This document shows positions 1-64,000 of a DNA stretch of 64,000 bases, in pieces. The notes beneath the pieces are model-generated. The model was given only the letters and a program-made list of their open reading frames with translations, had not been told where the DNA came from and did not search any database. Origin of the DNA: Streptomyces verrucosisporus. GTDB taxonomy: Bacteria > Actinomycetota > Actinomycetes > Streptomycetales > Streptomycetaceae. How positions within the stretch are numbered: the stretch's first letter is position 1; every line of letters starts with the position of its first letter. The position numbers and the translations under genes were made by a program. The stretch covers positions 1 through 64,000 of the forward strand of contig NZ_JADEYH010000013.1 in NCBI RefSeq assembly GCF_017114865.1. The letters run 5' to 3'.

Positions 1-323
1 CGGAGTTCGTTCGCGGCTCACCTTCCTCCACGACACGCCGGAGGTGTACGCCATGATGCGGTCATGCATCCCGCCTCCGAGGATCCCGGCCCGCTCCCCG
101 AGCCAAGGTCCGTGCGCAGCCCCGCCCGTGGGCGGCCTTCGCCCGCGCCCTGCGGGAAGTGCCCGACGTGCTACGGGCCGGGCCGGGGGGCGCGGGCCGG
201 TCGTATCGTCCTATGCTGCGCCCAGTCATGGCGGTGCGGTCGTCCGGAAGCGGGTTCACGCAGTCCGAGCGCCGGGGTCCGCCGGTTCCCCGAAGGTTCT
301 GAGCGACACCAAGGAGACTTCCA
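1..323. other. Left-edge region without a supported gene
   Basis: I see no convincing coding sequence here. Several open frames cross it on both strands, but none has a recognisable domain and they overlap each other. A minus-strand GTG at 19-21 with a purine-rich stretch directly upstream could be the start of a gene leaving the window on the left, but only seven codons are visible and the spacing to the purine stretch is very short. The last 15 bases carry the ribosome binding site of the next gene. Confidence 0.4.
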
Positions 324-620
324 GTGCTCTCACGGGATGAGGCCATCGACTCCGCCCGCCGGTTCCTCCACGAGGCTTTCCCCGAAGGGGAGTTCACGAT
401 CGTCGTGCAGGACGGGCTGACGCAGGAGCATCCGGTGGCGTGGGCGGTGCGGTTCGACTCGCAGGAGCACATCGACACCGGGAACATGGCGCTGGCGCCC
501 TTCGTCCGCGTGGTGGTCGTGCCCAAGGACGGCAGCGGGCCGCACTTCCCCCCGACCCACCAGCCGCTGGGCGAGTACCTGGGCGAGCTGGCCAGGGACG
601 CCTACACCACCGGCGCCTGA
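324..620 (+). CDS. YrhB-domain protein (Imm35-like fold), small cytoplasmic
   Basis: A 98-residue soluble protein with no signal peptide or membrane segment. The start is GTG, preceded by AAGGAG nine bases upstream. It opens with a short helix (SRDEAIDSARRFL), then alternating strands ending in a conserved-looking VAWAVRFDSQE stretch and a C-terminal helix (LGEYLGELARDAY). This layout fits the small YrhB-domain/immunity-protein-35-like family common in Streptomyces, some of which act as immunity proteins or substrate-protecting chaperones. No toxin gene adjoins it, so I infer no toxin-immunity role. The family call is by pattern only and the function is unknown. Confidence 0.6.
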   Translation: MLSRDEAIDSARRFLHEAFPEGEFTIVVQDGLTQEHPVAWAVRFDSQEHIDTGNMALAPFVRVVVVPKDGSGPHFPPTHQPLGEYLGELARDAYTTGA

Positions 621-712
621 CCGCCGGGCACCCGGCGCCGGGACGCGTGTGTGGGCCGCCCGCGCGCGGCGGGCGGCCCACAGTGGGTCGGTCGGGGAGC
701 GGTGTGGCGGGG

Positions 713-1264
713 TCAGGCCGAGACGGTCTGGAACTCCCGCAGGAACGCCTGGTTGAACGCCTTGAGGTCGTCCGGCTTGCGGCTGCTGACCAGGGTGTTC
801 GGGCCTTCGGTGCAGACGGAGACCTGCTCGTCGACCCAGTTGGCGCCGGCGTTGCGCAGATCCGTCTCCAGGCTCGGCCAGGAGGTGATCTTCCTGCCGC
901 GCACCACGTCCGCCTCGATCAGCGTCCACGGGCCGTGGCAGATGACCGCCACCGGCTTGCCGGTCTGGAAGAACTCCCGGACGAAGGAGACGGCGCCCTC
1001 GTCCGTCCTCAGGAAGTCGGGGTTGGCTACGCCGCCGGGCAGCACCAGCCCGTCGTAGTCCTCGACCGCGGCCTGGCCGACCTGCTTGTCCACCTCGAAG
1101 GTGTCGGCCTTGTCGAGGTGGTTGAACGCCTGGATCCCCCCGCCGGTGGTGGACAGCAGGCTCGGGGTGCCCCCGGCGTCGATCACGGCCTGCCACGGTT
1201 CGGTCAGCTCTACCTGCTCCACACCCTCGGGGGCGACGAGAAAGGCGACCTTCACTTCTGCCAC
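713..1264 (-). CDS. DJ-1/PfpI family protein (class I glutamine amidotransferase-like)
   Basis: A 183-residue cytoplasmic protein of the PfpI/YhbO type, usually a protease-like or deglycase/stress-protection protein. The flavodoxin-like fold is clear: KVAFLVAPEGVEQVEL at the N-terminus, the YDGLVLPGG loop, and the nucleophile elbow AVICHGPW, where Cys sits in the position of the family catalytic cysteine and His follows it. A Glu near residue 14 is in place for the third catalytic position. I chose the GTG at 1264 because AAGGAC lies directly upstream; the open frame extends further 5' through low-complexity sequence that does not look coding. It is monocistronic on the minus strand, convergent with the preceding gene. 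Confidence 0.88.
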   Translation of the reverse strand: MAEVKVAFLVAPEGVEQVELTEPWQAVIDAGGTPSLLSTTGGGIQAFNHLDKADTFEVDKQVGQAAVEDYDGLVLPGGVANPDFLRTDEGAVSFVREFFQTGKPVAVICHGPWTLIEADVVRGRKITSWPSLETDLRNAGANWVDEQVSVCTEGPNTLVSSRKPDDLKAFNQAFLREFQTVSA

Positions 1265-1442
1265 GTCCTTTCGGCAGCTCGGGTCCTCGGTACATGCTGC
1301 GTACTCCCCCGTACCTTGGTACGGGTTTCCACCGGGAGCGGTCCTATGCCGCTTTACGTGTCTTTCCGGGCGGAACGGTCGCGCGTCGCGGCACCGCGGG
1401 CATCTCCCGTCCCGTCCGCCCCGTCCGCCTCCCCCGTACACG

Positions 1443-1480
1443 GAGCGGCCCGCCGGAGCGGTTGCTCCGGCGGGCCGCTC
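1443..1480 (-). terminator. Perfect 17-bp hairpin, terminator of the subtilase gene
   Basis: Arms 1443-1459 and 1464-1480 are perfectly complementary around a GGTT loop, about 90 bases beyond the stop codon of the secreted protease. There is no U-tract, as usual in Streptomyces. The surrounding 1265-1566 stretch contains no gene; it holds this hairpin and the upstream region of the PfpI gene. Confidence 0.75.
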
Positions 1481-1566
1481 TGTCACCGGTGGGTCATCGG
1501 TGGCCCCGGTGACTTCTGTGGCTTCTGTGGCTCATTGGCACGGTTTCGCCCGTGTGACCGCGGGTG

Positions 1567-4500
1567 TCACCTGGTGCGGTAGGCGTCGACGATCGTCTGG
1601 GAAAGGGTGTTGCCCTTGGTGTCCTTCACGTTCGCCCTGAAGGAGACCGTGCCGTTCCTGCCGGGGTTCCTGAAGACGAGATTCCCCTTCTTGACGGAGG
1701 TCTTCCTCCAGCTCCTGCCGCCGTCGAAGGAGACGTGGACGGTCAGCGACCTCAGGTTCCCGCCGGCGGCCGATCCCTGGACGGTGACCGGTACCCGCAT
1801 GACGGCCCTGGCCCCGGCCGTGCCGTCCAGGGCCAGCTCCGGCGCGAAACGCACGGCCGTCGCCGGCAGGCGGGTCTCCTGGGAGGTGCGGGCCGAGGTG
1901 AAGGTGTGGGTGGCGCTCACCCTGGTGCTCAGCCGGGAGGTCTCGGCCCGGCTGAGGGTGGTGACCAGCTTGTACTCCGCCCTGCCCTTGGGGAGGGTGA
2001 AGCCGGCGTAGTCGAGGATCTCCTTCTCCTCGGCGTACTTCTTCCCGTTGCGGTACAGGGTCGTCCGCGCCGAGTCGTAGGCGACGTCGCCGTGGTGGCC
2101 GGCGCCGTCCGCGAGCGGGTTCAGCGTGCCGTGGAGCTCGTCGCCGTCGCGGAAGATGCCGCCGTACTCGCCCAGGTGGGGCCCGAAGACGGCGTTGTTG
2201 AAGGCGCGGTGGTAGGTCCTGCCGGCGGTGAACCTCCGTTCGTCGGCGTAGTAGTCGGCCTCGAAGTCGCCCTTGGGGCCGAGCTGTGTGAAGTACTGCG
2301 ACCACCGGGTGCCCTCGGCCTTGACGTAGACCGTGGTGGTGCGCGGGAGTCCGCGCTCGGTCCCGAAGAAGGAGCCCACGGCGGAGGGCACGGTGGACAG
2401 CATGCCGGTGCGGCCGGGGGCCGAGGTGCCCTGCCGGACCTTCAGCCTGGCCATCCGCGACTTCTCGGTGTGTGTCCTCAGGCCGGTGTAGAAGCCGTCC
2501 TCGCGGAGGTGGAAGGTGTTGTACTCGGTGTTCCCGCGGGTCCACACGGCGGCGGCGGTCGAGGTGACCTCGACGTCTCCCGTGCCGCCGACCTGGGCGG
2601 TGCGCATACTCCGCCCGTCGCCCGCCGTGCCGCCGTAGAGGCCGACGTAGCCTTCGTCGCCGAGGGTGCCGGTGTACTCGACGGACAGACCGGTCTGCTC
2701 CGCCCCGCGGTCGTGCACCGTCATCCTCACCTCCCTGGCCCTGCGGGCGTCGAAGGTGACGGTGGTGTCCCTGGTGAGCCGGACCGCCGGGGCCACGAGC
2801 CAGTCGCTGCCCTCGTACTCCTCCTCGGTGCTGCCGGGCAGGGCGATGTCGGTGGACAGGGCGTAGGTGCCCTTGGGGACGCGGACGGTGGTGGTGCCGT
2901 CCTCGCCCGTCAGGCTCTTGAAGACATCGGTCCGGTAGCCGACGAGCATGCTGCTCCACAGGGGGGCGGGCCCGCCGTCGCGGCCGGCGGTGCGCACGGT
3001 CAGGTCGTAGGACTCCACCTCGCGGTCGACGGCGCCCGCGGTACGGACGATCTGGCCGCCGCCGATCGCGGTGACCGCCACGCTGTAGCCGCCGTTCACA
3101 CTGCCGCCGAGCCGGGTGTCGGCGGTGACGGCGACCTCGGCCGTACCGCCCGCGGGGACGGTGACCTCGTCGTCGGCCAGGGTGAACATGCCCTTGGGCG
3201 CGGCCTTGCCCCGGGGGTCGGTGCCCGTGGCGGTCAGCGAGAGGGTGACGTCCTCGGTGCCCAGGTTGCGGTAGGTGATGTCCCTGGTGACCGGCTTGTC
3301 GTCGCCGTGCGGCCACTGGGCGGTGCCGAAGCCGATCGACACCGGCTCGGCGACGATCGTCTGCTTGAGCGCCTTGTTCACATCGGCCCGGCCGGAGCCC
3401 TGCTGGAAGGCGGTGTAGCCCTTGCCGGGCTTGGTGGAGGCCGTCAGCGCGCCCTTGATCCGCTCGCCGGTCCAGTCCGGGTGCCGCTGGGCCAGCAGCG
3501 CGGCCGCGCCGGCGACGTGCGGGGTGGCCATGGAGGTGCCGGAGATGGAGACGTAGCCGTCGGCGACCGGGTCGCCCTCCTGCTCGACGATGCTGCCCTT
3601 GGCGGCCGCGGCGCCGATGTCCACGCCGGGGGCGGTCAGGTCGGGTTTGACCGCGCCGTCCCCGGTGCGCGGACCGGCGGAGGAGAACTCGGCCAGGGCG
3701 TCCTGCTTGTCCACGGCGCCGACGGTCAGCGCGGCGTCCGCGCTGCCGGGGCTGGAGATGCTGGAGGCGTAGGGGCCCTCGTTTCCGGCGGCGATGACGA
3801 AGAGTGCGCCGCTGTCCTGCGACAGCCGGTTGACGGCGTCCTCCATCGGGTCGATCTCGGGGGTGTCGCCGCCGCCGAGGCTGAGGTTGACCACCTCGGC
3901 GCCCTGTGCGACGGCCCACTCCATCCCGGCGATGATCTCGGAGTCGCTGCCGTAGCCGGCGTCGTCGAGGACCTTGGCGTTGAGCAGTTTCGCGCCGGGG
4001 GCCACGCCCTTGTAGAGGCCGCCGGACTTCGCTCCGGAGCCGGCCGCGATGGAGGCGACGTGGGTGCCGTGCCCGTAGCGGTCCCCGGTGTCGTCGGACG
4101 CGGTGAAGTTCTTCTCCGCGGCTATCCGCCCGGCGAAGTCGGGGTGGGCGGCGTCGATGCCGGTGTCGAGGACGGCGATGGTGACGCCCTCGCCGTCGTA
4201 GCCGGCCTTCCATGCCGCCGGGGCGCCGATCTGCGCGGTGCTGGTGTCGAGCGCCGCCCTGCGGACGCCGTCGAGGGAGACGGTGGCGACTCCGGGCGCC
4301 GCCGCGAGCTGCCCGGCCGCGGCCGGGCGGGTCAGGGCCTTCCAGGCTTTCGCGGCGCGGTCCCCGGCGACGGCCAGCGCCTCGCCGTTGACCGACCGGA
4401 AGGCGGCGCGCACGGTCGGGTCGGCCTCGGCGTGGAGTTCGGCCCTGGCCGCGGGCTTCGCGCCGCGGTAGGTGACGATGACCGGTACGTCGGTGCCGGT

Positions 4501-4965
4501 CCTGTCCCGGTACTGCTCGCGGCTGAGTTCGGTGACGTCGAACAGCCGCCTGTCGAGCCTGCGTTCGGCGATGAGCCGGGTGACGTCCTGCGGGATCACA
4601 TAGGTGTGGTCCCCGGTGCGGACGATCCGGACGGGTACGTCCTCACGTCCTTCGGCGTGGACCACCGAGGTGACCCTGCCGTGCCGGTCCAGCACGACCC
4701 TGTCGCCGGTGACGAGGGTGACGGAGCGCCGGCCGCGCCCGGTCCGGTCGGTTCCCCGCGACGGACCGGCCTGTAACGGCCCCGTTCCCGGCCCTGTCCT
4801 CGGTGCGGTCTTCGGTGCGGTCTTCGGTGCGGCGTCCGGGCCGGTCCTCGGGGCGGCGGACGATGCGGTGGTCAGCCCCATCGTCAGCGCGACGGCCACG
4901 GCGGTGGCTATCGCGGCGGCGCCCGCTCTCTTCCGTTGTGTCAATTCTCCCCCTGGTGAGGTCAT
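1567..4965 (-). CDS. Secreted S8 family serine peptidase (subtilase)
   Basis: About 1132 residues. A Sec-type signal (basic TQRKRAG, hydrophobic core at about 16-36, Ala-rich cleavage region) is followed by a Pro/Thr-rich linker made of short APKT/APRTG repeats, an I9-like propeptide region (about 80-240) and the peptidase domain. The subtilisin triad is complete: Asp267 in VLDTGID, His302 in GHGTHVA, Ser478 in SGTSMATPHVAG, with oxyanion Asn395 in AAGNEG. The long C-terminal part (about 500-1132) is beta-rich and probably made of Ig/fibronectin-like modules. It acts outside the cell. The start is uncertain: ATG at 4965, or TTG at 4944, which has GGGGGAG just upstream and yields a more typical signal peptide. 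It is monocistronic with its own hairpin terminator. Confidence 0.93.
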   Translation of the reverse strand: MTSPGGELTQRKRAGAAAIATAVAVALTMGLTTASSAAPRTGPDAAPKTAPKTAPRTGPGTGPLQAGPSRGTDRTGRGRRSVTLVTGDRVVLDRHGRVTSVVHAEGREDVPVRIVRTGDHTYVIPQDVTRLIAERRLDRRLFDVTELSREQYRDRTGTDVPVIVTYRGAKPAARAELHAEADPTVRAAFRSVNGEALAVAGDRAAKAWKALTRPAAAGQLAAAPGVATVSLDGVRRAALDTSTAQIGAPAAWKAGYDGEGVTIAVLDTGIDAAHPDFAGRIAAEKNFTASDDTGDRYGHGTHVASIAAGSGAKSGGLYKGVAPGAKLLNAKVLDDAGYGSDSEIIAGMEWAVAQGAEVVNLSLGGGDTPEIDPMEDAVNRLSQDSGALFVIAAGNEGPYASSISSPGSADAALTVGAVDKQDALAEFSSAGPRTGDGAVKPDLTAPGVDIGAAAAKGSIVEQEGDPVADGYVSISGTSMATPHVAGAAALLAQRHPDWTGERIKGALTASTKPGKGYTAFQQGSGRADVNKALKQTIVAEPVSIGFGTAQWPHGDDKPVTRDITYRNLGTEDVTLSLTATGTDPRGKAAPKGMFTLADDEVTVPAGGTAEVAVTADTRLGGSVNGGYSVAVTAIGGGQIVRTAGAVDREVESYDLTVRTAGRDGGPAPLWSSMLVGYRTDVFKSLTGEDGTTTVRVPKGTYALSTDIALPGSTEEEYEGSDWLVAPAVRLTRDTTVTFDARRAREVRMTVHDRGAEQTGLSVEYTGTLGDEGYVGLYGGTAGDGRSMRTAQVGGTGDVEVTSTAAAVWTRGNTEYNTFHLREDGFYTGLRTHTEKSRMARLKVRQGTSAPGRTGMLSTVPSAVGSFFGTERGLPRTTTVYVKAEGTRWSQYFTQLGPKGDFEADYYADERRFTAGRTYHRAFNNAVFGPHLGEYGGIFRDGDELHGTLNPLADGAGHHGDVAYDSARTTLYRNGKKYAEEKEILDYAGFTLPKGRAEYKLVTTLSRAETSRLSTRVSATHTFTSARTSQETRLPATAVRFAPELALDGTAGARAVMRVPVTVQGSAAGGNLRSLTVHVSFDGGRSWRKTSVKKGNLVFRNPGRNGTVSFRANVKDTKGNTLSQTIVDAYRTR

Positions 4966-5156
4966 CACCGTGCGCGGGGGACCCCTGCGGCCCCCTGCGC
5001 GATCAGTCTGCGGGAGGCCGTGACGCCCGCACCATACGGCCTCGTATGGGACAGGTGTTCTGGGTGTGACGCCCGTCGGACCCCTTCTGTGCGGGGTCGT
5101 CCCACCGGGCTCACCGGCTCTCGCGGGAGGAAGGACGCTTCCGGCGCCCTGCTGGT

Positions 5157-5894
5157 TCACCTCCGCGCCGCTCCTCCCGCCATCCCGCCGCTCCTCCCGG
5201 CGGCCCCGCCTTCCGGGCGGTCCACGCGCTCGGTGGTGAGCCGCCCGTTCCGGACGGTGGCCACGCGGGTCGCACGGCGGGCGATGGCGCTGTCGTGGGT
5301 GACGAGAACGAACGTCAGACCGTGTGTCCTCCACCGGCCTTCGAGCACCTCCATCACCTCGTCGCGCATCGACTCGTCGAGGTTTCCGGTGGGTTCGTCG
5401 GCGAGCAGTACGTCCGGCTGCTTGACCAGGGCGCGGGCGATGGCGACTCGCTGCTGCTGGCCGCCGGACATCTCGCCCGGGAGATGTCCGAGCCGCTCGC
5501 CGAGTCCGACGGATTCCAGCGCCTCAGCGGCACGCCGGCGCCGTGCGGCCGCCTTGACCCCCAGGGGGACGAGCGCGGTCTCGACGTTCTCCCGGGCGGT
5601 GAGGGTGGGGATGAGGTTGAAGCCCTGGAACACGAACCCGATGCGCTCCGCACGCAGCCGTGTCAGCTTCGACTCGCCGAGCCGGGCGAGGTCCGTGCCG
5701 TCGAGTTCGACGCTGCCGGAGGTGGGCCGGTCCAGCCCGCCGAGCATCTGCAGGAACGTGGACTTGCCGCCCCCGGTGGGGCCCTGGACGACGAGCCGCT
5801 CGCCGTCCTCCACGGTCAGGTCGACGCCGTCGAGGGCGTGGACGCTCTTCTCTCCGCGCGCGTAGCGCTTGGTGACGCCGGTCAGTCGGTACAT
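5157..5894 (-). CDS. ABC transporter ATP-binding protein, MacB/LolD type
   Basis: A 245-residue ATPase that would energise the FtsX-like permease encoded just upstream on the same strand. Walker A is GPTGGGKST, the Q-loop is VFQGFN, the signature LPGEMSGGQQQRVAIARAL, and Walker B LLADEPTGNLD, followed by the H-loop (VLVTHD). The EPTGNLDE stretch is characteristic of the MacB/LolD/FtsE group. The ATG at 5894 has AGGAG upstream. The C-terminus is a Gly/Arg-rich disordered tail after the last strand. A 172-base spacer separates it from the permease gene, so the two are probably co-transcribed but not tightly coupled. The substrate cannot be deduced; lipoproteins, peptides or antibiotics are the family options. 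Confidence 0.92.
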   Translation of the reverse strand: MYRLTGVTKRYARGEKSVHALDGVDLTVEDGERLVVQGPTGGGKSTFLQMLGGLDRPTSGSVELDGTDLARLGESKLTRLRAERIGFVFQGFNLIPTLTARENVETALVPLGVKAAARRRRAAEALESVGLGERLGHLPGEMSGGQQQRVAIARALVKQPDVLLADEPTGNLDESMRDEVMEVLEGRWRTHGLTFVLVTHDSAIARRATRVATVRNGRLTTERVDRPEGGAAGRSGGMAGGAARR

Positions 5895-6066
5895 GGCTGC
5901 TCTCCTGGGTGGTGGGGGAAGGGGCGGTGCCGCGTCCCGGGGGGACCGGACGCGGCACCGGGCCTGGACGGCCCGCGCGGGGCTGCGCGGGCCCGCGCGG
6001 TTCGCGCTGCTCGGGTGGTTCGCGCTGTTCGCGCTGTCCGTTCCGGCCGGCGACGTCTCGTGGCCT

Positions 6067-7494
6067 TCAGGCGACGCGCCGCAGTGCTTCGGCGGGGCGC
6101 AGCCGGGCGGCTCGCCAGGCGCCGAAGGCTCCCGCGACGAGGCCGCCCGCGACGGCCAGCGCGACCGCCGACGCGATGACACGGAGGTCGACGGGGGCGG
6201 TGAGCGCGATCTCCAGGGCCCGTTCCCCCTCCTGCTCCAGGAGGCGCCCGGCCCCGCGCGCCGGGCCGGGACCTGCGGTCGCCGTACCGGGGGCCGCTCC
6301 CAGCGACGCGGTCAGCGTCGGGCCGGCGACGGTCACCGCGTACGCGACCGCGCACCCGAGGGCGATGCCCAGCCCACCGCCGAGCAGCCCGTTGGCCAGG
6401 GACTCCCCCATCACCTGGCGGGTGACCCGGCCGCTGCGCCAGCCCAGCGCCTTGAGGGTGCCGAACTCGCGCACCCGGCGGCCGACAGCCGAGGAGGTGA
6501 GCAGCCCGGCGACGAGGAAGGCGGCGGCCAGCACGGCGTAGGAGAGCCATCTGCCGACGCCCTCGGCGAGGTCCGCGGCCGTGCCCAGGGAGCCGGAGAC
6601 CGTCTTGGCCAGGTCCGCCGAAGTGGTGACGGTGGTGCCCGGGACCTCCTTCAGCACGGCCGACTCCACGTCCTCGATCCGCTGGGAGTCGGTGGCCCGG
6701 ACGTAGACGGTGGTGATCGCGTCCCCGGCGTCGGCGAGTTCCTGCGCGCGCTCCAGGGGGATGTAGACCTGGGCAGCGGGCTGCCCGCTGTCGGCGGTGG
6801 CGATGCCGACGACCTCGAAGCCGGTTCCGGTGATGTCGAGGATGTCTCCGACGGCGATGTCCTCGCTCCGCGCGTGCGCGCTGTCCACGACGGCTACGTC
6901 GGCGCCGGTCTCGTCCTCCTGGAAACCGCGTCCGTCGGTGATGGCGGAGGATGTCAGCGGGCCCAGGCCCGGGGTGCGGACATCGGTGCCGTAGAGGGTG
7001 TAGGTGTCGACCCGGAAGTCGGCTCCGCCGCCCTCGACCCCGCCGGCGGGCTCCCCGGGTCCGCCCCGGCCGCGCGGCTCGCCGGGGGTGAACTCGCCGT
7101 CCACCGTGACGGAGTTCAGGCTCAGTCCGCCCACCGCCGCGGCCACGCCGTCCTGCTCCGCGATCGTGCCGACCGTGTCCGCGCCGAGGGTCTGGAAGCC
7201 CTGGACGGCCAGGCGCTCGTTGCTCTGCTCCTCCCCGCCCTGTCCGGCGTCGAACCTGAAGCGGGGACGCCGGGAGCGCTCTTCCTCCTCCGGCGGTTGC
7301 TGCGCCTTGGTGACGGTCATGTCCGTGCCCAGGCCGTAGAGGGACTCCAGGACCTCGTCCTGGGCACGCTTCATCCCGGTGGAGACGGAGCTGACGACGA
7401 TGACCAGCGCGATGCCGAGCGCCAGCCCGGAGGCGACGACAAGCGCCGCCTTTCCGCGGCGGCGCAACTCCCGCCGGAGGTAGGTGAGGAACAT
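6067..7494 (-). CDS. ABC transporter permease, FtsX/MacB family
   Basis: A 475-residue membrane protein. A first transmembrane helix (about 17-38) is followed by a large extracytoplasmic MacB-type periplasmic core domain (about 40-280), then three helices in the C-terminal third (about 305-330, 355-390 and 430-455), the normal FtsX layout. A VREFGTLKALGWRSGRVTRQV stretch between the second and third helices matches the family's cytoplasmic coupling segment. It would form a homodimer with the ATPase encoded 172 bases downstream. No strong ribosome binding site precedes the ATG at 7494. It is an exporter or mechanotransmission complex rather than an importer; the substrate is unknown. Confidence 0.88.
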   Translation of the reverse strand: MFLTYLRRELRRRGKAALVVASGLALGIALVIVVSSVSTGMKRAQDEVLESLYGLGTDMTVTKAQQPPEEEERSRRPRFRFDAGQGGEEQSNERLAVQGFQTLGADTVGTIAEQDGVAAAVGGLSLNSVTVDGEFTPGEPRGRGGPGEPAGGVEGGGADFRVDTYTLYGTDVRTPGLGPLTSSAITDGRGFQEDETGADVAVVDSAHARSEDIAVGDILDITGTGFEVVGIATADSGQPAAQVYIPLERAQELADAGDAITTVYVRATDSQRIEDVESAVLKEVPGTTVTTSADLAKTVSGSLGTAADLAEGVGRWLSYAVLAAAFLVAGLLTSSAVGRRVREFGTLKALGWRSGRVTRQVMGESLANGLLGGGLGIALGCAVAYAVTVAGPTLTASLGAAPGTATAGPGPARGAGRLLEQEGERALEIALTAPVDLRVIASAVALAVAGGLVAGAFGAWRAARLRPAEALRRVA

Positions 7495-7602
7495 GCGCGA
7501 GAACGTAGAAGCGCCCGCTGACGTTTCGCTGAGGGGCTGATGAGAGGGCCGTGAGAAGCCGCCGGCCGCGCGGAGCCGGCGGGCGGCGGGCGCGGGGAGC
7601 GC

Positions 7603-7646
7603 CGAAGGCGGCGGGCGCGGCGTGTGGGCCGCGTCCGCCGCCTTCG
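7603..7646 (-). terminator. 19-bp hairpin, terminator of the L,D-transpeptidase gene
   Basis: Arms 7603-7621 and 7628-7646 pair over 19 positions with one G-U wobble and a six-base loop. The hairpin lies 75 bases beyond the stop of the L,D-transpeptidase gene and before the start of the FtsX permease, so it separates the two minus-strand transcripts. Confidence 0.7.
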
Positions 7647-7719
7647 CGGGGACGGGTTCCGGCGGGGCCGGACGAACCGGGGACGGGCGGGGCGCCGGGC
7701 CACGGCGGCCGCCGGACCG

Positions 7720-9003
7720 TCAGAGGGCGGATCCGGCCTTCCAGTCCTCCCAGGACATGTTCCAGCCGTTGAGACCGTTGTCCGGGGTGATCTGCTTGTC
7801 GGGCGAGTTCTTGACTATGACGACGTCGCCCAGGAGGGAGTTCTCGAAGAACCAGGCGCCGTCCTGGCCGGGGTCGTCCGCGCCCTGGACGTCGTTCAGC
7901 CCGACGCAGCCGTGGCTGGTGTTGACGTTGCCGAAGACCGAGTCGGCGCCCCAGTAGTTGCCGTGGATGAAGGTGCCGGAGGTCGACAGGCGCATGGCGT
8001 GCGGCACGTCGGGGATGTCGTACTCGCCCTTGCCGTCGTCGTCGGTGAAGCCGACGGTCGCGCCGTTCATCCGGGTCTCCTTGTACTTCTCGGAGATCAC
8101 CATCTGGCCGTTGTAGGTCGGGGTCTCGGGCGCGCCGGCGGAGATCTTGAAGGTCTTGACGGTCTTGCCGTCCCGGACGACCTTCATGGTCTTGGTCTTC
8201 ACGTCGACCGTGCTGACCTGGGAGCGGCCGACGGTGAAGCTGAAGCTCTTGTCCTGGATGCCGGTGACGCCCTCGGCGCCCTCGACGCCGTCGAGGTTGA
8301 GGTCGACGGTGACCTTGGAGCCGGCCTTCCAGTAGTCCTCGGGCCGGAAGTCCAGGCGGGTGTCGCTGAACCAGTGGCCCACGACCTCCTGGCCGCCGGT
8401 GGTGTTGACCTCGATCGCGGACTGGACGGCCTTCTTGTCGGTGATGCCCTTGTCGAAGTTGAGGGAGACGGGCATGCCGACGCCGACGGTCGAGCCGTCC
8501 TCGGGCGTGAAGTAGCCGATGAAGCTGTTGTCGGGCGAGACGGTGGTGAAGGTGGCGTTCTCCAGTACCTTGCGGCCCTCGGGGTCCTCGGCCTCGGCGG
8601 AGATCGTGTACCGGGTGGCGCGCTCCAGCTGGCCGTTGGGCTTCCAGCCGCTGCCGTCGGCCGCGAGGGTGCCCTCGACCTCCTGGCCCGTCGCGGCGGC
8701 CTTCATGGTCACCGAGGTGAGCTTGCCGCCCTTCACCCCCACCTTGGCCGCGTGGATGCTGGCGTTGTCCGCGCCGTCCTTGGGTGTGATGAGTATTCGG
8801 GCGTCGGAGGACTTCTCCGCCGCCGCCTTGTCCACCTGGGCCTGCCCCTTTTCCGGCTTCTTCGCGGAGCCGGCGTCGGACTCGCCGCCGGTACTGCCGC
8901 TCTCGCCCCCGCACGCCGACAGTGTGAGCACTCCACTGAGCAGCGCGGCCGCAGCCACGACGCTCCTGCGGCGCTTGCCGTCCCTCATCACACGCTTCTC
9001 CAT
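7720..9003 (-). CDS. L,D-transpeptidase lipoprotein (YkuD domain with N-terminal Ig-like domains)
   Basis: A 427-residue cell-surface enzyme that makes 3-3 peptidoglycan cross-links or attaches proteins to peptidoglycan. The N-terminus is a lipoprotein signal with lipobox LSAC (lipid Cys31). A Ser/Gly/Lys linker and two Ig-like domains (about 65-290) follow, then the YkuD catalytic domain (about 295-400) with the signature HGNY and the active site TSHGCVGLN (nucleophile Cys366). The architecture matches the mycobacterial Ldt type. The start is ATG 9003 (GGAGG 11 bases upstream) or ATG 8988, which has GGAGAAG at better spacing. A long intergenic region with a direct repeat lies upstream. The neighbouring LAxTG protein and ABC exporter suggest an envelope-related locus. 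Confidence 0.93.
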   Translation of the reverse strand: MEKRVMRDGKRRRSVVAAAALLSGVLTLSACGGESGSTGGESDAGSAKKPEKGQAQVDKAAAEKSSDARILITPKDGADNASIHAAKVGVKGGKLTSVTMKAAATGQEVEGTLAADGSGWKPNGQLERATRYTISAEAEDPEGRKVLENATFTTVSPDNSFIGYFTPEDGSTVGVGMPVSLNFDKGITDKKAVQSAIEVNTTGGQEVVGHWFSDTRLDFRPEDYWKAGSKVTVDLNLDGVEGAEGVTGIQDKSFSFTVGRSQVSTVDVKTKTMKVVRDGKTVKTFKISAGAPETPTYNGQMVISEKYKETRMNGATVGFTDDDGKGEYDIPDVPHAMRLSTSGTFIHGNYWGADSVFGNVNTSHGCVGLNDVQGADDPGQDGAWFFENSLLGDVVIVKNSPDKQITPDNGLNGWNMSWEDWKAGSAL

Positions 9004-9124
9004 CCGCTTACGAACCTCCGGCTCCCCGTTCCGCGTCCCACGCCGTCCGGTGCGGGCGAAGCGGGACGTCCACCCCACGGCCGCACATACGAGAACGCGA
9101 GGGAACTGTGACCCGTTCCACCCA

Positions 9125-9146
9125 GGGTAAGACTGTGGGGTAAGAC
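9125..9146. promoter_or_regulatory. Direct repeat GGGTAAGAC x2, 13-bp period, upstream of the L,D-transpeptidase gene
   Basis: Two exact copies of GGGTAAGAC, at 9125-9133 and 9138-9146, lie 122 bases upstream of the L,D-transpeptidase start. Direct repeats of this kind are typical of OmpR/PhoB-type response-regulator boxes, but those usually have an 11-bp period, so the regulator is unknown. Confidence 0.4.
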
Positions 9147-9338
9147 ACCCTTGAGTCACCAGGGGTTGCACCGGCGGGCGGGAATTCCCCCGCGGTTCCG
9201 GATCGTTATCAGCGGACCCGTCCGCCCGTGACTCCCGATCACATCACAGCGCTTTCCTCCTGTCACGGCGCTTATGTGGCAATGTGACCGATTTCGCATG
9301 AGGTGGACGGTGGTGGAGAGTGCGGGCGCCGGCCGCCC

Positions 9339-9368
9339 TTCACGCCGCGCCCCTGTCGTCGTTAGCAT
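9339..9368 (+). promoter_or_regulatory. Possible promoter of the LAxTG gene
   Basis: TTCACG at 9339-9344 and TAGCAT at 9363-9368 are separated by 18 bases and lie 44 bases before the GTG start. The -10 element is a good Streptomyces match; the -35 element is weak. Confidence 0.3.
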
Positions 9369-9411
9369 CGGTCGCAGCACCGCCGATCCGCTGCACCGAG
9401 GGGGCTATTCC

Positions 9412-9732
9412 GTGCGAGCACACCGTCGACCGCTGGTGACCGCCGCCGTCGCGGGCGGCCTCCTGTGCGGCCTCTGGTTCGTACCGTCCGCGAACGCCAC
9501 CGGCGACGGCGAGCCGGCCGGGACCACCGCCCCGCGGACACAGGTCCAGACCCAGCTCCGGACCGGTTCCGGGGGCGGTCCCGGGGGCGAGGTGGTGCTC
9601 GCCGACACCGGCACCTTCGACAGCACGCCCTACCTCGTCGGCGGTCTCGGCTTCCTCGGCGCGGGCGCCGCCCTGCTGGTCAACGCCCGCGTCCGGGCCG
9701 GCCGCGAGGGGCTCACGCCAGCGGCCCGGTGA
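9412..9732 (+). CDS. Small cell-wall-anchored protein with LAxTG sortase signal
   Basis: A 106-residue exported protein. It has a signal peptide (MRAHRR, hydrophobic core about 8-25, cleavage near SANA), a short Thr/Gly/Gln-rich middle, the sorting motif LADTG at 63-67, a hydrophobic segment (about 74-90) and a basic tail (ARVRAGRE). LAxTG is the motif of class E sortases of Streptomyces, so the protein should be cut after Thr66 and linked to peptidoglycan. Only about 35 residues would remain after both cleavages, so it is a wall-linked peptide rather than an enzyme. The GTG at 9412 follows GAGGGGG at good spacing. Its last 20 bases overlap the end of hutH on the other strand. Confidence 0.78.
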   Translation: MRAHRRPLVTAAVAGGLLCGLWFVPSANATGDGEPAGTTAPRTQVQTQLRTGSGGGPGGEVVLADTGTFDSTPYLVGGLGFLGAGAALLVNARVRAGREGLTPAAR

Positions 9733-11269
9733 CGGCCTCGGCCGCCGACACCAGCCCTCCCGTGCGGACGAACGCCTCCGCCGCCGCCAACTCCGGCGCC
9801 AGATAACGATCTTCCCCCGGGCCCCGCACCCCGGCCTCGCGGGCCGCGGCCACCACCGCCGAGGCGGCGGGCGAGGGGGTCAGCCCGTCCGCCGCGCGCA
9901 GTTCGACCGCGCGGGCGGCCGCGCACAGCTCCACGGCCACCACCCGGGTCAGCCCGTCGACGGCGGTGCGCAGCTTGCGGGCGGCCGACCAGCCCATCGA
10001 GACGTGGTCCTCCTGCATCGCCGAGGACGGGATCGAGTCCACCGAGGCCGGGACCGCCAGCCGCTTCATCTCGCTCACCAGGGCGGCCTGGGTGTACTGG
10101 GCGATCATCAGCCCCGAGTCCACGCCCGCGTCGCCCGCCAGGAAGGGCGGCAGTCCGTGGCTGCGGTTGCGGTCCAGCAGCCGGTCGGTGCGGCGCTCGG
10201 CGATGGAGGCCAGATCGGCCGCGGCGATGGCGAGGAAGTCCAGTACGTAGGCGACCGGAGCGCCGTGGAAGTTGCCGTTGGACTCCACCCGCCCCGCCTC
10301 GGGGAGCACCACCGGGTTGTCCACCGCCGCGGCCAGTTCCCGCTCGGCGACGGTGCGGGCGTGCGCCAGGGTGTCGCGCCCGGCGCCCGCGACCTGGGGG
10401 GCGCAGCGCACCGAGTAGGCGTCCTGGACGCGCGGGGCGTCGTCCTGGTGGTGGCCGGTGAGGCGGGAGCCGGCCAGGACCTTGAGCATGTTGGCGGCGG
10501 AGGCGGCCTGGCCGGGGTGCGGGCGGACGGCGTGCAGCTCGGGCGCGAGCACCCGCTCGGTGCCCAGCAGCGCCTCCAGGGTGAGGGCGGCGGTGATGTC
10601 GGCGCAGGTCAGCAGCCGGGCGAGGTCGTCGCAGGCCATCACCAGCATGCCGAGCATGCCGTCGGTGCCGTTGAGGAGGGCCAGTCCCTCCTTCTCCCGC
10701 AGCTCGACGGGGGCCAGTCCGTGCTCGGCCAGCAGCTCGGCCACCGGCCTCACCCGCCCGTCGGGGCCCTCGGCGTCCCCCTCGCCCATCAGGGCCAGCG
10801 CGCAGTGCGACAGCGGCGCCAGGTCGCCGGAGCAGCCGAGCGAGCCGTACTCGTGGACGACGGGGGTGATGCGCGCGTTGAGCAGGTCCGCCATGGCGCG
10901 GGCCACCTCGGGCCGTACCCCGGTGCGGCCCGAGGCCAGGGTCTTCAGCCGCAGGAACATCAGCGCCCGCACCACCTCGCGCTCCACGCGCGGTCCCATG
11001 CCGGCGGCGTGCGAGCGGACGATGTTGCGCTGGAGCTGCACGCGCAGCCCGGCGGGGATGTGGCGGACGGCAAGGGCGCCGAAGCCGGTGGAGACGCCGT
11101 AGACGGGGTCGGGGGACGCGGCCAGGTCGTCGACGACCCGGCGGGCGGCGGCGAGGGCGGCCAGCGCCTCGTCGGACAGTTCGACGCGGGCCAGGCCGCG
11201 GGCGACGGCTACGACGTCCTCGGCGGTGGTGCCGGAGGAGCCGATCACCACGCGGTTCTGCATATCCAT
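9713..11269 (-). CDS. hutH: Histidine ammonia-lyase
   Basis: About 518 residues, the usual length. It deaminates L-histidine to trans-urocanate, the first step of histidine catabolism. The aromatic amino acid lyase fold is clear: catalytic Tyr57 in VYGVSTGFG, the MIO-forming triad Cys146-Ser147-Gly148 in GSLGCSGDLAPL (Cys replaces the more common Ala), and the HNGNFHG-like NGNFHGAPVAY stretch. Start choice is uncertain: ATG at 11269 or 11263, or GTG at 11281. None has a clear ribosome binding site, so the mRNA may be leaderless. The other hut genes are not adjacent, as in other Streptomyces. It ends convergently with the LAxTG gene with a 20-base overlap. Confidence 0.95.
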   Translation of the reverse strand: MDMQNRVVIGSSGTTAEDVVAVARGLARVELSDEALAALAAARRVVDDLAASPDPVYGVSTGFGALAVRHIPAGLRVQLQRNIVRSHAAGMGPRVEREVVRALMFLRLKTLASGRTGVRPEVARAMADLLNARITPVVHEYGSLGCSGDLAPLSHCALALMGEGDAEGPDGRVRPVAELLAEHGLAPVELREKEGLALLNGTDGMLGMLVMACDDLARLLTCADITAALTLEALLGTERVLAPELHAVRPHPGQAASAANMLKVLAGSRLTGHHQDDAPRVQDAYSVRCAPQVAGAGRDTLAHARTVAERELAAAVDNPVVLPEAGRVESNGNFHGAPVAYVLDFLAIAAADLASIAERRTDRLLDRNRSHGLPPFLAGDAGVDSGLMIAQYTQAALVSEMKRLAVPASVDSIPSSAMQEDHVSMGWSAARKLRTAVDGLTRVVAVELCAAARAVELRAADGLTPSPAASAVVAAAREAGVRGPGEDRYLAPELAAAEAFVRTGGLVSAAEAVTGPLA

Positions 11270-11384
11270 ATTCAGGAACACTAAAGAGTGAATCGAGTTC
11301 TGTCACGACCCTGCCGGGACCGCGCCCGGCCGGCACGGGCTCCGCGCCGGCACGCGTACGCCCCCGGGCCCGCGCCCTGAGCCC

Positions 11385-12611
11385 TCACACGTCCAGGCCG
11401 CGCAGCCGGCGGCGGTCGCCCCTGGCCCCGATCCGCCCCTGCTCGGCCTGGTCGGCCAGGCGGACCACGGCGTCCCCGGTGTACTCGGGACCCTCCGCCT
11501 CCCCGGCCGCTCCGGTCTCCCCGCCGCCCTCGCGCCCGGCCACCACCGGCTTGTCGGTACGGGCGGCCTTGGCCCGGTACTGGGCGGCGTCGGCGAGGCG
11601 GAACAGCCGGCGGGCCGAGCGGACCGGGCCTATCGGATCGCCCGTCGAGGCGACCCCGCAGGCCACCCCCTGCCCCGTCTCCAGCTCCGCCGCCCGGCGG
11701 CACACCTCGTCCGCCACCCGGACCACCTCGTCCGCCGGCGGCCCCACCGCCAGCAGGCAGAACTCGTCCCCGCCCAGCCGGGCGGCCAGGGTGTCCGGGA
11801 GCATCGCGCCGCACAGGGACAGCACCGAGGCGAAACGTTCCAGCAGCCGGTCGCCCGCCTCGTGGCCCAGCACGTCGTTGACCCCCTTGAGCCCGTTGAC
11901 GTCGCAGACCAGCAGGCTGACCACCGTCCCGTCCGCGCGGTGCCGCTCCAGCGCCTCGTCCAGCCGCACGTCCACCGCCCGGCGGTTCGCCAGGCCGGTG
12001 AGGGGGTCGGTGAAGGCCAGCCGGCGCACCTCCTCCAGCCGCTCGGTCTGGGCGATCCCGGCCGCGATCACCGACGCCAGCGCCTCGGCGAAGTCCGCGT
12101 CGGCCCGGTCGAAGACCGGCTGCCCGGTCCCGCGCGCCACGTACAGCTCGCCCCACGCCCGCCCGTCCACCACGACCGGGGCGACCACGCAGCAGCCGCG
12201 CCCCCGCCGGCGCAGCGCCGGGGACCGGCCCTCCTGGGGCGCCCCGGGGCCGTACCGGGGGGCCCGGTCCCCGCCGTCGGCCGTCTCCACCCAGGCGCGC
12301 GTCCCGGACCCCGGGCCGCCGCCGTGGCGCAGGCCGGTGATCTCGGGGAAGTCGTGGACCGGGTACGTCTCGTCCTCGGGGAATTCCTCCTCGTCCTCGC
12401 GCCGCTCGCCGGTGTTGACCAGCACCCGCAGCAGGCCGCGCTCGCGCTCCCAGACGGACAGGGCCGCGAAGGAGCCGCCCAGCGCGGCCCGCGCGCCCTC
12501 GGCGGCGGTGCGGGCGACGTCGCGCAGGGTGGGGGCGGCGGCCATCTCCTGCGCCAGCCCCACCACGGTCCTCAGCCGCGCGTCGTCACCCATGCCGTAC
12601 CCGATCCACAC
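11385..12611 (-). CDS. cdgE: GAF-GGDEF diguanylate cyclase, CdgE-like
   Basis: A 408-residue cytoplasmic protein: an N-terminal GAF-like sensor domain (about 10-185), a linker helix, and a GGDEF domain (about 195-350) with an intact catalytic motif Gly-Gly-Asp-Glu-Phe at 280-284, so synthesis of cyclic di-GMP from GTP is expected. No RxxD inhibitory site is visible in the residues before the motif, which would leave the enzyme without classical product inhibition. The C-terminal 60 residues are Gly/Glu-rich and disordered. Its position beside hutH matches CdgE (SCO4931) of S. coelicolor, as I remember it. In Streptomyces, c-di-GMP controls BldD and development. GTG start; an internal ATG six codons later is an alternative. 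Confidence 0.88.
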   Translation of the reverse strand: MWIGYGMGDDARLRTVVGLAQEMAAAPTLRDVARTAAEGARAALGGSFAALSVWERERGLLRVLVNTGERREDEEEFPEDETYPVHDFPEITGLRHGGGPGSGTRAWVETADGGDRAPRYGPGAPQEGRSPALRRRGRGCCVVAPVVVDGRAWGELYVARGTGQPVFDRADADFAEALASVIAAGIAQTERLEEVRRLAFTDPLTGLANRRAVDVRLDEALERHRADGTVVSLLVCDVNGLKGVNDVLGHEAGDRLLERFASVLSLCGAMLPDTLAARLGGDEFCLLAVGPPADEVVRVADEVCRRAAELETGQGVACGVASTGDPIGPVRSARRLFRLADAAQYRAKAARTDKPVVAGREGGGETGAAGEAEGPEYTGDAVVRLADQAEQGRIGARGDRRRLRGLDV

Positions 12612-12701
12612 GACCCAGGTTATGGGCCTTCACTCCGGGTCGCCGACCGGCCGGCACCGGCCCGCTCCGGCTCACCGGGCTCGTGCCCGCTCCACCCCGG
12701 G

Positions 12702-13541
12702 TCACTCCCCCGGCCAGCGCGGGGCCCGCTTCTCGTTGAAGGCGGCCACGCCCTCGGCCCGGTCGCCGGAGAACGCCACCGAGCGCCAGGCCGCGTCCTC
12801 GACCTCCAGACCGGCGCGCAGGTCCATCCCCCATCCGGTGCGCAGCGCCCGCTTCGCCGCCCGCAGCCCCACCGGGGAGTTGACGGCGATGCGCCGGGCC
12901 AGCTCCAGCGCCTCGGCGCGGTCCTCGCCACGGGCCGCGAGGAGGTCGACCAGACCCAGCTCGCGGGCCTGACCGGCCTCCACCCTGCGCGCGGTGAAGA
13001 TCAGCTCGGCGGCGCGGGCGGCGCCCACCCGGCGCGGCAGGAGCTGGGTGCCGCCGCCGCCGGGGATCACCCCGACCGACACCTCCGGCAGGCCGACCAC
13101 CGCGGTGGGGTCGGCGACGATCAGGTCGCAGGACAGGGCCAGCTCGAAGCCGCCGCCGAGCGCGAACCCGTGCACGGCCGCGATCGTCGGCATCGGCAGC
13201 TCCAGCACCCCGGTGTAAGCGGCACGGGCGTACGGCCGCTGCCGGGACAGGTCGGCGTCGCTGAAGGAGTTGCGCTCCTTCAGATCGGCGCCCACGCAGA
13301 ACGCCCGCTCATGGGTGGAGGAGAGCACCACGGCGCGCACCCGCCGGTCCGCGGCGAGCGCGGCGCAGGCGTCCCCGATGTTCCGGGCCATCTCGGTGGA
13401 GACGGCGTTCATCGCCTTCGGCCGGTCCAGCACCAGCTCGGCGACGTGCCCGTCCGGCTCCCGCCGCACCGCGACCCACTCGCCGAACCGCTCCTCGCCC
13501 ATGCCCTCGCCCACGCTCACGCCCTCGCTCACGTCGTCCAC
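12702..13541 (-). CDS. Enoyl-CoA hydratase/isomerase family protein
   Basis: A 279-residue crotonase-fold enzyme, probably hydrating trans-2-enoyl-CoA in fatty-acid or branched-chain acyl-CoA breakdown. The CoA-binding/oxyanion segments are present: [11 protein letters not shown] and [20 protein letters not shown], followed by [21 protein letters not shown] with the catalytic Glu region. The downstream KRAL(R) segment and FxEKRAP(RW) ending are usual. The GTG at 13541 has AAGGG close upstream; an internal ATG 13 codons later is possible. The 115-base gap to the adenylate cyclase gene suggests separate promoters, although both lie on the minus strand. Confidence 0.88.
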
Positions 13542-13656
13542 GCAGCCCTTCCGGTTAACGATCGCTCACTGGTGTACGGGCGCATCATGCCATCCGCCCC
13601 GCCCGGCGGGTCAGGGGCGAGCGGCGGGGCGGCGGCCGGAAACCGGGGTGAGGCGG

Positions 13657-14763
13657 TCAGGAACCGGGGGTGCGGCGGGTCAGCAGCCAGGGCTCGATGA
13701 CGCCGAGGCCGCGCACCGGGCGCTGGTAGAGGGGGCGGAGCGCGAAGCGGTACGGCGCGTCGGCGTCCGTCTCCTTCTCCGACTCCGGCGCCTCCCCGGC
13801 GGCCACCAGTTCCGCGCGCAGCGCGCCGTCCACCAGCACCGTGTCCTTGGGCGCTATCGAGGTCAGCCGGCTGGCCAGGTTGACCGTGTTGCCGAAGACA
13901 TCGCCCATCCGGGTGGTGACCGTGCCCAGGGCCATGCCCACCCGCAGCTCCGGCATCGTCGCGTCGTTGGCCAGGGTCTCGATCAGCCGCAGCCCGATCT
14001 CGGCCGCGGTGCCCGCGTCGTCGGCGACGTAGAGCACCTCGTCGCCGAGCGTCTTGATCAGCCGGCCGCCGTGCGCGGCGACCAGGTCGGCGGCGGTGGT
14101 CTCGAACGCCTCGACCAGCTCGCCCAGCTCCTCCTCCTCCAGCCGGCGCGTCAGCCGGGTGAAGCCGACCAGATCGGCGAAGGCGACCGCCAGGCGCCGG
14201 TCGACCATCTCCTCGTCGTCGGCCGCCTGCACCACCCGGCCGGTGGCGGCGGCCAGCTGCCGCCGCCAGACGTACACCAGGAACTCCTGGAGCTCCGGCA
14301 GCAGCAGCTCGACCAGCGGGTAGGCCACCTCGGTGCGGGTCATGCCCGGTTCGGGCGGCTCGGTCAGGCCCTCCAGGAAGGAGTCGATCTGCCACTCGGC
14401 CAGCCGCGCGGTGGTCTGCCCGGTGGACCGCGCCACCTGCACCGCCATCGCCTCGCTCAGCAGCCCCGCCTCCACCAGGCCGGCCAGCCGCCGCAGCGCG
14501 ATCACGTCCGTCTCGGTCAGGGCCTTGGCCTGGCCGATGTCGGCGAACCCCATCGCGCGCCAGAAGCGGGCGGCCAGCTCCATGGAGACGTCGGCGGCCC
14601 GGGCCGCCTGGAAGGGCGTGTACTGCCGGCCGGCGCCGAGGATCAGCTGCTCGATGCGGAGCGCGAGGGGGTCCTCCTCCGGCCGGGCCTGGTCATGGGC
14701 CGCCTCACCGGCCGCTTCGCCGTCCGTCGCCGGCTCTTCGGCTGGGGTGCCCGAGTCGTCCAC
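13657..14763 (-). CDS. cya: Class III adenylate cyclase
   Basis: A 368-residue cytoplasmic enzyme making cAMP from ATP, which feeds the Crp regulator of spore germination and antibiotic production in Streptomyces. The N-terminal half is a helical adenylate-cyclase regulatory domain with a MerR-like helix-turn-helix segment (about 45-100). The catalytic domain (about 188-340) has both metal-binding aspartates (Asp197 in AFADLVGFT, Asp241 in TLGDEVLY), the adenine-recognising Lys237, and the [10 protein letters not shown] transition-state segment with Asn and Arg. There is no membrane segment. GTG start with GGAAGGG just upstream. Position next to the biotin ligase and pccB matches S. coelicolor cya (SCO4928). 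Confidence 0.93.
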
Positions 14764-14883
14764 TGCCCTTCCGATCCACTCACTGCCGCCGCGCCCGCCG
14801 CGCTGGGTCGACTCAACGATACGGCAGGTGTGCCCTGGCTCACTCTCCCGGCGACCGCTCCCGCGGCTGCCCGGGCGGCCGCC

Positions 14884-15762
14884 CTACGCCCCCTGTGAAC
14901 CGGGCCTGAGGTGCACGATGTCGCCCGCGCCCACCGGCTGCTGCACGCCCTCGGCGCCGGCCAGGACCAGCCGCCCGGCGTCGTCCACCGCGACCGCCTC
15001 GCCCAGCAGCTCGCGCTCCCCGGGCAGCACCGCGCGCACCTGCCGGCCCAGCGTGGCGCAGCTCGCGGTGTACGCCTCGCGCGCTCCGCTCGCCTCCGGG
15101 TCGCCGCCGGCCTCCCGCCAGCGGACGTACCACTCCTCCGCGGAACGCAGCACCGCGCGCAGCAGGGTGTCGCGGTCGGTGACGCGCGCGCCCGCCAGGG
15201 CCAGGGAGCCGGCCCCGGGCACCGGCAGCTCCTCCTGGCGCAGTGTGACGTTGAGGCCGATGCCCAGCACCACGGCGGCGTGGCCGCCGGGACGCTCGAC
15301 CCGCTCGGAGAGGATGCCGCCGATCTTGCGCTCCTCGCCCCCGGAGCGCACCAGGACGTCGTTGGGCCACTTCAGCACCACGTCCGCCCCGGCGGTGCGG
15401 GACAGGGCGGAGGCGGTGGCGACTCCGGCCAGCAGCGGCAGCCAGCTCCACCGCTCGGCGGGCACCCCGGGGGACAGCAGTACGGAGAGGAACAGCCCCG
15501 AGCGGGCGGGCGCCGTCCAGGTGCGCTCCAGCCGCCCGCGCCCCGCGGTCTGCCGCTCGGCGACGAGCACCTCCCCCTCCCGCACCTCGCCGCGGGCGGC
15601 CCGCGCGGCGAGGTCGGTGTTGGTGGAGCCGGTGGATTCCACCACCTCCAGCGAGGTCCACAGCGATTCGGGCCGCACCAGCGCACGGCGCAGCGAGGCG
15701 GCGTTCAGCGGGGGGCGTTCCAGGTCCGACCAGGGACCGTCCGACGGGTCGTTCGGTGTCAT
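14884..15762 (-). CDS. birA: Biotin--[acetyl-CoA-carboxylase] ligase, monofunctional
   Basis: A 292-residue enzyme that activates biotin with ATP and attaches it to the carboxyl-carrier lysine of AccA-type subunits; its likely substrate AccA2 is encoded 4 kb away. The catalytic domain shows the STN(T)D substrate segment, the biotinyl-AMP loop [17 protein letters not shown] with the catalytic Lys, and KIGGILSE. The usual C-terminal SH3-like domain is present (about 235-290). The N-terminus is only a short tail, so the winged-helix repressor domain of bifunctional BirA is absent. It is divergent from pccB over a 124-base promoter region. ATG start. Confidence 0.93.
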
Positions 15763-15886
15763 GCAAGACAGATTAGGTGTGGCAAACGCCGCACCGCCGG
15801 ATCACTCCCGCGCCGATACGCTACGAGTCGGTAGCCAGACGCCACGACGCACGACGACCGCACGCCACGACGAGGAGCCGCAGCCC

Positions 15887-17494
15887 GTGTCCGAGCAGCA
15901 GAGCCCAGCCCCCGAGGACCAGGATCGTCACACGACCGCGGGCAGGATCGCGGATCTGCGGCGGCGTATCGAGGAGGCCACGCACGCGGGTTCGGCGCGC
16001 GCGGTGGAGAAGCAGCACGCCAAGGGCAAGCTGACCGCTCGCGAGCGGATCGAAATGCTGCTGGACGAGGGGTCGTTCACGGAGCTGGACGAGTTCGCCC
16101 GCCACCGCTCGACCAACTTCGGCCTGGACGCCAACCGCCCCTACGGCGACGGCGTCGTCACCGGCTACGGCACGGTCGACGGCCGCCCGGTGGCCGTCTT
16201 CTCCCAGGACTTCACCGTCTTCGGCGGCGCGCTGGGCGAGGTCTACGGCCAGAAGATCGTCAAGGTGATGGACTTCGCTCTGAAGACCGGCTGCCCGGTC
16301 ATCGGCATCAACGACTCCGGCGGCGCCCGCATCCAGGAGGGCGTGGCCTCGCTGGGCGCGTACGGCGAGATCTTCCGCCGCAACACCCACGCCTCCGGTG
16401 TGATCCCGCAGATCTCCCTGGTGGTGGGCCCGTGCGCGGGCGGCGCGGTCTACTCCCCGGCGATCACCGACTTCACGGTGATGGTCGACCAGACCTCGCA
16501 CATGTTCATCACCGGCCCCGACGTCATCAAGACGGTCACCGGCGAGGACGTCGGTTTCGAGGAGCTGGGCGGCGCCCGCACCCACAACTCCACCTCCGGC
16601 GTGGCGCACTACCTGGCCTCCGGCGAGGAGGACGCGGTCGAGTACGTCAAGGCGCTGCTGTCGTACCTGCCGTCCAACAACCTCTCCGAGCCGCCCGCCT
16701 TCCCCGAGGAGGCGGACCTCCAGACCTCGGAGACCGACCTCGAGCTGGACACCCTGATCCCGGACTCGGCCAACCAGCCCTACGACATGCACGGCGTGAT
16801 CGAGCACGTGCTGGACGACGGCGAGTTCCTGGAGACCCAGCCGCTGTTCGCGCCGAACATCCTGACCGGCTTCGGCCGGGTGGAGGGCCACCCGGTCGGG
16901 ATCGTCGCCAACCAGCCGATGCAGTTCGCCGGCTGCCTGGACATCGACGCCTCCGAGAAGGCCGCGCGCTTCGTGCGCACCTGCGACGCCTTCAACGTCC
17001 CCGTGCTGACCTTCGTGGACGTGCCCGGCTTCCTGCCCGGCACCGACCAGGAGTACGGCGGCATCATCCGGCGCGGCGCCAAGCTGATCTACGCCTACGC
17101 CGAGGCGACGGTGCCGCTGATCACCGTCATCACCCGCAAGGCGTTCGGCGGCGCGTACGACGTGATGGGCTCCAAGCACCTGGGCGCCGACCTCAACTTC
17201 GCCTGGCCCACCGCCCAGATCGCGGTGATGGGCGCGCAGGGCGCGGTCAACATCCTGCACCGCAGGACGCTGGCGGCCGCGAGGACGGACGAGGAGCGCG
17301 AGGAACTGCGGGCGAAGCTGACCGCCGAGTACGAGGACACCCTGCTCAACCCGTACGTGGCCGCCGAGCGCGGATACGTGGACGCGGTGGTGGTGCCCTC
17401 CGAGACGCGCCGCCACATCGTGCGGGGGCTGCGCTCGCTGCGCAACAAGCGCGAGTCGCTGCCGCCGAAGAAGCACGGCAACATCCCGCTCTGA
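15887..17494 (+). CDS. pccB: Propionyl-CoA carboxylase beta (carboxyltransferase) subunit
   Basis: A 535-residue carboxyltransferase that transfers CO2 from carboxybiotin to propionyl-CoA to give methylmalonyl-CoA, a polyketide and odd-chain fatty acid precursor. N- and C-terminal crotonase-fold halves are clear, with oxyanion pairs in [12 protein letters not shown] and in [12 protein letters not shown]. Asp425 in that second motif corresponds by eye to Asp422 of S. coelicolor PccB, the residue that favours propionyl- over acetyl-CoA. GTG start with GAGGAG nine bases upstream; a longer frame upstream is antisense to cya and birA and is not coding. It forms an operon with pccE 50 bases downstream and works with AccA1/AccA2. 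Confidence 0.96.
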
Positions 17495-17544
17495 CCGCCC
17501 CTTGGGCACCCTGTGACCGCCCGCGACAGCGAGGAGACCGTGAC

Positions 17545-17760
17545 GTGATCAAGGTCGTACGCGGCAACCCGACCCCCGAGGAACTGGCCGCCGCCCTGGC
17601 GGTGGTGCGCACCCGGGCCGCGGCCCTGGCGGCCGCGGGCGGGACCGACGGGCCCGCCGAGCGCGGCTCGGAGTGGTCGGACCCGGCCCGCACCGTCCCC
17701 GGCCACCGTCTGCCGCACCCGGGCCCGCGGGCCTGGCGGACGGCGTACTGGCCCGCCTGA
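17545..17760 (+). CDS. pccE: Acyl-CoA carboxylase epsilon subunit
   Basis: A 71-residue protein of the actinobacterial AccE/PccE family, which bridges the alpha and beta subunits and stimulates the complex. It has the family features: N-terminal IKVVRGNPTPEELAALLAV-like helix start (here PTPEELAAALAVV), an Ala-rich middle, and the C-terminal W-(R)-xSGR/AWRTAYWPA ending with two Trp. GTG start with GAGGAG eight bases upstream, 50 bases after pccB, so the two are co-transcribed. Confidence 0.93.
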   Translation: MIKVVRGNPTPEELAAALAVVRTRAAALAAAGGTDGPAERGSEWSDPARTVPGHRLPHPGPRAWRTAYWPA

Positions 17761-17789
17761 CCCTCCCGCCGACGGGAGGCACCGCACAC

Positions 17790-17827
17790 GGCCGGGCGCC
17801 TGAGTACGCGTACTCAGGCGCCCGGCC
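17790..17827. terminator. Perfect 38-base palindrome between pccE and a small membrane gene
   Basis: The two 19-base halves are exact reverse complements with no spacer; the centre is TGAGTACGCGTACTCA. It begins 30 bases after the pccE stop and ends 23 bases before the next small gene. It may terminate pccBE, act as an operator for the downstream gene, or both. The A/T-containing core within G/C-rich arms is unlike the other terminators in this window. Confidence 0.6.
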
Positions 17828-17850
17828 CGGCCGTGGCGCAGGATCGGGGC

Positions 17851-17970
17851 ATGCTCTGGTCCGACCCGGCCGACGAACCCCCCGAGGAGCTGCGCACCAC
17901 CCAGGCGATGCTCCGCCGTACCGGCTGGCTGCTCGCCGTCGCCATGGTGGCGGTCTTCCTGCTGCTGTGA
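17851..17970 (+). CDS. Conserved small single-pass membrane protein of the pcc-maf locus
   Basis: A 39-residue open frame with an ATG start: [11 protein letters not shown], a charged amphipathic stretch ([12 protein letters not shown]) and one C-terminal transmembrane helix ([15 protein letters not shown]) that runs to the stop. Codons are strongly G/C at the third position. Its composition is that of a genuine tail-anchored peptide, and I recall similar small proteins between pccE and maf in other Streptomyces. Upstream spacing to the GGATCGGGG purine run is short but workable. Function unknown. Confidence 0.6.
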
Positions 17971-18052
17971 GCGGGCGGCCCCGGTCCGGTGCGTCCCCGG
18001 TTCGGTGCGGCCCCGGCCCGCGGCTGCCGGGAGGCTTCCTAGGATGGGCCGT

Positions 18053-18667
18053 ATGGCCCACAACACCACGCCCCGCCGCCGTCTCGTCCTCGCCTCCCAG
18101 TCCCCCGCCCGGCTCGGGCTGCTCCGGCAGGCGGGCATGGCGCCCGAGGTGATCGTCAGCGGTGTGGACGAGGACGCCCTGGACGCCCCCACCCCGGCCG
18201 AGCTGGCCCTGCTGCTGGCCGAGGCGAAGGCCGGCGCCGTGGCCGGGCGCCCCGAGGCCGCCGGCGCGCTCGTCGTGGGCTGCGACTCGGTGCTGGAGCT
18301 GGACGGGCGGCCGCTGGGCAAGCCGGCGGACGCCGAGGAGGCCACGGCCCGCTGGAAGGACATGCGCGGGCGGGCGGGCGTCCTGGTGACCGGGCACTGC
18401 GTGGTGGACACGGCCACCGGCCGCCGGGCCTCGGCGACGGCCGCCACCACCGTCCGCTTCGGCCAGCCGAGCGACGAGGAGATCGCCGCCTACGTCGCCA
18501 GCGGCGAACCGCTGCACGTCGCGGGCGCCTTCACCCTCGACGGCCGCTCGGCCCCCTTCGTCGACGGCATCGAGGGCGACCACGGCAACGTCATCGGGCT
18601 GTCGCTGCCGCTGCTGCGCCGCCTCCTGGCCGAGCTGGGCGTACCCGTCACGGAGCTGTGGGTGTGA
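18053..18667 (+). CDS. Maf family nucleotide pyrophosphatase (house-cleaning)
   Basis: A 204-residue cytoplasmic protein that hydrolyses dTTP/UTP and modified nucleotides to monophosphates, and is linked to septum formation control in other bacteria. Diagnostic motifs: N-terminal [34 protein letters not shown], and the C-terminal [19 protein letters not shown] at 18053; the in-frame ATG at 18044 has the stronger ribosome binding site (GGGAGG, eight bases) and would add MGR. The gene ends convergently with the next one, overlapping it by 20 bases. Location between pcc and accA2 is conserved as I recall. Confidence 0.92.
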
Positions 18668-19148
18668 GGGGCGGCCCGGGCGGTCCCGCGGGGGCCTGCC
18701 CGGGCCCTTCCGGCTCCTCCGGCCCGCCCGGCTCCCGTGCCTCCTCGGCACGGCCGCGGGGGCCGTACGCCACCAGGGTCAGCACCAGCAGCCCGAGCAC
18801 GAGCATCATGGCCGCGAACGCGGCCCAGCCCACCAGCCCGACACCGAGCGCGCCGAGCACCCCGTGCCCCACGGCCGCGGCGACCAGCAGGGCGCGGGCC
18901 GGGCGGGCGGGCGGCCGGTCGGTCAGCCCCGTACGCAGCAGCAGCGCGGCGCACAGCAGCAGGCAGGCGCCTACGAGCACGCCGCCGGCCCATGTCGAGA
19001 CGGCCATCAGACGCGGCTCCAGCCCGGCCAGGGACATCTTCTGACGGTCGGCCATGAGGCCCAGGACCCAGTGCAGCCACCCGGCACCGGCGGCTTCGGC
19101 CGCGAGTACGGCGGCCGCCGTAAGGGCCACCGCCCTTCTGTGCGCCAT
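18648..19148 (-). CDS. Four-helix membrane protein of unknown function
   Basis: About 166 residues with four predicted transmembrane helices (about 8-28, 48-70, 85-105 and 110-130), a long extracytoplasmic loop between the first two, and a Pro/Glu/Gly-rich cytoplasmic tail of about 35 residues. No enzyme motif is visible. The start is ATG 19148 or the GTG four codons upstream. Its 3' end overlaps maf by 20 bases in convergent orientation. The position next to accA2 is conserved as I recall, but that does not reveal a function. Confidence 0.7.
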
Positions 19149-19528
19149 CCCGTCCCCCACCCGTCGTCCCGTGGGCGCGCGTGGTGCGCGGCCCCTTCGG
19201 CAGCGCGCATGCTACTAACGGGTAACGGCTCGGGAAAGGCCTCGCGCCCCGGCAAAGAATCACCCCTGCGTTTATAGGAATCCCACAAAGAGTCCGGGAC
19301 TCTCGTTTCTTCGCTGGACAGTAACCTTGACCACACCGAAGATCTCCAGCCGGACGCGAGATCGCGGCGTACCGTGTACCCACAAGGGATTTGGGCTCCC
19401 CGGGACTCCCGGGGTCACATTCCGTGTGGGCAAGCTCACCCCCCTGGGCGACTCGGCCTGCGGTGTCGCCGATACCTAAACTCACATCGCTCATACTGTT
19501 GCGGCCCAGCGCCAAGGAGGAAGCCATC
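19149..19528. other. Promoter region of accA2 and the membrane gene
   Basis: A 380-base divergent region with no gene and lower G+C in its centre. Two short palindromes stand out: AGAGTCCGGGACTCT (19289-19303, seven-base arms around one base) and CCCCGGGACTCCCGGGG (19398-19414, eight-base arms around one base). They are candidate operators for accA2 or its divergent neighbour. The last bases contain AAGGAGG, eight bases before the accA2 GTG. Confidence 0.45.
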
Positions 19529-21304
19529 GTGCGCAAGGTGCTCATCGCCAATCGCGGTGAAATCGCTGTCCGGGTCGCCCGGGCCTGCCGGGACGCCGGG
19601 ATCGCGAGCGTGGCCGTCTACGCCGACCCGGACCGGGACGCACTCCACGTGCGGGTGGCGGACGAGGCCTTCGCGCTCGGTGGTGACACCCCCGCCACCA
19701 GCTACCTGGACATCTCCAAGGTACTCAAGGCCGCGGCCGACTCCGGCGCGGACGCGATCCACCCGGGCTACGGCTTCCTGTCGGAGAACGCCGAGTTCGC
19801 CCAGGCCGTCATCGACGCCGGACTGAACTGGATCGGCCCGCCCCCGCAGGCCATCCGCGACCTGGGCGACAAGGTCGCCGCCCGCCACATCGCCCAGCGC
19901 GCCGGCGCCCCGCTGGTGGCCGGCACCCCCGACCCGGTCTCCGGCGCGGACGAGGTGGTGGCCTTCGCCGAGGAGCACGGCCTGCCGATCGCCATCAAGG
20001 CCGCCTTCGGCGGCGGCGGGCGCGGCCTGAAGGTCGCCCGCACGCTTCAGGAGGTCCCCGAGCTGTACGACTCCGCGGTGCGCGAGGCGGTGGCCGCCTT
20101 CGGCCGCGGCGAGTGCTTCGTGGAGCGCTACCTGGACCGGCCCCGGCACGTGGAGACCCAGTGCCTGGCCGACAAGCACGGCAACGTGGTGGTCGTCTCC
20201 ACCCGTGACTGCTCGCTGCAGCGCCGCCACCAGAAGCTGGTCGAGGAGGCCCCCGCGCCGTTCCTGACCGACGAGCAGAACGCCGAGCTGTACCGGGCCT
20301 CCAAGGCCATCCTGAAGGAGGCCGGCTACGTCGGCGCCGGCACCTGCGAGTTCCTCGTCGGCCAGGACGGCACGATCTCCTTCCTGGAGGTCAACACCCG
20401 CCTGCAGGTCGAGCACCCGGTCACCGAGGAGGTCACCGGCATCGACCTGGTCCGCGAGATGTTCCGCATCGCCGACGGCGAACCGCTGGGCTACGACGAC
20501 CCGCCGGTGCGCGGCCACTCCTTCGAGTTCCGCATCAACGGCGAGGACCCCGGCCGGAACTTCCTGCCCGCCCCGGGGACCGTGACGAAGTTCGACCCGC
20601 CCACCGGCCCGGGTGTGCGCCTGGACGCCGGTGTGGAGTCCGGCAGCGTCATCGGCCCGGCCTGGGACTCGCTGCTGGCCAAGCTGATCGTCACCGGCGC
20701 CACCCGGGCCCAGGCCCTCCAGCGCGCCGCCCGGGCACTGGCCGAGTTCCAGGTCGAGGGCATGGCCACCGCCATCCCCTTCCACCGCACGGTGGTCGCC
20801 GACCCGGCATTCGCCCCGGAGGTGAACGGCCGGCCCGCCGACCCGTTCACCGTCCACACCCGGTGGATCGAGACCGAGTTCGTCAACGACATCAAGCCCT
20901 TCGCCGCGCCCGGCGCGGACGAGGAGGACGACGAGCCCGGCCGCGAGACGGTGGTCGTCGAGGTCGGCGGCAAGCGCCTGGAGGTCTCCCTGCCCGCCGC
21001 GCTGGGCATGTCCCTGGCCCGCACCGCCGCGGCCGGCGGCGCCCGCCCCAAGCGGCGCGCGGCCAAGAAGTCCGGCCCGGCCGCCTCCGGTGACGCGCTG
21101 GCCTCCCCGATGCAGGGCACCATCGTCAAGGTCGCCGTGGAGGAGGGCCAGACCGTCGCCGAGGGCGAGCTGGTCGTGGTGCTGGAGGCGATGAAGATGG
21201 AGCAGCCCATCAACGCCCACCGCGGCGGCACCGTCAAGGGCCTGAACGCCGCCGTCGGAGCCGGTGTCAGCGCCGGCGCCGTCATCTGCGAGATCAAGGA
21301 CTGA
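19529..21304 (+). CDS. accA2: Acyl-CoA carboxylase alpha subunit (biotin carboxylase + BCCP)
   Basis: A 591-residue protein, the normal length for actinobacterial AccA. The biotin carboxylase domain (1-450) shows [13 protein letters not shown], the ATP-grasp glycine loop [13 protein letters not shown], the [11 protein letters not shown] and [14 protein letters not shown] segments with catalytic residues. A linker (about 460-520) leads to the biotinyl carrier domain with EAMKM, biotinylated on Lys556. It supplies carboxybiotin to AccB, PccB and AccD-type beta subunits. GTG start with a strong AAGGAGG. Followed by a 42-base palindromic terminator. Both halves of the carboxylase and its biotin ligase are thus within 6 kb. 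Confidence 0.95.
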
Positions 21305-21324
21305 CTCCGCACCGCCCCGGCGCA

Positions 21325-21366
21325 CGGAAGGGGGCGGGACGGCCGCGGCCGTCCCGCCCCCTTCCG
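21325..21366. terminator. Perfect 42-base palindrome, bidirectional terminator
   Basis: Arms of 21 bases are exactly complementary with no spacer. It lies 20 bases after the accA2 stop and 46 bases after the stop of the convergent DeoR-family gene, so it can terminate both. Confidence 0.8.
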
Positions 21367-21412
21367 CCGTACACGCCGTATGCGCGTACGCTCCATCGGC
21401 GTGCGGCCGGTC

Positions 21413-22453
21413 TCAGTGGCGGCGGGGTGCCAGGTCCGCGACCCGGCCCATCGCCTGGCTCTCGCCCTGAGCGATCGACGGGGCCGTCCGCAGCTGGGCG
21501 CCGCTCCCGCCGCCCGGCGGGTGGTGCCGGCTCCGCTGACCCGGCAGCGGCACCTCGCGCCGCGGCCGGCCACCAGGACCGCCGGGCCGGCCCTCGCCCT
21601 CCGCCCCGGCCGCGGCGCCCTGACCGGAGTGGGCCACGGGCGCCGCGCCCACCGCTCCGGACGGCGTACCGGTCGCGCCGGCCACCGTGATCCGGACACC
21701 CTGGTCCGCCAGCGCCTGGAGTTCGGCCGCCGCCCGGTCCTCGTGCGGCGGGGGCTCGTCCGTCACCAGACGGGTGATGGCCTCCGGGGAGACGGTCTGG
21801 AACATGGTGTCGACGCCCAGCTTGGTGTGGTCCGCCAGGACGACCACCTCCGCGGCGGCCTGCACCAGCGCCCGGTCCACGCTCGCCGACAGCATGTTGG
21901 AGGTCGACAGGCCGCGCTCGGCCGTCAGCCCGCTGCCGGACAGGAAGGCGCGCGAGACCCGCAGCCCCTGCAGGGACTGCTCGGCTCCGCTGCCGACCAG
22001 CGCGTAGTCGGCGCCGCGCAGCGTGCCTCCGGTCATCACGACCTCGACGCGGTTGGCGTGCGCCAGCGCCTGCGCCACCAGCAGGGAGTTGGTGACCACG
22101 GTCAGACCGGGAACGCGCGCCAGGCGGCGGGCCAGTTCCTGCGTGGTCGTCCCGGCTCCGACGACGACGGCCTCGCCCTCCTCCACGAGGCCCGCGGCGG
22201 CGTCGGCGATCGCGTTCTTCTCTGCGGTCGCCAGATGCGCCTTGTGCGGGAAGCCGGACTCCCGTGAGAAGCCGCCGGGCAGCACCGCGCCGCCGTGCCG
22301 GCGGTCCAGCAGTCCTTCCGCCTCCAGCGCCCGGACATCACGACGCACGGTCACTTCGGAGGTCTGGACGACACGTGCGAGTTCGCGGAGCGACACCGCT
22401 CCGTTGGCCCGCACCATTTCGAGGATCAGTTGACGACGTTCTGCAGCGAACAC
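21413..22453 (-). CDS. DeoR/GlpR family transcriptional regulator
   Basis: About 346 residues. The N-terminal winged helix (AAERRQLILEMVRANGAVSLRELARVVQTSEVTVRRD) and the sugar-phosphate-binding DeoR domain (KNAIADAAA, GAGTTTQELARRL, VTNSLLVAQAL, ADHTKLG) are typical. After about residue 250 comes a roughly 90-residue Gly/Pro/Ala-rich tail, longer than the family norm. It probably represses a sugar or nucleoside gene in response to a phosphorylated sugar. The GTG start lacks a ribosome binding site. Two palindromes just upstream suggest autoregulation. It is close to pnp and deoC, but its upstream palindromes differ from the shared nucleoside operator. Confidence 0.88.
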   Translation of the reverse strand: MFAAERRQLILEMVRANGAVSLRELARVVQTSEVTVRRDVRALEAEGLLDRRHGGAVLPGGFSRESGFPHKAHLATAEKNAIADAAAGLVEEGEAVVVGAGTTTQELARRLARVPGLTVVTNSLLVAQALAHANRVEVVMTGGTLRGADYALVGSGAEQSLQGLRVSRAFLSGSGLTAERGLSTSNMLSASVDRALVQAAAEVVVLADHTKLGVDTMFQTVSPEAITRLVTDEPPPHEDRAAAELQALADQGVRITVAGATGTPSGAVGAAPVAHSGQGAAAGAEGEGRPGGPGGRPRREVPLPGQRSRHHPPGGGSGAQLRTAPSIAQGESQAMGRVADLAPRRH

Positions 22454-22457
22454 AGAA

Positions 22458-22514
22458 CAGACGGTAACCCGCGCGACCGTCTGGTTTCAGCTGTTTCCGC
22501 TGAATAACGGAAAC
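22458..22514 (-). promoter_or_regulatory. Two inverted repeats upstream of the DeoR-family gene
   Basis: CAGACGGT (22458-22465) pairs with ACCGTCTG (22476-22483) across ten bases, and GTTTCCG (22493-22499) pairs with CGGAAAC (22508-22514) across eight. The first begins five bases upstream of the GTG start of the regulator. Their placement in its promoter/leader suggests operators, possibly for the regulator itself. Confidence 0.5.
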
Positions 22515-22575
22515 TGTTCGTAGGCAGAACCCTGCCGTGGTATATGCGGGCGGCCCGGCGGACCCCGGGCCCCGG

Positions 22576-24015
22576 TCAGCCGCCCTCGGCCGCCTTCCGC
22601 GTCTGGAGCTGCCTCGCCACCTCGCCGATCGAACCCGACAGGGAGGGGTAGACCGTGAAGGTGTTGGCGATCTGCTCGACCGTCAGGTTGTTGTCGACCG
22701 CGATCGCGATCGGGTGGATCAGCTCGCTGGCGCGCGGCGCGACCACCACGCCGCCGACCACGATCCCCGTGCCCGGACGGCAGAACAGCTTCACGAAACC
22801 GTCCCGCACGCCCTGCATCTTCGCCCGCGCGTTGCGCAGCAGCGGCAGCTTGACGGCGCGGGCGTCGATCCGGCCGGCGTCCACGTCGGCCTGGGTGTAG
22901 CCGACGGTGGCGATCTCCGGGTCGGTGAAGACGTTCGCCGAGACCGTCTTCAGGTCCAGCGGGGCCACCGTCTCGCCCAGGAAGTGGTACATCGCGATCC
23001 GGCCCTGCATGGCCGCGACCGAGGCGAGCGCGAACACGCCCGTGCAGTCGCCGGCCGCGTAGACGCCGGGCACGGAGGTGCGCGAGACCCGGTCGGTGCG
23101 GATGTGACCGGAGTCCCTCAGCGCCACTCCGGCCTCCTCCAGACCGATGTCCGAGGTGTTGGGGACGGCGCCGACGGCCATCAGGCAGTGGCTGCCGGTG
23201 ATGACCCGGCCGTCGGAGAGGGTGACCTCCACCCGGTCCCCGACGCGCTTGGCGGAGGCGGCCCGGGAGCGCGACATCACGTTCATGCCGCGGCGGCGGA
23301 AGACGTCCTCCAGCACGACCGCCGCGTCCGGGTCCTCGCCCGGCAGCACTCGGTCGCGCGAGGAGACCAGCGTCACCCGGGAGCCGAGCGCCTGGTAGGC
23401 GCCCGCGAACTCGGCGCCGGTGACGCCGGAGCCGACCACGATCAGCTCCTCGGGCTGCTCCTCCAGGTCGTACACCTGCGTCCAGTTCAGGATGCGCTCG
23501 CCGTCGGGGCGGGCGTCGGGCAGCTCGCGCGGCTTGCCGCCGGTGGCGATGAGCACGGCGTCGGCCGTCAGCCGCTCCTCCTCGCCCCCGGCCGTCTCCA
23601 CCACGACCTGCCGAGTGCCGTCGGACGCCTGGTTCGGCTCCAGCCGGCCGCGGCCGCGCAGCACGCGGGCGCCGGCGCGGGTGACGGCGGCGGTGATGTC
23701 GTGCGACTGGGCCAGTGCCAGGCGCTTCACACGCCGGTTGACCTTCCCCAGGTCCACGCCGACGACCCGGGCGGGGTTGTCGGGGTCGGGGGTGCCGTCC
23801 TCGACGATGATGCCGAGCTCCTCGTAGGAGGAACCGAAGCTCGTCATCACCTCGGCGGTCGCGATGAGCGTCTTGGAGGGGACGCAGTCGGTCAGCACCG
23901 AGGCGCCGCCCAGACCGTCGCGGTCGACGACGGTCACTTCCGCACCGAGCTGCGCGGCCACCAGCGCCGCCTCGTAGCCGCCTGGTCCACCACCGATGAT
24001 CACGATCCGAGTCAC
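22576..24015 (-). CDS. LpdA-like NAD(P)H-quinone oxidoreductase (class I flavin disulfide reductase family)
   Basis: A 479-residue FAD enzyme. The FAD Rossmann motif IIGGGPGGYEAAL, the NAD(P) motif VVGSGVTGAEFAG, and the second FAD motif VPGVYAAGDCTG are present, as is the dimerisation domain with FTDPEIATVGYTQ. The segment that normally carries the redox pair reads GGASVLTDCVPSKTL, so only the second cysteine is kept. The C-terminal catalytic His is replaced in HPIAIAVDNN. This matches the mycobacterial LpdA/Rv3303c type, which reduces quinones rather than lipoamide. GTG start. It is upstream of the DeoR-family gene on the same strand with a 122-base gap, so probably not in one operon. Confidence 0.88.
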   Translation of the reverse strand: MTRIVIIGGGPGGYEAALVAAQLGAEVTVVDRDGLGGASVLTDCVPSKTLIATAEVMTSFGSSYEELGIIVEDGTPDPDNPARVVGVDLGKVNRRVKRLALAQSHDITAAVTRAGARVLRGRGRLEPNQASDGTRQVVVETAGGEEERLTADAVLIATGGKPRELPDARPDGERILNWTQVYDLEEQPEELIVVGSGVTGAEFAGAYQALGSRVTLVSSRDRVLPGEDPDAAVVLEDVFRRRGMNVMSRSRAASAKRVGDRVEVTLSDGRVITGSHCLMAVGAVPNTSDIGLEEAGVALRDSGHIRTDRVSRTSVPGVYAAGDCTGVFALASVAAMQGRIAMYHFLGETVAPLDLKTVSANVFTDPEIATVGYTQADVDAGRIDARAVKLPLLRNARAKMQGVRDGFVKLFCRPGTGIVVGGVVVAPRASELIHPIAIAVDNNLTVEQIANTFTVYPSLSGSIGEVARQLQTRKAAEGG

Positions 24016-24130
24016 GTACCCCAGTCTCGCACGCGCCCCCGCGGCGGCCGCCACCACCCGCCGCGGGCACGGCGGCGGGCACGGGGCGGTCCGCACGGGT
24101 GGCCCGGGCCGCTGCCTATACCCTCGTCAC

Positions 24131-24568
24131 ATGTCGCTCTACGCCGCATACGCCGGAAACCTCGACGCCCGGCTGATGTCCCGCCGCGCCCCGCACTCGC
24201 CGCTGCGCGGCACCGGGTGGCTCAGCGGCTGGCGCCTGACCTTCGGCGGCGAGCACATGGGGTGGGAGGGCTCGCTGGCGACCATCGTCGAGGCTCCGAA
24301 GGCGACCGTGTTCGTCGCGCTGTACGACATCGCGCCCATGGACGAGGACTCCATGGACCGCTGGGAGGGCGTCGGCATGGACGTCTACCGCCGTATGCGG
24401 GTGCGGGTGCACACCCTGGACGGCGACGAGCCGGCCTGGTGCTACGTCCTCAACGGCTACGAGGGCGGGCTGCCCTCGGCCCGCTACCTGGGGGAGATCG
24501 CCGACGCGGCGGAGTCGGCCGGGGCGCCCCACGACTATGTGACGGAACTGCGCAAGCGCCCCTGCTGA
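24131..24568 (+). CDS. Gamma-glutamylcyclotransferase-fold protein
   Basis: A 145-residue soluble protein. It begins SLYAAYAGNLDARLM, which aligns with the substrate loop (YGSN motif) of the gamma-glutamylcyclotransferase/AIG2 fold, and continues with GWRLTFGGE, ATIVEAPKATVFVALYDIAPMDEDSMDRWEG with the acidic catalytic Glu/Asp region, and YRRMRVRV. The GxxN loop reads YAGN instead of YGSN, so substrate and activity are uncertain. ATG at 24131. It stands alone between the flavoprotein gene (divergent) and pnp; it has no operator of the nucleoside type in front. Confidence 0.78.
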   Translation: MSLYAAYAGNLDARLMSRRAPHSPLRGTGWLSGWRLTFGGEHMGWEGSLATIVEAPKATVFVALYDIAPMDEDSMDRWEGVGMDVYRRMRVRVHTLDGDEPAWCYVLNGYEGGLPSARYLGEIADAAESAGAPHDYVTELRKRPC

Positions 24569-24702
24569 GGCCGGGCCGGACGGGCCTCCCGCCGGACGGG
24601 CCGCCCTGGGTCGTTTTCCGGCCACTTCCGCCATCTTCAGGACATTCCGACCGACCCGGGTCCGCTTTGGCCCGCTTCCGGGACCACTCCCCGGACACCC
24701 GT

Positions 24703-24714
24703 CTACGCGCGTAG
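24703..24714. promoter_or_regulatory. Nucleoside-regulon palindrome, pnp copy
   Basis: Exact CTACGCGCGTAG, ending 25 bases before the GTG start of the purine nucleoside phosphorylase gene. The same 12-mer recurs before deoC, add and the transporter operon. Confidence 0.7.
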
Positions 24715-24739
24715 GCGATTACCGGCTACCCTCATCGGC

Positions 24740-25561
24740 GTGAACGCTTCTGCCACCACCGACTACTCCGGCGCCCCGTACGCCGCCGCCCGCACCGCGG
24801 CGGCGCGCCTGCGCGAGCTGACCGGCGCGGGGACCCACGACGTCGCCCTGGTCATGGGCTCGGGCTGGGTGCCGGCCGCCGACGCGCTCGGGGAGCCGGA
24901 ACACGAGTTCCCGGTCACCGACCTGCCCGGCTTCCCGCCGCCGGCGGTCGAGGGCCACGCCGGAAAGGTCCGCTCCCACCGCCTCGGCGACAAGCGGGCG
25001 CTGGTCTTCCTGGGCCGCACCCACTACTACGAGGGCCGTGGCGTCGCCTCCGTCGTCCACGGGATCCGCTCGGCCGTGGCCGCGGGCTGCAAGACCGTCG
25101 TGCTGACCAACGGCTGCGGCGGGCTGCGCCCCGGGATGCGCCCCGGCCAGCCGGTCCTCATCCGGGACCACATCAACCTCACCGGCGTCTCGCCGATCGT
25201 CGGCGCCAACTTCGTCGACCTCACCGACCTGTACTCGCCGCGGCTGCGCGCGCTGTGCCAGGAGGTGGACGCCACCCTGGAGGAGGGCGTCTACGTCCAG
25301 TTCCCCGGCCCGCACTACGAGACGCCCGCCGAGATCGGCATGGTCCGGGCGATCGGCGGAGACCTGGTGGGCATGTCCACCGTCCTGGAGGCGATCGCCG
25401 CCCGCGAGGCGGGCGCCGAGGTGCTGGGCGTCTCCCTGGTCACCAACCTCGCCGCGGGCATGACCGGCGAACCGCTCAACCACGAGGAGGTCCTCCGGGC
25501 GGGCCGCGACTCGGCCGCCCGGATGGGCTCGCTGCTGGACAGCGTCCTGCGGCGCATCTGA
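24740..25561 (+). CDS. Purine nucleoside phosphorylase
   Basis: A 273-residue enzyme of the trimeric PNP/MTAP family. It splits (deoxy)inosine and (deoxy)guanosine with phosphate to base plus (deoxy)ribose-1-phosphate. Visible family features are VALVMGSGW (phosphate-binding Ser), [50 protein letters not shown] with the base-binding Glu, and [13 protein letters not shown] start only 25 bases after the CTACGCGCGTAG operator; no clear ribosome binding site, so the leader may be very short. The sugar-phosphate mutase gene follows 205 bases downstream. Confidence 0.94.
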
Positions 25562-25766
25562 TCCGGGACCCCCGGCGGTACGGGCCCCGGGCCTCTGGCT
25601 CCCGGACTCCCGTCCCTGCCCCCGGACGGCCCATCCCGGGGCGGGCCGGGCGGGCGTTCCGGGTACCGGTGGACACCGAGAGCCGCCGCGCCCACCGGCG
25701 CGGGAGCGAAGCGGGAGCGGCGTACGGCGCCGCCCCACAGGCGAGACGCGAGAGGCGGAGGAGACC

Positions 25767-27440
25767 GTGGCAACCGTGCACGAGGACCTGACCGCGCGGG
25801 CGCGGTCCTGGCTGGCCGAGGACCCCGACCCGCAGACCCGTGCGGAACTGGCCGCCCTCATCGAGGCCGGTGAGCTGGAGGAACTGGAGGACCGCTTCTC
25901 GGGCACCCTCCGGTTCGGCACCGCCGGGCTGCGCGGGGAACTGGGCGCCGGACCGATGCGGATGAACCGCGCGGTCGTCATCCGCGCGGCCGCCGGGCTC
26001 GCGGCCTACCTGCGCGGCCGCGGACACGACGGCGGCCTGGTAGTCATCGGCTACGACGCCCGCCACCGAAGTGAGGACTTCGCCCGCGACACCGCCGCCG
26101 TGATGACCGGCGCCGGCCTGCGGGCGGCCCTGCTGCCCCGCCCGCTGCCCACGCCCGTACTGGCCTTCGCCGTCCGGCACCTGGGCGCCGTCGCGGGCGT
26201 CACCGTCACCGCCAGCCACAACCCGCCGCGCGACAACGGCTACAAGGTCTACCTCGGCGGGGGCTCCCAGATCGTGCCGCCCGCCGACGGGGAGATCGCC
26301 GACGAGATCGCCTCCATCGGTTCCCTGGCGGACGTCCCGCGCGCCGAGTCCGGCTGGGAGGTGCTCGGCGAGGAGATCGTGGACGCCTATCTGGAGCGCG
26401 CGGCCCGTGTCCTCACCCCCGGCGGGCCCCGGGAGGTGAAGGTGGTCCACACCTCGCTGCACGGCGTGGGCGGCGCCACGGTCTCCGCCGCCTTCGGGCG
26501 CGCGGGCTTCCCCGTCCCGGTGCCGGTGGCCGAGCAGGCCGAGCCCGACCCGGACTTCCCGACCGTGGCCTTCCCCAATCCGGAGGAGCCCGGGGCGATG
26601 GACCTGGCCTTCGCCACCGCCCGCGAGCACCGGGCGGATCTGGTGATCGCCAACGATCCCGACGCCGACCGCTGCGCGGTGGCCGTCCCCGACCCGGAGG
26701 CGGATGCGGGCTGGCGGATGCTGCGCGGCGACGAGGTGGGGGCGCTGCTGGCCACCCATCTGGTGCACAAGCGGGCGCGGGGGGCCTTCGCCACCACGAT
26801 CGTCTCCTCCTCCCTGCTGTCGCGCATCGCCGAGGCGGCGGGCCTGCCGTACACCGAGACGCTGACCGGCTTCAAGTGGCTGGCCCGCACCGACGGGCTG
26901 CGCTACGCCTACGAGGAGGCGCTGGGCTACTGCGTCGACCCCGAGGGCGTGCGCGACAAGGACGGCATCACGGCCGCGCTGCTCGTCGCGGAGCTGGCCG
27001 CCGAGCTGAAGGAGAGCGGGCGCTCCCTGACGGAGCTGCTGGACGACATCGCGGTGGAGTACGGGCTGCACGCCACCGACCAGCTCTCGGTCCGGGTGGA
27101 GGACCTGTCCGTGATCGCCGGCGCGATGCGCCGGCTGCGCCAGGCGCCGCCCGCGGTGCTGGCCGGTCTGACGGTGACCTCGGCCGAGGACCTGAGCCGG
27201 GGCGGCGAGGCCCTGCCGCCGACCGACGGCCTGCGCTACCGGCTGGCGGGCGACCCCCGGCAGCGGGTGGCCGGCGCCCGGATCGTCGTCCGCCCCAGCG
27301 GCACGGAGCCGAAGCTGAAGTGCTACCTGGAGGCGGTCGTCTCCGTGGCGGACGCCTCGGACCTGGCCGCGGCCCGCGCCACGGCGCGGGAGGTGCTGGG
27401 CGCCCTCAGGACGGACCTTGCCGCCGCCGCGGGGATCTGA
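25767..27440 (+). CDS. Phospho-sugar mutase, probable phosphopentomutase
   Basis: A 557-residue alpha-D-phosphohexomutase superfamily enzyme with all four domains: phospho-serine loop TASHNPPRDNGYKVY (Ser150), metal loop NDPDADRC, sugar loop in GFKWLA and EALGYCVDPEGVRDKDG, and C-terminal phosphate loop RPSGTEPKLKCYLE. Length, the RFGTAGLRG start and the sugar-loop sequence resemble the PGM2/yeast-Pgm3 branch, which isomerises (deoxy)ribose-1-phosphate to the 5-phosphate. Location between pnp and deoC fits that reaction exactly, so I infer a phosphopentomutase role rather than phosphomannomutase. GTG start with GGAGGAG. No copy of the nucleoside palindrome precedes it. Confidence 0.85.
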   Translation: MATVHEDLTARARSWLAEDPDPQTRAELAALIEAGELEELEDRFSGTLRFGTAGLRGELGAGPMRMNRAVVIRAAAGLAAYLRGRGHDGGLVVIGYDARHRSEDFARDTAAVMTGAGLRAALLPRPLPTPVLAFAVRHLGAVAGVTVTASHNPPRDNGYKVYLGGGSQIVPPADGEIADEIASIGSLADVPRAESGWEVLGEEIVDAYLERAARVLTPGGPREVKVVHTSLHGVGGATVSAAFGRAGFPVPVPVAEQAEPDPDFPTVAFPNPEEPGAMDLAFATAREHRADLVIANDPDADRCAVAVPDPEADAGWRMLRGDEVGALLATHLVHKRARGAFATTIVSSSLLSRIAEAAGLPYTETLTGFKWLARTDGLRYAYEEALGYCVDPEGVRDKDGITAALLVAELAAELKESGRSLTELLDDIAVEYGLHATDQLSVRVEDLSVIAGAMRRLRQAPPAVLAGLTVTSAEDLSRGGEALPPTDGLRYRLAGDPRQRVAGARIVVRPSGTEPKLKCYLEAVVSVADASDLAAARATAREVLGALRTDLAAAAGI

Positions 27441-27489
27441 TCCCGCGGCGTTCTCCGGCTCCGGGCGGGTGTCCCGGGGCCGGGGGACG

Positions 27490-28116
27490 TCAGCCCAGGA
27501 ACAGCAGGAGCAGCAGGGCCGCCCCGCCGGCCACCGCCGGGACGAGGACCTCGTAGGCCCAGCGGACGCTCGGGGCTCCCTGCGCGTCCTCGTCGGAGGC
27601 GTGGCGCTCGGCCAGGGCGCGGATCTCGTCGATCGCCTGGTCCGCCTGGGCCCGGTAGCCGCTGTTGCCGGACAGCTCCGTGGCGAACACCGATCCGTGA
27701 CCCGACAGGTTCACCGAGGAGTTGCCGCCCCCCTGGTTCTGCCGCTGCGCCTTCTTGCGCTGGCGCAGCGAGACCGGGATCGCCCACATCTGGTACTTGC
27801 CGTCGCCCGCGAAGACCTCGGCGGAGTACGCGGCCCGTACGCCCTCGACCGACGCCCACGGCAGCGTGATCGTGCGGAAGGGGTTGCGCACCCGCAGCCG
27901 CTCGCGCCCCGCGTACACGGCTGGCCGCAGGGAGAAGGCGAAGATCAGCGGCACGAGGGCCACCAGCGCGGCCAGCGAGAGCCACCGGGTGCGGCCCTCG
28001 CCGCCGACGATCCCGTCGGCGGCGAGCATCACGACGAGCGCCAGCAGCAGCGTGCCCCCCACCATCCCCATGGTCGAGCGGTAGGTGTGGTCCGCGTACC
28101 CGGTCTGCTCACTCAT
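27490..28116 (-). CDS. PH-domain-containing membrane protein
   Basis: A 208-residue protein: two N-terminal transmembrane helices (about 17-35 and 43-60), a bacterial pleckstrin-homology-like domain (RLRVRNPFRTITLPWASVEGVRAAYSAEVF, then QMWAIPVSLR), a basic, Gln/Lys-rich linker and a final helix (about 186-205). This is the common actinobacterial bPH layout. Function unknown; the family is linked to membrane or envelope processes. The ATG has GGAGG only one base upstream, an unusually short spacing. It lies on the strand opposite to the pnp-deoC genes. Confidence 0.75.
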   Translation of the reverse strand: MSEQTGYADHTYRSTMGMVGGTLLLALVVMLAADGIVGGEGRTRWLSLAALVALVPLIFAFSLRPAVYAGRERLRVRNPFRTITLPWASVEGVRAAYSAEVFAGDGKYQMWAIPVSLRQRKKAQRQNQGGGNSSVNLSGHGSVFATELSGNSGYRAQADQAIDEIRALAERHASDEDAQGAPSVRWAYEVLVPAVAGGAALLLLLFLG

Positions 28117-28173
28117 GCCTCCGATTCTGCACGACCGCACCGCGCGGGCGTCCGGCCGGTGGGCGCTCACCGG

Positions 28174-28209
28174 CCGCTCATGGGTCCGCTCATGGGTCCG
28201 CTCATGGGC
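28174..28209 (+). repeat. Three tandem 12-base units between the PH gene and deoC
   Basis: CCGCTCATGGGT occurs three times in a row (28174-28185, 28186-28197, 28198-28209; the last copy differs at its final base). It is non-coding. Most likely slippage DNA; it sits in the region of the divergent promoters. Confidence 0.7.
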
Positions 28210-28254
28210 CCGCCGTACGCCCGGCCGGGATACGGGGAGGGGGATGACAGTTTG

Positions 28255-28266
28255 CTACGCGCGTAG
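28255..28266. promoter_or_regulatory. Nucleoside-regulon palindrome, deoC copy
   Basis: Exact CTACGCGCGTAG, 13 bases before the GTG start of deoC. It is followed by ATAT, as in the add copy on its plus-strand side, which extends the motif to about CTACGCGCGTAGATAT. Confidence 0.7.
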
Positions 28267-28279
28267 ATATGCTCCTCTG

Positions 28280-29293
28280 GTGACCATGCCTGCCTCGTCT
28301 CCCACCGCACCCGCCGCACCGCCTCCCGCCGCGCCACCCGCACTGGCGGACGCGACCGCCTCCGACGCCGCGCTGCGCCGTTTCCTGCACGGCCTGCCCG
28401 GGGTCGACGCGGTCGGCCTCGAAGCCCGCGCGGCCCAGCTCGGCACCCGCTCGATCAAGACCACGGCGAAGGCGTACGCCATCGACCTCGCCATCTCGAT
28501 GATCGACCTGACCACCCTGGAGGGCTCCGACACCCCGGGCAAGGTCCGGGCGCTGTGCGCCAAGGGCGTCAACCCCGACCCCACCGACCGCACCGTGCCG
28601 AAGGTCGCCGCGATCTGCGTCTACCCGGACATGGTGGCCACCGCCCGGCAGGCCCTGGACGCCTGCGGCGGGCAGGACGTCAAGGTCGCCTCCGTGGCCA
28701 CCGCCTTCCCCTCCGGCCGCGCCGAGCTGGGCGTGAAGCTGGCGGACACCCGTGACGCGGTGGCGGCCGGCGCCGATGAGATCGACATGGTGATCGACCG
28801 GGGCGCCTTCCTCTCCGGCCGCTACATGAAGGTCTTCGAGGAGATCCGGGCCGTGAAGCAGGCCTGCGCCCGCGCCGGCGGCGGGGACGCGCACCTGAAG
28901 GTGATCTTCGAGAACGGCGAGCTGTCCACCTACGACAACATCCGCCGCGCCTCCTGGCTGGCGATGCTCGCCGGGGCCGACGTCATCAAGACCTCCACCG
29001 GCAAGGTCGCGGTCAACGCCACCCCGGCGAACACCCTGCTGATGCTGGAGGCCGTACGCGACTTCCGCGCCGCGACGGGGACGCAGATCGGGGTCAAGCC
29101 CGCGGGCGGCATCCGCACGGCCAAGGACTCGATCAAGTACCTGGTGATGGTGAACGAGGTCCTCGGGGACGACTGGCTGCACCCCGACTGGTTCCGCTTC
29201 GGCGCCTCCAGTCTCCTCAACGACCTGCTGATGCAGCGCCAGAAGCTGACCACCGGGCGCTACTCCGGCCCCGACTACGTGACGGTGGACTGA
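28280..29293 (+). CDS. deoC: Deoxyribose-phosphate aldolase
   Basis: About 337 residues. It cleaves 2-deoxyribose-5-phosphate to glyceraldehyde-3-phosphate and acetaldehyde. The class I aldolase barrel is clear: MIDLTTLEGSDTPGKV, CVYPDMV, VATAFPSGRAEL, DEIDMVIDRGAFLSG, LKVIFENGEL, and the Schiff-base Lys237 in ADVIKTSTGK, then GVKPAGGIRT. It belongs to the longer (about 330 residue) eukaryote-like branch. Start is GTG 28280 or ATG 28286, both just after the operator, so the message is probably leaderless or nearly so. It is the first gene of a tight operon with two aldehyde dehydrogenase-family genes that can dispose of the acetaldehyde. Confidence 0.94.
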   Translation: MTMPASSPTAPAAPPPAAPPALADATASDAALRRFLHGLPGVDAVGLEARAAQLGTRSIKTTAKAYAIDLAISMIDLTTLEGSDTPGKVRALCAKGVNPDPTDRTVPKVAAICVYPDMVATARQALDACGGQDVKVASVATAFPSGRAELGVKLADTRDAVAAGADEIDMVIDRGAFLSGRYMKVFEEIRAVKQACARAGGGDAHLKVIFENGELSTYDNIRRASWLAMLAGADVIKTSTGKVAVNATPANTLLMLEAVRDFRAATGTQIGVKPAGGIRTAKDSIKYLVMVNEVLGDDWLHPDWFRFGASSLLNDLLMQRQKLTTGRYSGPDYVTVD

Positions 29294-29298
29294 TCACG

Positions 29299-30735
29299 AT
29301 GAGCCCCATGTTCGAGTACGCACCCGCGCCCGAGTCCCGCGCCGTGGTGGACATCGCCCCCTCCTACGGGCTGTTCGTCGACGGCGAGTTCCGCGAGGCC
29401 GCGGGCGGCAAGTCCTTCAAGACCGTCTCGCCCTCCACCGAGGAGGTCCTGGCGGAGGTCGCCCACGCCGGCGCCGAGGACGTGGACGCGGCCGTGGCCG
29501 CCGCCCGCCGCGCCTTCGCCTCCTGGTCGGCGCTGCCCGGCGCCGAGCGCGCCAAGTACCTGTTCCGCATCGCCCGGATCATCCAGGAGCGCTCGCGAGA
29601 GCTGGCCGTCCTGGAGACCCTGGACAACGGCAAGCCGATCCGCGAGACCCGCGACGCCGACCTGCCGCTGGTCGCCGCGCACTTCTTCTACCACGCGGGC
29701 TGGGCCGACAAGCTGGCCCACGCCGGCTACGGGCCGGACCCGAGGCCACTGGGCGTGGCCGCCCAGGTCATCCCGTGGAACTTCCCGCTGATGATGCTGG
29801 CGTGGAAGGTCGCCCCGGCGCTGGCCTGCGGCAACACCGTGGTCCTCAAGCCCGCCGAGACCACCCCGCTGTCCGCGCTGTTCTTCGCGGACGTCTGCCG
29901 CCAGGCCGGGCTGCCGAAGGGGGTCGTCAACATCCTCACCGGCGACGGCTCCACGGGAGCGGCGCTGGTGGCGCACGAGGGCGTCGACAAGGTCGCCTTC
30001 ACCGGCTCCACGGCCGTGGGCAAGCAGATCGCGCGCACGGTCGCCGGAAGCGCCAAGAAGCTCACCCTGGAGCTGGGCGGCAAGGGCGCCAACATCGTCT
30101 TCGACGACGCGCCGGTCGACCAGGCCGTCGAGGGCATCGTGAACGGCATCTACTTCAACCAGGGCCAGGTGTGCTGCGCGGGCTCGCGCCTGCTGGTCCA
30201 GGAGTCGGTGCAGGACGAGCTGCTGGAGGCGCTGCGGCGCAGGCTGTCCACCCTGCGGGTGGGCGACCCGCTGGACAAGAACACCGACGTCGGCGCGATC
30301 AACTCCGCCGAGCAGCTCGCCCGCATCACCGAACTCGCCGACAGCGGCGAGGCCGAGGGCGCCGAGCGCTGGTCCCCGGCGTGCGAACTGCCCGAGCGGG
30401 GCTTCTGGTTCGCGCCGACGGTCTTCACGAACGTCACCCAGGCCCACCGCATCGCCCGCGAGGAGATCTTCGGCCCCGTGCTGTCGGTGCTGAGCTTCCG
30501 CACTCCCGACGAGGCGGTGGCCAAGGCCAACAACTCGCAGTACGGCCTGTCCGCGGGCGTGTGGACGGAGAAGGGCTCGCGCATCCTGGCGATGGCGGGC
30601 AGGCTCCGGGCCGGCGTGGTGTGGGCCAACACGTTCAACAAGTTCGACCCGACCTCGCCGTTCGGCGGCTACAGGGAGTCGGGCTTCGGCCGCGAGGGCG
30701 GCCGTCACGGTCTGGAGGCGTACCTCGATGTCTGA
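29299..30735 (+). CDS. Aldehyde dehydrogenase family protein (full length)
   Basis: A 478-residue NAD(P)-dependent aldehyde dehydrogenase. NAD segment IPWNFPL, KPAETTPLSA, FTGSTAVGK, the catalytic Glu in LTLELGGKGA, and the catalytic Cys292 in GQVCCAGSRL are all present, with C-terminal EEIFGPVLSV and PFGGYRESGFGREGG. Only five bases separate it from deoC, so acetaldehyde from the aldolase is the most likely substrate, giving acetate. The next gene, a half-length family member, overlaps its end by eight bases; the pair may form a mixed complex. Confidence 0.92.
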   Translation: MSPMFEYAPAPESRAVVDIAPSYGLFVDGEFREAAGGKSFKTVSPSTEEVLAEVAHAGAEDVDAAVAAARRAFASWSALPGAERAKYLFRIARIIQERSRELAVLETLDNGKPIRETRDADLPLVAAHFFYHAGWADKLAHAGYGPDPRPLGVAAQVIPWNFPLMMLAWKVAPALACGNTVVLKPAETTPLSALFFADVCRQAGLPKGVVNILTGDGSTGAALVAHEGVDKVAFTGSTAVGKQIARTVAGSAKKLTLELGGKGANIVFDDAPVDQAVEGIVNGIYFNQGQVCCAGSRLLVQESVQDELLEALRRRLSTLRVGDPLDKNTDVGAINSAEQLARITELADSGEAEGAERWSPACELPERGFWFAPTVFTNVTQAHRIAREEIFGPVLSVLSFRTPDEAVAKANNSQYGLSAGVWTEKGSRILAMAGRLRAGVVWANTFNKFDPTSPFGGYRESGFGREGGRHGLEAYLDV

Positions 30736-31627
30736 GCAGTCCGGCAACCCCGGCGGCGCCGCGCGCACGCGGCTGGGCGTGGCGAAGACCTACAAGCTGT
30801 TCGTCGGGGGCAAGTTCCCCCGGTCCGAGAGCGGACGGGTGTACGAGGTGACCGACACACGCGGCAACTGGCTGGCCAACGCACCTCTCGGCTCCCGCAA
30901 GGACGCCCGCGACGCGGTGGTCGCCGCCCGCAAGGCGTTCGGCCCCTGGTCGGGGGCGACCGCCTACAACCGCGGCCAGATCCTGTACCGGATCGCCGAG
31001 ATGCTGGAGGGCCGCCGCGAGCAGTTCACCGCGGAGGTGGCCGCCGCCGAGGGCCTGTCGAAGGCGAAGGCCGCGGCCCGGGTGGACGCCGCGATCGACC
31101 GCTGGGTGTGGTACGCGGGCTGGTCCGACAAGATCACCCAGGTCGCGGGCGGGGCGAACCCCGTCGCGGGCCCGTACTTCAACCTCTCCACGCCGGAGCC
31201 GACCGGTGTGGTCGCCGTGCTCGCCCCGCAGGAGTCCTCGCTCCTGGGCCTGGTCTCGGTGCTCGCCCCGGTGATCGTCGGCGGCAACACGGCCGTCGTC
31301 GTGGCGAGCGAGCGCGCGCCGCTGCCGGCCCTGTCGCTGGCCGAGGTGCTGGCCACCTCCGACCTGCCCGGCGGGGTGGTCAACGTGCTGTCCGGGCGGA
31401 CGGCCGAGATCGCCGCGCCGCTCGCCGCCCACAGCGACGTCAACGCGATCGATCTGGCGGGCGCGGACGCGGATCTGGCCAAGGAGCTGGAGACGGCCGC
31501 CGCGGACAACCTCAAGCGGGTGCTGCGCCCGGCCGACGCGACCTCCGACTGGTCCGCCGACCCGGGTGTGAAGCGGATGCTGGCCTTCACCGAGACCAAG
31601 ACCGTCTGGCACCCCGTCGGCGTCTGA
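30728..31627 (+). CDS. Half-length aldehyde dehydrogenase-like protein without catalytic cysteine
   Basis: A 299-residue protein matching the N-terminal NAD-binding part of the aldehyde dehydrogenase family (KTYKLFVGGKFPRSESGR, VVAARKAFGPWSG, YNRGQILYRIAEML, EPTGVVAVLAPQESSLLGLVSVL). It stops before the catalytic domain: no GQxC motif and no EELGGK segment, and the IPWNFPL motif is degenerate (APQESSLL). The frame is intact, codon use is normal and the start overlaps the full-length gene, so it looks like a maintained paralogue rather than a decayed gene. I infer a structural or regulatory partner, comparable to the inactive half of ALDH16-type enzymes. A terminator follows. Confidence 0.82.
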   Translation: MSEQSGNPGGAARTRLGVAKTYKLFVGGKFPRSESGRVYEVTDTRGNWLANAPLGSRKDARDAVVAARKAFGPWSGATAYNRGQILYRIAEMLEGRREQFTAEVAAAEGLSKAKAAARVDAAIDRWVWYAGWSDKITQVAGGANPVAGPYFNLSTPEPTGVVAVLAPQESSLLGLVSVLAPVIVGGNTAVVVASERAPLPALSLAEVLATSDLPGGVVNVLSGRTAEIAAPLAAHSDVNAIDLAGADADLAKELETAAADNLKRVLRPADATSDWSADPGVKRMLAFTETKTVWHPVGV

Positions 31628-31635
31628 CGGGCCGT

Positions 31636-31682
31636 CCGTCCGGGGCCGCGCCTCCCTCTGAGGGGGCGGCGGCCCCGGACGG
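31636..31682 (+). terminator. Terminator of the deoC operon
   Basis: Arms 31636-31649 and 31669-31682 are 14-base perfect complements enclosing 19 bases that can pair further. It begins nine bases after the stop of the half-length aldehyde dehydrogenase gene. Confidence 0.78.
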
Positions 31683-31722
31683 GCGCCTTCCCGGACGGGC
31701 GTCTGTCGGGCCGGGCGTCCGC

Positions 31723-32190
31723 TCAGCCGGGCAGCAGCCCCGCCACCGGACCCGTCACCGGCAGGGTGCGGACCGTGCCCCCTTCACTGACCGGTCCCGT
31801 GACGGCCCCGGTGCTCACCGGTCGGAAGTCGGCGATCTGGGTGCCGACCGTGTTGTCCAGCGGGTCGACGCCCGTGCCCGCCAGCGGATCGATCCGCGCG
31901 TCCTTGACCGGGCGCACCGCGCCGGCCGCCGCGTGCTCGGTGGCTCCCACACCCTCGGCCAGGCCCCGCGCGCTCGACCCGAGCGAGTCCGGCGAGAGCG
32001 CAGACGCCAGGCCCGAGAGCTGCACGGGCGCACCGGCGCCCTGCCCCGGCGCCGCGGCCGCCGCCCCCGCGCCCGATGCCACCGCGGCCCCGACCGCGGA
32101 GACGGTCAACCCGGCGCGCAGCAGGGCTCGCTGGACGCCGCTGCTCCCCGCTTGCCTCTCCCGTGCGTGACGGCGGCGCTGAGCGGTCAT
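31723..32190 (-). CDS. Secreted Ala/Gly-rich protein of unknown function
   Basis: A 155-residue protein with a clear signal peptide (basic RRRHARERQ, hydrophobic RAGLTVSAVGAAVASGAGAAAAA). The mature part is low in aromatic residues and rich in Gly, Val, Pro and Thr, with loosely repeated segments (TGAVTGPVSEGG and LPVTGPVAGLL near the end). It resembles the small secreted proteins of unclear function common in Streptomyces; a second protein of this kind is encoded at 38171-38539. ATG start. It is divergent from the uridine-kinase-like gene. Confidence 0.68.
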   Translation of the reverse strand: MTAQRRRHARERQAGSSGVQRALLRAGLTVSAVGAAVASGAGAAAAAPGQGAGAPVQLSGLASALSPDSLGSSARGLAEGVGATEHAAAGAVRPVKDARIDPLAGTGVDPLDNTVGTQIADFRPVSTGAVTGPVSEGGTVRTLPVTGPVAGLLPG

Positions 32191-32311
32191 CGGTACACCT
32201 ACCCCAAGAGAACTCGAATACTGTGACTGTCCGGTGACGCAGCGTATACGAGCCGGGCGTCACACGCACACACGTACCGGCGCCCCTGTGAATGGCCGAC
32301 AATGGTCTTCC

Positions 32312-32959
32312 GTGAGCTCCCACGACACCGCCCGCGTGATCCTGCTGACCGGCCCCTCGGGCTCCGGAAAGTCCTCGCTCGCCGCCCGCACCGGGCTGCC
32401 CGTACTACGCCTGGACGACTTCTACAAGGAGGCCGGCGATCCGTCCCTGCCCCGGCTCTCCGGCGGCGACCGGGTGGACTGGGACCACCCCGGCTCCTGG
32501 GACGCCGACGCGGCGGTGGCCGCGATCACGGCTCTGTGCGGGGGCGGCCGGGCCGCCGTGCCGGTGTACGACATCTCCACGAGCTCCCGGACCGGCGAGG
32601 ACGCACTCGACCTGCGCGGCGCGGGCCTGTTCGTCGCCGAGGGGATATTCGCCGCCGAGATCGCCGCACGCTGTCTCGAACTCGGCCTGCTGGCCGACGC
32701 GTTGTGCCTGCGCGGCCGTCCCTCCACCACCTTCCGGCGACGGCTGGTGCGTGATGTGCGCGAGGGCCGCAAGTCGCTGCCCGTCCTGGTGCGCCGCGGC
32801 TGGGCCCTGATGCGCGCCGAGGGCGGGATCGTCGCGCGCCATGTCGCCCTGGGCGCCCACGCCTGCGGCCGGGACGAGGCACTGGCGCGGATCGAGGCGC
32901 TCGGCGCGCGTCAGAGGCGTACGCGAGGGAGCGAGCGCCCGGGGGCCGTGCACGCATGA
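32312..32959 (+). CDS. Uridine kinase-like P-loop protein
   Basis: A 215-residue P-loop NTPase: Walker A in LLTGPSGSGKSSL, then PVLRLDDFYKEAGDP and WDHPGSWDAD, which match the uridine/cytidine kinase substrate region, YDISTSSRTG, a Walker-B-like FVAEGIFAAEI, and the LID RGRPSTTFRRRLVRD. It would phosphorylate uridine or cytidine with ATP, although substrate is by family only. GTG at 32312 is chosen because the kinase fold begins there; a GTG 24 bases upstream is possible. No palindrome of the nucleoside regulon lies upstream, so it is probably regulated apart from the catabolic genes. A terminator follows immediately. Confidence 0.85.
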   Translation: MSSHDTARVILLTGPSGSGKSSLAARTGLPVLRLDDFYKEAGDPSLPRLSGGDRVDWDHPGSWDADAAVAAITALCGGGRAAVPVYDISTSSRTGEDALDLRGAGLFVAEGIFAAEIAARCLELGLLADALCLRGRPSTTFRRRLVRDVREGRKSLPVLVRRGWALMRAEGGIVARHVALGAHACGRDEALARIEALGARQRRTRGSERPGAVHA

Positions 32960-32999
32960 GAGCGGGCCCGGCCGGACCCCCGGCCGACCCGGCCCGCTC
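32960..32999. terminator. Terminator between the kinase gene and sigQ
   Basis: Outer arms 32960-32968 and 32991-32999 (GAGCGGGCC / GGCCCGCTC) enclose a second stem (CGGCCGG / CCGGCCG) with loop ACCC. It starts one base after the kinase stop and lies 74 bases before the sigQ stop, so it may serve both. Confidence 0.72.
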
Positions 33000-33072
33000 C
33001 CGGAGCACCCCCGTGCTCTCCCCCGTGTCCCCCCGCTTCTCCCCCCGTTCCCCGTCCCCCGGTCCTTGTGTG

Positions 33073-33843
33073 TCAGGCGACCAGCTCGCCGAAGCTCTCC
33101 TCCAGGTCGCGCCCGAAGCTCAGCGTCTCGTCGCCGCGCAGCCGGCGCAGGGAGCGCCAGATGCTGCTCTTGACCGTGCCGACGCTGATGTTCAGGATGT
33201 CCGCGATCTCCGGGTCGGTGCGGCCCTCGTAGTAGCGCAGGACCAGCATCGTGCGCTGGAGTTCGGGCAGCCGCGCCAGCGCCTGCCACAGCACCGCGCG
33301 CAGTTCGGTGCCTCGCATCGCGTCGCTCTCGCCGGCCGACTCGGGCAGCTCCTCGGTCGGGTACTCGTTGAGCTTGCGGCGGCGCCAGGCGCTGATGTGC
33401 AGGTTCGTCATGGTGCGGCGCAGGTATCCGCCGACCGCGGCCTTGTCGGTGATCCGGTCCCAGGCACGGTAGGTGGAGAACAGCGCGCTCTGCAGCAGGT
33501 CCTCGGCCTCGTGGCGGTCTCCCGTGAGGTGGTACGCGGTGGCGTACAGGGAGGCGCGGCGCTCGCGGACGTAGGCGGTGAACTCCGCCTCCGTCACACC
33601 CCCCCGGCGCCGCTCCCCCGAAGCCTCCCCGCGCGCTTCCTCCCCCCGGTCCGCCCCGGCCGGCTCCCCCCCGGCCGGCTCGGGTGCGGGGGCGATGTGC
33701 GCGGGCCGTCGGCGGACCGCGCCCCGGTCGCACCCCGAAGCGCCCGCGGCGCCGGACTTCCCCCCGGTCTGCGCCGGAACCACGGGAGTGTGCAGACGCG
33801 TGTGGATAACCGCGCTGGTGATGTTGCGGTGCGGTGTGTTCAT
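33073..33843 (-). CDS. sigQ: ECF RNA polymerase sigma factor SigQ
   Basis: A 256-residue sigma-70 family member. About 80 disordered residues precede region 2 (FTAYVRERRASLYATAYHLTGDRHEAEDLLQSALFSTYRAW, with -10-recognising YLRRTMTNLHISAWRRR) and region 4 (LPELQRTMLVLRYYEGRTDPEIADILNISVGTVKSSIWRSLRRLR). It is of the SigE/SigQ actinobacterial ECF type. It lies divergent from afsQ1-afsQ2, the arrangement known in S. coelicolor, where AfsQ1 activates sigQ. ATG at 33843 with a G-rich ribosome binding site; a longer frame upstream covers the promoter and is not used. No anti-sigma factor is adjacent. Confidence 0.93.
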   Translation of the reverse strand: MNTPHRNITSAVIHTRLHTPVVPAQTGGKSGAAGASGCDRGAVRRRPAHIAPAPEPAGGEPAGADRGEEARGEASGERRRGGVTEAEFTAYVRERRASLYATAYHLTGDRHEAEDLLQSALFSTYRAWDRITDKAAVGGYLRRTMTNLHISAWRRRKLNEYPTEELPESAGESDAMRGTELRAVLWQALARLPELQRTMLVLRYYEGRTDPEIADILNISVGTVKSSIWRSLRRLRGDETLSFGRDLEESFGELVA

Positions 33844-33949
33844 CTCGCGCCCCCCTTTGTGGAACCGGCCCATGTCCTCGGTCCGTGCCGTGTACGCCGA
33901 GTACGCCCAATACACTGCCGGGGCAGTTTCATCGCCGGGTCCGCCGTCT

Positions 33950-33965
33950 GTCACAGGGGTGTCAC
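33950..33965. promoter_or_regulatory. AfsQ1-type binding site, sigQ/afsQ1 intergenic
   Basis: GTCAC-AGGGGT-GTCAC matches exactly the known AfsQ1 recognition pattern of two GTnAC units separated by six bases. It lies 107 bases upstream of the sigQ start and 91 bases upstream of afsQ1, and is read the same way on either strand (GTGAC-n6-GTGAC). Confidence 0.82.
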
Positions 33966-34055
33966 AGAGGCCGGGCGGGCCGTGACCCGCCCGCGTTCGC
34001 GCTCCGTTCACCGGCCGGTCGAAGTACGGGCACCGGATGGGCCAGAATGGCGCGC

Positions 34056-34733
34056 GTGCCTTTCCTGTTGCTGATCGAGGACGACGAGGCCGTCCGCACC
34101 GCCCTGGAGATGGGGCTGACCCGGCAGGGCCACCGCGTGGTGACCGCTGCCTCGGGCGAGGACGGCCTCAAGCTGCTGCGCGAACAGAGGCCCGATCTGA
34201 TCGTGCTGGACGTCATGCTGCCCGGCATCGACGGTTTCGAGGTGTGCCGCCGCATCCGGCGCACCGACCAGTTGCCGATCATCCTGCTGACCGCGCGCAG
34301 CGACGACATCGACGTCGTGGTCGGTCTGGAGTCGGGCGCGGACGACTACGTGGTCAAGCCTGTGCAGGGGCGGGTGCTGGACGCCCGCATCCGCGCGGTG
34401 ATGCGGCGCGGCGAGCGGGAGGCGAACGACTCGGCGGTCTTCGGCGCGCTGGTCATCGACCGCTCGGCGATGACGGTGACCAAGAACGGCAGGGACCTCC
34501 AGCTCACCCCGACCGAGCTGCGGCTGCTGCTGGAGCTCAGCCGCCGCCCGGGGCAGGCGCTGTCGCGGCAGCAACTGCTGCGGCTGGTGTGGGAGCACGA
34601 CTACCTCGGCGACTCCCGGCTGGTGGACGCGTGCGTCCAGCGGCTGCGCGCCAAGGTCGAGGACGTCCCCTCCTCGCCGACGCTGATCCGCACGGTGCGC
34701 GGCGTCGGTTACCGGCTGGACCCCCCGGCGTGA
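34056..34733 (+). CDS. afsQ1: Response regulator AfsQ1 (OmpR/PhoB family)
   Basis: A 225-residue regulator: receiver domain (1-115) with acidic pair EDD, phospho-acceptor Asp52 in VLDVMLPG, and Lys in the VVKP loop; winged-helix DNA-binding domain (about 130-225) with LTPTELRLLLELSRRPGQALSRQQLLRLVW and the C-terminal RTVRGVGYRLD hairpin. In S. coelicolor AfsQ1 activates antibiotic clusters and sigQ and responds to nitrogen/glutamate conditions. The GTG at 34056 gives exactly 225 residues and places the acceptor at Asp52, matching my memory of S. coelicolor AfsQ1; an in-frame ATG at 34047 is the alternative. The cognate kinase gene follows after 94 bases. Confidence 0.95.
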   Translation: MPFLLLIEDDEAVRTALEMGLTRQGHRVVTAASGEDGLKLLREQRPDLIVLDVMLPGIDGFEVCRRIRRTDQLPIILLTARSDDIDVVVGLESGADDYVVKPVQGRVLDARIRAVMRRGEREANDSAVFGALVIDRSAMTVTKNGRDLQLTPTELRLLLELSRRPGQALSRQQLLRLVWEHDYLGDSRLVDACVQRLRAKVEDVPSSPTLIRTVRGVGYRLDPPA

Positions 34734-34827
34734 CAGGCGTCCGCGAGGCCGGCGGGGGCCCGGCGCCGATACCCGCACCCACCCCTGCGCCCGCGCCCCG
34801 GCGCGGCCGGACCCGCCGGGAGGCGCC

Positions 34828-36438
34828 GTGAGCGGCTCCCTGGGCGGGATCACCGGGTCGCTGCGGCTGACGAGTCTGCGGCTGCGGCTGGTGGTGGTCT
34901 TCGCGCTGGTCGCGCTGACCGCCGCGGTGGCCGTCTCCGGCATCGCGTACTGGATCAACCGCGACGCCGTCCTGACCCGGGCGCAGAACGCCGCGCTCAA
35001 CGACTTCCGCGAGTCGCTGGGCGACAGCGCCGGCTCCCTCCCCCGCCGGCCGGCCTGCGACGCGCTGCGGGAAACGGCCGGCACCATGGCCAACAGCACC
35101 CAGCGGTACGAGGTGGTGCTGATCGGGGAGCAGGCCGACGGCTCGCGCTGCGAGGCCGTGTCCGATCCCGGGTTCTCCCTGGAGGACGTGCCCGGGACGC
35201 TGCGCTCGGCCGTCGCCGAGAAGCGTCCGCTCGACGCCGTCAACAAGGCCCCCTACCACCTGTACTGGCAGCGGATCACGGTGGGCGGCGAACCGTATCT
35301 GGTGGGCGGTGCGACCGTGATCGGCGGCGGGCCGACGGGCTACATGTTCAAGTCGCTCGCCCCCGAGCGGGACGACCTCAGCTCCCTGGCCTGGTCGCTG
35401 GGGATCGCCACCGCGCTGGCCCTGGTCGGCTCCGCCCTGCTGGCGCAGGCCGCGGCCACCACCGTGCTGCGGCCCGTTCAGCGGCTGGGCGAGGCGGCAC
35501 GGAGACTGGGCGAGGGGCGGCTGGACACCCGGCTGAGGGTGTCGGGGAAGGACGAACTGGCCGAGTTGTCCAGGACGTTCAACCGCACCGCCGAGGCTCT
35601 GGAACACCGGGTGGCCGAACTGAGCGCCCGCGAGGAGTCCAGCCGCCGCTTCGTGGCGGACATGTCGCACGAGCTGCGCACGCCGCTGACCGCGATCACC
35701 GCCGTCACCGAGGTCCTGGAGGACGAGATCGACTCGCTCGACCCGATGATCGCGCCCGCGGTCACCCTGGTGGTCAGCGAAACCCGGCGGCTGAACGACC
35801 TGGTGGAGAACCTGATGGAGGTCACCCGCTTCGACGCGGGGACGGCCCGCCTGGTGCTCGACGACGTCGACGTCGCGGACCAGGTGACCGCCTGCATCGA
35901 CGCCCGGGCCTGGCTGGACGCGGTCGAGCTGGACGCCGACCGCGGCATCGCCGCGCGTCTCGACCCGCGCCGCCTGGACGTGATCCTGGCCAACCTGATC
36001 GGCAACGCGCTCAAGCACGGCGGCTCCCCGGTGCGGGTGTCGGTGCGCACCCGCGAGGCCGCTACGGAGGGCGAGGGGCCGGTCGACGGGCCGGTCGACG
36101 GGCCGGTCGCGGGTCCGGACGAGGACGCGCTGGTCATCCGGGTCGCCGACCGCGGCCCCGGTATCCCCGAGGAGGTGCTGCCGCACGTCTTCGACCGCTT
36201 CTACAAGGCCAGCGCCTCCCGTCCCCGCTCCGAGGGCAGCGGGCTCGGGCTGTCGATCGCCATGGAGAACGCCCACATCCACGGCGGTTCCATCACCGCC
36301 GAGAACGCGCCCGAGGGAGGCGCGGTCTTCACTCTGCGGCTGCCGCGCGACGCCAGCCGCCTCGCGCCGGAGCAGGACCGGGACACGGACACCGTCCCGG
36401 GCGCGGACGGCGGCGCACACCGGGAGGACGGACCATGA
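34828..36438 (+). CDS. afsQ2: Sensor histidine kinase AfsQ2
   Basis: A 536-residue membrane kinase paired with AfsQ1. Two transmembrane helices (about 21-43 and 187-208) flank a 140-residue extracytoplasmic sensor domain with two cysteines (Cys77, Cys108) that could form a disulfide. HAMP (about 209-262), dimerisation domain with phospho-acceptor His281 in ADMSHELRTPLTA, and HATPase with N box IGNALKHGG, G1 RVADRGPGIPEE and G2 SEGSGLGLSIA. A short internal DNA repeat encodes GPVDGPVDGPVAGP between the N and G1 boxes. GTG start with GGGAGG. The last four bases (ATGA) overlap the next gene. Confidence 0.95.
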   Translation: MSGSLGGITGSLRLTSLRLRLVVVFALVALTAAVAVSGIAYWINRDAVLTRAQNAALNDFRESLGDSAGSLPRRPACDALRETAGTMANSTQRYEVVLIGEQADGSRCEAVSDPGFSLEDVPGTLRSAVAEKRPLDAVNKAPYHLYWQRITVGGEPYLVGGATVIGGGPTGYMFKSLAPERDDLSSLAWSLGIATALALVGSALLAQAAATTVLRPVQRLGEAARRLGEGRLDTRLRVSGKDELAELSRTFNRTAEALEHRVAELSAREESSRRFVADMSHELRTPLTAITAVTEVLEDEIDSLDPMIAPAVTLVVSETRRLNDLVENLMEVTRFDAGTARLVLDDVDVADQVTACIDARAWLDAVELDADRGIAARLDPRRLDVILANLIGNALKHGGSPVRVSVRTREAATEGEGPVDGPVDGPVAGPDEDALVIRVADRGPGIPEEVLPHVFDRFYKASASRPRSEGSGLGLSIAMENAHIHGGSITAENAPEGGAVFTLRLPRDASRLAPEQDRDTDTVPGADGGAHREDGP

Positions 36439-37079
36439 GCACCGCACGCCGTACGGCCCCCGGCCTCCGCGCGAGCGCCGCCGCCCTGGCCGCGCTCGCG
36501 CTCGGCGGATGCGGCATACGCTCCACACCGGTGCCGGTGGACGCCGGCCCGGCGCCGTCGAGGGCATCGTGCACGGCCCCCGCCGTCGAGGACGAGGGCG
36601 GTCCCGGCGACGAGGGCGTCCGGGCGGACGTCTTCCTGGTCTGCGGCGGCACCGTCTCGGCGGTGGAGCGCACCGTGGCACCGGGCGGCTCGGGGCCGGA
36701 CGCGGAGCCCGGCCCGGAGGCCCGGCTGGAGACGGCCCGCGAGTTGCTGAGGGAGTTGCGCAGGAATCCGTCCCGGGCCGAGCGGGAGGCGGGCTTCGGC
36801 AGCTCCGTCCCCGGAGATCTGGAGATCGGCGGGCCCGGGGACGGCGACCCCGGGGAGGCGCTGCGGCTGAGCCGGGATCCCGGCGGGCTGCCGTCCTTCG
36901 CGCTGGCCCAGATCGTCTGCACGTTCACGGGCACGGCCGCCGTCGGCCGGGACGGCTCGGTGGTGCTCGGCGGACCGGACCGGGACGGCGGCGGGGAACC
37001 TCCGCTGCGCTACTCCTGCACCGACGCCCTGCGCGGCAGCCCCGAGGCGGCGAAGACCGCGGGCGCCCCGCTTCCGTAG
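36435..37079 (+). CDS. AfsQ-operon lipoprotein
   Basis: A 214-residue lipoprotein: signal peptide with lipobox LGGC (lipid Cys26), then a globular extracytoplasmic part with conserved cysteines (Cys40, and pairs in VFLVCGG, AQIVCTF and RYSCTDAL). Its start overlaps the afsQ2 stop by four bases, so translation is coupled and it belongs to the afsQ operon, as in S. coelicolor (SCO4905). A surface lipoprotein co-expressed with a sensor kinase may tune signal input, by analogy with CseA of the CseBC system. That role is inference. ATG start. Confidence 0.85.
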   Translation: MSTARRTAPGLRASAAALAALALGGCGIRSTPVPVDAGPAPSRASCTAPAVEDEGGPGDEGVRADVFLVCGGTVSAVERTVAPGGSGPDAEPGPEARLETARELLRELRRNPSRAEREAGFGSSVPGDLEIGGPGDGDPGEALRLSRDPGGLPSFALAQIVCTFTGTAAVGRDGSVVLGGPDRDGGGEPPLRYSCTDALRGSPEAAKTAGAPLP

Positions 37080-37187
37080 GGCGCCGGGCGCCCGCCGTAC
37101 CCGCGCCCGGTGCCCGGCGTCCGCGCCGCGCACCGGAGCGGGCGAAGGGGCGGAACCGCGGCGCGCGCCGTGTGCGTCTGTGTCGCC

Positions 37188-37742
37188 GTGCAGCGTCATC
37201 ACCCCGGCGGCTCCGCCGCCCACCGCATCCGCGCAGCGGGGCTCGTACTCCTCGGCTGCCACCTGCTGTTCGTCGGCTGGCTGACGCTGCGGCCCCTGTC
37301 CGTCCCCTGGGTCTCCCCCGCGAACCTGCGGCCCTTCGCCTCCATCCACGCCGACCTGGCGGACGGCCCGCGGGCGGCTCTGGAGGGCATCGGCGGCGGG
37401 CTGGCGCTGCTGGCCCCGCTGGGGGTGCTGCTGCCGATGGCGGCGGGCCGTGCGGCGTCGCGGCTGGGCTCGTGGGCGCGTACGGTCTTCGCCGCCGCGA
37501 TGATCTCGCTCGGCGTCGAGTTGGTGCAGCCCGCGGTGCCGGGGCAGGTGGCGGACGTGGACGCGCTGCTGCTCAACACCACGGGTGTGGCCCTGGTCCA
37601 TCTGCTGTGCTACCCGGCACTGCGCGCCCGGCTGCGCGCAGCGGCGCGGCAGGACGGCTCCGGCGCCCGGCGTGCGGGGTCCCCCGAGAAGCGGGATCAG
37701 GGTGCGTCCCCGAGGACTCCCAGGGTCGGAATCGCACCCTAG
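37188..37742 (+). CDS. VanZ family membrane protein
   Basis: About 184 residues with four hydrophobic helices (about 14-35, 70-90, 100-120 and 130-155) and the VanZ-like signature ANLRPFASI, then LGVELVQPAVPGQVADVDALLLNTTGVAL, where the VE-Q and D-xD-xxxNxxG residues are diagnostic. VanZ proteins are linked to glycopeptide resistance in some organisms, but most chromosomal members have no known function. I chose the GTG at 37188; the frame continues upstream through Arg/Gly-rich sequence. It follows the afsQ lipoprotein gene by 108 bases and could be a later member of that transcript. The C-terminal 30 residues are charged and disordered. Confidence 0.82.
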   Translation: MQRHHPGGSAAHRIRAAGLVLLGCHLLFVGWLTLRPLSVPWVSPANLRPFASIHADLADGPRAALEGIGGGLALLAPLGVLLPMAAGRAASRLGSWARTVFAAAMISLGVELVQPAVPGQVADVDALLLNTTGVALVHLLCYPALRARLRAAARQDGSGARRAGSPEKRDQGASPRTPRVGIAP

Positions 37743-37828
37743 AGGGAGGCTTTCGCCCGTAACGCTCGCCTACGGTGGATCCGTCCCCGTCGAACGACGG
37801 TGTTCCGTCAGAGCGAAGGAGTCCCGCC

Positions 37829-38032
37829 ATGGCCGCAATCGTCCGCCCCGGCGACGACCGGATGATCGCCGGCGTGTGTTCCGGGCTGGCCCGCCGGTTC
37901 GGCACCACTCCGAACACGATGCGCGCGATCTTCCTGGTCTCCTGCCTGCTGCCGGGGCCGCAGTTCCTGCTCTACATCGCCCTGTGGGTCCTGCTGCCGG
38001 ACGAGCGCAAGGTGCAGCGCACCGGCTGGTGA
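37829..38032 (+). CDS. PspC-domain small membrane protein
   Basis: A 67-residue protein that is almost entirely a PspC domain: RPGDDRMIAGVCSGLARRFGTTPNTMRAIFLVSCLLPGPQFLLYIALWVLLPDE. It has a re-entrant helix plus one full transmembrane helix. Stand-alone PspC proteins are frequent in Streptomyces and probably sense or support membrane integrity. The ATG has GAAGGAG at seven bases. A terminator hairpin follows. Confidence 0.9.
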   Translation: MAAIVRPGDDRMIAGVCSGLARRFGTTPNTMRAIFLVSCLLPGPQFLLYIALWVLLPDERKVQRTGW

Positions 38033-38066
38033 CGCGTCCGCCGGCGCACACCCCGTGCACAGGGGA

Positions 38067-38105
38067 ACGGGCCGCGCGCCGGGGACGACCCGGTGCGCGG
38101 CCCGT
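38067..38105. terminator. 17-bp bidirectional terminator
   Basis: Arms 38067-38083 and 38089-38105 pair over 17 positions with one G-U wobble and loop GACGA. It lies between the convergent pspC-domain gene and the secreted-protein gene. Confidence 0.78.
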
Positions 38106-38170
38106 GGCGCCTCCCGTGGGCGGGGTGGAGGGAGGAGGGAGGCGCGGGAAGGGGAGAAGGGGGAGGTGCG

Positions 38171-38539
38171 TCAGCCCAGCAGTTTGCCGGTCTGCAGGGC
38201 GCCGGTGAGCTGACCCGTCGGCAGGTTGAGCATCGTCGGCTTCTCGGGGCTGCCCAGCGGCAGGCCGCCGAGCAGGTCCCGCACCGGGTCGTGCTGCTTG
38301 GTGTTGGGCTGCTGCCCCTGCTTGCCCTCGGCGGGCGCGGGAAGCGTCCTGGCCTGCCGGGGCGCGTCGGGGGCGGGCAGCGTCCTGGCGACCTCCTGCA
38401 CGGGCAGGCTCTTCACCGCGCCCTCGGCGGTCCTGCCGAGCCCCAGGGTGTCCGCCGCGGAGGCGGCCCCGGCACCGGTGGCGGCGAAGGCGGCGCCGAG
38501 CACGGCGACACCGATCGTCTTCATCGTTCGCTGCTTCAT
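38171..38539 (-). CDS. Secreted Pro/Leu-rich protein of unknown function
   Basis: A 122-residue protein with a signal peptide (KQRTMKTIGVAVLGAAFAATGAGAASA) and a short mature region rich in Pro, Leu and Gly, with an approximate internal repeat ARTLPAPDAPRQ / ARTLPAPAEGKQ. No enzyme motif. It resembles the secreted protein encoded at 31723-32190 in style but not in clear sequence. The alternative ATG five codons later is possible. Located between convergent terminators and add. Confidence 0.68.
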   Translation of the reverse strand: MKQRTMKTIGVAVLGAAFAATGAGAASAADTLGLGRTAEGAVKSLPVQEVARTLPAPDAPRQARTLPAPAEGKQGQQPNTKQHDPVRDLLGGLPLGSPEKPTMLNLPTGQLTGALQTGKLLG

Positions 38540-38669
38540 CAGCTGGTACGTCCTCGTGTGGATGGCTTGAGCGGCCTCGCGAACGTAGCCAGGGCGCCGC
38601 ACCCGCCGCAAACACCCCGAAACGGCCGGACACCCGCGTCCGGCCGCCTCGCCCGGCCGCCTCCCGCAC

Positions 38670-38699
38670 CTTCCCCCGGCCGTCCCCGGCCGGGGGAAG
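38670..38699 (-). terminator. Terminator of add
   Basis: Arms 38670-38681 and 38688-38699 are perfect 12-base complements around loop GTCCCC, seven bases beyond the add stop codon. Confidence 0.78.
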
Positions 38700-38705
38700 C
38701 GCTGG

Positions 38706-39845
38706 TCACAGGCCCTTGGCGGTGGCCTCCCGGAACAGCCACTCGGCCTTCAGCTCTGCGTATCCGGGCTTGATCACGTCGTTGATCATGGCCAGACGTT
38801 CATCGAAAGGGATGAACGCGGACTTCATGGCGTTGACGGTGAACCACTGCATGTCGTCCAGCGTGTAGCCGAACGTCTCCACCAGGTGCCCGAACTCGCG
38901 GCTCATGCTGGTGCCGCTCATCAGCCGGTTGTCGGTGTTGACGGTGGCGCGGAACCGCAGCCTCCGCAGCAGCCCGATGGGGTGCTCGGCGTACGAGGAG
39001 GCCGCCCCTGTCTGGATGTTGGAGGTGGGGCACAGTTCCAGCGGGATCCGCTTGTCGCGCACGTACGCCGCCAGCCGGCCCAGCTTCACCGTGCCGTCGC
39101 CGGCGACGTGGATGTCGTCGATGATGCGCACCCCGTGGCCGAGCCGGTCGGCGCCGCACCACTGGAGGGCCTGCCAGATGGACGGCAGCCCGAACGCCTC
39201 GCCGGCGTGGATGGTGAAGTGGTTGTTCTCGCGCTTGAGGTACTCGAAGGCGTCCAGGTGGCGGGTGGGCGGGTGGCCCGCCTCGGCGCCCGCGATGTCG
39301 AAGCCGGCGACGCCGGCGTCCCGGTACCGGTTGGCCAGTTCGGCGATCTCCAGCGAGCGGGCGGCGTGCCGCATGGCGGTGAGCAGGACGCCGACGCGGA
39401 TGCGGTGCCCGGCCTCGCGGGCCCGGCGCTCGCCCTCGCGGAAGCCCTCGTTGACGGCCTCGACGACCTCCTCCAGCGTCAGCCCCGCCTCCAGGTGCTG
39501 CTCGGGGGCGTAGCGCACCTCGGCGTAGACCACACCGTCGGCGGCCAGGTCCTCGGCGCACTCGGCCGCGACCCTCACCAGCGCCTCGCGCGTCTGCATC
39601 ACCGCGCAGGTGTGGGCGAAGGTCTCCAGGTAGCGCTCCAGCGAACCGGAGTCGGCCGCCTCGCGGAACCAGGTGCCCAGCGCCTCGGGGTCGGTCTCGG
39701 GCAGACCCTCGTAGCCGCACTCGCGGGCGAGGTCGGCGACGGTGGCCGGGCGGAGGCCGCCGTCGAGGTGGTCGTGGAGCAGCACCTTGGGGGCGCGGCG
39801 GATCTGGTCCGGGGTGGGGACGGTGGTGACAGTCTCGCTCGTCAT
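38706..39845 (-). CDS. add: Adenosine deaminase
   Basis: A 379-residue zinc enzyme that converts (deoxy)adenosine to (deoxy)inosine, feeding purine nucleoside phosphorylase. The zinc and catalytic motifs are in place: [10 protein letters not shown] (His-x-His), [10 protein letters not shown] (His, Glu), GHGVRI, and the NTDNR segment, where the usual second Asp of NTDDP is Asn. That substitution occurs in this actinobacterial/eukaryote-like long form as far as I recall, and the metal-binding Asp itself is kept. ATG start; the nucleoside operator palindrome sits 16 bases upstream. It is monocistronic with its own terminator. Confidence 0.94.
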
Positions 39846-39861
39846 TGCCGCACTCTAGCGC

Positions 39862-39873
39862 CTACGCGCGTAG
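39862..39873. promoter_or_regulatory. Nucleoside-regulon palindrome, add copy
   Basis: Exact CTACGCGCGTAG, 16 bases upstream of the add ATG. On the plus strand it is followed by ATATCACC, sharing ATAT with the deoC copy. Confidence 0.7.
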
Positions 39874-39998
39874 ATATCACCCTTGGGCCGATCCCGCACC
39901 CGCCGGCACACGGCCCGAACACGGCGTCGCGGCTTTCGATACCCAATGGTGACCGCCCGGCACCGCCCGTACACCCCCGCTTCTGCCATCGTTTTGCC

Positions 39999-40754
39999 GT
40001 GACTCAGCAGGCGTTGCCGCGCCGGGATGCGCGGCTGGGGCGGGCGTTCGGTGACGACCACGCGGTACAGGGCGTGGCCTTGCTGCTCCCGGGAGGGACC
40101 GCCGGGGGCACTCGCGGCCGCTCCCGCCGGGCCGCTGCGGCGATGCTGCCGCTGGCGCGGCGGCTGGTGCGGGCGGGGGAGGGACACGAGGTGGCCGCGC
40201 ACGTCCTCCACTACCGCTACCGCGGCTGGAACGGCGCGGACGCCCACCCGGTGCGGGACGCCGAGTGGGCTCTGGACGAGGTCGTACGCCGCTACGGCGA
40301 CGTCCCCGTGTGCCTGGTGGGCCGGGACATCGGCGCCCGGGCGGCACTGCGGGCCGCGGGCCACCCGGCGGTGGTCTCCGTACTGGCCCTGGCCCCCTGG
40401 CTGCCGAAGAGCTGCGAGGACGGCCGCGAGGAGCCGGTGCGGCAGCTCACCGGCCGGCGGGTGCTGATCGTGCACGGCACGGACGACGAGCACACCGGCC
40501 CTGACCGCTCCTACCGGCTGGCGATGCGGGCCAAGAAGATCAACCCGGACGTCTGCCGCTTCGAGGTCCACACCGACGGCCACGCGCTGCGCCAGCACCG
40601 TTCGGAAGTCCTCGCCCTGACGGAGGACTTCGTCCTGGGCTCGCTGTGCGAACGCGGCTTCGCACGCCCGGTGGCCGACGCACTGGCGGCCCCGCCGCCG
40701 CTGGGCCTGCGGATGCCGCTGGCGGCCGGCTTCGGCCGCTCCCTGCGCCACTGA
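39999..40754 (+). CDS. Alpha/beta hydrolase-fold protein with Asp in the nucleophile elbow
   Basis: A 251-residue cytoplasmic protein of dienelactone-hydrolase-like fold. Recognisable elements: GVALLLPGG (oxyanion strand), HYRYRGWNG, the nucleophile elbow VGRDIGARAALRAAG, LIVHGTDDEHTGPD with a candidate acid, and EVHTDGHALRQHR with the catalytic His. The elbow has Asp where Ser is usual (GxSxG), and its GRDIGARAAL pattern recalls haloacid/epoxide-hydrolase elbows that use Asp. Either it uses an Asp nucleophile or is inactive. GTG at 39999 without clear ribosome binding site, perhaps leaderless. It is divergent from add over 153 bases that contain the nucleoside operator, so it may share control. 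Confidence 0.82.
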   Translation: MTQQALPRRDARLGRAFGDDHAVQGVALLLPGGTAGGTRGRSRRAAAAMLPLARRLVRAGEGHEVAAHVLHYRYRGWNGADAHPVRDAEWALDEVVRRYGDVPVCLVGRDIGARAALRAAGHPAVVSVLALAPWLPKSCEDGREEPVRQLTGRRVLIVHGTDDEHTGPDRSYRLAMRAKKINPDVCRFEVHTDGHALRQHRSEVLALTEDFVLGSLCERGFARPVADALAAPPPLGLRMPLAAGFGRSLRH

Positions 40755-40800
40755 GAGCGCCGCGGGCTCGTACGGTCAACCCGCGCGCCCCTGCCCGCTC

Positions 40801-41775
40801 CTACGCCAGCAGCCGCCCCCGGCGGCTCAGCAGGAACGCCCGGAAAGCCGCCACCGGCGGGGTGTCCGGGCGGCCGTCCACCCAGGCCACCCCGATCTCC
40901 CGCACCGCCCGCGGCTGGGTGACCGCCAGCTCCCGCACCCCCGGCCGGGGCACGGCCGGAGGCGGCAGCAGGGCCACCCCCAGTCCGGCGGCGACCAGCC
41001 CGCGCAGCGTCTCGGCCTCCTCCCCCTCGAACGCGATCCTCGGCTTGAAGCCCGCCTCGGCGCACAGTGTGTCGAAGATCCGCCGCATCCCGTAGCCCGG
41101 CTCCAGGGTGATGAACGGCTCCTGCGCGGCCTCCGCCAGCCGTACCCGCCTGCGCCGCGCCAGCGGATGCTCCTCGGGCACCACCAGCCGCAGCCTCTGC
41201 TCGTCCAGGCGCCGCGCGACCAGATCCGGGGCGTCCGGCACCGGGGAGGTCAGGCACAGGTCCAGATCCCCGGCGCGCAGCCGCTCGATCATCGCCTCGC
41301 CGTACGTCTGCACCAGCGAGAAGCGCACCCGGGGATGGTCGGCGCGGAAGGAGCGGATCAGCCCCGGCACGGTCTCCGATCCCAGCGTGTGCAGGAAGCC
41401 GAACGCCACCTTCCCCGCCGCCGGGTCGGCGTCCGCCCGTACCGCCTCCGCCGCCTGCTCCACCGAGCCCAGCGCCCGCTCCACCGAGCCCAGGAACGTA
41501 CGCCCGGCCGGCGTCAGCGCGACCGTCCGCCCCCGCCGCGCGAACAGGGCGACCCCCAGGTCGTCCTCCAGCCGCGCCATCGCCCGGCTGAGCGTCGACT
41601 GCGGCACCCCCAGCTCACCGGCCGCCCGCGTGACGTGCTCGTGCCGGGCCACGGCGACGAACTGCGCCAGCCGCGGGGTGAGTACGGCGGCCCAGGACCC
41701 GGGGTCGATGTGAGGTGCGTCACCGGATGTGCCGGATGTAACCGAGATGTCTTTTCTGTTGCCGACCGGTGACAC
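40801..41775 (-). CDS. LysR family transcriptional regulator
   Basis: A 324-residue regulator: winged helix (LTPRLAQFVAVARHEHVTRAAGELGVPQSTLSRAMARLEDDLGVALFARRGRTVALT) after a 40-residue flexible leader, then the periplasmic-binding-like effector domain (about 130-320). The GTG at 41775 follows GGGAGGG. It is divergent from an MFS transporter gene with a 92-base intergenic region that holds a palindrome, so it most likely controls that transporter. The effector is unknown; it may be the exported compound. Confidence 0.9.
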   Translation of the reverse strand: MSPVGNRKDISVTSGTSGDAPHIDPGSWAAVLTPRLAQFVAVARHEHVTRAAGELGVPQSTLSRAMARLEDDLGVALFARRGRTVALTPAGRTFLGSVERALGSVEQAAEAVRADADPAAGKVAFGFLHTLGSETVPGLIRSFRADHPRVRFSLVQTYGEAMIERLRAGDLDLCLTSPVPDAPDLVARRLDEQRLRLVVPEEHPLARRRRVRLAEAAQEPFITLEPGYGMRRIFDTLCAEAGFKPRIAFEGEEAETLRGLVAAGLGVALLPPPAVPRPGVRELAVTQPRAVREIGVAWVDGRPDTPPVAAFRAFLLSRRGRLLA

Positions 41776-41796
41776 GACACCCTCCCAGCTCGCCTT

Positions 41797-41810
41797 ATGC
41801 GCCTGCGCAT
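41797..41810. promoter_or_regulatory. Palindrome in the LysR/MFS intergenic region
   Basis: ATGCGC-CT-GCGCAT, six-base arms around two bases. It lies 22 bases from the regulator start and 58 bases from the transporter start. A likely LysR-type binding site. Confidence 0.5.
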
Positions 41811-41867
41811 GATGACCAGAACCTTTGTGCATTGGACGCATCAGATCCCTGACCGTACGTTCGAGAC

Positions 41868-43118
41868 ATGCCTTCCGTCGATACCGGGGCGCCTGTCCGC
41901 ACAGGTGCCTCTCCCGAGCGTTTCCCCTCCTCCCCCCGGCGCATCAGCCTCGCCCTCTTCGCCGTGGGCCTGGCGACCTTCGCCCTGCTGTTCTCCACCC
42001 AGCCCCTGCTGCCCGCCCTGACGGCCGACTTCGGCGTGACGCCGGGGCAGGCGAGCTGGACCGTCTCGGCCGCCACCATCGCGCTCGCGGTGGCCGTACT
42101 GCCGCTGTCCGCCCTCTCCGAGCGCTTCGGACGGCGCACCCTGATGACGGGCTCCCTGGCGGTCGCGGTCGCCGTCGCGCTCGCGCTGCCCTTCGCGCCC
42201 AACATGGAGGTCCTGATCGCGCTGCGCGCCCTGCAGGGCGTGGCGATCGCGGGCATCCCGGCCTCGGCGACGGCGTACCTGGCGGAGGAGGTACGGCCGG
42301 CCGCGCTGGTCGGGGCGATCGGCCTGTTCGTGGCGGGCAACAGCGTCGGCGGAATGACCGGCCGCGTCCTCACCGGCTGGGTCGCCGAGGGCTGGGGCTG
42401 GCGCACCGGGCTCGCGGCGGTCGGCGCGCTATCCCTGCTGTGCGCCCTCGCCTACCGGCTGCTGATCCCCCGGGCGCACAACTTCACCCCGGCCTCGCTG
42501 CGCCCCGCAGAGCTGCTGGACACCGTGCGCGGCCATCTGTCCGACGGACTGCTGGTCCGGCTGTACTCGCTCGGCCTGCTGTTCATGACCGTCTTCGGCG
42601 CGGTCTACACGGTGGTGGGCTACCGGCTGGTCTCCGAGCCCTTCGGCCTCTCCCAGGGCCTGGCCGGCTCGGTCTTCGCGATCTACCTCGTCGGCACCGT
42701 CTCCTCGGCCGCCGCCGGGCGCCTGACCGGACGGCTCGGCCGCCGCGGCGCCCTCTACCTGGCCATCGGCGCCACCGCCACCGGCCTGCTGCTGACCCTC
42801 GGCGACACCCTCGCGGCCGTACTGCTGGGCCTGGTCCTGGTCACGGCCGGCTTCTTCGCGGGCCACGCGGTCGCCTCCGGCTCGGTGGGCCGCACGGCGA
42901 AGACGGGCCGGGCCCAGGCCTCGGCGCTCTACCAGATGGCGTACTACGTCGGCAGCTCCCTGGGCGGCACGCTGGGCGCGATCGCCTACCACGCGGCGGG
43001 CTGGAGCGCGACGGTCGCCTTCTCCCTGACCGCCCTGGTCCTGGCGGCGGGCGTCACCCTCTACGCCACGCGCCGCGCGGTGGTCCAGCGCCGCCTGGCG
43101 GTCGCCCGCGGCTGCTGA
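41868..43118 (+). CDS. MFS transporter, YnfM/AraJ-like drug efflux type
   Basis: A 416-residue major facilitator with 12 predicted helices in two six-helix halves. The N-half has motif A-like LSERFGRRTLM between helices 2 and 3 and RALQGVAIAGIPASATAYLAEE, which is typical of the YnfM/DHA1 efflux group; the C-half has the matching GRLTGRLGRRGALY. Substrate unknown, export most likely. ATG start. Control by the divergent LysR-family regulator is likely. It is the last conserved gene before the accessory island, whose first broken gene ends 22 bases downstream on the opposite strand. Confidence 0.9.
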   Translation: MPSVDTGAPVRTGASPERFPSSPRRISLALFAVGLATFALLFSTQPLLPALTADFGVTPGQASWTVSAATIALAVAVLPLSALSERFGRRTLMTGSLAVAVAVALALPFAPNMEVLIALRALQGVAIAGIPASATAYLAEEVRPAALVGAIGLFVAGNSVGGMTGRVLTGWVAEGWGWRTGLAAVGALSLLCALAYRLLIPRAHNFTPASLRPAELLDTVRGHLSDGLLVRLYSLGLLFMTVFGAVYTVVGYRLVSEPFGLSQGLAGSVFAIYLVGTVSSAAAGRLTGRLGRRGALYLAIGATATGLLLTLGDTLAAVLLGLVLVTAGFFAGHAVASGSVGRTAKTGRAQASALYQMAYYVGSSLGGTLGAIAYHAAGWSATVAFSLTALVLAAGVTLYATRRAVVQRRLAVARGC

Positions 43119-43140
43119 GCCCCGGCGCGAGCGCCGGAAC

Positions 43141-43371
43141 TCAACCGGCGGGGAAGACGCCCGTGTCCACAGCGAGCCCGAAGGGCTCGGGAAGGTGGAT
43201 GGTGTCCCCGAACTTCCCCGCGTGCAGCACCCGGTAGACGTCCTCCTTCGGCTCCCCGTAGAGCGTCACGGTCGGGCCGCCGGGCGCCCAGCGGTCGACC
43301 AGCAGGTACAGCGGCACCCCGGCCTGGGCGTAACCGGCGGGCTTGCTGACCCGGTCGTGCCGGGCGTTGGT
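43141..43371 (-). pseudogene. Uma2-family protein, C-terminal fragment
   Basis: Codes for the last 76 residues of a Uma2 (PD-(D/E)xK-fold, restriction-endonuclease-like) protein: TNARHDRVSKPAGYAQAGVPLYLLVDR, then a strand-rich end and the stop. The rest of the gene lies at 44762-45123, beyond an inserted tnpB element. Joining base 43371 to base 44762 gives a continuous frame through the family-typical join VVEITSSTNARHDRV. Family members are abundant in Streptomyces and cyanobacteria; function not established. As it stands it has no start. Confidence 0.85.
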
Positions 43372-43560
43372 TGACTTCCTCCCCCTCCTGAAGGAGGGGG
43401 ATTCCTACGGCTCGCGCCGTGGGGTTTTCCGCTTCATCACCGGCTGCCCGCCCGGAGTGCTCCGTTTGGGTCTTACACCAGCTCCACAGACAGACGCCGT
43501 CAGCCCGACGGCCAGGATGTTCTTCGCCGCGTTCACGTCCCGGTCGTGGGTCGTCCCGCA
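43372..43560 (-). ncRNA. Predicted omega-RNA (reRNA) region of the intact tnpB element
   Basis: TnpB proteins use a guide RNA from the 3' end of tnpB through the right end of the element, with the guide read from the flanking host DNA. Here the scaffold would cover the tnpB 3' end and the 9-bp hairpin at 43380-43401 and end at 43372; the guide would begin with ACCAACGCCCGGCACG at 43371 and run down. The 5' limit given is a guess. Inferred from family knowledge. Confidence 0.4.
43380..43401 (-). repeat. Right-end hairpin of the intact tnpB element
   Basis: TCCCCCTCC and GGAGGGGGA are perfect nine-base arms around TGAA, eight bases from the right boundary and four bases beyond the tnpB stop. 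This is the structure recognised at the right end in IS200/IS605 elements. Confidence 0.75.
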
Positions 43561-44601
43561 GTCGCACGTCCAGGTGCGGACGCTCAGCGGCACCTTGTCC
43601 CGCAAGGTGCCGCGGGTCGAGCACAGCTTGGAGGAGGGGAACCAGCGGTCGATCGCGATCACTTCGCGGCCGTACCACTGGGCCTTGTACTCCAGCATGC
43701 TCCGGAACTCCGACCAGACCGCGTCACTGATGGCACGGGCCAGGCTCCGGTCCCTCACCATGCTCCGCACGGTGAGGTCCTCGATCACGATCGTTTGGTT
43801 CTCACGAACGAGCCGAGTGGTGAGCTTGTGCGGGTGGTCACGCCTGCGGTCGGTGATGCGGGCGTAGACCTCGGCGACCTTCCGGCGGGCCTTGGCCCGG
43901 TTCGCTCCGTCACCCCTGGCCTTGCGGGCCAGCTGCCGCTGCGTCTTGGCGAGGCGGGTACGGTCACGCCGCTCATGCCGGGGGTTGGCGACCTTCTCCC
44001 CGGTCGAGAGGGTCAGCAGGTGGTCGAGGCCGACGTCGATGCCGACGGCCGCGCTGGTGGCGGGAAGCGGCTTGACGGAGGGGTCCTCGCACAGCAGGGA
44101 CACGAACCAGCGTCCGGCCGCGTCCTGGGAGACGGTCACCGTGGACGGCGACGCACCCTCGGGGAGGGGACGGGACCACACGATGTCGAGCGGTTCCGCC
44201 CTCTTCGCCAGGGTCAGCTTCCCGTCGCGGAACCGGAACGCGCTGGTGGTGTACTCAGCCGACTTCCGCGACCTCTTCCGCGACTTGAGGCGCGGGTACT
44301 TCGCCCGCTTGCCGAAGAAGTTCGTGAACGCCCTCTGAAGGTGGCGCAGGGCCTGCTGGAGCGGGACGGAGGACACCTCGTTGAGGTAGGCGAGTTCCTC
44401 GGTCCTCTTCCAGGCCGTCAGCATCGCCGACGTCTGGTTGCAGTTCACCCGCTCCTGCCGCGTCCACGCCTCGGTGCGCGCGGCCAGGGCCAGGTTGTAG
44501 ACCTTCCGCACGCAGCCGAACGTGCGCGACAGCTCGGCTGCCTGCGCATCGGTCGGATAGAAGCGGTACTTGAACGCCCGCTTCACGTGGGCGGTCTCCA
44601 C
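43405..44601 (-). CDS. tnpB: TnpB, RNA-guided RuvC nuclease of an IS200/IS605 element
   Basis: A 398-residue TnpB (OrfB). N-terminal helical/WED part begins KRAFKYRFYPTDAQAAELSRTFGCVRKVYNLAL. The RuvC catalytic residues are complete: Asp189 in VGIDVGLDH, Glu274 in IVIEDLTV, Asp355 in THDRDVNAAKNIL. The zinc ribbon is unusual: Cys327 is followed by STRG instead of the normal CxxCG, while the second pair Cys346/Cys348 is present, so one zinc ligand looks lost. GTG start at 44601; a GTG five codons later is the alternative. The protein nicks or cuts DNA matching its guide and favours retention of the element. Confidence 0.93.
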   Translation of the reverse strand: METAHVKRAFKYRFYPTDAQAAELSRTFGCVRKVYNLALAARTEAWTRQERVNCNQTSAMLTAWKRTEELAYLNEVSSVPLQQALRHLQRAFTNFFGKRAKYPRLKSRKRSRKSAEYTTSAFRFRDGKLTLAKRAEPLDIVWSRPLPEGASPSTVTVSQDAAGRWFVSLLCEDPSVKPLPATSAAVGIDVGLDHLLTLSTGEKVANPRHERRDRTRLAKTQRQLARKARGDGANRAKARRKVAEVYARITDRRRDHPHKLTTRLVRENQTIVIEDLTVRSMVRDRSLARAISDAVWSEFRSMLEYKAQWYGREVIAIDRWFPSSKLCSTRGTLRDKVPLSVRTWTCDCGTTHDRDVNAAKNILAVGLTASVCGAGVRPKRSTPGGQPVMKRKTPRREP

Positions 44602-44719
44602 GGCTCACACACTAACCCCGTCGGCTTGTGGCGGAGTGCGGGCGGTTGCGGGTGGACACCGGTCCGCCCTGGCGGCGAACCGGCGTTCCCTGCCCTGCTC
44701 CGCAGGAGCCTCGTTTCCT

Positions 44720-44739
44720 CCCCGCCCCAAAGGACGGGG
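44720..44739 (-). repeat. Left-end hairpin of the intact tnpB element
   Basis: CCCCG/CGGGG plus an inner CC/GG pair, with one mismatch, around a CAAA loop, 22 bases from the left boundary. It is the likely left-end recognition hairpin. Confidence 0.6.
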
Positions 44740-44761
44740 TATCCACAAAGGAGAGCCCCAA

Positions 44762-45123
44762 TGACGAGGTGATCTCCACGACGAGTTCCGCATCGTCCGC
44801 CGGGACGGAGCTGCCCTCGGCCTTCTCGACCACAGCCTCCGGTATGACCAGCAGGTCGGGAACGTAGATACCGCTGCGGAAGGGGATCGAGACGCCCTGC
44901 GTCCGGTAGACGTACCAATCCTCGGGAATCGCCCTGTCCAGCAGCCGCTGCAGCCTGGCGGCGATGACATTCCGGTTACCGGCGGGCGGTGGTGACACGG
45001 TGATGACCCCATCGATGATCTCCACCCTGCAGCCCTCGGGCCAGTCCGTCTCCTCCCAGAGGCGGACCAGGTCGTCCCAGTCGCAGGCAGGCCCTGGTCC
45101 TGGATCGACGGTGAGTGCGCTCG
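44762..45123 (-). pseudogene. Uma2-family protein, N-terminal fragment
   Basis: Codes for about 120 residues of the same Uma2 gene: SALTVDPGPGPACDWDDLVRLWEETDWPEGCRVEIIDG, then VYVPDLLVI-like (IYVPDLLVIPEAVV) and LVVEITSS with the acidic residues of the PD-(D/E)xK fold. The start codon is missing because the right end of a second tnpB element abuts codon 1 or 2. The Uma2 gene was thus hit twice, once at its start and once in the middle of the nuclease core. Confidence 0.85.
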
Positions 45124-45131
45124 TGACTCCA

Positions 45132-45151
45132 CCCGCGCGTGACCGCGCGGG
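45132..45151 (-). repeat. Right-end hairpin of the truncated tnpB element
   Basis: Eight-base perfect arms around TGAC, eight bases from the inferred right boundary, the same spacing as in the intact element. Confidence 0.65.
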
Positions 45152-45167
45152 CTTCCTGCGGTCGCGG

Positions 45168-46290
45168 CTAGACCACATCGCAGAGGGCCAGCCCGGCCCT
45201 GTCGAGGATGTTCGCCGCGCCGACGTGATCCGCGTTGGCGGCGAAACCGCACGCCGTGCACCGGAACGCCGCCTGAGTGACGCGGTTGCTCTTGTCCACG
45301 TGCCCACAGCCGCCGAGGCTCGGCGGGCAGGTGACTGAGGTGTTGCGGGGGTCCACCAGGATCACGCGGCGACCGGCACTCTCAGCCTTGTTCGCCAGGA
45401 TTCCCAGGAACTGCCCCCAGCCCGCGTCGAGGATGCCGCGGTTGAGTCCGGCCTTGGCGGCGGCGCCGTTCGGCAGGAACGCGCCGTCGTTGCCGGGGTC
45501 GGCCTTGGGCGCGGGGCTCTTGGTCATCCCGGCGGTGTTCAGCCGCTCGTGCGCGATCACGTCGTGGTCGGTGATGAGTGCGCGGGCGGTCTTGTGGTGG
45601 AAGTCGAGCCGCTGCCGCCGGATCTTGGCGTGCAGCTTGGCGACCTTGCGGGCGGCGGCGCGGTGGCGCTTGGTCCGCTGCCGGGTGCACCTGGGGAACG
45701 CCGCGAGGTGCCGCTGTGCTGCGGCCAGCTCCTCGGTCGCGGAGGCGAGGAAGCGCGGATTCGCCTCGTGCTCGCCCTCGGAGGTGGTCAGGAAGTGCGT
45801 GACGCCCAGGTCGATGCCGACGCTTCTTCCGGTGGGCGGCAACTCCTGGGCGGGCACTTGGTCGCAGACCAGGACGGCGTACCAGCGCTTCCCCTCGCGC
45901 TTCACACTGATCGTCTTGACCCGTCCCTGTACGGGCCGGTGCTGGTGGACGCGCACATGCCCGACGCCTTGGAGGCGGAGGCGGGTCCGCCCATCGTGCG
46001 AGGTGGAGTTCCAGCGGCAGCCGTCGCCGTCCCGGGGGAAGGTGACGGTGTCGAAGTGCCCGGTGCCCTTGAAGCGTGGATACCCGGGAGTCCGCCCGGC
46101 CTTAACCCGCTTGAAGAATGCGGCAAACGCCTTGTCCAGCCGGCGCAGGGTCGCCTGCTGCGAGGAGAACGACCAGCGGCCCTGCCGCTCGGGGTCGAAG
46201 GCGCGGATGTCCTTGAGCTGCGCGGACTGGTCGCCGTAGCGGACGGTGGTCTTCGAGGCGTGCCGCCAGGCATCCCGGCGCTCCTGCAGC
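45168..46290 (-). pseudogene. tnpB: tnpB, 5'-truncated
   Basis: About 374 codons of a TnpB beginning inside the N-terminal domain (ALQERRDAWRHASKTTVRYGDQSAQLKDIRAF). RuvC residues are kept (Asp in VGIDLGVTHF, Glu in DVIAHERLN, final Asp in ANADHVGAANIL) and the zinc ribbon has its four cysteines, although the first pair is stretched (CPPSLGGC). About 30-35 N-terminal residues and the start are missing compared with my memory of the family. The frame stays open upstream across unrelated sequence, so a fusion product is possible but unlikely to be functional. Confidence 0.8.
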
Positions 46291-46312
46291 GCTCGGCGTA
46301 CAGCAAGCCCGT

Positions 46313-47038
46313 ATGAGCATGATCGAGGCGGGCCGGTACGCGGTGAGCGCGGACCGCGTACGAGGCATGGCTCGCGCCTACTCGTGCACGGACCAGGAGT
46401 TGATCGAAGCCCTGGCCGGAATGACCGGTGGGCGAACACGTGGCTGGTGGGAGGAGTACCGCGACATCCTCCCGCCCGGGGCGCTCAACCTCGCCGAGCT
46501 CGAGCACCATGCCACCGCAGTGCGTGTCGCATCGGTTGTCCACGTTCCCGGCCTGCTTCAGACCACCGACCATGCCCGCGCGATCATGACCGACGCCGTA
46601 CCGCCCTTCGCTCCGCACGAGGTGGAGCACCGGGTGTCCCACCGCATCAAGAGGCAGGGCATCCTCTACAAGGACACCCCGACGCCTCTGACCGCAGTCG
46701 TCCACGAAGCCGCCCTTCGCATGGGCTTCGGCGGCGCAGCCGTGGCCCGTGCCCAGCTCGGGCACCTCATCGAGATGAGCGAACGGGAGAACATCACCCT
46801 CCTGGTGATCCCTTTCAGGGCGGGCAACTTCCCCAGTTCAGGGCAGCCCATCGTCTACTACCGGGGCCCGGTACCGCAGCTCGACACCGTTCAGCTGGAC
46901 ACGGATCACGGGTCCGAGTTCATCGACGCCCAAGCGCGCCTGGTGAAGTACCGGACGATCATGGATCGTATGGAGCGGTGTGCCCTCACGCCGGCGGAAT
47001 CCCGTGACCTGATGCACCACATCGCCCAGGAGACCTAA
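46313..47038 (+). pseudogene. Scr1-type (DUF5753) regulator, HTH truncated
   Basis: Codes for 241 residues. It begins in the last helix of an XRE-type helix-turn-helix (SMIEAGRYAVSADRVRGMARAY) and then has the complete DUF5753/Scr1 domain (about 60-235: VVHVPGLLQTTDHARAIM, MGFGGAAVARAQLGHLIEMSE, VIPFRAGNFP, YYRGP). Homologues carry about 30-40 more N-terminal residues with the first HTH helices; these are replaced by the truncated tnpB. The ATG is internal to the original gene; the matching frame continues upstream (GVQQAR) to about 46291. Without its full HTH it probably cannot bind DNA normally, but may still bind the partner encoded next. Confidence 0.75.
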
Positions 47039-47047
47039 GGAGCGAGC

Positions 47048-47248
47048 ATGCCCGACCTCTACTGGCAGAAGTCCACCTACAGCGCTGAGGCCGCCAACTG
47101 CGTCTACGTGGCCGCGAGCGACGACGGCACCATCAAGCTGCGCGAGAGCGATCGCCCCGGCAGCATCCTCACCACCACGCCCGAGAGCCTGAGGACCTTC
47201 ATACGCGGCATCAAGGCGGGCGAGTTCGACCGCTTCACCAAGTCCTGA
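47048..47248 (+). CDS. DUF397-domain protein
   Basis: A 66-residue protein typical of the DUF397 family: YWQKSTYSAEAANCVYVAA, IKLRESDRPGSILTTTPESLRTFIRGIKAGEFD. These are almost always encoded just downstream of a Scr1-type HTH regulator, as here (nine bases), and act as its partner or as its antagonist (the BldB-related and ScrI/II systems). ATG with TAAGGAG upstream. The gene itself is intact although its regulator is truncated. Confidence 0.9.
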   Translation: MPDLYWQKSTYSAEAANCVYVAASDDGTIKLRESDRPGSILTTTPESLRTFIRGIKAGEFDRFTKS

Positions 47249-47260
47249 CCTGGGCGAGGT

Positions 47261-47466
47261 GCGGTGGGGGCCGGGGGTGTGCGGGGGGGGTCGGGGCCGG
47301 TCCGGGGCGAACATTCCGGACGGCATGATTTACGGCCCTTGCCGCGCACCGTTGCCCGGACCGGCGATTGGCCGCAAATCACGCCCCTGGCCTCCGGCAT
47401 GGGGAACCCCGGAGTGTCCGGAACGTCCGCCCCTCCCCGTCCCCTCCCGCCGTCGCCCGGCTGCGG
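47261..47466. repeat. Left arm of a 206/203-bp inverted repeat
   Basis: These 206 bases are the reverse complement of 50023-50225, with two substitutions and a three-base difference in a G-run (eight Gs here, five there). The arms bound 2.56 kb. The repeat is non-coding; none of the open frames across it looks like a gene. It starts 13 bases after the DUF397 stop codon. Confidence 0.88.
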
Positions 47467-47771
47467 CTGGTTCCCGGCTGTCCGTCGCGCGGTACCGCTC
47501 GGGGTCAACTGGTCAGATCCTCGTCTTGTGGGGTGGAGCTTCACCGTCGCGGAGACGCTCAATCGCCTCGCTGCCGCCGACCGGCCGGCACCGGATGCAC
47601 CATCGGAATGAGCGCGGGCGGCATCGGCAGATCAGGTCCCGTCCCGAAGCGCAGCCCGGGTCAGGGCGCTTCGTTCAGCTTGGAGGCGAGCCGCGGATGC
47701 CCTGTCCGCGCAGCCGTGTCGCCCCGGAAAAGGGATTGCCCCGGAGGGAGGGCTCACGTTGGCTGGGCAGC
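47467..47771. other. Non-coding stretch between the inverted repeat and the acetyltransferase gene
   Basis: About 305 bases without a recognisable gene. Frames that run through it lack domain similarity. It should contain the acetyltransferase promoter; no clear -10/-35 pair is visible. Confidence 0.45.
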
Positions 47772-48311
47772 ATGGCCGAACTGCATACCGATCGCCTCGT
47801 CCTTCGTCGATGGCGTGACTCCGACCTCGGACCATGGGCGGCGATGAACACCGATCCCGAGGTCCGCGAGCACTTGGGCGATGTACTCAACCGTGAACAG
47901 AGCGATGCCTCCGTGGCGCTGTTCCAGGCCGACTTCGACCGGCGAGGCTATGGGTGGTGGGCGGTCGAGGTGCGGGCCACAGGCGAGTTCATCGGCTTTG
48001 CGGGCCTGGACGAAGTGGATGACGGCATGCCGTTCACCGGAGTGGAGATCGGCTGGAGGCTCGCCCGGTCGGCCTGGGGCCAGGGCTACGCCACCGAGGC
48101 CGCACTGACGGTACTGGCCTACGGCTTCGACACGCTCGAGGTTCCCGAAGTCCTCGCCGTGACCACAGCCACCAACCTTCGTTCACAGGCGGTCATGCGC
48201 CGGATCGGTATGACCCGGGACCCGGCCGACGACTTCGACGCCCCCGCCGCACCCGAAGGACCACTGCGCCCGACCGTGCTGTACCGGATCGCCCGCGGTA
48301 CGAGAATCTGA
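47772..48311 (+). CDS. GNAT family N-acetyltransferase (RimJ/RimL type)
   Basis: A 179-residue acetyltransferase: N-terminal LHTDRLVLRRWRDSDL, GFAGLDEV, GVEIGWRLARSAWGQGYATEA with the acetyl-CoA pyrophosphate loop (Q/RxxGxG/A reads RSAWGQGYA), and the C-terminal VTTATNLRSQAVMRRIGM. This is the RimJ/RimL branch that acetylates protein N-termini or small molecules, including antibiotics. ATG at 47772, preceded by GGCTGGGCAG. It is inside the inverted-repeat cassette, transcribed opposite to the hydrolase gene. No resistance phenotype can be assigned. Confidence 0.9.
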   Translation: MAELHTDRLVLRRWRDSDLGPWAAMNTDPEVREHLGDVLNREQSDASVALFQADFDRRGYGWWAVEVRATGEFIGFAGLDEVDDGMPFTGVEIGWRLARSAWGQGYATEAALTVLAYGFDTLEVPEVLAVTTATNLRSQAVMRRIGMTRDPADDFDAPAAPEGPLRPTVLYRIARGTRI

Positions 48312-48427
48312 CGTTCGCCGCGGCGGCAGGGGCATGTACACGGAAGACGCGGTACGGCATGCGGGGAAGTCGATCCGCACCCCGCAGTGCGCCGGACGGC
48401 ATGGCTTACGGCCGCCGCTGCGGCCCG

Positions 48428-49827
48428 TCAGCCGGCCGAGCCGGTGACCCAGGCGGAAACCTCTCCGTCGAGTTCCTCGGGCGCCTTCGTATGGCCTGGA
48501 TACCTGTAACCCAGACGGTCGGCGTCGGGGTACTTCTCGGCCCGTGCTTCCGCCGCATAGGGCGGATTGACCGGGTCCAGGGAGTTCACGAGGAGAAGCA
48601 GTCTCGGTGCTTCCTCCGCATCGGGCATCGTCCATGTGGAGTCCGCACCGGCAGACATCACCGAGCACGGACGGTGCATGCCCGAGAGCGCGGCTCCGAG
48701 GGGATTCCTCTCCGGCGATCCCGCGCCGACTCCCCACCCCGGGTACGCCGTGCAGACATTGGCGAGGTACCCCACGAACTCCGGGAGCACCTGGCCGTCA
48801 CGGTCACGGCGGGTGTAGCTACGACTGTCGGACTCTACGACCCCTTTACCCGCCTTGCCGATATCCGGCCAGTTGGCCAGGATCTCGCGCAGTGGTTCAG
48901 CGTTTTTTCCGAGGTCGCGGGAGAGGGAGAAGAGAGCGGTCATCCGCTCGTACTCCTCGGCGCCGTCGGCGAGACCGGTCTGCGTGCCGTCGTAGCCCAT
49001 GTCCCGGAGCGTCCGGTGAAGCTTCTGCCGGCAGTCGGAGGCCGCATCGCTTTCGTCGCATTCCATGACGTCCTGCAAGCCCGCCTCCACCGTGAGGCTC
49101 CGCCCGACCATGAGCGTGGTCGCGAACGTGCCCGGCGGAGGCGCGGGAGCGTCCATCACCGCCCAGCCGCCGGCGCGTTCCAGTTCGGGCATCACAGCCG
49201 TTGCCCGGACCGCGCCGAACGACTGCGCGTACACCCCCGATATCTTCCCCTCCTTCTCGACGAGTTCCTTGAACGACTTGTGGTATTCCGCACGGTCGAG
49301 GCGGTAGAGGTCCATGTCGCAGGAGTTCCGGAAACCTTCGGGCCAGTTCTTCGTCTGCCATTCCGAGAGTTCGCCGCCCTTCGACACGCCAGTGACGATT
49401 TCGAGGCATTCGGTGCCGACCCCGTGAACAGCCCAGGGCTCGACGAATGTGGCCACCGCCCGGTGGCGCAGCCAGGAAGGAAGAAGCGATCGGGCGGCCA
49501 CGGCGTCCAGCGGACGCGGCCCGGTCCTTCCCGGGTCCCAGAGGACCAGTCCGTCCCGTTCTCCAGGTGTGCGAGCGGTCGGCGCGCCATCCTCACCGGG
49601 GGTGTGTAGATCACCGCCCACACCCCCGTGGGGAGCAGGTGGCAGCGGACGGTCTCGTCGGCACACGGCTGAGGCTCGGGAGCCGCCGACTGCCCGCGCT
49701 CGTCGGCCCGGTACACATACAGGCCGACGAGGACGACGACGGCCAGGGCCGCCACGCCGGCGAACCAGGGGACGGCCGTGGCGCGGCCGGGGTTACGCGC
49801 CCCCGGCATGCCGCGCTTGCGTCGCAC
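48428..49827 (-). pseudogene. Membrane-anchored alpha/beta hydrolase (TAP-like, S33), one frameshift
   Basis: Two overlapping frames make one protein. The first (from GTG 49827) encodes a transmembrane anchor (WFAGVAALAVVVLVGLYVY) and VRCHLLPTG onward; the second (ending at 48428) encodes the hydrolase: DGLVLWDPGRTGP, the nucleophile elbow VYAQSFGAVRAT, VMDAPAPPPG, and a TAP-like C-terminal domain with LLLVNSLDPVNPP (acid) and YPGH (His). The switch is at about 49550-49562, near CGGGACGG; one extra base would join them in a 466-residue protein. The elbow has Ala for the first Gly. Base composition is less G+C-rich than its neighbours. Either a decayed gene or a sequencing slip in a G-run. Confidence 0.75.
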
Positions 49828-50022
49828 TGGTCACAGGTGTCCCTGGTCGAGGTCGGGGCTTCCGGGAGGTCAATGGACCGAGGGCTGACCGTATCGCGCG
49901 AAGCGGGAGACGAGACCGCCGGGAAGCGGTGCCGACGGAAGCGGCGATCGTCTTCGCCCCGCGCCCGCAGCCGGGCGACGGGCCGATACCGCCCTCGGGG
50001 TCCGGACCGCACCGCCGTCCGC

Positions 50023-50225
50023 CCGCAGCCGGGCGACGGCGGGAGGGGACGGGGAGGGGCGGACGTTCCGGACACTCCGGGGTTCCCCATGCCGGAGGCC
50101 AGGGGCGTGATTTGCGGCCAATCGCCGGTCCAGGCAACGGTGCGCGGCAAGGGCCGTAAATCATGCCGTCCGGAATGTTCGCCCCGGACCGGCCCCGACC
50201 CCCGCACACACCCGGCCCCCACCGC
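50023..50225. repeat. Right arm of the 206/203-bp inverted repeat
   Basis: Reverse complement of 47261-47466. Directly before it, a 19-base segment of the arm (GCCCGCAGCCGGGCGACGG) occurs once more at 49963-49981, so the inner end is partly duplicated. Directly after it is a hexamer repeat (GCACCC x4, about 50224-50248). The stretch 49828-50022 between the hydrolase start and this arm contains no gene. Confidence 0.88.
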
Positions 50226-50581
50226 ACCCGCACCCGCACCCGCACCCGGAAAACAAACGCCCCCCTCCGCGTTAACCCGAAGTTGCGGAACCGGTCTCAC
50301 CGAGAGAATTCCTTTCCGATTCGGAAATCGAACGGAATGAGCCCGCTGAAGGGCGGCGTCCGCCGATAGCCTGGCGCTGCCTCGTCGATCAGCGCGGGGC
50401 AGCCGCGGGAGTGCCCGAGGGGAGGGCGTTCCGATCGCGGTTCCGGGGGTGCGGTGGAGGCAGGGGGAAATCGCCGCGCGGACAACCGCGCGTTCCGGCA
50501 CACGCAGGCGCACGAAGGCGCTGAATTCGCTTCTCCGCCACCCCGGAATCACCACCGATTCACCGAAGGTGAGGACGACCC
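50226..50581. other. Upstream region of the beta-trefoil gene
   Basis: A 356-base stretch without a gene. It starts with the hexamer repeat and has lower G+C at 50250-50340. A palindrome TTTCCGA-T-TCGGAAA (50313-50327) is a candidate operator or promoter element. The last bases hold GAGG, eight bases before the GTG of the next gene. Confidence 0.5.
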
Positions 50582-51301
50582 GTGCGACGCATGACCTCCG
50601 TTCTTCTGGCCCTGAGCGCTCTGGTGGGGGCCTCCGCGCTGACCGCCCCGGCGGCCGCGGCCGCCGGGCAGACCGGCCGTCCGGCCGCCGCGCAGACCGC
50701 CGTACCGGCCGGCTGGGAGGTGGTCCGGGGTGGTGAGGTGGCCGCCCTGAACGGCGGGGCGGACGGCGAGCGCTCCTCCGCCCCCCAGGGCCCCGCCGCC
50801 CGGAACCTCACCGCTCAGGACCTCACCGAGCAGGGCTCGGAAGCGGACGAGACCTCCCTCATCGCGATGCAGTCGGTCCGCAACAAGCGGTTCGTGACGA
50901 CCGAGAAGACCTACCCGGCTCCCAACACCGGTGCGCTGCGGGCCCGTTCCGCCGAGTACGGCGGCTCCTGGGAGGGCTTCGCCTTCGAGTGGGACGAGAC
51001 CACCGAGACCTACGCCCTGAGGTCGCTGGCCAACGACCTCTACGTGGCGGTGGAGAAGAACTTCACCGGCAGCTCCCAGAACCTGCTGCGCGCCCGCTCC
51101 ACCGGTGTGGGCGGCTGGGAGCGGTTCGTCGTGTACTACAACGAGGAGCTGGACCGCTGGGCGCTCCAGTCCACGTTGAACGGCCTGTTCGTCGCCATGG
51201 AGAACGGCTACACCGGCTCGCTCCAGTACGCCCTGCGCGCCCGTTCCGCCGAGATCGGCGGTTCCTGGGAGGAGTTCGTCCTCTACGACCTGGGCGCCTG
51301 A
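50582..51301 (+). CDS. Secreted beta-trefoil (fascin-like) protein
   Basis: A 239-residue protein: signal peptide (RRMTSVLLALSALVGASALTAPAAAAA), an Ala/Gly linker (about 28-90), then about 145 residues with three to four repeats of a beta-trefoil pattern: LIAMQSVRNKRFVTTEK, LRARSAEYGGSWEGFAFEW, YALRSLANDLYVAVEKNFTG, LLRARSTGVGGWERFVVYY, WALQSTLNGLFVAMENGYTG, LRARSAEIGGSWEEFVLYD. This is the fascin/ricin-like layout of extracellular carbohydrate- or protein-binding modules. No enzyme domain is attached. GTG start. Terminated by a strong hairpin shared with deoA. It is the last gene of the island region. Confidence 0.82.
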   Translation: MRRMTSVLLALSALVGASALTAPAAAAAGQTGRPAAAQTAVPAGWEVVRGGEVAALNGGADGERSSAPQGPAARNLTAQDLTEQGSEADETSLIAMQSVRNKRFVTTEKTYPAPNTGALRARSAEYGGSWEGFAFEWDETTETYALRSLANDLYVAVEKNFTGSSQNLLRARSTGVGGWERFVVYYNEELDRWALQSTLNGLFVAMENGYTGSLQYALRARSAEIGGSWEEFVLYDLGA

Positions 51302-51322
51302 GCCCCGGCCGGACGGACGGAA

Positions 51323-51360
51323 AGGCGCCCGTACCCCACGTCCCGGGGGTACGGGCGCCT
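51323..51360. terminator. 15-bp bidirectional terminator
   Basis: Arms 51323-51337 and 51346-51360 are perfect complements with an eight-base loop, between the convergent trefoil-protein gene and deoA. Confidence 0.82.
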
Positions 51361-51403
51361 CCGTGTGCGCGCCGCCCACGGCGTACGGCCGTGAGGGCGG
51401 GTG

Positions 51404-52690
51404 TCAGGCGATGCGGTCGAGGATCAGAGGGGTCGGGGCGAAGGAGGCGCCCTCGGCTTCCCCGGCGATTCCGATCGCGTCGCCGGTGAGCGCTTCGAGG
51501 GCGTAGTCGAAGCGCTCGGGGGTGTCGGTGTGGAGGGTCAGCAGCGGGGCGCCGGCGGTGACGCGGTCGCCGGGCTTGGCGTGCAGCTCCACCCCGGCAC
51601 CGGCCTGCACCGGGTCCTCCTTGCGCGCGCGGCCCGCGCCCAGGCGCCAGGCGGCGACGCCGACGGCGTACGCGTCCAGCTTCGTCAGGACGCCGGAGGT
51701 CTCGGCGCGCAGGACGTGCCGCTCGCGGGCGGTGGGCAGGGGCGCGTCCGGGTCGCCGCCCTGGGCGGCGATCATGCGGCGCCAGTGGTCCATGGCCGAG
51801 CCGTCGGCGAGCGCCTTGGCCGGGTCGGCGTCCGGCAGTCCGGCGGCGGCGAGCATCTCGCGGGCCAGCGCCAGCGTCAGCTCGACGACGTCGGCCGGGC
51901 CGCCGCCGGCCAGGACCTCGACCGACTCGCGGACCTCCAGGGCGTTGCCGGCGGTCAGGCCGAGCGGGGTGGACATGTCGGTGAGCAGGGCGACGGTGCG
52001 CACCCCGTGGTCGGTGCCGAGCCCGACCATGGTGGAGGCCAGTTCGCGGGCGTCGCCCGGGTTCTTCATGAACGCGCCGGAGCCGACCTTGACGTCCAGG
52101 ACGAGCGAGCCCGTGCCCTCGGCGATCTTCTTGGACATGATCGAGGAGGCGATCAGGGGGATCGCCTCGACGGTGCCGGTGACGTCGCGCAGGGCGTAGA
52201 GCTTCTTGTCGGCCGGGGCCAGTCCGTCGCCGGCCGCGCAGATCACCGCGCCGACCGAGCGCAGGACGTCCATCATCTCGTCGTTGCTCAGCAGTGCCCG
52301 CCAGCCGGGGATGGACTCCAGCTTGTCCAGCGTGCCGCCGGTGTGGCCCAGGCCGCGGCCGGAGAGCTGGGGGACGGCGGCGCCGCAGGCGGCGACCAGC
52401 GGGGCCAGCGGCAGGGTGATCTTGTCGCCGACGCCGCCGGTGGAGTGCTTGTCCGCGGTGGGCCGGGACAGGGCGGAGAAGTCCATCCGCTCGCCGCTGT
52501 CGATCATCGCGGCGGTCCAGCGGGCGATCTCCTCGCGTTCCATGCCGTTGAGCAGGATCGCCATGGCCAGGGCCGACATCTGCTCGTCGGCGACCTCGCC
52601 GCGGGTGTAGGCGTCGATGACCCAGTCGATCTGGGCGTCGCCGAGGCGGCCCCGGTCGCGCTTGGTGCGGATGACGGAGATGGCGTCCAT
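51404..52690 (-). CDS. deoA: Thymidine phosphorylase
   Basis: A 428-residue pyrimidine nucleoside phosphorylase (family PyNP/DeoA) that splits thymidine or deoxyuridine with phosphate to base plus deoxyribose-1-phosphate. Motifs: DVIRTKRDG-like N-terminus (DAISVIRTKRDRG), SGRGLGHTGGTLDKLESIPG (family signature), VKVGSGAFMK, TDMSTPLGLTAGNALEV, and the C-terminal AGAGVELHAKPGDRV domain. Last gene of the transporter-cdd-deoA operon; 43 bases follow cdd. The product joins the deoxyribose-phosphate pathway (mutase, deoC) encoded 24 kb away. Confidence 0.96.
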   Translation of the reverse strand: MDAISVIRTKRDRGRLGDAQIDWVIDAYTRGEVADEQMSALAMAILLNGMEREEIARWTAAMIDSGERMDFSALSRPTADKHSTGGVGDKITLPLAPLVAACGAAVPQLSGRGLGHTGGTLDKLESIPGWRALLSNDEMMDVLRSVGAVICAAGDGLAPADKKLYALRDVTGTVEAIPLIASSIMSKKIAEGTGSLVLDVKVGSGAFMKNPGDARELASTMVGLGTDHGVRTVALLTDMSTPLGLTAGNALEVRESVEVLAGGGPADVVELTLALAREMLAAAGLPDADPAKALADGSAMDHWRRMIAAQGGDPDAPLPTARERHVLRAETSGVLTKLDAYAVGVAAWRLGAGRARKEDPVQAGAGVELHAKPGDRVTAGAPLLTLHTDTPERFDYALEALTGDAIGIAGEAEGASFAPTPLILDRIA

Positions 52691-52733
52691 CAGGGGGTTC
52701 TGCTCCTTGGGGGTCGGGGGCGCCGGGCGCGGG

Positions 52734-53180
52734 TCAGGGGCCGGTGGAGCCGGTGGGGCCGTCCGCGCCGGCGAGGTGCTCGGGGCCGAAGGCGTCCGGC
52801 AGGAGGTCGGACAGCGGCCGGACGCCGGTGGCGGTGTCGACCGCCAGGTCCGGTCCGCCGTGCTCCCACAGCAGCTGGCGGCAGCGGCCGCACGGCATGA
52901 GGATCTCGCCGCGGCCGTCGCAGCAGGTGAAGGCCACCAGCCGGCCGCCGCCGGTGGCGGCCAGCTCGGAGACCAGGCCGCACTCGGCGCACAGCCCGAT
53001 GCCGTAGGAGGCGTTCTCCACGTTGCAGCCGCCGACGATCCGGCCGTCGTCCACCAGCGCGGCGGCGCCGACCGGGAACTTGGAGTACGGGACGTAGGCC
53101 CGGGACATCAGCTCCCGGGCCCGCTCCCGCAGCGCCGGCCAGTCGGCCCGGCCGGCGCCGGTCGCGGGGGAGTCGCTCAC
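52734..53180 (-). CDS. cdd: Cytidine deaminase
   Basis: A 148-residue zinc enzyme converting (deoxy)cytidine to (deoxy)uridine. Zinc and catalytic residues: SYGIGLCAECGLVSEL (Cys, Glu) and MPCGRCRQLLWE (two Cys), with the substrate loop PYSKFPVGAA and NVENASYG. A roughly 20-residue Pro/Gly tail ends the protein. The GTG start overlaps the stop TAG of the upstream permease by one base (TAGTG), so translation is coupled. Cytidine entering through the transporter is converted to a substrate of DeoA or other phosphorylases. Confidence 0.95.
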   Translation of the reverse strand: MSDSPATGAGRADWPALRERARELMSRAYVPYSKFPVGAAALVDDGRIVGGCNVENASYGIGLCAECGLVSELAATGGGRLVAFTCCDGRGEILMPCGRCRQLLWEHGGPDLAVDTATGVRPLSDLLPDAFGPEHLAGADGPTGSTGP

Positions 53181-54445
53181 TACTTGCCCTCGCCCTTCCG
53201 GTAGGCGTGCCCGTTGGCCTTGGGCATCCGCAGCCGCTGCGCGGACATGGCCAGCACCAGCAGCGTGGCGACGTACGGGGCGGCGCTGACGAACTGGCTG
53301 GGCACCTCGTCCACCGAGGAGTACCAGAAGAACAGCGCCAGACCGGTGACCGCCGCGACCGCGCCGGTCAGGTACTTCTTCCGGTAGATCGCCCAGGCGG
53401 TGGCCAGGACCAGCAGGATCGCCAGCAGCAGGAGCAGGGCGTGGACGTTCTGGCCGCCGCCGCGCAGGTTGAGGCTGTCGGTGTAGCCGAAGAGGCCGGC
53501 GCCCAGGGCGAGGCCGCCCGGCATCCAGTTGCCGAAGATCATCGCGGCGAGGCCGATGTAGCCGCGTCCGCCGGTCTGGCCCTCCAGGTAGATGTTGGAG
53601 GCGACCTCGGCGAGGAACGCGCCGCCCATGCCGGCGAAGCCGCCGGAGATCATCACGGCGATGTACTTGTACTTGTAGACGTTGACGCCCAGGCTCTCGG
53701 CCGCGATCGGGTTCTCGCCGCAGGAGCGCAGCCGCAGGCCGAAGCCGGTGTTCCACAGCACCCACCGGCTGAGCGGGATCATGGCGACGGCCACGATCGT
53801 CAGCAGGGAGAGGTTGGTGACCAGTCCGCCCACGAGTCCGGCGACGTCGGAGACGACGAACCAGTGCTTGGCGTTGAGTGTCGCCATCACGTCGGACAGC
53901 CCGGGGACGGTGATCTGGCCTATCGACTCGATGGGCGGGGACTGCTTACTGGTGCCGCTCTCCATCTCGGCGAAGGTGAAGCTGGACAGGTAGCGGGTGG
54001 CGCCGACGGCGAGGATGTTGATGGCCACACCGGAGACGATGTGGTTGACGCCGAAGCTGACGGTGGCGATCGCGTGCAGCAGACCGCCCAGCGCGCCGCC
54101 GACGATGCCCATGACCACGCCCGTCCACGGGCCCCACTGGACGCCGGCCCAGGCGCCGAACCAGGTGCCCAGGATCAGCATGCCCTCCAGACCGATGTTG
54201 ATCACGCCGGCCCGCTCGGCCCACAGGCCGCCCAGGCCGGCCAGGCCGATGGGGACGGCCAGCCGCAGGGCGGCGGAGGTCTGCCCGACGGAGGTGATGC
54301 CGTGGGCCCCGGTGATCAGCCGTACGGCGGAGACGAGCACCAGCAGGCCCGCGATCACGAGCATCCATTCGGCCAGGGTCAGCCGGCGGCGGGCGGACTT
54401 CTTCGGCTGCTGTGCGGCCGGCCGCTTGTCGAGGACGGTGCTCAT
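53180..54445 (-). CDS. Nucleoside ABC transporter permease (BmpC/YufQ-like, second)
   Basis: A 421-residue membrane protein of the BPD_transp_2 (ribose/nucleoside) permease family with about ten helices. Motifs GLGGLWAERAGVINIGLEGMLILGTWFGAW, SFGVNHIVSGVAINILA, and GFGLRLRSCGENPIAAESLGVNVYKYKYIAVMISGGFAGMGGA match the shorter YufQ-type subunit, but with a longer N-terminus. ATG at 54445 with AAGGAGG; the first four bases overlap the end of the first permease gene (ATGA), giving coupled translation. Confidence 0.92.
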   Translation of the reverse strand: MSTVLDKRPAAQQPKKSARRRLTLAEWMLVIAGLLVLVSAVRLITGAHGITSVGQTSAALRLAVPIGLAGLGGLWAERAGVINIGLEGMLILGTWFGAWAGVQWGPWTGVVMGIVGGALGGLLHAIATVSFGVNHIVSGVAINILAVGATRYLSSFTFAEMESGTSKQSPPIESIGQITVPGLSDVMATLNAKHWFVVSDVAGLVGGLVTNLSLLTIVAVAMIPLSRWVLWNTGFGLRLRSCGENPIAAESLGVNVYKYKYIAVMISGGFAGMGGAFLAEVASNIYLEGQTGGRGYIGLAAMIFGNWMPGGLALGAGLFGYTDSLNLRGGGQNVHALLLLLAILLVLATAWAIYRKKYLTGAVAAVTGLALFFWYSSVDEVPSQFVSAAPYVATLLVLAMSAQRLRMPKANGHAYRKGEGK

Positions 54446-55578
54446 GCCGACACCTCCTTGCGGTTCTTCGGACCGGTGCCGTCGCCCTCGCCCGCGGCGG
54501 CGGCCTCGGCGGCGAGTTCCTCGCCGACCTTCTGCTGCTGGCGGCGCAGGCCGTAGCGGCGTACGGACTCGTAGCTGATGACGACCGCCATCACGATCAG
54601 GCCCTGCATGATCGTGGCGATCTCCTTCTCGTAGCCGTTGTAGTCGAGCGTCGGCGACGCCTTGTCGAGGAAGGCGATGAGCAGCGCTCCGAGGGCTATG
54701 CCGAAGGGGTGGTTGCGGCCGAGCAGGGCGATGGTGATGCCGGTGAAGCCCACGCCCGCGGGGAAGTCCAGGCTGTAGGTGTGGGCGTCGCCGAGCAGGA
54801 CGGGCATGCCGGCCAGGCCGGCGACCGCGCCGGAGATCAGCATGCTGGTGAGCACCATGCGCCTGGCGTCGACGCCGCTGGCGGAGGCGGCGCTGGGGCT
54901 GGCGCCGGTGGCGCGCAGGTCGAAGCCGAACCGGGTGCGGTTCAGGACCAGCCAGTACAGCAGGCCGCACAGGGCGGCGACGGCGGTGAAGCCGTAGATC
55001 TCGCCGGCCGCGCCCATGTCGATGCCGGGGAACCAGCCCGATTCCGGGATCTGTCCGGTGGTGAGGTTGTTGCCGCGCTGCTCGCCGAACTGGGCGGGCA
55101 GGACGAGGTAGGCGATGATGCTGGTGGCGATGGAGTTGAGCATGATCGTCGAGACGACCTCGCTCACTCCGCGGGTGGTCTTCAGGATGCCCGCGATGCC
55201 GGCCCAGAAGCCGCCCACCAGCATCGCGACGACCATGATCAGCACGATGTGCAGGGGGCCGGGCAGGGTGACCGAGGCACCGATGACGGCGGCGGCCATC
55301 GCGGCGAGCCGGTACTGCCCGTCGACCCCGATGTTGAACAGGTTCATACGGAAGCCGACGGCCACCGCGAGCGCCGCCAGGTAGTACGTGGCGGCCTGGT
55401 TGACGATGAGCACCTGGATGTCGGCGTGCATCGCGTACTCGGCCATCAGCACGTACGGCTGGACGGGGTTGAGGCCGGAGGCGATCAGCACCACCGAGGT
55501 CAGCAGCACGGCGACGACGATGGCCAGCGCGGGCCCGCCGAGGGCCAGGACCATCCGGTCCCTGTCGAACTTCTTCAT
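54442..55578 (-). CDS. Nucleoside ABC transporter permease (YufP-like, first)
   Basis: A 378-residue permease of the same family with about nine helices and the conserved GFRMNLFNIGVDGQYRLAAMAAAV, SEVVSTIMLNSIATSIIAYL and GFDLRATGASPSAASASGVDARRM segments. It would pair with the second permease, the ATPase and the Bmp-type lipoprotein. A charged cytoplasmic tail (about 345-378) ends the protein. The ATG overlaps the ATPase stop by four bases; operon order is ATPase, permease, permease, cdd, deoA. Confidence 0.93.
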   Translation of the reverse strand: MKKFDRDRMVLALGGPALAIVVAVLLTSVVLIASGLNPVQPYVLMAEYAMHADIQVLIVNQAATYYLAALAVAVGFRMNLFNIGVDGQYRLAAMAAAVIGASVTLPGPLHIVLIMVVAMLVGGFWAGIAGILKTTRGVSEVVSTIMLNSIATSIIAYLVLPAQFGEQRGNNLTTGQIPESGWFPGIDMGAAGEIYGFTAVAALCGLLYWLVLNRTRFGFDLRATGASPSAASASGVDARRMVLTSMLISGAVAGLAGMPVLLGDAHTYSLDFPAGVGFTGITIALLGRNHPFGIALGALLIAFLDKASPTLDYNGYEKEIATIMQGLIVMAVVISYESVRRYGLRRQQQKVGEELAAEAAAAGEGDGTGPKNRKEVSA

Positions 55579-57188
55579 CGGTCCTCTCCCCCGTCCCGGC
55601 CCGTGGTGGCGGTCCCGTCGGCGGCCGCGGCGGCTTCGAGCGCCGCCCCGTCGTCGAGACGGCCACAGGCCGCGCCGGTCATGGCGGAGCCGAGGGCCTC
55701 AGGGGTGATCGTGGCGGGGTCGGCGTCGGCGACCAGTCGGCCGCGGTACATCACGCGCAGGGTGTCGGACAGGCCGATCAGCTCGTCGAGGTCGGCGGAG
55801 ATCAGCAGGACGGCCAGACCGGCGCGGCGCGCGGTGCGGATCTGGTCCCAGATCTGCGCCTGCGCGCCGACGTCCACGCCGCGCGTGGGGTGGGCGGCGA
55901 TCAGGAGCCGGGGCTCATGGCTCATCTCGCGGCCCACGATCAGCTTCTGCTGGTTGCCGCCGGACAGGGAGGCCGCGGTGACGTCGATGCCGGGGGTGCG
56001 CACGTCGTACTCGGCGACGATCCGCTCGGTGTCGGCGCGGGCGGCCTTGATGTCCAGCCAGGGCCCCTTGCTGTTGGGGGGCTCGGTGACGTGCCCGAGT
56101 ATGCGGTTCTCCCACAGGGAGGACTCCAGCAGCAGCCCGTGGCGGTGGCGGTCCTCGGGGATGTAGCCGACGCCGCCCTCGCGGCGGCGGCGGGTGGGCC
56201 AGCCGGTGACGTCCTGCTCGCCGAGGACGATGGTCCCGCCGTCGGCCTGGCGCATGCCGACCAGCGCCTCGATCAGCTCGGTCTGGCCGTTGCCCTCCAC
56301 GCCGGCCAGGCCCAGCACCTCGCCCTTGTGGATGGTGAAGGAGACGTCGTCCAGGATGGTGCGGGCGCCGTCGACCGGGTCGTGGCCGGTGAGGGTGAGG
56401 CCGTCCACCCTCAGCATGGGGGTGTCGGTGACGGTGGACTCGCGGGTCTCCGGGGAGGGCAGCTCGGCGCCGACCATCAGCTCGGCGAGCTGCTTGACGG
56501 TGACGTCGCCGGGGGTGACGGAGGCGACGGTGGTGCCGCGCCGGATGACGGTGATGTCGTCGGCGACCGAGAGCACCTCGCCCAGCTTGTGCGAGATGAA
56601 GATGACGGTCAGTCCCTCCGCCTTCAGCTCGCGGAGGTTGGCGAAGAGCGCGTCCACCTCCTGCGGCACGAGCACGGCGGTCGGCTCGTCGAGGATGAGG
56701 ATGCGGGCGCCGCGGTAGAGGACCTTGAGGATCTCCACGCGCTGCCGGTCGGCGACCCCGAGGTCCTCCACCATGGCGTCGGGGCGGATACCCAGGCCGT
56801 AGGCCTCGGAGATCTCCCTGATCCGGGCGCGGGCCTTCGCCCCGATCCCGTACAGCTTCTCGCTGCCCAGGACGGTGTTCTCCGCGACGGTGAGGTTGTC
56901 GGCCAGCATGAAGTGCTGGTGGACCATGCCGATGCCGCGGGCGATGGCGTCGCCGGGGTCGGAGAAGGCGACCTCCTGGCCGTCGACGGCGACGGTGCCC
57001 TCGTCCGGCTTCTGCATGCCGTAGAGGATCTTCATCAGGGTCGACTTGCCCGCGCCGTTCTCGCCGACGATGGCGTGCACGGTCCCCTTGCGGACGGACA
57101 TGTGGATGTCGTGGTTGGCGACGACACCGGGGAAGCGCTTGGTGATCCCGGTCAGTTCGACGGCGGGAGGACTGCTGGACGCGTTGAT
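55575..57188 (-). CDS. Nucleoside ABC transporter ATPase (double-domain, YufO/RbsA-like)
   Basis: About 537 residues: two ABC domains. The first has Walker A GENGAGKST, Q-loop HQHFM, LGVADRQRVEI signature and ILILDEPTAV; the second has a degenerate Walker A (GVEGNGQTEL), signature ASLSGGNQQKLIVGRE and AAHPTRGVD. This is the ribose/nucleoside importer type. The start is unusual: no ATG, GTG or TTG lies between the ribosome binding site and the conserved PAVELTGITKRF. GAGGAG is eight bases before an ATC (57188), which I take as a candidate non-standard start; the nearest conventional in-frame start is GTG 57230, without a ribosome binding site. First gene of the operon; the nucleoside palindrome lies 114 bases upstream. 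Confidence 0.88.
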   Translation of the reverse strand: MNASSSPPAVELTGITKRFPGVVANHDIHMSVRKGTVHAIVGENGAGKSTLMKILYGMQKPDEGTVAVDGQEVAFSDPGDAIARGIGMVHQHFMLADNLTVAENTVLGSEKLYGIGAKARARIREISEAYGLGIRPDAMVEDLGVADRQRVEILKVLYRGARILILDEPTAVLVPQEVDALFANLRELKAEGLTVIFISHKLGEVLSVADDITVIRRGTTVASVTPGDVTVKQLAELMVGAELPSPETRESTVTDTPMLRVDGLTLTGHDPVDGARTILDDVSFTIHKGEVLGLAGVEGNGQTELIEALVGMRQADGGTIVLGEQDVTGWPTRRRREGGVGYIPEDRHRHGLLLESSLWENRILGHVTEPPNSKGPWLDIKAARADTERIVAEYDVRTPGIDVTAASLSGGNQQKLIVGREMSHEPRLLIAAHPTRGVDVGAQAQIWDQIRTARRAGLAVLLISADLDELIGLSDTLRVMYRGRLVADADPATITPEALGSAMTGAACGRLDDGAALEAAAAADGTATTGRDGGEDR

Positions 57189-57301
57189 GGTGCACTCTCC
57201 TCGGGCTAAGGAGTGGCTCGTAGGGAGCACGGCGGGGGCGGACGGCCACAGGGGACCGGGGGCCGTGCGGGTGAGGGCGACGCTACCGTCTCGACGGTCG
57301 A

Positions 57302-57313
57302 CTACGCGCGTAG
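57302..57313. promoter_or_regulatory. Nucleoside-regulon palindrome, transporter operon copy
   Basis: Exact CTACGCGCGTAG upstream of the ATPase-permease-permease-cdd-deoA operon, 72 to 114 bases from the candidate starts, and just downstream of the terminator hairpin of the preceding gene. Confidence 0.7.
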
Positions 57314-57330
57314 AGCTTTTTCCGTGCGGT

Positions 57331-57389
57331 GGGCCCGGCCGGAGGAGGGCCGCCGCCGCGGGCGGTGCGGTCCTCCTCCGGCCGGGCCC
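57331..57389 (-). terminator. 18-bp terminator of the binding-protein gene
   Basis: Arms 57331-57348 and 57372-57389 are perfect 18-base complements with a 23-base loop that can itself form a short stem. It lies 98 bases beyond the stop of the Bmp lipoprotein gene and before the operator of the transporter operon, so the binding protein is transcribed separately. Confidence 0.8.
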
Positions 57390-57486
57390 GTGCCGGGGCC
57401 GTGCGGGCGGCGGCCGGACGGCCCGGGGGACGTCCGGCCCCGCTTCTCGCTCCGGCACCGGGCCGGATCAGGCGGGCGGGCGGGGG

Positions 57487-58551
57487 TCAGGACCCGGTGC
57501 TGACCTTGATCTCGCCGCTGACGATGCCCTCCCTGGCCTTCTTCACGGCCTCCTGCAGCTCGGTCATCTCGGTGAAGGCCGGGTTGGAGTCGGACAGGTT
57601 CACACCGCCGGACTTCAGGTCGAAGCGACTCTCACCGGTCATCGGCTCGCCGTTCTGCACGGACTCGACCAGGTTGTAGACCGCGCCGGAGACATCCTTG
57701 GTCATGGAGGTCAGGATGTTGTCCTTGTACTTGGCCAGCGTCTTCTGCTCGTACTGGTCGGAGTCGACGCCGATGACCCACTTGTCCTTGGCCGCGGCCG
57801 CCTCGATGACGCCCTGGCCCGCGAGGCCGGCGGCGTGGTAGATCACGTCGGCCTTGGCGTCGAGCTGGCCGCGGGCGGCCTCCTTGCCGAGGTCCGGCTT
57901 GGAGAAGCCGTCCATGTTCGGCGGCTGGGTCAGGTACTGGGTCTTGACCTCGATGGACTTGTCGGTGTCCTTCACGCCCTGGACGAAGCCCGCCTCGAAC
58001 TTCTTGATCAGCGGGACCTCGACGCCGCCGACGAAGCCGACGACCTTGGACTCGGTGGCCTCGGCCGCGGCCACGCCCGCCAGGTAGGAGCCCTCCTCCT
58101 CGCTGAAGACGAGGTTGGCGACGTTGTCCGCCTGGACGGTGTTGTCGTCGATCAGGCCGAAGGTGGTCTTCGGGAACTTCTCGGCGACCTCCTCGATCGG
58201 CTTGGCGTAGGCGAAGCCCACACCGATCACGGGGTTGTAGCCCTGGCGGGCGAGGTCGGTGAGGCGCTGGACCTTGTCGGCGTCCGACTCGCCGTCGGAG
58301 GGCTCGACGTCCTCGCCGCCGATGCCGAAGTCCTTCTTCGCCTTCTCGAAGCCGGCGTAGGCGGCGTCGTTGAACGACTGGTCGCCACGGCCGCCGACGT
58401 CGTAGGCGAGGGCTATGCCCTTGCCCTTCTTGGCGGAGTCGGAGGAGTCCGAGGAGGCGGACTCGGTGGACGTGCTGCCACACGCGGTGGCGCTGAGGGC
58501 GAGGGCCGCGGCGGTGCCGACCGCGGCGGCGAGCTTGCTTACCCGGCGCAA
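57487..58551 (-). CDS. Bmp-family nucleoside-binding lipoprotein
   Basis: A 354-residue substrate-binding lipoprotein of the PnrA/BmpA family (purine and other nucleosides). Signal peptide with lipobox ATAC (lipid Cys24), a Ser-rich linker, then the two-lobed binding domain: IALAYDVGGRGDQSFNDAAYAGFEKA, NPVIGVGFAYAKPIEEVAEKFPKTTFGLID, EEGSYLAGVAAAEAT, VGFVGGVEVPLIKKFEAGFVQG, GLAGQGVIEAA and WVIGVDSDQYE. The TTG start at 58551 has GGGAAG five bases upstream. It feeds the importer encoded immediately downstream. An imperfect copy of the nucleoside palindrome lies 54 bases upstream. Confidence 0.93.
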   Translation of the reverse strand: MRRVSKLAAAVGTAAALALSATACGSTSTESASSDSSDSAKKGKGIALAYDVGGRGDQSFNDAAYAGFEKAKKDFGIGGEDVEPSDGESDADKVQRLTDLARQGYNPVIGVGFAYAKPIEEVAEKFPKTTFGLIDDNTVQADNVANLVFSEEEGSYLAGVAAAEATESKVVGFVGGVEVPLIKKFEAGFVQGVKDTDKSIEVKTQYLTQPPNMDGFSKPDLGKEAARGQLDAKADVIYHAAGLAGQGVIEAAAAKDKWVIGVDSDQYEQKTLAKYKDNILTSMTKDVSGAVYNLVESVQNGEPMTGESRFDLKSGGVNLSDSNPAFTEMTELQEAVKKAREGIVSGEIKVSTGS

Positions 58552-59033
58552 GAGGACTTCCCTTCGCTCGAAGCGCCTCCGTTGGCGCTGGCTTCCGCCG
58601 CATCGTAACGCGCGTAGATGCCAGGAAAAGGGCTCCTGCGGAGCCGTTATCAGTTCGGTGTTAACGGGTGGTGCCCGCACCCTTGTGGAGGGTGACGCGT
58701 AGGCGTCCCGCGGGGCGCCGGGCATCGCGGGCACCGGACGCGGGCCCGGGTCGAGGAGGGCGGCGCCGAGACCGCGCCCTTCCGCCCGGCCGTCTCCCAC
58801 CTGCGCTTTCCCGCCCGCCGCAAGGGCCGGGCGGCGGAGGCGGCGGGCCCGGGGGCGCGAGGACCGGAGAGTGGGGACGTCCCGCCGACCGCCGTCCGGG
58901 GAGCGGCGTGAGACTGGTCACGTGCCGGCTGCGCACCGGCCCCCTCCCGGCCCGGGCCGGGCAACCGCCCGCGGGACCGCGGCCCTTGGGCGTACGTCCC
59001 GTACGGTCGCCGTACGGTCCGCGCGTCCGCGCC
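58552..59033. other. Region between the binding-protein gene and the amidohydrolase gene
   Basis: 482 bases without a supported gene. The first 70 hold the imperfect operator and promoter of the lipoprotein gene; GTTATCAGTTCGGTGTTAAC near 58645-58664 is the least G+C-rich part and may be the -35/-10 area. Near the right end CCGTACGG-TCG-CCGTACGG (58999-59017) can form a hairpin and is a likely terminator of the amidohydrolase gene. Confidence 0.5.
58606..58617. promoter_or_regulatory. Nucleoside-regulon palindrome, binding-protein copy (10/12)
   Basis: TAACGCGCGTAG keeps ten of twelve positions of CTACGCGCGTAG, including one whole half-site followed by ATG. It is 54 bases upstream of the TTG start of the Bmp lipoprotein gene. 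Confidence 0.5.
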
Positions 59034-60281
59034 CTATTCGCGCTCGGCGTCCAGCAGGGCGGCGGCCGTGAACAGCTCGACGCCCGCCGCGATGGCGCTC
59101 TCGTCGACGTCGAAGTCGCCCTGGTGCAGGTCGCGCGGCGCGCGGTCGCCCGGCGGACGCACTCCGAGGCGGGCCATCGCGCCGGGGACGTGCTCCAGGT
59201 ACCAGGAGAAGTCCTCGCCGCCCAGGCTCTGTTCGGTGTCCTCGACCGAGCCGTGGCCGCGACGGGAGACCATGGCGTCGCGCAGCAGCTCGGCGGTGAT
59301 CCGCTCGTTGACCACCGGGGGGACGCCGCGGATGTAGTTGAGCTCGAACTTGGCGCGGTGCAGCGTGGCGACCTCGTCGATCGCCGCGTGCACCAGGTCG
59401 GGCGCGATCCGCCAGGCGGGCAGGTCCAGGCAGCGGATGGTGCCGGACAGCTCGGCGTGCTGCGGGATGACGTTGGGGGCGTGGCCCGCCTCCAGCCGTC
59501 CCCAGGTCAGGGCGAGCCCGGCGCGGGTGTCCACGCGGCGGGAGAGCACCGCCGGGACCTCGGTGACGATCTTGGCCGCCGCCGTGACCAGGTCGGTGGT
59601 CAGGTGCGGGCGCGCGGTGTGGCCGCCGGGGCCGTCGAGGGAGAGCTCCAGCCGGTCGCAGGCGGAGGTGATGGGGCCGGCGCGCAGGCCGATGCGCCCG
59701 GCCTCGACCTTGGGGTCGCAGTGGACGGCGAGGATCCGGCCCACCCCTTCGAGCACTCCGGCCTCGATGGCGTCGGTCGCGCCGCCCGGCAGCACCTCCT
59801 CGGCGGGCTGGAACAGCAGCCGCACCGAGTGAGGCAGCCCGCCTCGGCGCGCCAGGTCGGCCAGGACGATCCCGGCGCCGAGCACGGCGGTGGTGTGGAC
59901 GTCGTGGCCGCAGGCGTGCGCCCGGTCGGGGACCGTCGAGCGGTAGGGGACGGTCTTGGTGTCGGGGATGGGGAGCGCGTCGATGTCGGCGCGCAGCGCC
60001 AGCATCGGGCGCACGCCTCTCTTCGCGTCCGCCCCGCCGGGGTGGATGTCGCAGATCAGTCCCGTGCCGCCGGGGAGTACCCGGGGGGTGAGCCCGGCCT
60101 TCTCCAGCCGCTCCCGGATGGCGGCGGTGGTCCGGAACTCCTGGTGGCCCAGCTCGGGGTGCATGTGCAGGTCCCGGCGGAAGGCGATGAGCTCGGCACG
60201 GAGGGCCTCCGGCACGGCGCCGGGCAGCGGCGTCTCACCGGCGGTCCGGATACTGGACTCTGGCGACAACAACTGGCTCAC
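59034..60281 (-). CDS. M20 family amidohydrolase
   Basis: About 415 residues. The M20D metallopeptidase/amidohydrolase fold is clear: FRRDLHMHPELGHQEFRTT, MLALRADIDALPI (metal Asp), ACGHDVHTTAVLGA (metal His), FQPAEEVLPGGA (catalytic Glu), the lid domain (about 195-305), and QSLGGEDFSWYLEHVPG. Members hydrolyse N-acyl or N-carbamoyl amino acids, indole-acetyl conjugates or hippurate; the substrate cannot be told. Start uncertain: GTG 60281 is favoured by where similarity begins; GTG 60338 would add 19 residues. It seems to be transcribed alone, next to the nucleoside genes but with no operator copy. Confidence 0.88.
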   Translation of the reverse strand: MSQLLSPESSIRTAGETPLPGAVPEALRAELIAFRRDLHMHPELGHQEFRTTAAIRERLEKAGLTPRVLPGGTGLICDIHPGGADAKRGVRPMLALRADIDALPIPDTKTVPYRSTVPDRAHACGHDVHTTAVLGAGIVLADLARRGGLPHSVRLLFQPAEEVLPGGATDAIEAGVLEGVGRILAVHCDPKVEAGRIGLRAGPITSACDRLELSLDGPGGHTARPHLTTDLVTAAAKIVTEVPAVLSRRVDTRAGLALTWGRLEAGHAPNVIPQHAELSGTIRCLDLPAWRIAPDLVHAAIDEVATLHRAKFELNYIRGVPPVVNERITAELLRDAMVSRRGHGSVEDTEQSLGGEDFSWYLEHVPGAMARLGVRPPGDRAPRDLHQGDFDVDESAIAAGVELFTAAALLDAERE

Positions 60282-60460
60282 CCTGTCGAGGGTAAGCCCA
60301 GGTGACAGCCGTGTGCAGGGAGAACGGTGAAAGTTCACCCTCCGTAGGGGAGAAAAAACGAATCAGCGGTCGCATACGGCCTGGTGCGGATGGGTATGAC
60401 CTCCGATTCCGCTCGTCCCGGACCGTTCCGCTATGTGGGACGGAGGCGCGGTGGCCGCGG

Positions 60461-61726
60461 TCACGAGGCGGGTGGGGCCGACGGCAGCCGCCGCACCCCC
60501 CGCGCGGTGCCGGTGACGCCCGAGAGGAACCCCCGGGCGCGCGGTGAGGCGCCCTCCGTCAGCCAGGCCGGGTCCACATCGCAGACCGCGACCGTCACCC
60601 CGGTGCCCGCCAGGGCCAGCGGGAGGGTGTGGACGACGGTGGAGGGGAAGCTCACGATGGTGCGGCCGATGGGTCCGCGGCGGGCCACCAGTTCCAGCGG
60701 GAGGTCCGGCCGTACGATCTCCAGTCCCGTCCCGGCCGCTATCCGGTGCAGCTTCTCCGCGCTCTCGCGGCGGTGGGCGAAGTAGCGGGTGGCGCCGTGC
60801 TCCCGGGTCAGGGAGGCGACGGCCTCCAGATAGCGTTCGGGGTCCACCACACCGGTTTCGACCAGCGAGGTGCCCACCAGATCGGTGCCGCCGGTGAGCG
60901 CGGGCGGGCCGAAGCGGGCGCGGGTCCAGGCGAAGTCGTTGCGGGTGACCGACACGTGTTCGGGCGCCTCGACCGGCATCGAACTGAACACCTCGACCCG
61001 CTGCCGCGCCGACGGTGTCATCCGGCGGCGGGCGGAGGCGGAGACGGGCGCGAAGAGCGCGGCGCGCGCTCCCTGCGCTCCCTTGCGGTGCCAGCGCACC
61101 AGGCGCTCGCCGCGGGCGAGCTGGGTGACGAACTCCATGGTGGCCGTCCCGTCGTCGACCACCACCACTCCCCGCGGGCCCCCCGGTGCGGCCGGTCCCC
61201 CCGGCACGGCCCCCTCGGTGCGGGCCAGGGAGAGCAGCAGCTGCACATAGCGCGAGAACGGGTCGCCCACCACTATCCGCGCGGCGCGGCGCAGCGGGCC
61301 CAGCAGTGAGGCCACCGTCCTCAGCGGCGCGCCCGCGCCGCCGCGCGCCTCCTCCCAGCGGACCGCGATCCCCTCGTCGCGCGCCAGCTCGGCCATCCGC
61401 CGCAGCTGGCCGCGCGTCATCGCCTCCCGCGGCGGCAGGACGACGACGGTGAGGCCGCCGTCCTCTTCCTCCGCGCCCCGTACGGTGTGGGCCCACTCCA
61501 GGACGTTGAGGAGCTGCACCGGGCTCTCGACGAAGGCGAGGGTGCCCGACCGGCGCCCGGCGCGCCCGAGGGCTCCCGGAGCGCGGCCGGTGCGCCCGAG
61601 GACTCCCGGAGCGCGGCCGGGGCGCGCCCCCCGACGCGCCTCGGCCGTGCCCGGCGTGCCCGGCCTCCGGGCCGGCTGGGGCGGGACCCCGCCCGGGGTC
61701 CCGCCGGGGACTGCGCCTGCGCTCAC
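60461..61726 (-). CDS. Polysialyltransferase-like glycosyltransferase (Kdn polymer synthase candidate)
   Basis: About 421 residues, GTG start. A Pro/Arg/Gly-rich N-terminal 55 residues, encoded by imperfect DNA repeats of about 42 bases, precedes the conserved part beginning TLAFVESPVQLLNVLEW, which is the opening strand of the bacterial alpha-2,8-polysialyltransferase family. Later segments include GDPFSRYVQLLLSL, VVVVDDGTATMEF, RYFAHRRESAEKLHRIA and SFPSTVVHTLPLALAG, the likely CMP-sugar-binding region. With the two neighbouring genes it would polymerise a nonulosonic acid. S. coelicolor makes the Kdn-containing teichulosonic acid from this region, so a Kdn polymer is the best guess. True start may be further in. 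Confidence 0.75.
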   Translation of the reverse strand: MSAGAVPGGTPGGVPPQPARRPGTPGTAEARRGARPGRAPGVLGRTGRAPGALGRAGRRSGTLAFVESPVQLLNVLEWAHTVRGAEEEDGGLTVVVLPPREAMTRGQLRRMAELARDEGIAVRWEEARGGAGAPLRTVASLLGPLRRAARIVVGDPFSRYVQLLLSLARTEGAVPGGPAAPGGPRGVVVVDDGTATMEFVTQLARGERLVRWHRKGAQGARAALFAPVSASARRRMTPSARQRVEVFSSMPVEAPEHVSVTRNDFAWTRARFGPPALTGGTDLVGTSLVETGVVDPERYLEAVASLTREHGATRYFAHRRESAEKLHRIAAGTGLEIVRPDLPLELVARRGPIGRTIVSFPSTVVHTLPLALAGTGVTVAVCDVDPAWLTEGASPRARGFLSGVTGTARGVRRLPSAPPAS

Positions 61727-61757
61727 CCTGGATCGCCCCGTCAGCCCGTCGTTCCCG

Positions 61758-62693
61758 TCAGACCGCTGCCGGCTCGCGGCCGGCGGCGGACTCCTCGGCC
61801 TCGGCCACGACGCCCTTGACCCGGCGCAGCTTCTTCATCGGCCCGATCTCGCTGTCGTAGACCTTCTTCACACCGTCGCCGAGGGACTCCTCGATGGTGC
61901 GGATGTCGCGCACCAGGCGCTGCAGGCCCTGCGGCTCGACGGAGGCGGCCTGGTCGGAGCCCCACATCGCGCGGTCCAGGGTGATGTGGCGCTCGACGAA
62001 GGCGGCACCCAGCGCGACGGCGGCCAGCGTGGTCTGCAGGCCCGTCTCGTGGCCGGAGTAGCCGATCGGCACGTTGGGGTACTCGGCCTGCAGGGTGTGG
62101 ATCATCCGCAGGTTGAGCTCCTCGGCCTTGGCCGGGTAGGTGCTGGTGGCGTGGCAGAGCACGATGTTCTCGCTGCCCAGGACCTCCACCGCGTGCCGGA
62201 TCTGCTTCGGCGTGGACATGCCGGTGGAGAGGATGACGGTGCGGCCGGTGGCGCGCATGGCGCGCAGCAGCTCGTCGTCGGTCAGGGAGGCGGAGGCCAC
62301 CTTGTAGCAGGGCACGTCGAACTTCTCCAGGAAGTCGACGGACTCCACGTCCCACGGGGAGGCGAACCAGTCGATCCCCCTCTTCTTGCAGTAGGCGTCG
62401 ATGGCCCGGTAGCCCTCCTCGTCGAACTCGACGCGGTGGCGGTAGTCGATGTAGGTCATCCGGCCCCAGGGGGTGTCGCGCTCGATCTCCCACTGGTCGC
62501 GCGGGGTGCAGACCTCCGGGGTGCGCTTCTGGAACTTCACGGCGTCGCAGCCGGCGTCGGCGGCGGCGTCGATCAGGGCGAACGCGTTCTCCAGGTCGCC
62601 GTTGTGGTTGATGCCGATCTCGCCGGTGACGTAGACCGGGTGGCCCGGGCCCACGGTCTTGGCGCCGAGGGTACGGAGGCGGGGGCTGGTCAT
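61758..62693 (-). CDS. N-acylneuraminate/Kdn synthase (NeuB family), lacking the SAF domain
   Basis: A 311-residue (beta/alpha)8 enzyme condensing phosphoenolpyruvate with a mannose or N-acylmannosamine derivative to give Kdn or sialic acid (phosphate). Motifs: VTGEIGINHNGD, DAVKFQKRTPE, FASPWDVESVDFL, YKVASASLTDDELL, STGMSTPKQI, CHATSTYPAKAEELNLRMI, IGYSGHETGL and FVERHITLDRAMWGSDQAASVEP. The C-terminal antifreeze/SAF domain of NeuB that closes the active site of the dimer partner is missing, making it about 35 residues shorter. ATG 62693, or the TTG at 62699 that overlaps the upstream stop (TTGA). Middle gene of a three-gene run with the CMP-sugar synthetase upstream. Confidence 0.9.
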   Translation of the reverse strand: MTSPRLRTLGAKTVGPGHPVYVTGEIGINHNGDLENAFALIDAAADAGCDAVKFQKRTPEVCTPRDQWEIERDTPWGRMTYIDYRHRVEFDEEGYRAIDAYCKKRGIDWFASPWDVESVDFLEKFDVPCYKVASASLTDDELLRAMRATGRTVILSTGMSTPKQIRHAVEVLGSENIVLCHATSTYPAKAEELNLRMIHTLQAEYPNVPIGYSGHETGLQTTLAAVALGAAFVERHITLDRAMWGSDQAASVEPQGLQRLVRDIRTIEESLGDGVKKVYDSEIGPMKKLRRVKGVVAEAEESAAGREPAAV

Positions 62694-62695
62694 GC

Positions 62696-63982
62696 TCAAG
62701 ACAGTTCCTTTCCGAGGATCCACGAGGCGATCTCGCGGATCGCACCGGCCCCTCCGGGAGTGGAGGTGACCGCGCGGGCTGCGCCGCGTACGACGTCGTG
62801 GGCGCTGGCCACGGCGACGGGCCAGCCGACCAGGCCGAAGCACGGCAGGTCGTTGACGTCGTTTCCGACGTAGAGCACGCGCTCCGGCGCGATGCCCTGC
62901 TCCTCGCACCACTGCTTGAGGGCGAGGTCCTTCCGGTCGACACCGTGGAGCACGGGGATCCGCAGCTTGCGGGCCCGTGCGGCGACCACCGGGTTCTCCT
63001 CCGTGGACAGGATCAGCAGCGGCAGTCCGGCGCGGCGCAGGGCGGCGATGCCGAGCCCGTCGCCGCGGTGGACCGCGACCGTCTCCCGTCCGTCGGAGTC
63101 GACGTACACCCGGTCGTCGGTCTGGGTGCCGTCGAAGTCGAGTACGACCGCGTCGACGTCGTCGCGGTCCGGAAGCGCGCCGGGGCGCCCCTCCGTCCCG
63201 CCGTCGAGCAGCGGCGCCAGCGCGCGGGCGCGGGCGAGGTCGTGGGGATCGTCGACCTCCAGCACGCGCGCCGGGTCGGTGCGCACCAGCTCGGTGCGGC
63301 CGAAGAAGCGGTGTCCGGCCTCGCGGAAGCCGCCGGCGCGCATCGCGTAGGCGGCGCCGGTCTCCAGCAGGTCCTGCGGCCGGTCCTGGCGGCGCGGGCG
63401 GTAGGCCTTGTCGTGGTTGACGCCGTGCCCGCCGCCCGCGGCGCCGTCAAAGTCCCCGGCGTCCCCGGCGTCCCCCTCGCGCCAGACGAAGCCGTGGAAG
63501 GGGGCGACGGTCAGCGCGCTGTCGGCGCCGCCGGCCACCGCGGCGGCCACGCCCTCGACGTCCTCGCGGGTGAGGAAGGGGCTGGTGCACTGCACCAGCA
63601 GCACCGCCTCGGCCTCCCGTCCGTGCCGCTCGGCGTGGACGTCCATGGCGTGCAGGACGGCGGCCTCACTGGTGGCGGTGTCGCCCGCGATGCCGGCGGG
63701 CCGCCGCACGACCTCGGCGCCCGCGCCGCGGGCGGCCTCGGCGATGGCCTCGTCGTCGGTGGAGACGACCGTGTGCGTCACGCCCCGCGCCGCCAGGCAC
63801 TCCCGTACCGCGCGGACGACCAGCGGCACTCCCCCGACGGTGGCGAGGTTCTTGGCGGGCACGCCCTTGGATCCGCCGCGGGCGGGGATCACGGCCAGGA
63901 CGACGGGGCTGCCGGGGGTACTCGGGGACACAGGAGGGGCTCCTTGCCGGTCTGCGGTCTGCGGGGTGTCGGGCGCGCTCAC
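62696..63982 (-). CDS. Acylneuraminate cytidylyltransferase fused to a KdsC-like HAD phosphatase
   Basis: A 428-residue two-domain protein. N-terminal CMP-sialic acid/Kdn synthetase (about 28-260): VLAVIPARGGSKGVPAKNLA, STDDEAIAEAA, LLVQCTSPFLTREDV, ETGAAYAMRAGGF. C-terminal HAD phosphatase (about 275-425) of the KDO-8-phosphate phosphatase type: VVLDFDGTQTDDRVYVDSDG (nucleophile Asp, with DGT), LLILSTEENPVVAARARKL, GNDVNDLPCFGLVGWPVAV. It can thus remove the phosphate of Kdn-9-phosphate and activate the product with CTP. GTG start; its first bases overlap the stop of the upstream gene (GTGA). Confidence 0.9.
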   Translation of the reverse strand: MSAPDTPQTADRQGAPPVSPSTPGSPVVLAVIPARGGSKGVPAKNLATVGGVPLVVRAVRECLAARGVTHTVVSTDDEAIAEAARGAGAEVVRRPAGIAGDTATSEAAVLHAMDVHAERHGREAEAVLLVQCTSPFLTREDVEGVAAAVAGGADSALTVAPFHGFVWREGDAGDAGDFDGAAGGGHGVNHDKAYRPRRQDRPQDLLETGAAYAMRAGGFREAGHRFFGRTELVRTDPARVLEVDDPHDLARARALAPLLDGGTEGRPGALPDRDDVDAVVLDFDGTQTDDRVYVDSDGRETVAVHRGDGLGIAALRRAGLPLLILSTEENPVVAARARKLRIPVLHGVDRKDLALKQWCEEQGIAPERVLYVGNDVNDLPCFGLVGWPVAVASAHDVVRGAARAVTSTPGGAGAIREIASWILGKELS

Positions 63983-64000
63983 AGCTCCCCCATCCGGCGG
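63979..64000 (-). CDS. 3' end of an upstream gene, partial
   Basis: The TGA at 63981-63979 lies inside the GTGA that starts the cytidylyltransferase gene, and the frame before it reads RRMGEL to the window edge. A four-base overlap of this kind is typical of an upstream operon member, so this is probably the end of another polymer-biosynthesis gene. Only six codons are visible. Confidence 0.35.

Follow-up and report, generated by a model that had tools for sequence, protein, structure and literature searches.

The DNA analysed here (the window, 64,000 nucleotides from Streptomyces verrucosisporus) contains a near-perfect inverted repeat that encloses a GNAT acetyltransferase gene and a TAP-like hydrolase gene. 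A first-pass annotation of the sequence had described both the repeat and its contents, and both are confirmed, the former by alignment of the arms and the latter by Pfam matches, the match of the hydrolase lying just above threshold (21.7 bits, against a cut-off of 21). The features at the locus are the following.

43405-44601, - strand: TnpB-type gene (OrfB_IS605; Pfam), outside the unit
45168-46322, - strand: TnpB-type gene (OrfB_IS605; Pfam), outside the unit
46313-47038, + strand: DUF5753 gene (XRE-type regulator without the N-terminal part), upstream partner of DUF397
47048-47248, + strand: DUF397 gene; its stop codon precedes the left copy, an arrangement shared by S. pini, S. barkulensis and S. 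carminius
47258-47466, + strand: left arm, a full copy of a palindromic repeat; begins 10 bp past the DUF397 stop codon, in the direction of DUF397
47325-47383, + strand: apical hairpin within the left copy, ATGATTTACGG ... CCGCAAATCACG; conserved better than any other part of the family
47385-47411, + strand: optional hairpin insert of ~25 bp, missing from the S. pini orthologues of both arms
47772-48311, + strand: GNAT acetyltransferase gene (Pfam); between the copies, a passenger by position only
48428-49666, - strand: TAP-like hydrolase gene (Pfam); between the copies, a passenger by position only
49963-50022, - strand: a further small hairpin unit next to the right arm, ending in the 19-base terminus of the arm
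50023-50228, - strand: right arm, a second full copy in the opposite orientation; follows no present-day gene

When aligned, the left arm (209 nt) and the right arm (206 nt) differ by two substitutions and by 3 bases in the length of a G run, as had been reported, and at this run the repeat finder splits them into segments of 181 nt at 99% and 30 nt at 97% identity. Since the runner-up among inverted repeats within the 10 kb around it reaches only 37 nt at 78% identity, the arm pair is not a product of chance. The 19-base repeat at 49963-49981 pointed out in the first-pass annotation is also real, and is accounted for by the small hairpin unit, which shares this end with the arm. The statement that no transposase is encoded beside the unit calls for qualification, as the two TnpB-type genes lie outside it. 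Target duplications had been suggested as something to look for at the outer ends of the arms; none is visible there by eye (CTGGGCGA precedes 47258 and CGCACCCG follows 50228).

Several smaller observations concern the genes around the arms. The hydrolase is spread over two overlapping - strand frames (48428-49666 and 49192-49827), is a single open frame in S. pini, and is possibly a frameshifted gene or the result of a sequencing error. The DUF5753 gene, next to a TnpB gene (window 45168-47038), begins at a point before which related genes, as in genome G043, already have a helix-turn-helix part; the regulator looks truncated. Most of this gene (46293-47024) is absent from S. pini. A 22-bp segment at 48392-48413, 81 bp past the GNAT stop codon and in the same direction, matches the apical part of the repeat at 91% and is perhaps a decayed copy. 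The right copy is located between the hydrolase gene and a secreted-protein gene at 50582.

The first-pass annotation named absence of the arms elsewhere as a result that would speak against it, and proposed a search for solitary copies and for copies around other genes. Copies of both kinds are present, in the genome itself and in others. In S. verrucosisporus there are eight copies with E of 3e-32 or better. Four of them form two inverted pairs, one being the arms themselves and the other consisting of C1:171108-171313 (-) with C1:172095-172300 (+), whose orientation is the reverse of that in the window; the rest stand singly, at C1:179710, C1:187187, C84:52021 and C29:243634. The four copies of the two pairs, on two contigs, are near identical, and the other copies are 74-87% alike to the left arm. 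The repeat is an imperfect palindrome of 165-206 bp. Within the genus, matches were found in 15 of 199 genomes by blastn, with the best four candidates scored per genome, and in 22 of 150 sampled genomes with a covariance model, S. verrucosisporus being included in both counts; in a family-wide sample the covariance model found matches in 23 of 150 genomes, representing 5 of 17 genera. Copy numbers range from none to about 40 across members of the genus, the counts being lower bounds with 2 to 40 candidates scored per genome in many searches. S. carminius TRM SA0054 (G356) has at least 41 matches, corresponding to about 40 copies, one copy being split into two matches and some copies at contig ends possibly being one and the same; genome G089 has at least 19. 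The family thus consists of many dispersed copies per genome, in the manner of REP or ERIC repeats. Exact matches to the core comprise 24 stretches, from S. barkulensis, S. pini, S. carminius, S. megasporus and Streptomyces sp. DH37. The arm has no full copy in plasmid and phage collections, with no match at E of 1e-5 or 0.01, and Rfam gives no match at E up to 1 for window positions 46000-51500 and none at E up to 0.5 for nine loci. The 25-bp insert has relatives of its own that stand alone, both elsewhere in S. verrucosisporus and in further genomes (C18:192959-192987, at 97% identity, is one example), and so represents a second small hairpin repeat. Contigs C22, C39, C40, C52, C56, C68 and C70 of S. 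carminius (L135, L137, L142, L145) begin or end in or near copies of the 165-206 bp repeat, and such repeats therefore probably break assemblies.

Each copy reads, from left to right, as a G-rich left side, a stem strand, ATGATTTACGG, a variable apical stretch, CCGCAAATCACG, the optional insert, the returning stem strand and a C-rich right side. RNAalifold applied to 25 aligned copies from several genomes gives 31 base pairs, 13 of which show changes on both sides, so that the stem is kept by compensatory change. Of the alignment cells, 97.7% are paired in this structure and 38-57% in versions slid along the alignment, a comparison that favours the former to some extent because the structure was derived from the same alignment. 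None of 500 shuffles equalled the observed value on any of five measures. Covariation was used because the folding of a single arm compared with shuffled sequences is weak evidence (z = -1.32 as DNA and -2.64 as RNA). When the strands are folded separately, the antisense RNA is the more stable of the two in 106 of 111 copies, and G-U pairs are not over-represented on the sense strand, which indicates that the palindrome is conserved, not clearly as sense RNA. This test goes against selection acting solely on the sense RNA. Neither a U tract nor a T run follows the right end of the element; of the two components of an intrinsic terminator, a GC-rich hairpin and a U tract, only the hairpin is found.

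The location of the copies relative to genes was examined for 111 separate copies in eight genomes. In 45 copies the left end has a stop codon of a same-direction gene no more than 100 bp away, and in 8 the right end has an opposing stop codon at no more than that distance; one copy may count on both sides. Genes were called by a codon-composition rule and not from annotation; the rule missed DUF397, which was corrected manually. The copies are intergenic and overall biased to the 3' ends of genes, and this bias is carried by G356 (19 on the left vs 2 on the right, of 34 copies), G173 (11 vs 0 of 19), S. verrucosisporus (5 vs 1 of 8) and G458 (7 vs 4 of 9); it is strong in the first two and non-significant in either of the last two taken alone. 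It is absent in G464 (1 vs 0 of 19) and G481 (0 vs 0 of 18), and the remaining genomes contribute few copies (G391, 1 vs 0 of 3; G043, 1 vs 1 of 1). Pairs in the + ... - arrangement that stem from convergent genes, each with a copy, occur at L134, L136 and L139 and in Streptomyces sp. DH37. Inverted pairs are consequently common without any cassette.

These observations bear on the possibility that the element functions as DNA, for example as a site for a chromosome-organising protein or as a cruciform, with its position after genes reflecting no more than tolerated insertions. In its favour are a palindrome equally good on the other strand, the strong conservation of the apical sequence and the two genomes without stop-codon bias. 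However, the strong directional bias to stop codons in G356 and G173 is unexpected for a strand-neutral site, and we consider this explanation unlikely, if worth bearing in mind.

Comparison with close relatives indicates how long the copies have been in place. Both arms are found at the same places and in the same orientation in S. pini and S. barkulensis; those of S. pini both lack the 25-bp insert. S. pini has a full copy at seven of the eight S. verrucosisporus sites and a 51-base remnant at the eighth, and seven of the eight sites were seen to be occupied in S. barkulensis; from these comparisons the copy sites are evidently old. The identity between the two arms is 88.9% in S. pini, 96.3% in S. 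barkulensis and 99.0% in S. verrucosisporus. Let A and A2 denote the left and right arms and C and C2 the two members of the pair on contig C1. Within S. verrucosisporus the identities are 99.0% (A-A2), 99.5% (A-C) and 99.5% (C-C2). Identities to the orthologous copies are 93.9% (A), 88.9% (A2) and 92.7% (C) for S. pini, and 92.7% (A), 96.3% (A2), 92.3% (C) and 92.7% (C2) for S. barkulensis; the coding DNA of npdG, the gene between C and C2, is 99.0% alike between S. verrucosisporus and S. barkulensis. In a tree, A, A2, C and C2 group together (support 97/96), and the S. pini copy from the C site joins other S. verrucosisporus sites (98/97). Four copies on two contigs that are closer to each other than to their orthologues argue for gene conversion, in support of the suggestion in the first-pass annotation that conversion keeps the arms alike. 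The npdG-flanking pair of S. barkulensis has been made alike too (98.9%). At site C84 a copy can agree with its orthologue in the outer stems and diverge from it in the apical part, a pattern that patchy conversion would give. Site 29 stands outside the homogenisation, with 94.4% identity to its S. barkulensis orthologue and 79-84% to the other S. verrucosisporus copies. Gene conversion has reportedly been proposed for REPs as well, by Higgins in 1988.

The same comparisons weigh against a mobile composite, in which the 2.97-kb unit would move as a whole with the arms serving as ends for a transposase encoded elsewhere. The arms are indeed near-identical and inverted, and the GNAT and hydrolase genes are missing from the aligned place in G043 and G214. 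The stretch missing from G214, however, extends well past the unit; solo copies and copies around other genes exist; the C1 pair is oriented opposite to the window pair; the arms of S. pini occupy the same places with only 88.9% identity; and no target duplication is seen by eye. We regard the composite as largely refuted and hardly credible. The proposals of a MITE-type composite or passenger cassette made in the first-pass annotation are likewise not supported, given that the arms belong to a set of eight dispersed copies, that relatives already have both arms in position, that other intervals carry other genes, and that pairs elsewhere come mostly from convergent genes, each with a copy at its 3' end. 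As a separate observation, G214 is without the entire accessory stretch 43171-50241 and has ~50 bp in its place.

The history of the right copy can be approached through the secreted-protein gene beside it. In DH37 a same-direction copy follows a - strand lipoprotein gene adjoining this secreted-protein gene, and in G043 a copy follows a 486-codon frame beside it. From these layouts we infer that the right copy was left behind on the loss of such a gene. In S. barkulensis a different gene takes the place of the lipoprotein gene beside the right copy, so the history of this copy is not simple.

Another possibility is that the individual repeat, rather than the unit, is a MITE or REPIN-type element that is still transposing or was doing so recently by means of a Y1 or other transposase, the identity of the copies reflecting recent spread. 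Its palindromic structure resembles that of REPs, its copy number varies from none to about 40 in the genus, and the S. verrucosisporus genome has two Y1 transposase genes (IS200/IS605). But the near-identical copies occupy sites that are already occupied in relatives, and neither a clean empty site nor a target duplication was found at four S. verrucosisporus sites compared with G214 and S. pini. The G214 sites without the element keep end-like sequences, with a different short hairpin between the ends at two of them (a short unit of this kind adjoins the right arm in the window), and the S. pini remnants keep the element ends. The Y1 transposase as mobiliser is rejected on genome distribution, which does not track the family: of the genomes tested, 3 of the 8 that bear the element have Y1_Tnp, as do 2 of the 4 that lack full copies, and the finished genomes G089 and G058 have many copies and no Y1_Tnp. 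Nor is the element motif found in the surroundings of the two S. verrucosisporus Y1 loci (L041/L042), so that the arrangement of a REPIN/RAYT system, a Y1 transposase present with and flanked by the repeats, is not seen. We judge recent or continuing transposition to be quite unlikely.

The first-pass annotation further proposed that recombination between the arms flips the enclosed genes. For the window pair this receives no support, whereas the sister pair on contig C1 does appear to have flipped a gene. This pair encloses npdG, an F420-dependent NADP reductase gene (L009 6109-7301), which in S. verrucosisporus, S. pini, G214 and S. barkulensis is reversed relative to its neighbours, map and an M50 peptidase gene. 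A further 21 genomes were examined; npdG was located in 20 of them and has the opposite direction in all 20. Only S. carminius among the 21 has copies at the npdG locus, one directly after npdG and, about 7 kb from it, one beside map that faces the other way, which is the arrangement expected before an inversion. Both copies are present at this locus in S. barkulensis, one copy and a remnant in S. pini, and only end-like remnants in G214. The simplest account would be an inversion of npdG by recombination between copies in the ancestor of these four genomes. As for the window pair, one may think of a present-day switch in which the segment flips between the arms and alters the expression of the enclosed genes. 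Inverted arms of 206 bp are long enough for homologous recombination, and the sister pair sets a precedent of one apparent flip. Yet the order and direction of the GNAT and hydrolase genes are identical in S. verrucosisporus, S. pini and S. barkulensis (on two contigs in the latter), and no inversion of the window segment was found among these relatives, whose draft assemblies cannot show mixed orientations. A switch of this kind seems to us improbable.

The arms are probably two fixed members of an apparently undescribed REP/ERIC-like family of putative 3'-end hairpins. We consider it likely that, overall, the locus is best explained by a long-resident Streptomycetaceae family of palindromes with homogenised copies that form putative hairpins at transcript ends. 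This reading is built on the covarying stem with its fixed apical sequence, the sites shared by close relatives and the homogenisation within the genome. The element would be co-transcribed with the preceding gene and fold into a long hairpin, by which the transcript would be terminated or protected, perhaps on both strands. The copies would have spread by some route and would be kept alike by exchange through RecA-type gene conversion. Two opposite copies would have come to flank the GNAT and hydrolase genes, of which the left copy follows DUF397 and the right copy is probably the leftover of a lost gene; inverted pairs would occasionally recombine and flip the interval between them, as seems to be the case for npdG. 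Because two separate resident copies suffice, the inverted repeat in the window needs no special event. A more far-reaching version, which we put forward only tentatively and hold to be somewhat doubtful, is that these transcript-end hairpins are a transposase-less family, distributed across Streptomycetaceae, that evolves as one population per genome, its copies staying at fixed sites after genes and swapping apical halves and inserts by conversion; pairing would be kept, the versions of different species would drift, and inverted pairs would sometimes flip a gene.

Transcript ends in Streptomyces are poorly understood and often have no U tracts, and a recognisable family of hairpins located after genes would offer a way into the study of termination and mRNA stability. 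It would also inform how repeats can disperse and remain similar when no transposase is obvious. For the interpretation of draft genomes, near-identical inverted arms need not signal a recent mobile element, and repeats of such a family can cause assembly breaks and small inversions.

No description of the family was found in one open-access full-text library, whose coverage excludes preprints, and Streptomyces is not mentioned in the main texts of PMC3733652, PMC12306157 and PMC2267715. Among known systems, REPs (GTAG and CGTC superfamilies) and BIMEs are described in the relevant parts of PMC3733652 as palindromes of 20-40 bp, intergenic and mostly located 3' of genes, with pairs between convergent genes, compensatory variants in the stem and copy numbers that vary widely among relatives. 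The present family is likewise palindromic, intergenic and 3'-biased, with convergent pairs, a compensatory stem and a variable copy number; it differs from REPs in its length of 165-206 bp and its five-helix stem, and it is assigned neither a GTAG nor a CGTC tag, as no tag at a fixed place is seen by eye in the alignment of copies. Closer in size are the ERIC, NEMIS, Ype, Efa and Bor repeats, which sections of PMC1590033 present as long hairpin repeats near the 3' ends of genes, at moderate copy number, and with a proposed action in co-transcribed RNA. Our family shares the long hairpin and the position near gene 3' ends, but those repeats come from other phyla and are unrelated in sequence, and no Streptomyces genome appears in those sections of PMC1590033 or in its list of species. 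REPINs, mobilised by RAYT (TnpA-REP) proteins, are characterised in portions of PMC3116915 and PMC8266576 as dispersed palindromic repeats with conserved sequence in the unpaired flanks and long persistence. Our family is also palindromic, dispersed and long-persisting, but no Y1 transposase tracks it and none at L041/L042 is flanked by the element. The family thus works like a REP/ERIC-type repeat and fails the tag and size of the GTAG/CGTC REPs and the transposase link of the REPINs. The remaining comparison is with transcript ends mapped by Term-seq in S. clavuligerus, where, according to passages of PMC8269248, many ends after genes are GC-rich hairpins without a U tract (HS-U-lack TEPs) and bidirectional transcript ends follow 10 of 24 XRE-DUF397 pairs. 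HS-U-lack TEPs are defined by RNA ends, whereas our family is known here from sequence alone; like them, the left arm is a GC-rich hairpin that follows an XRE-DUF397-type pair, and by this analogy its place fits the transcript ends found after such pairs in S. clavuligerus.
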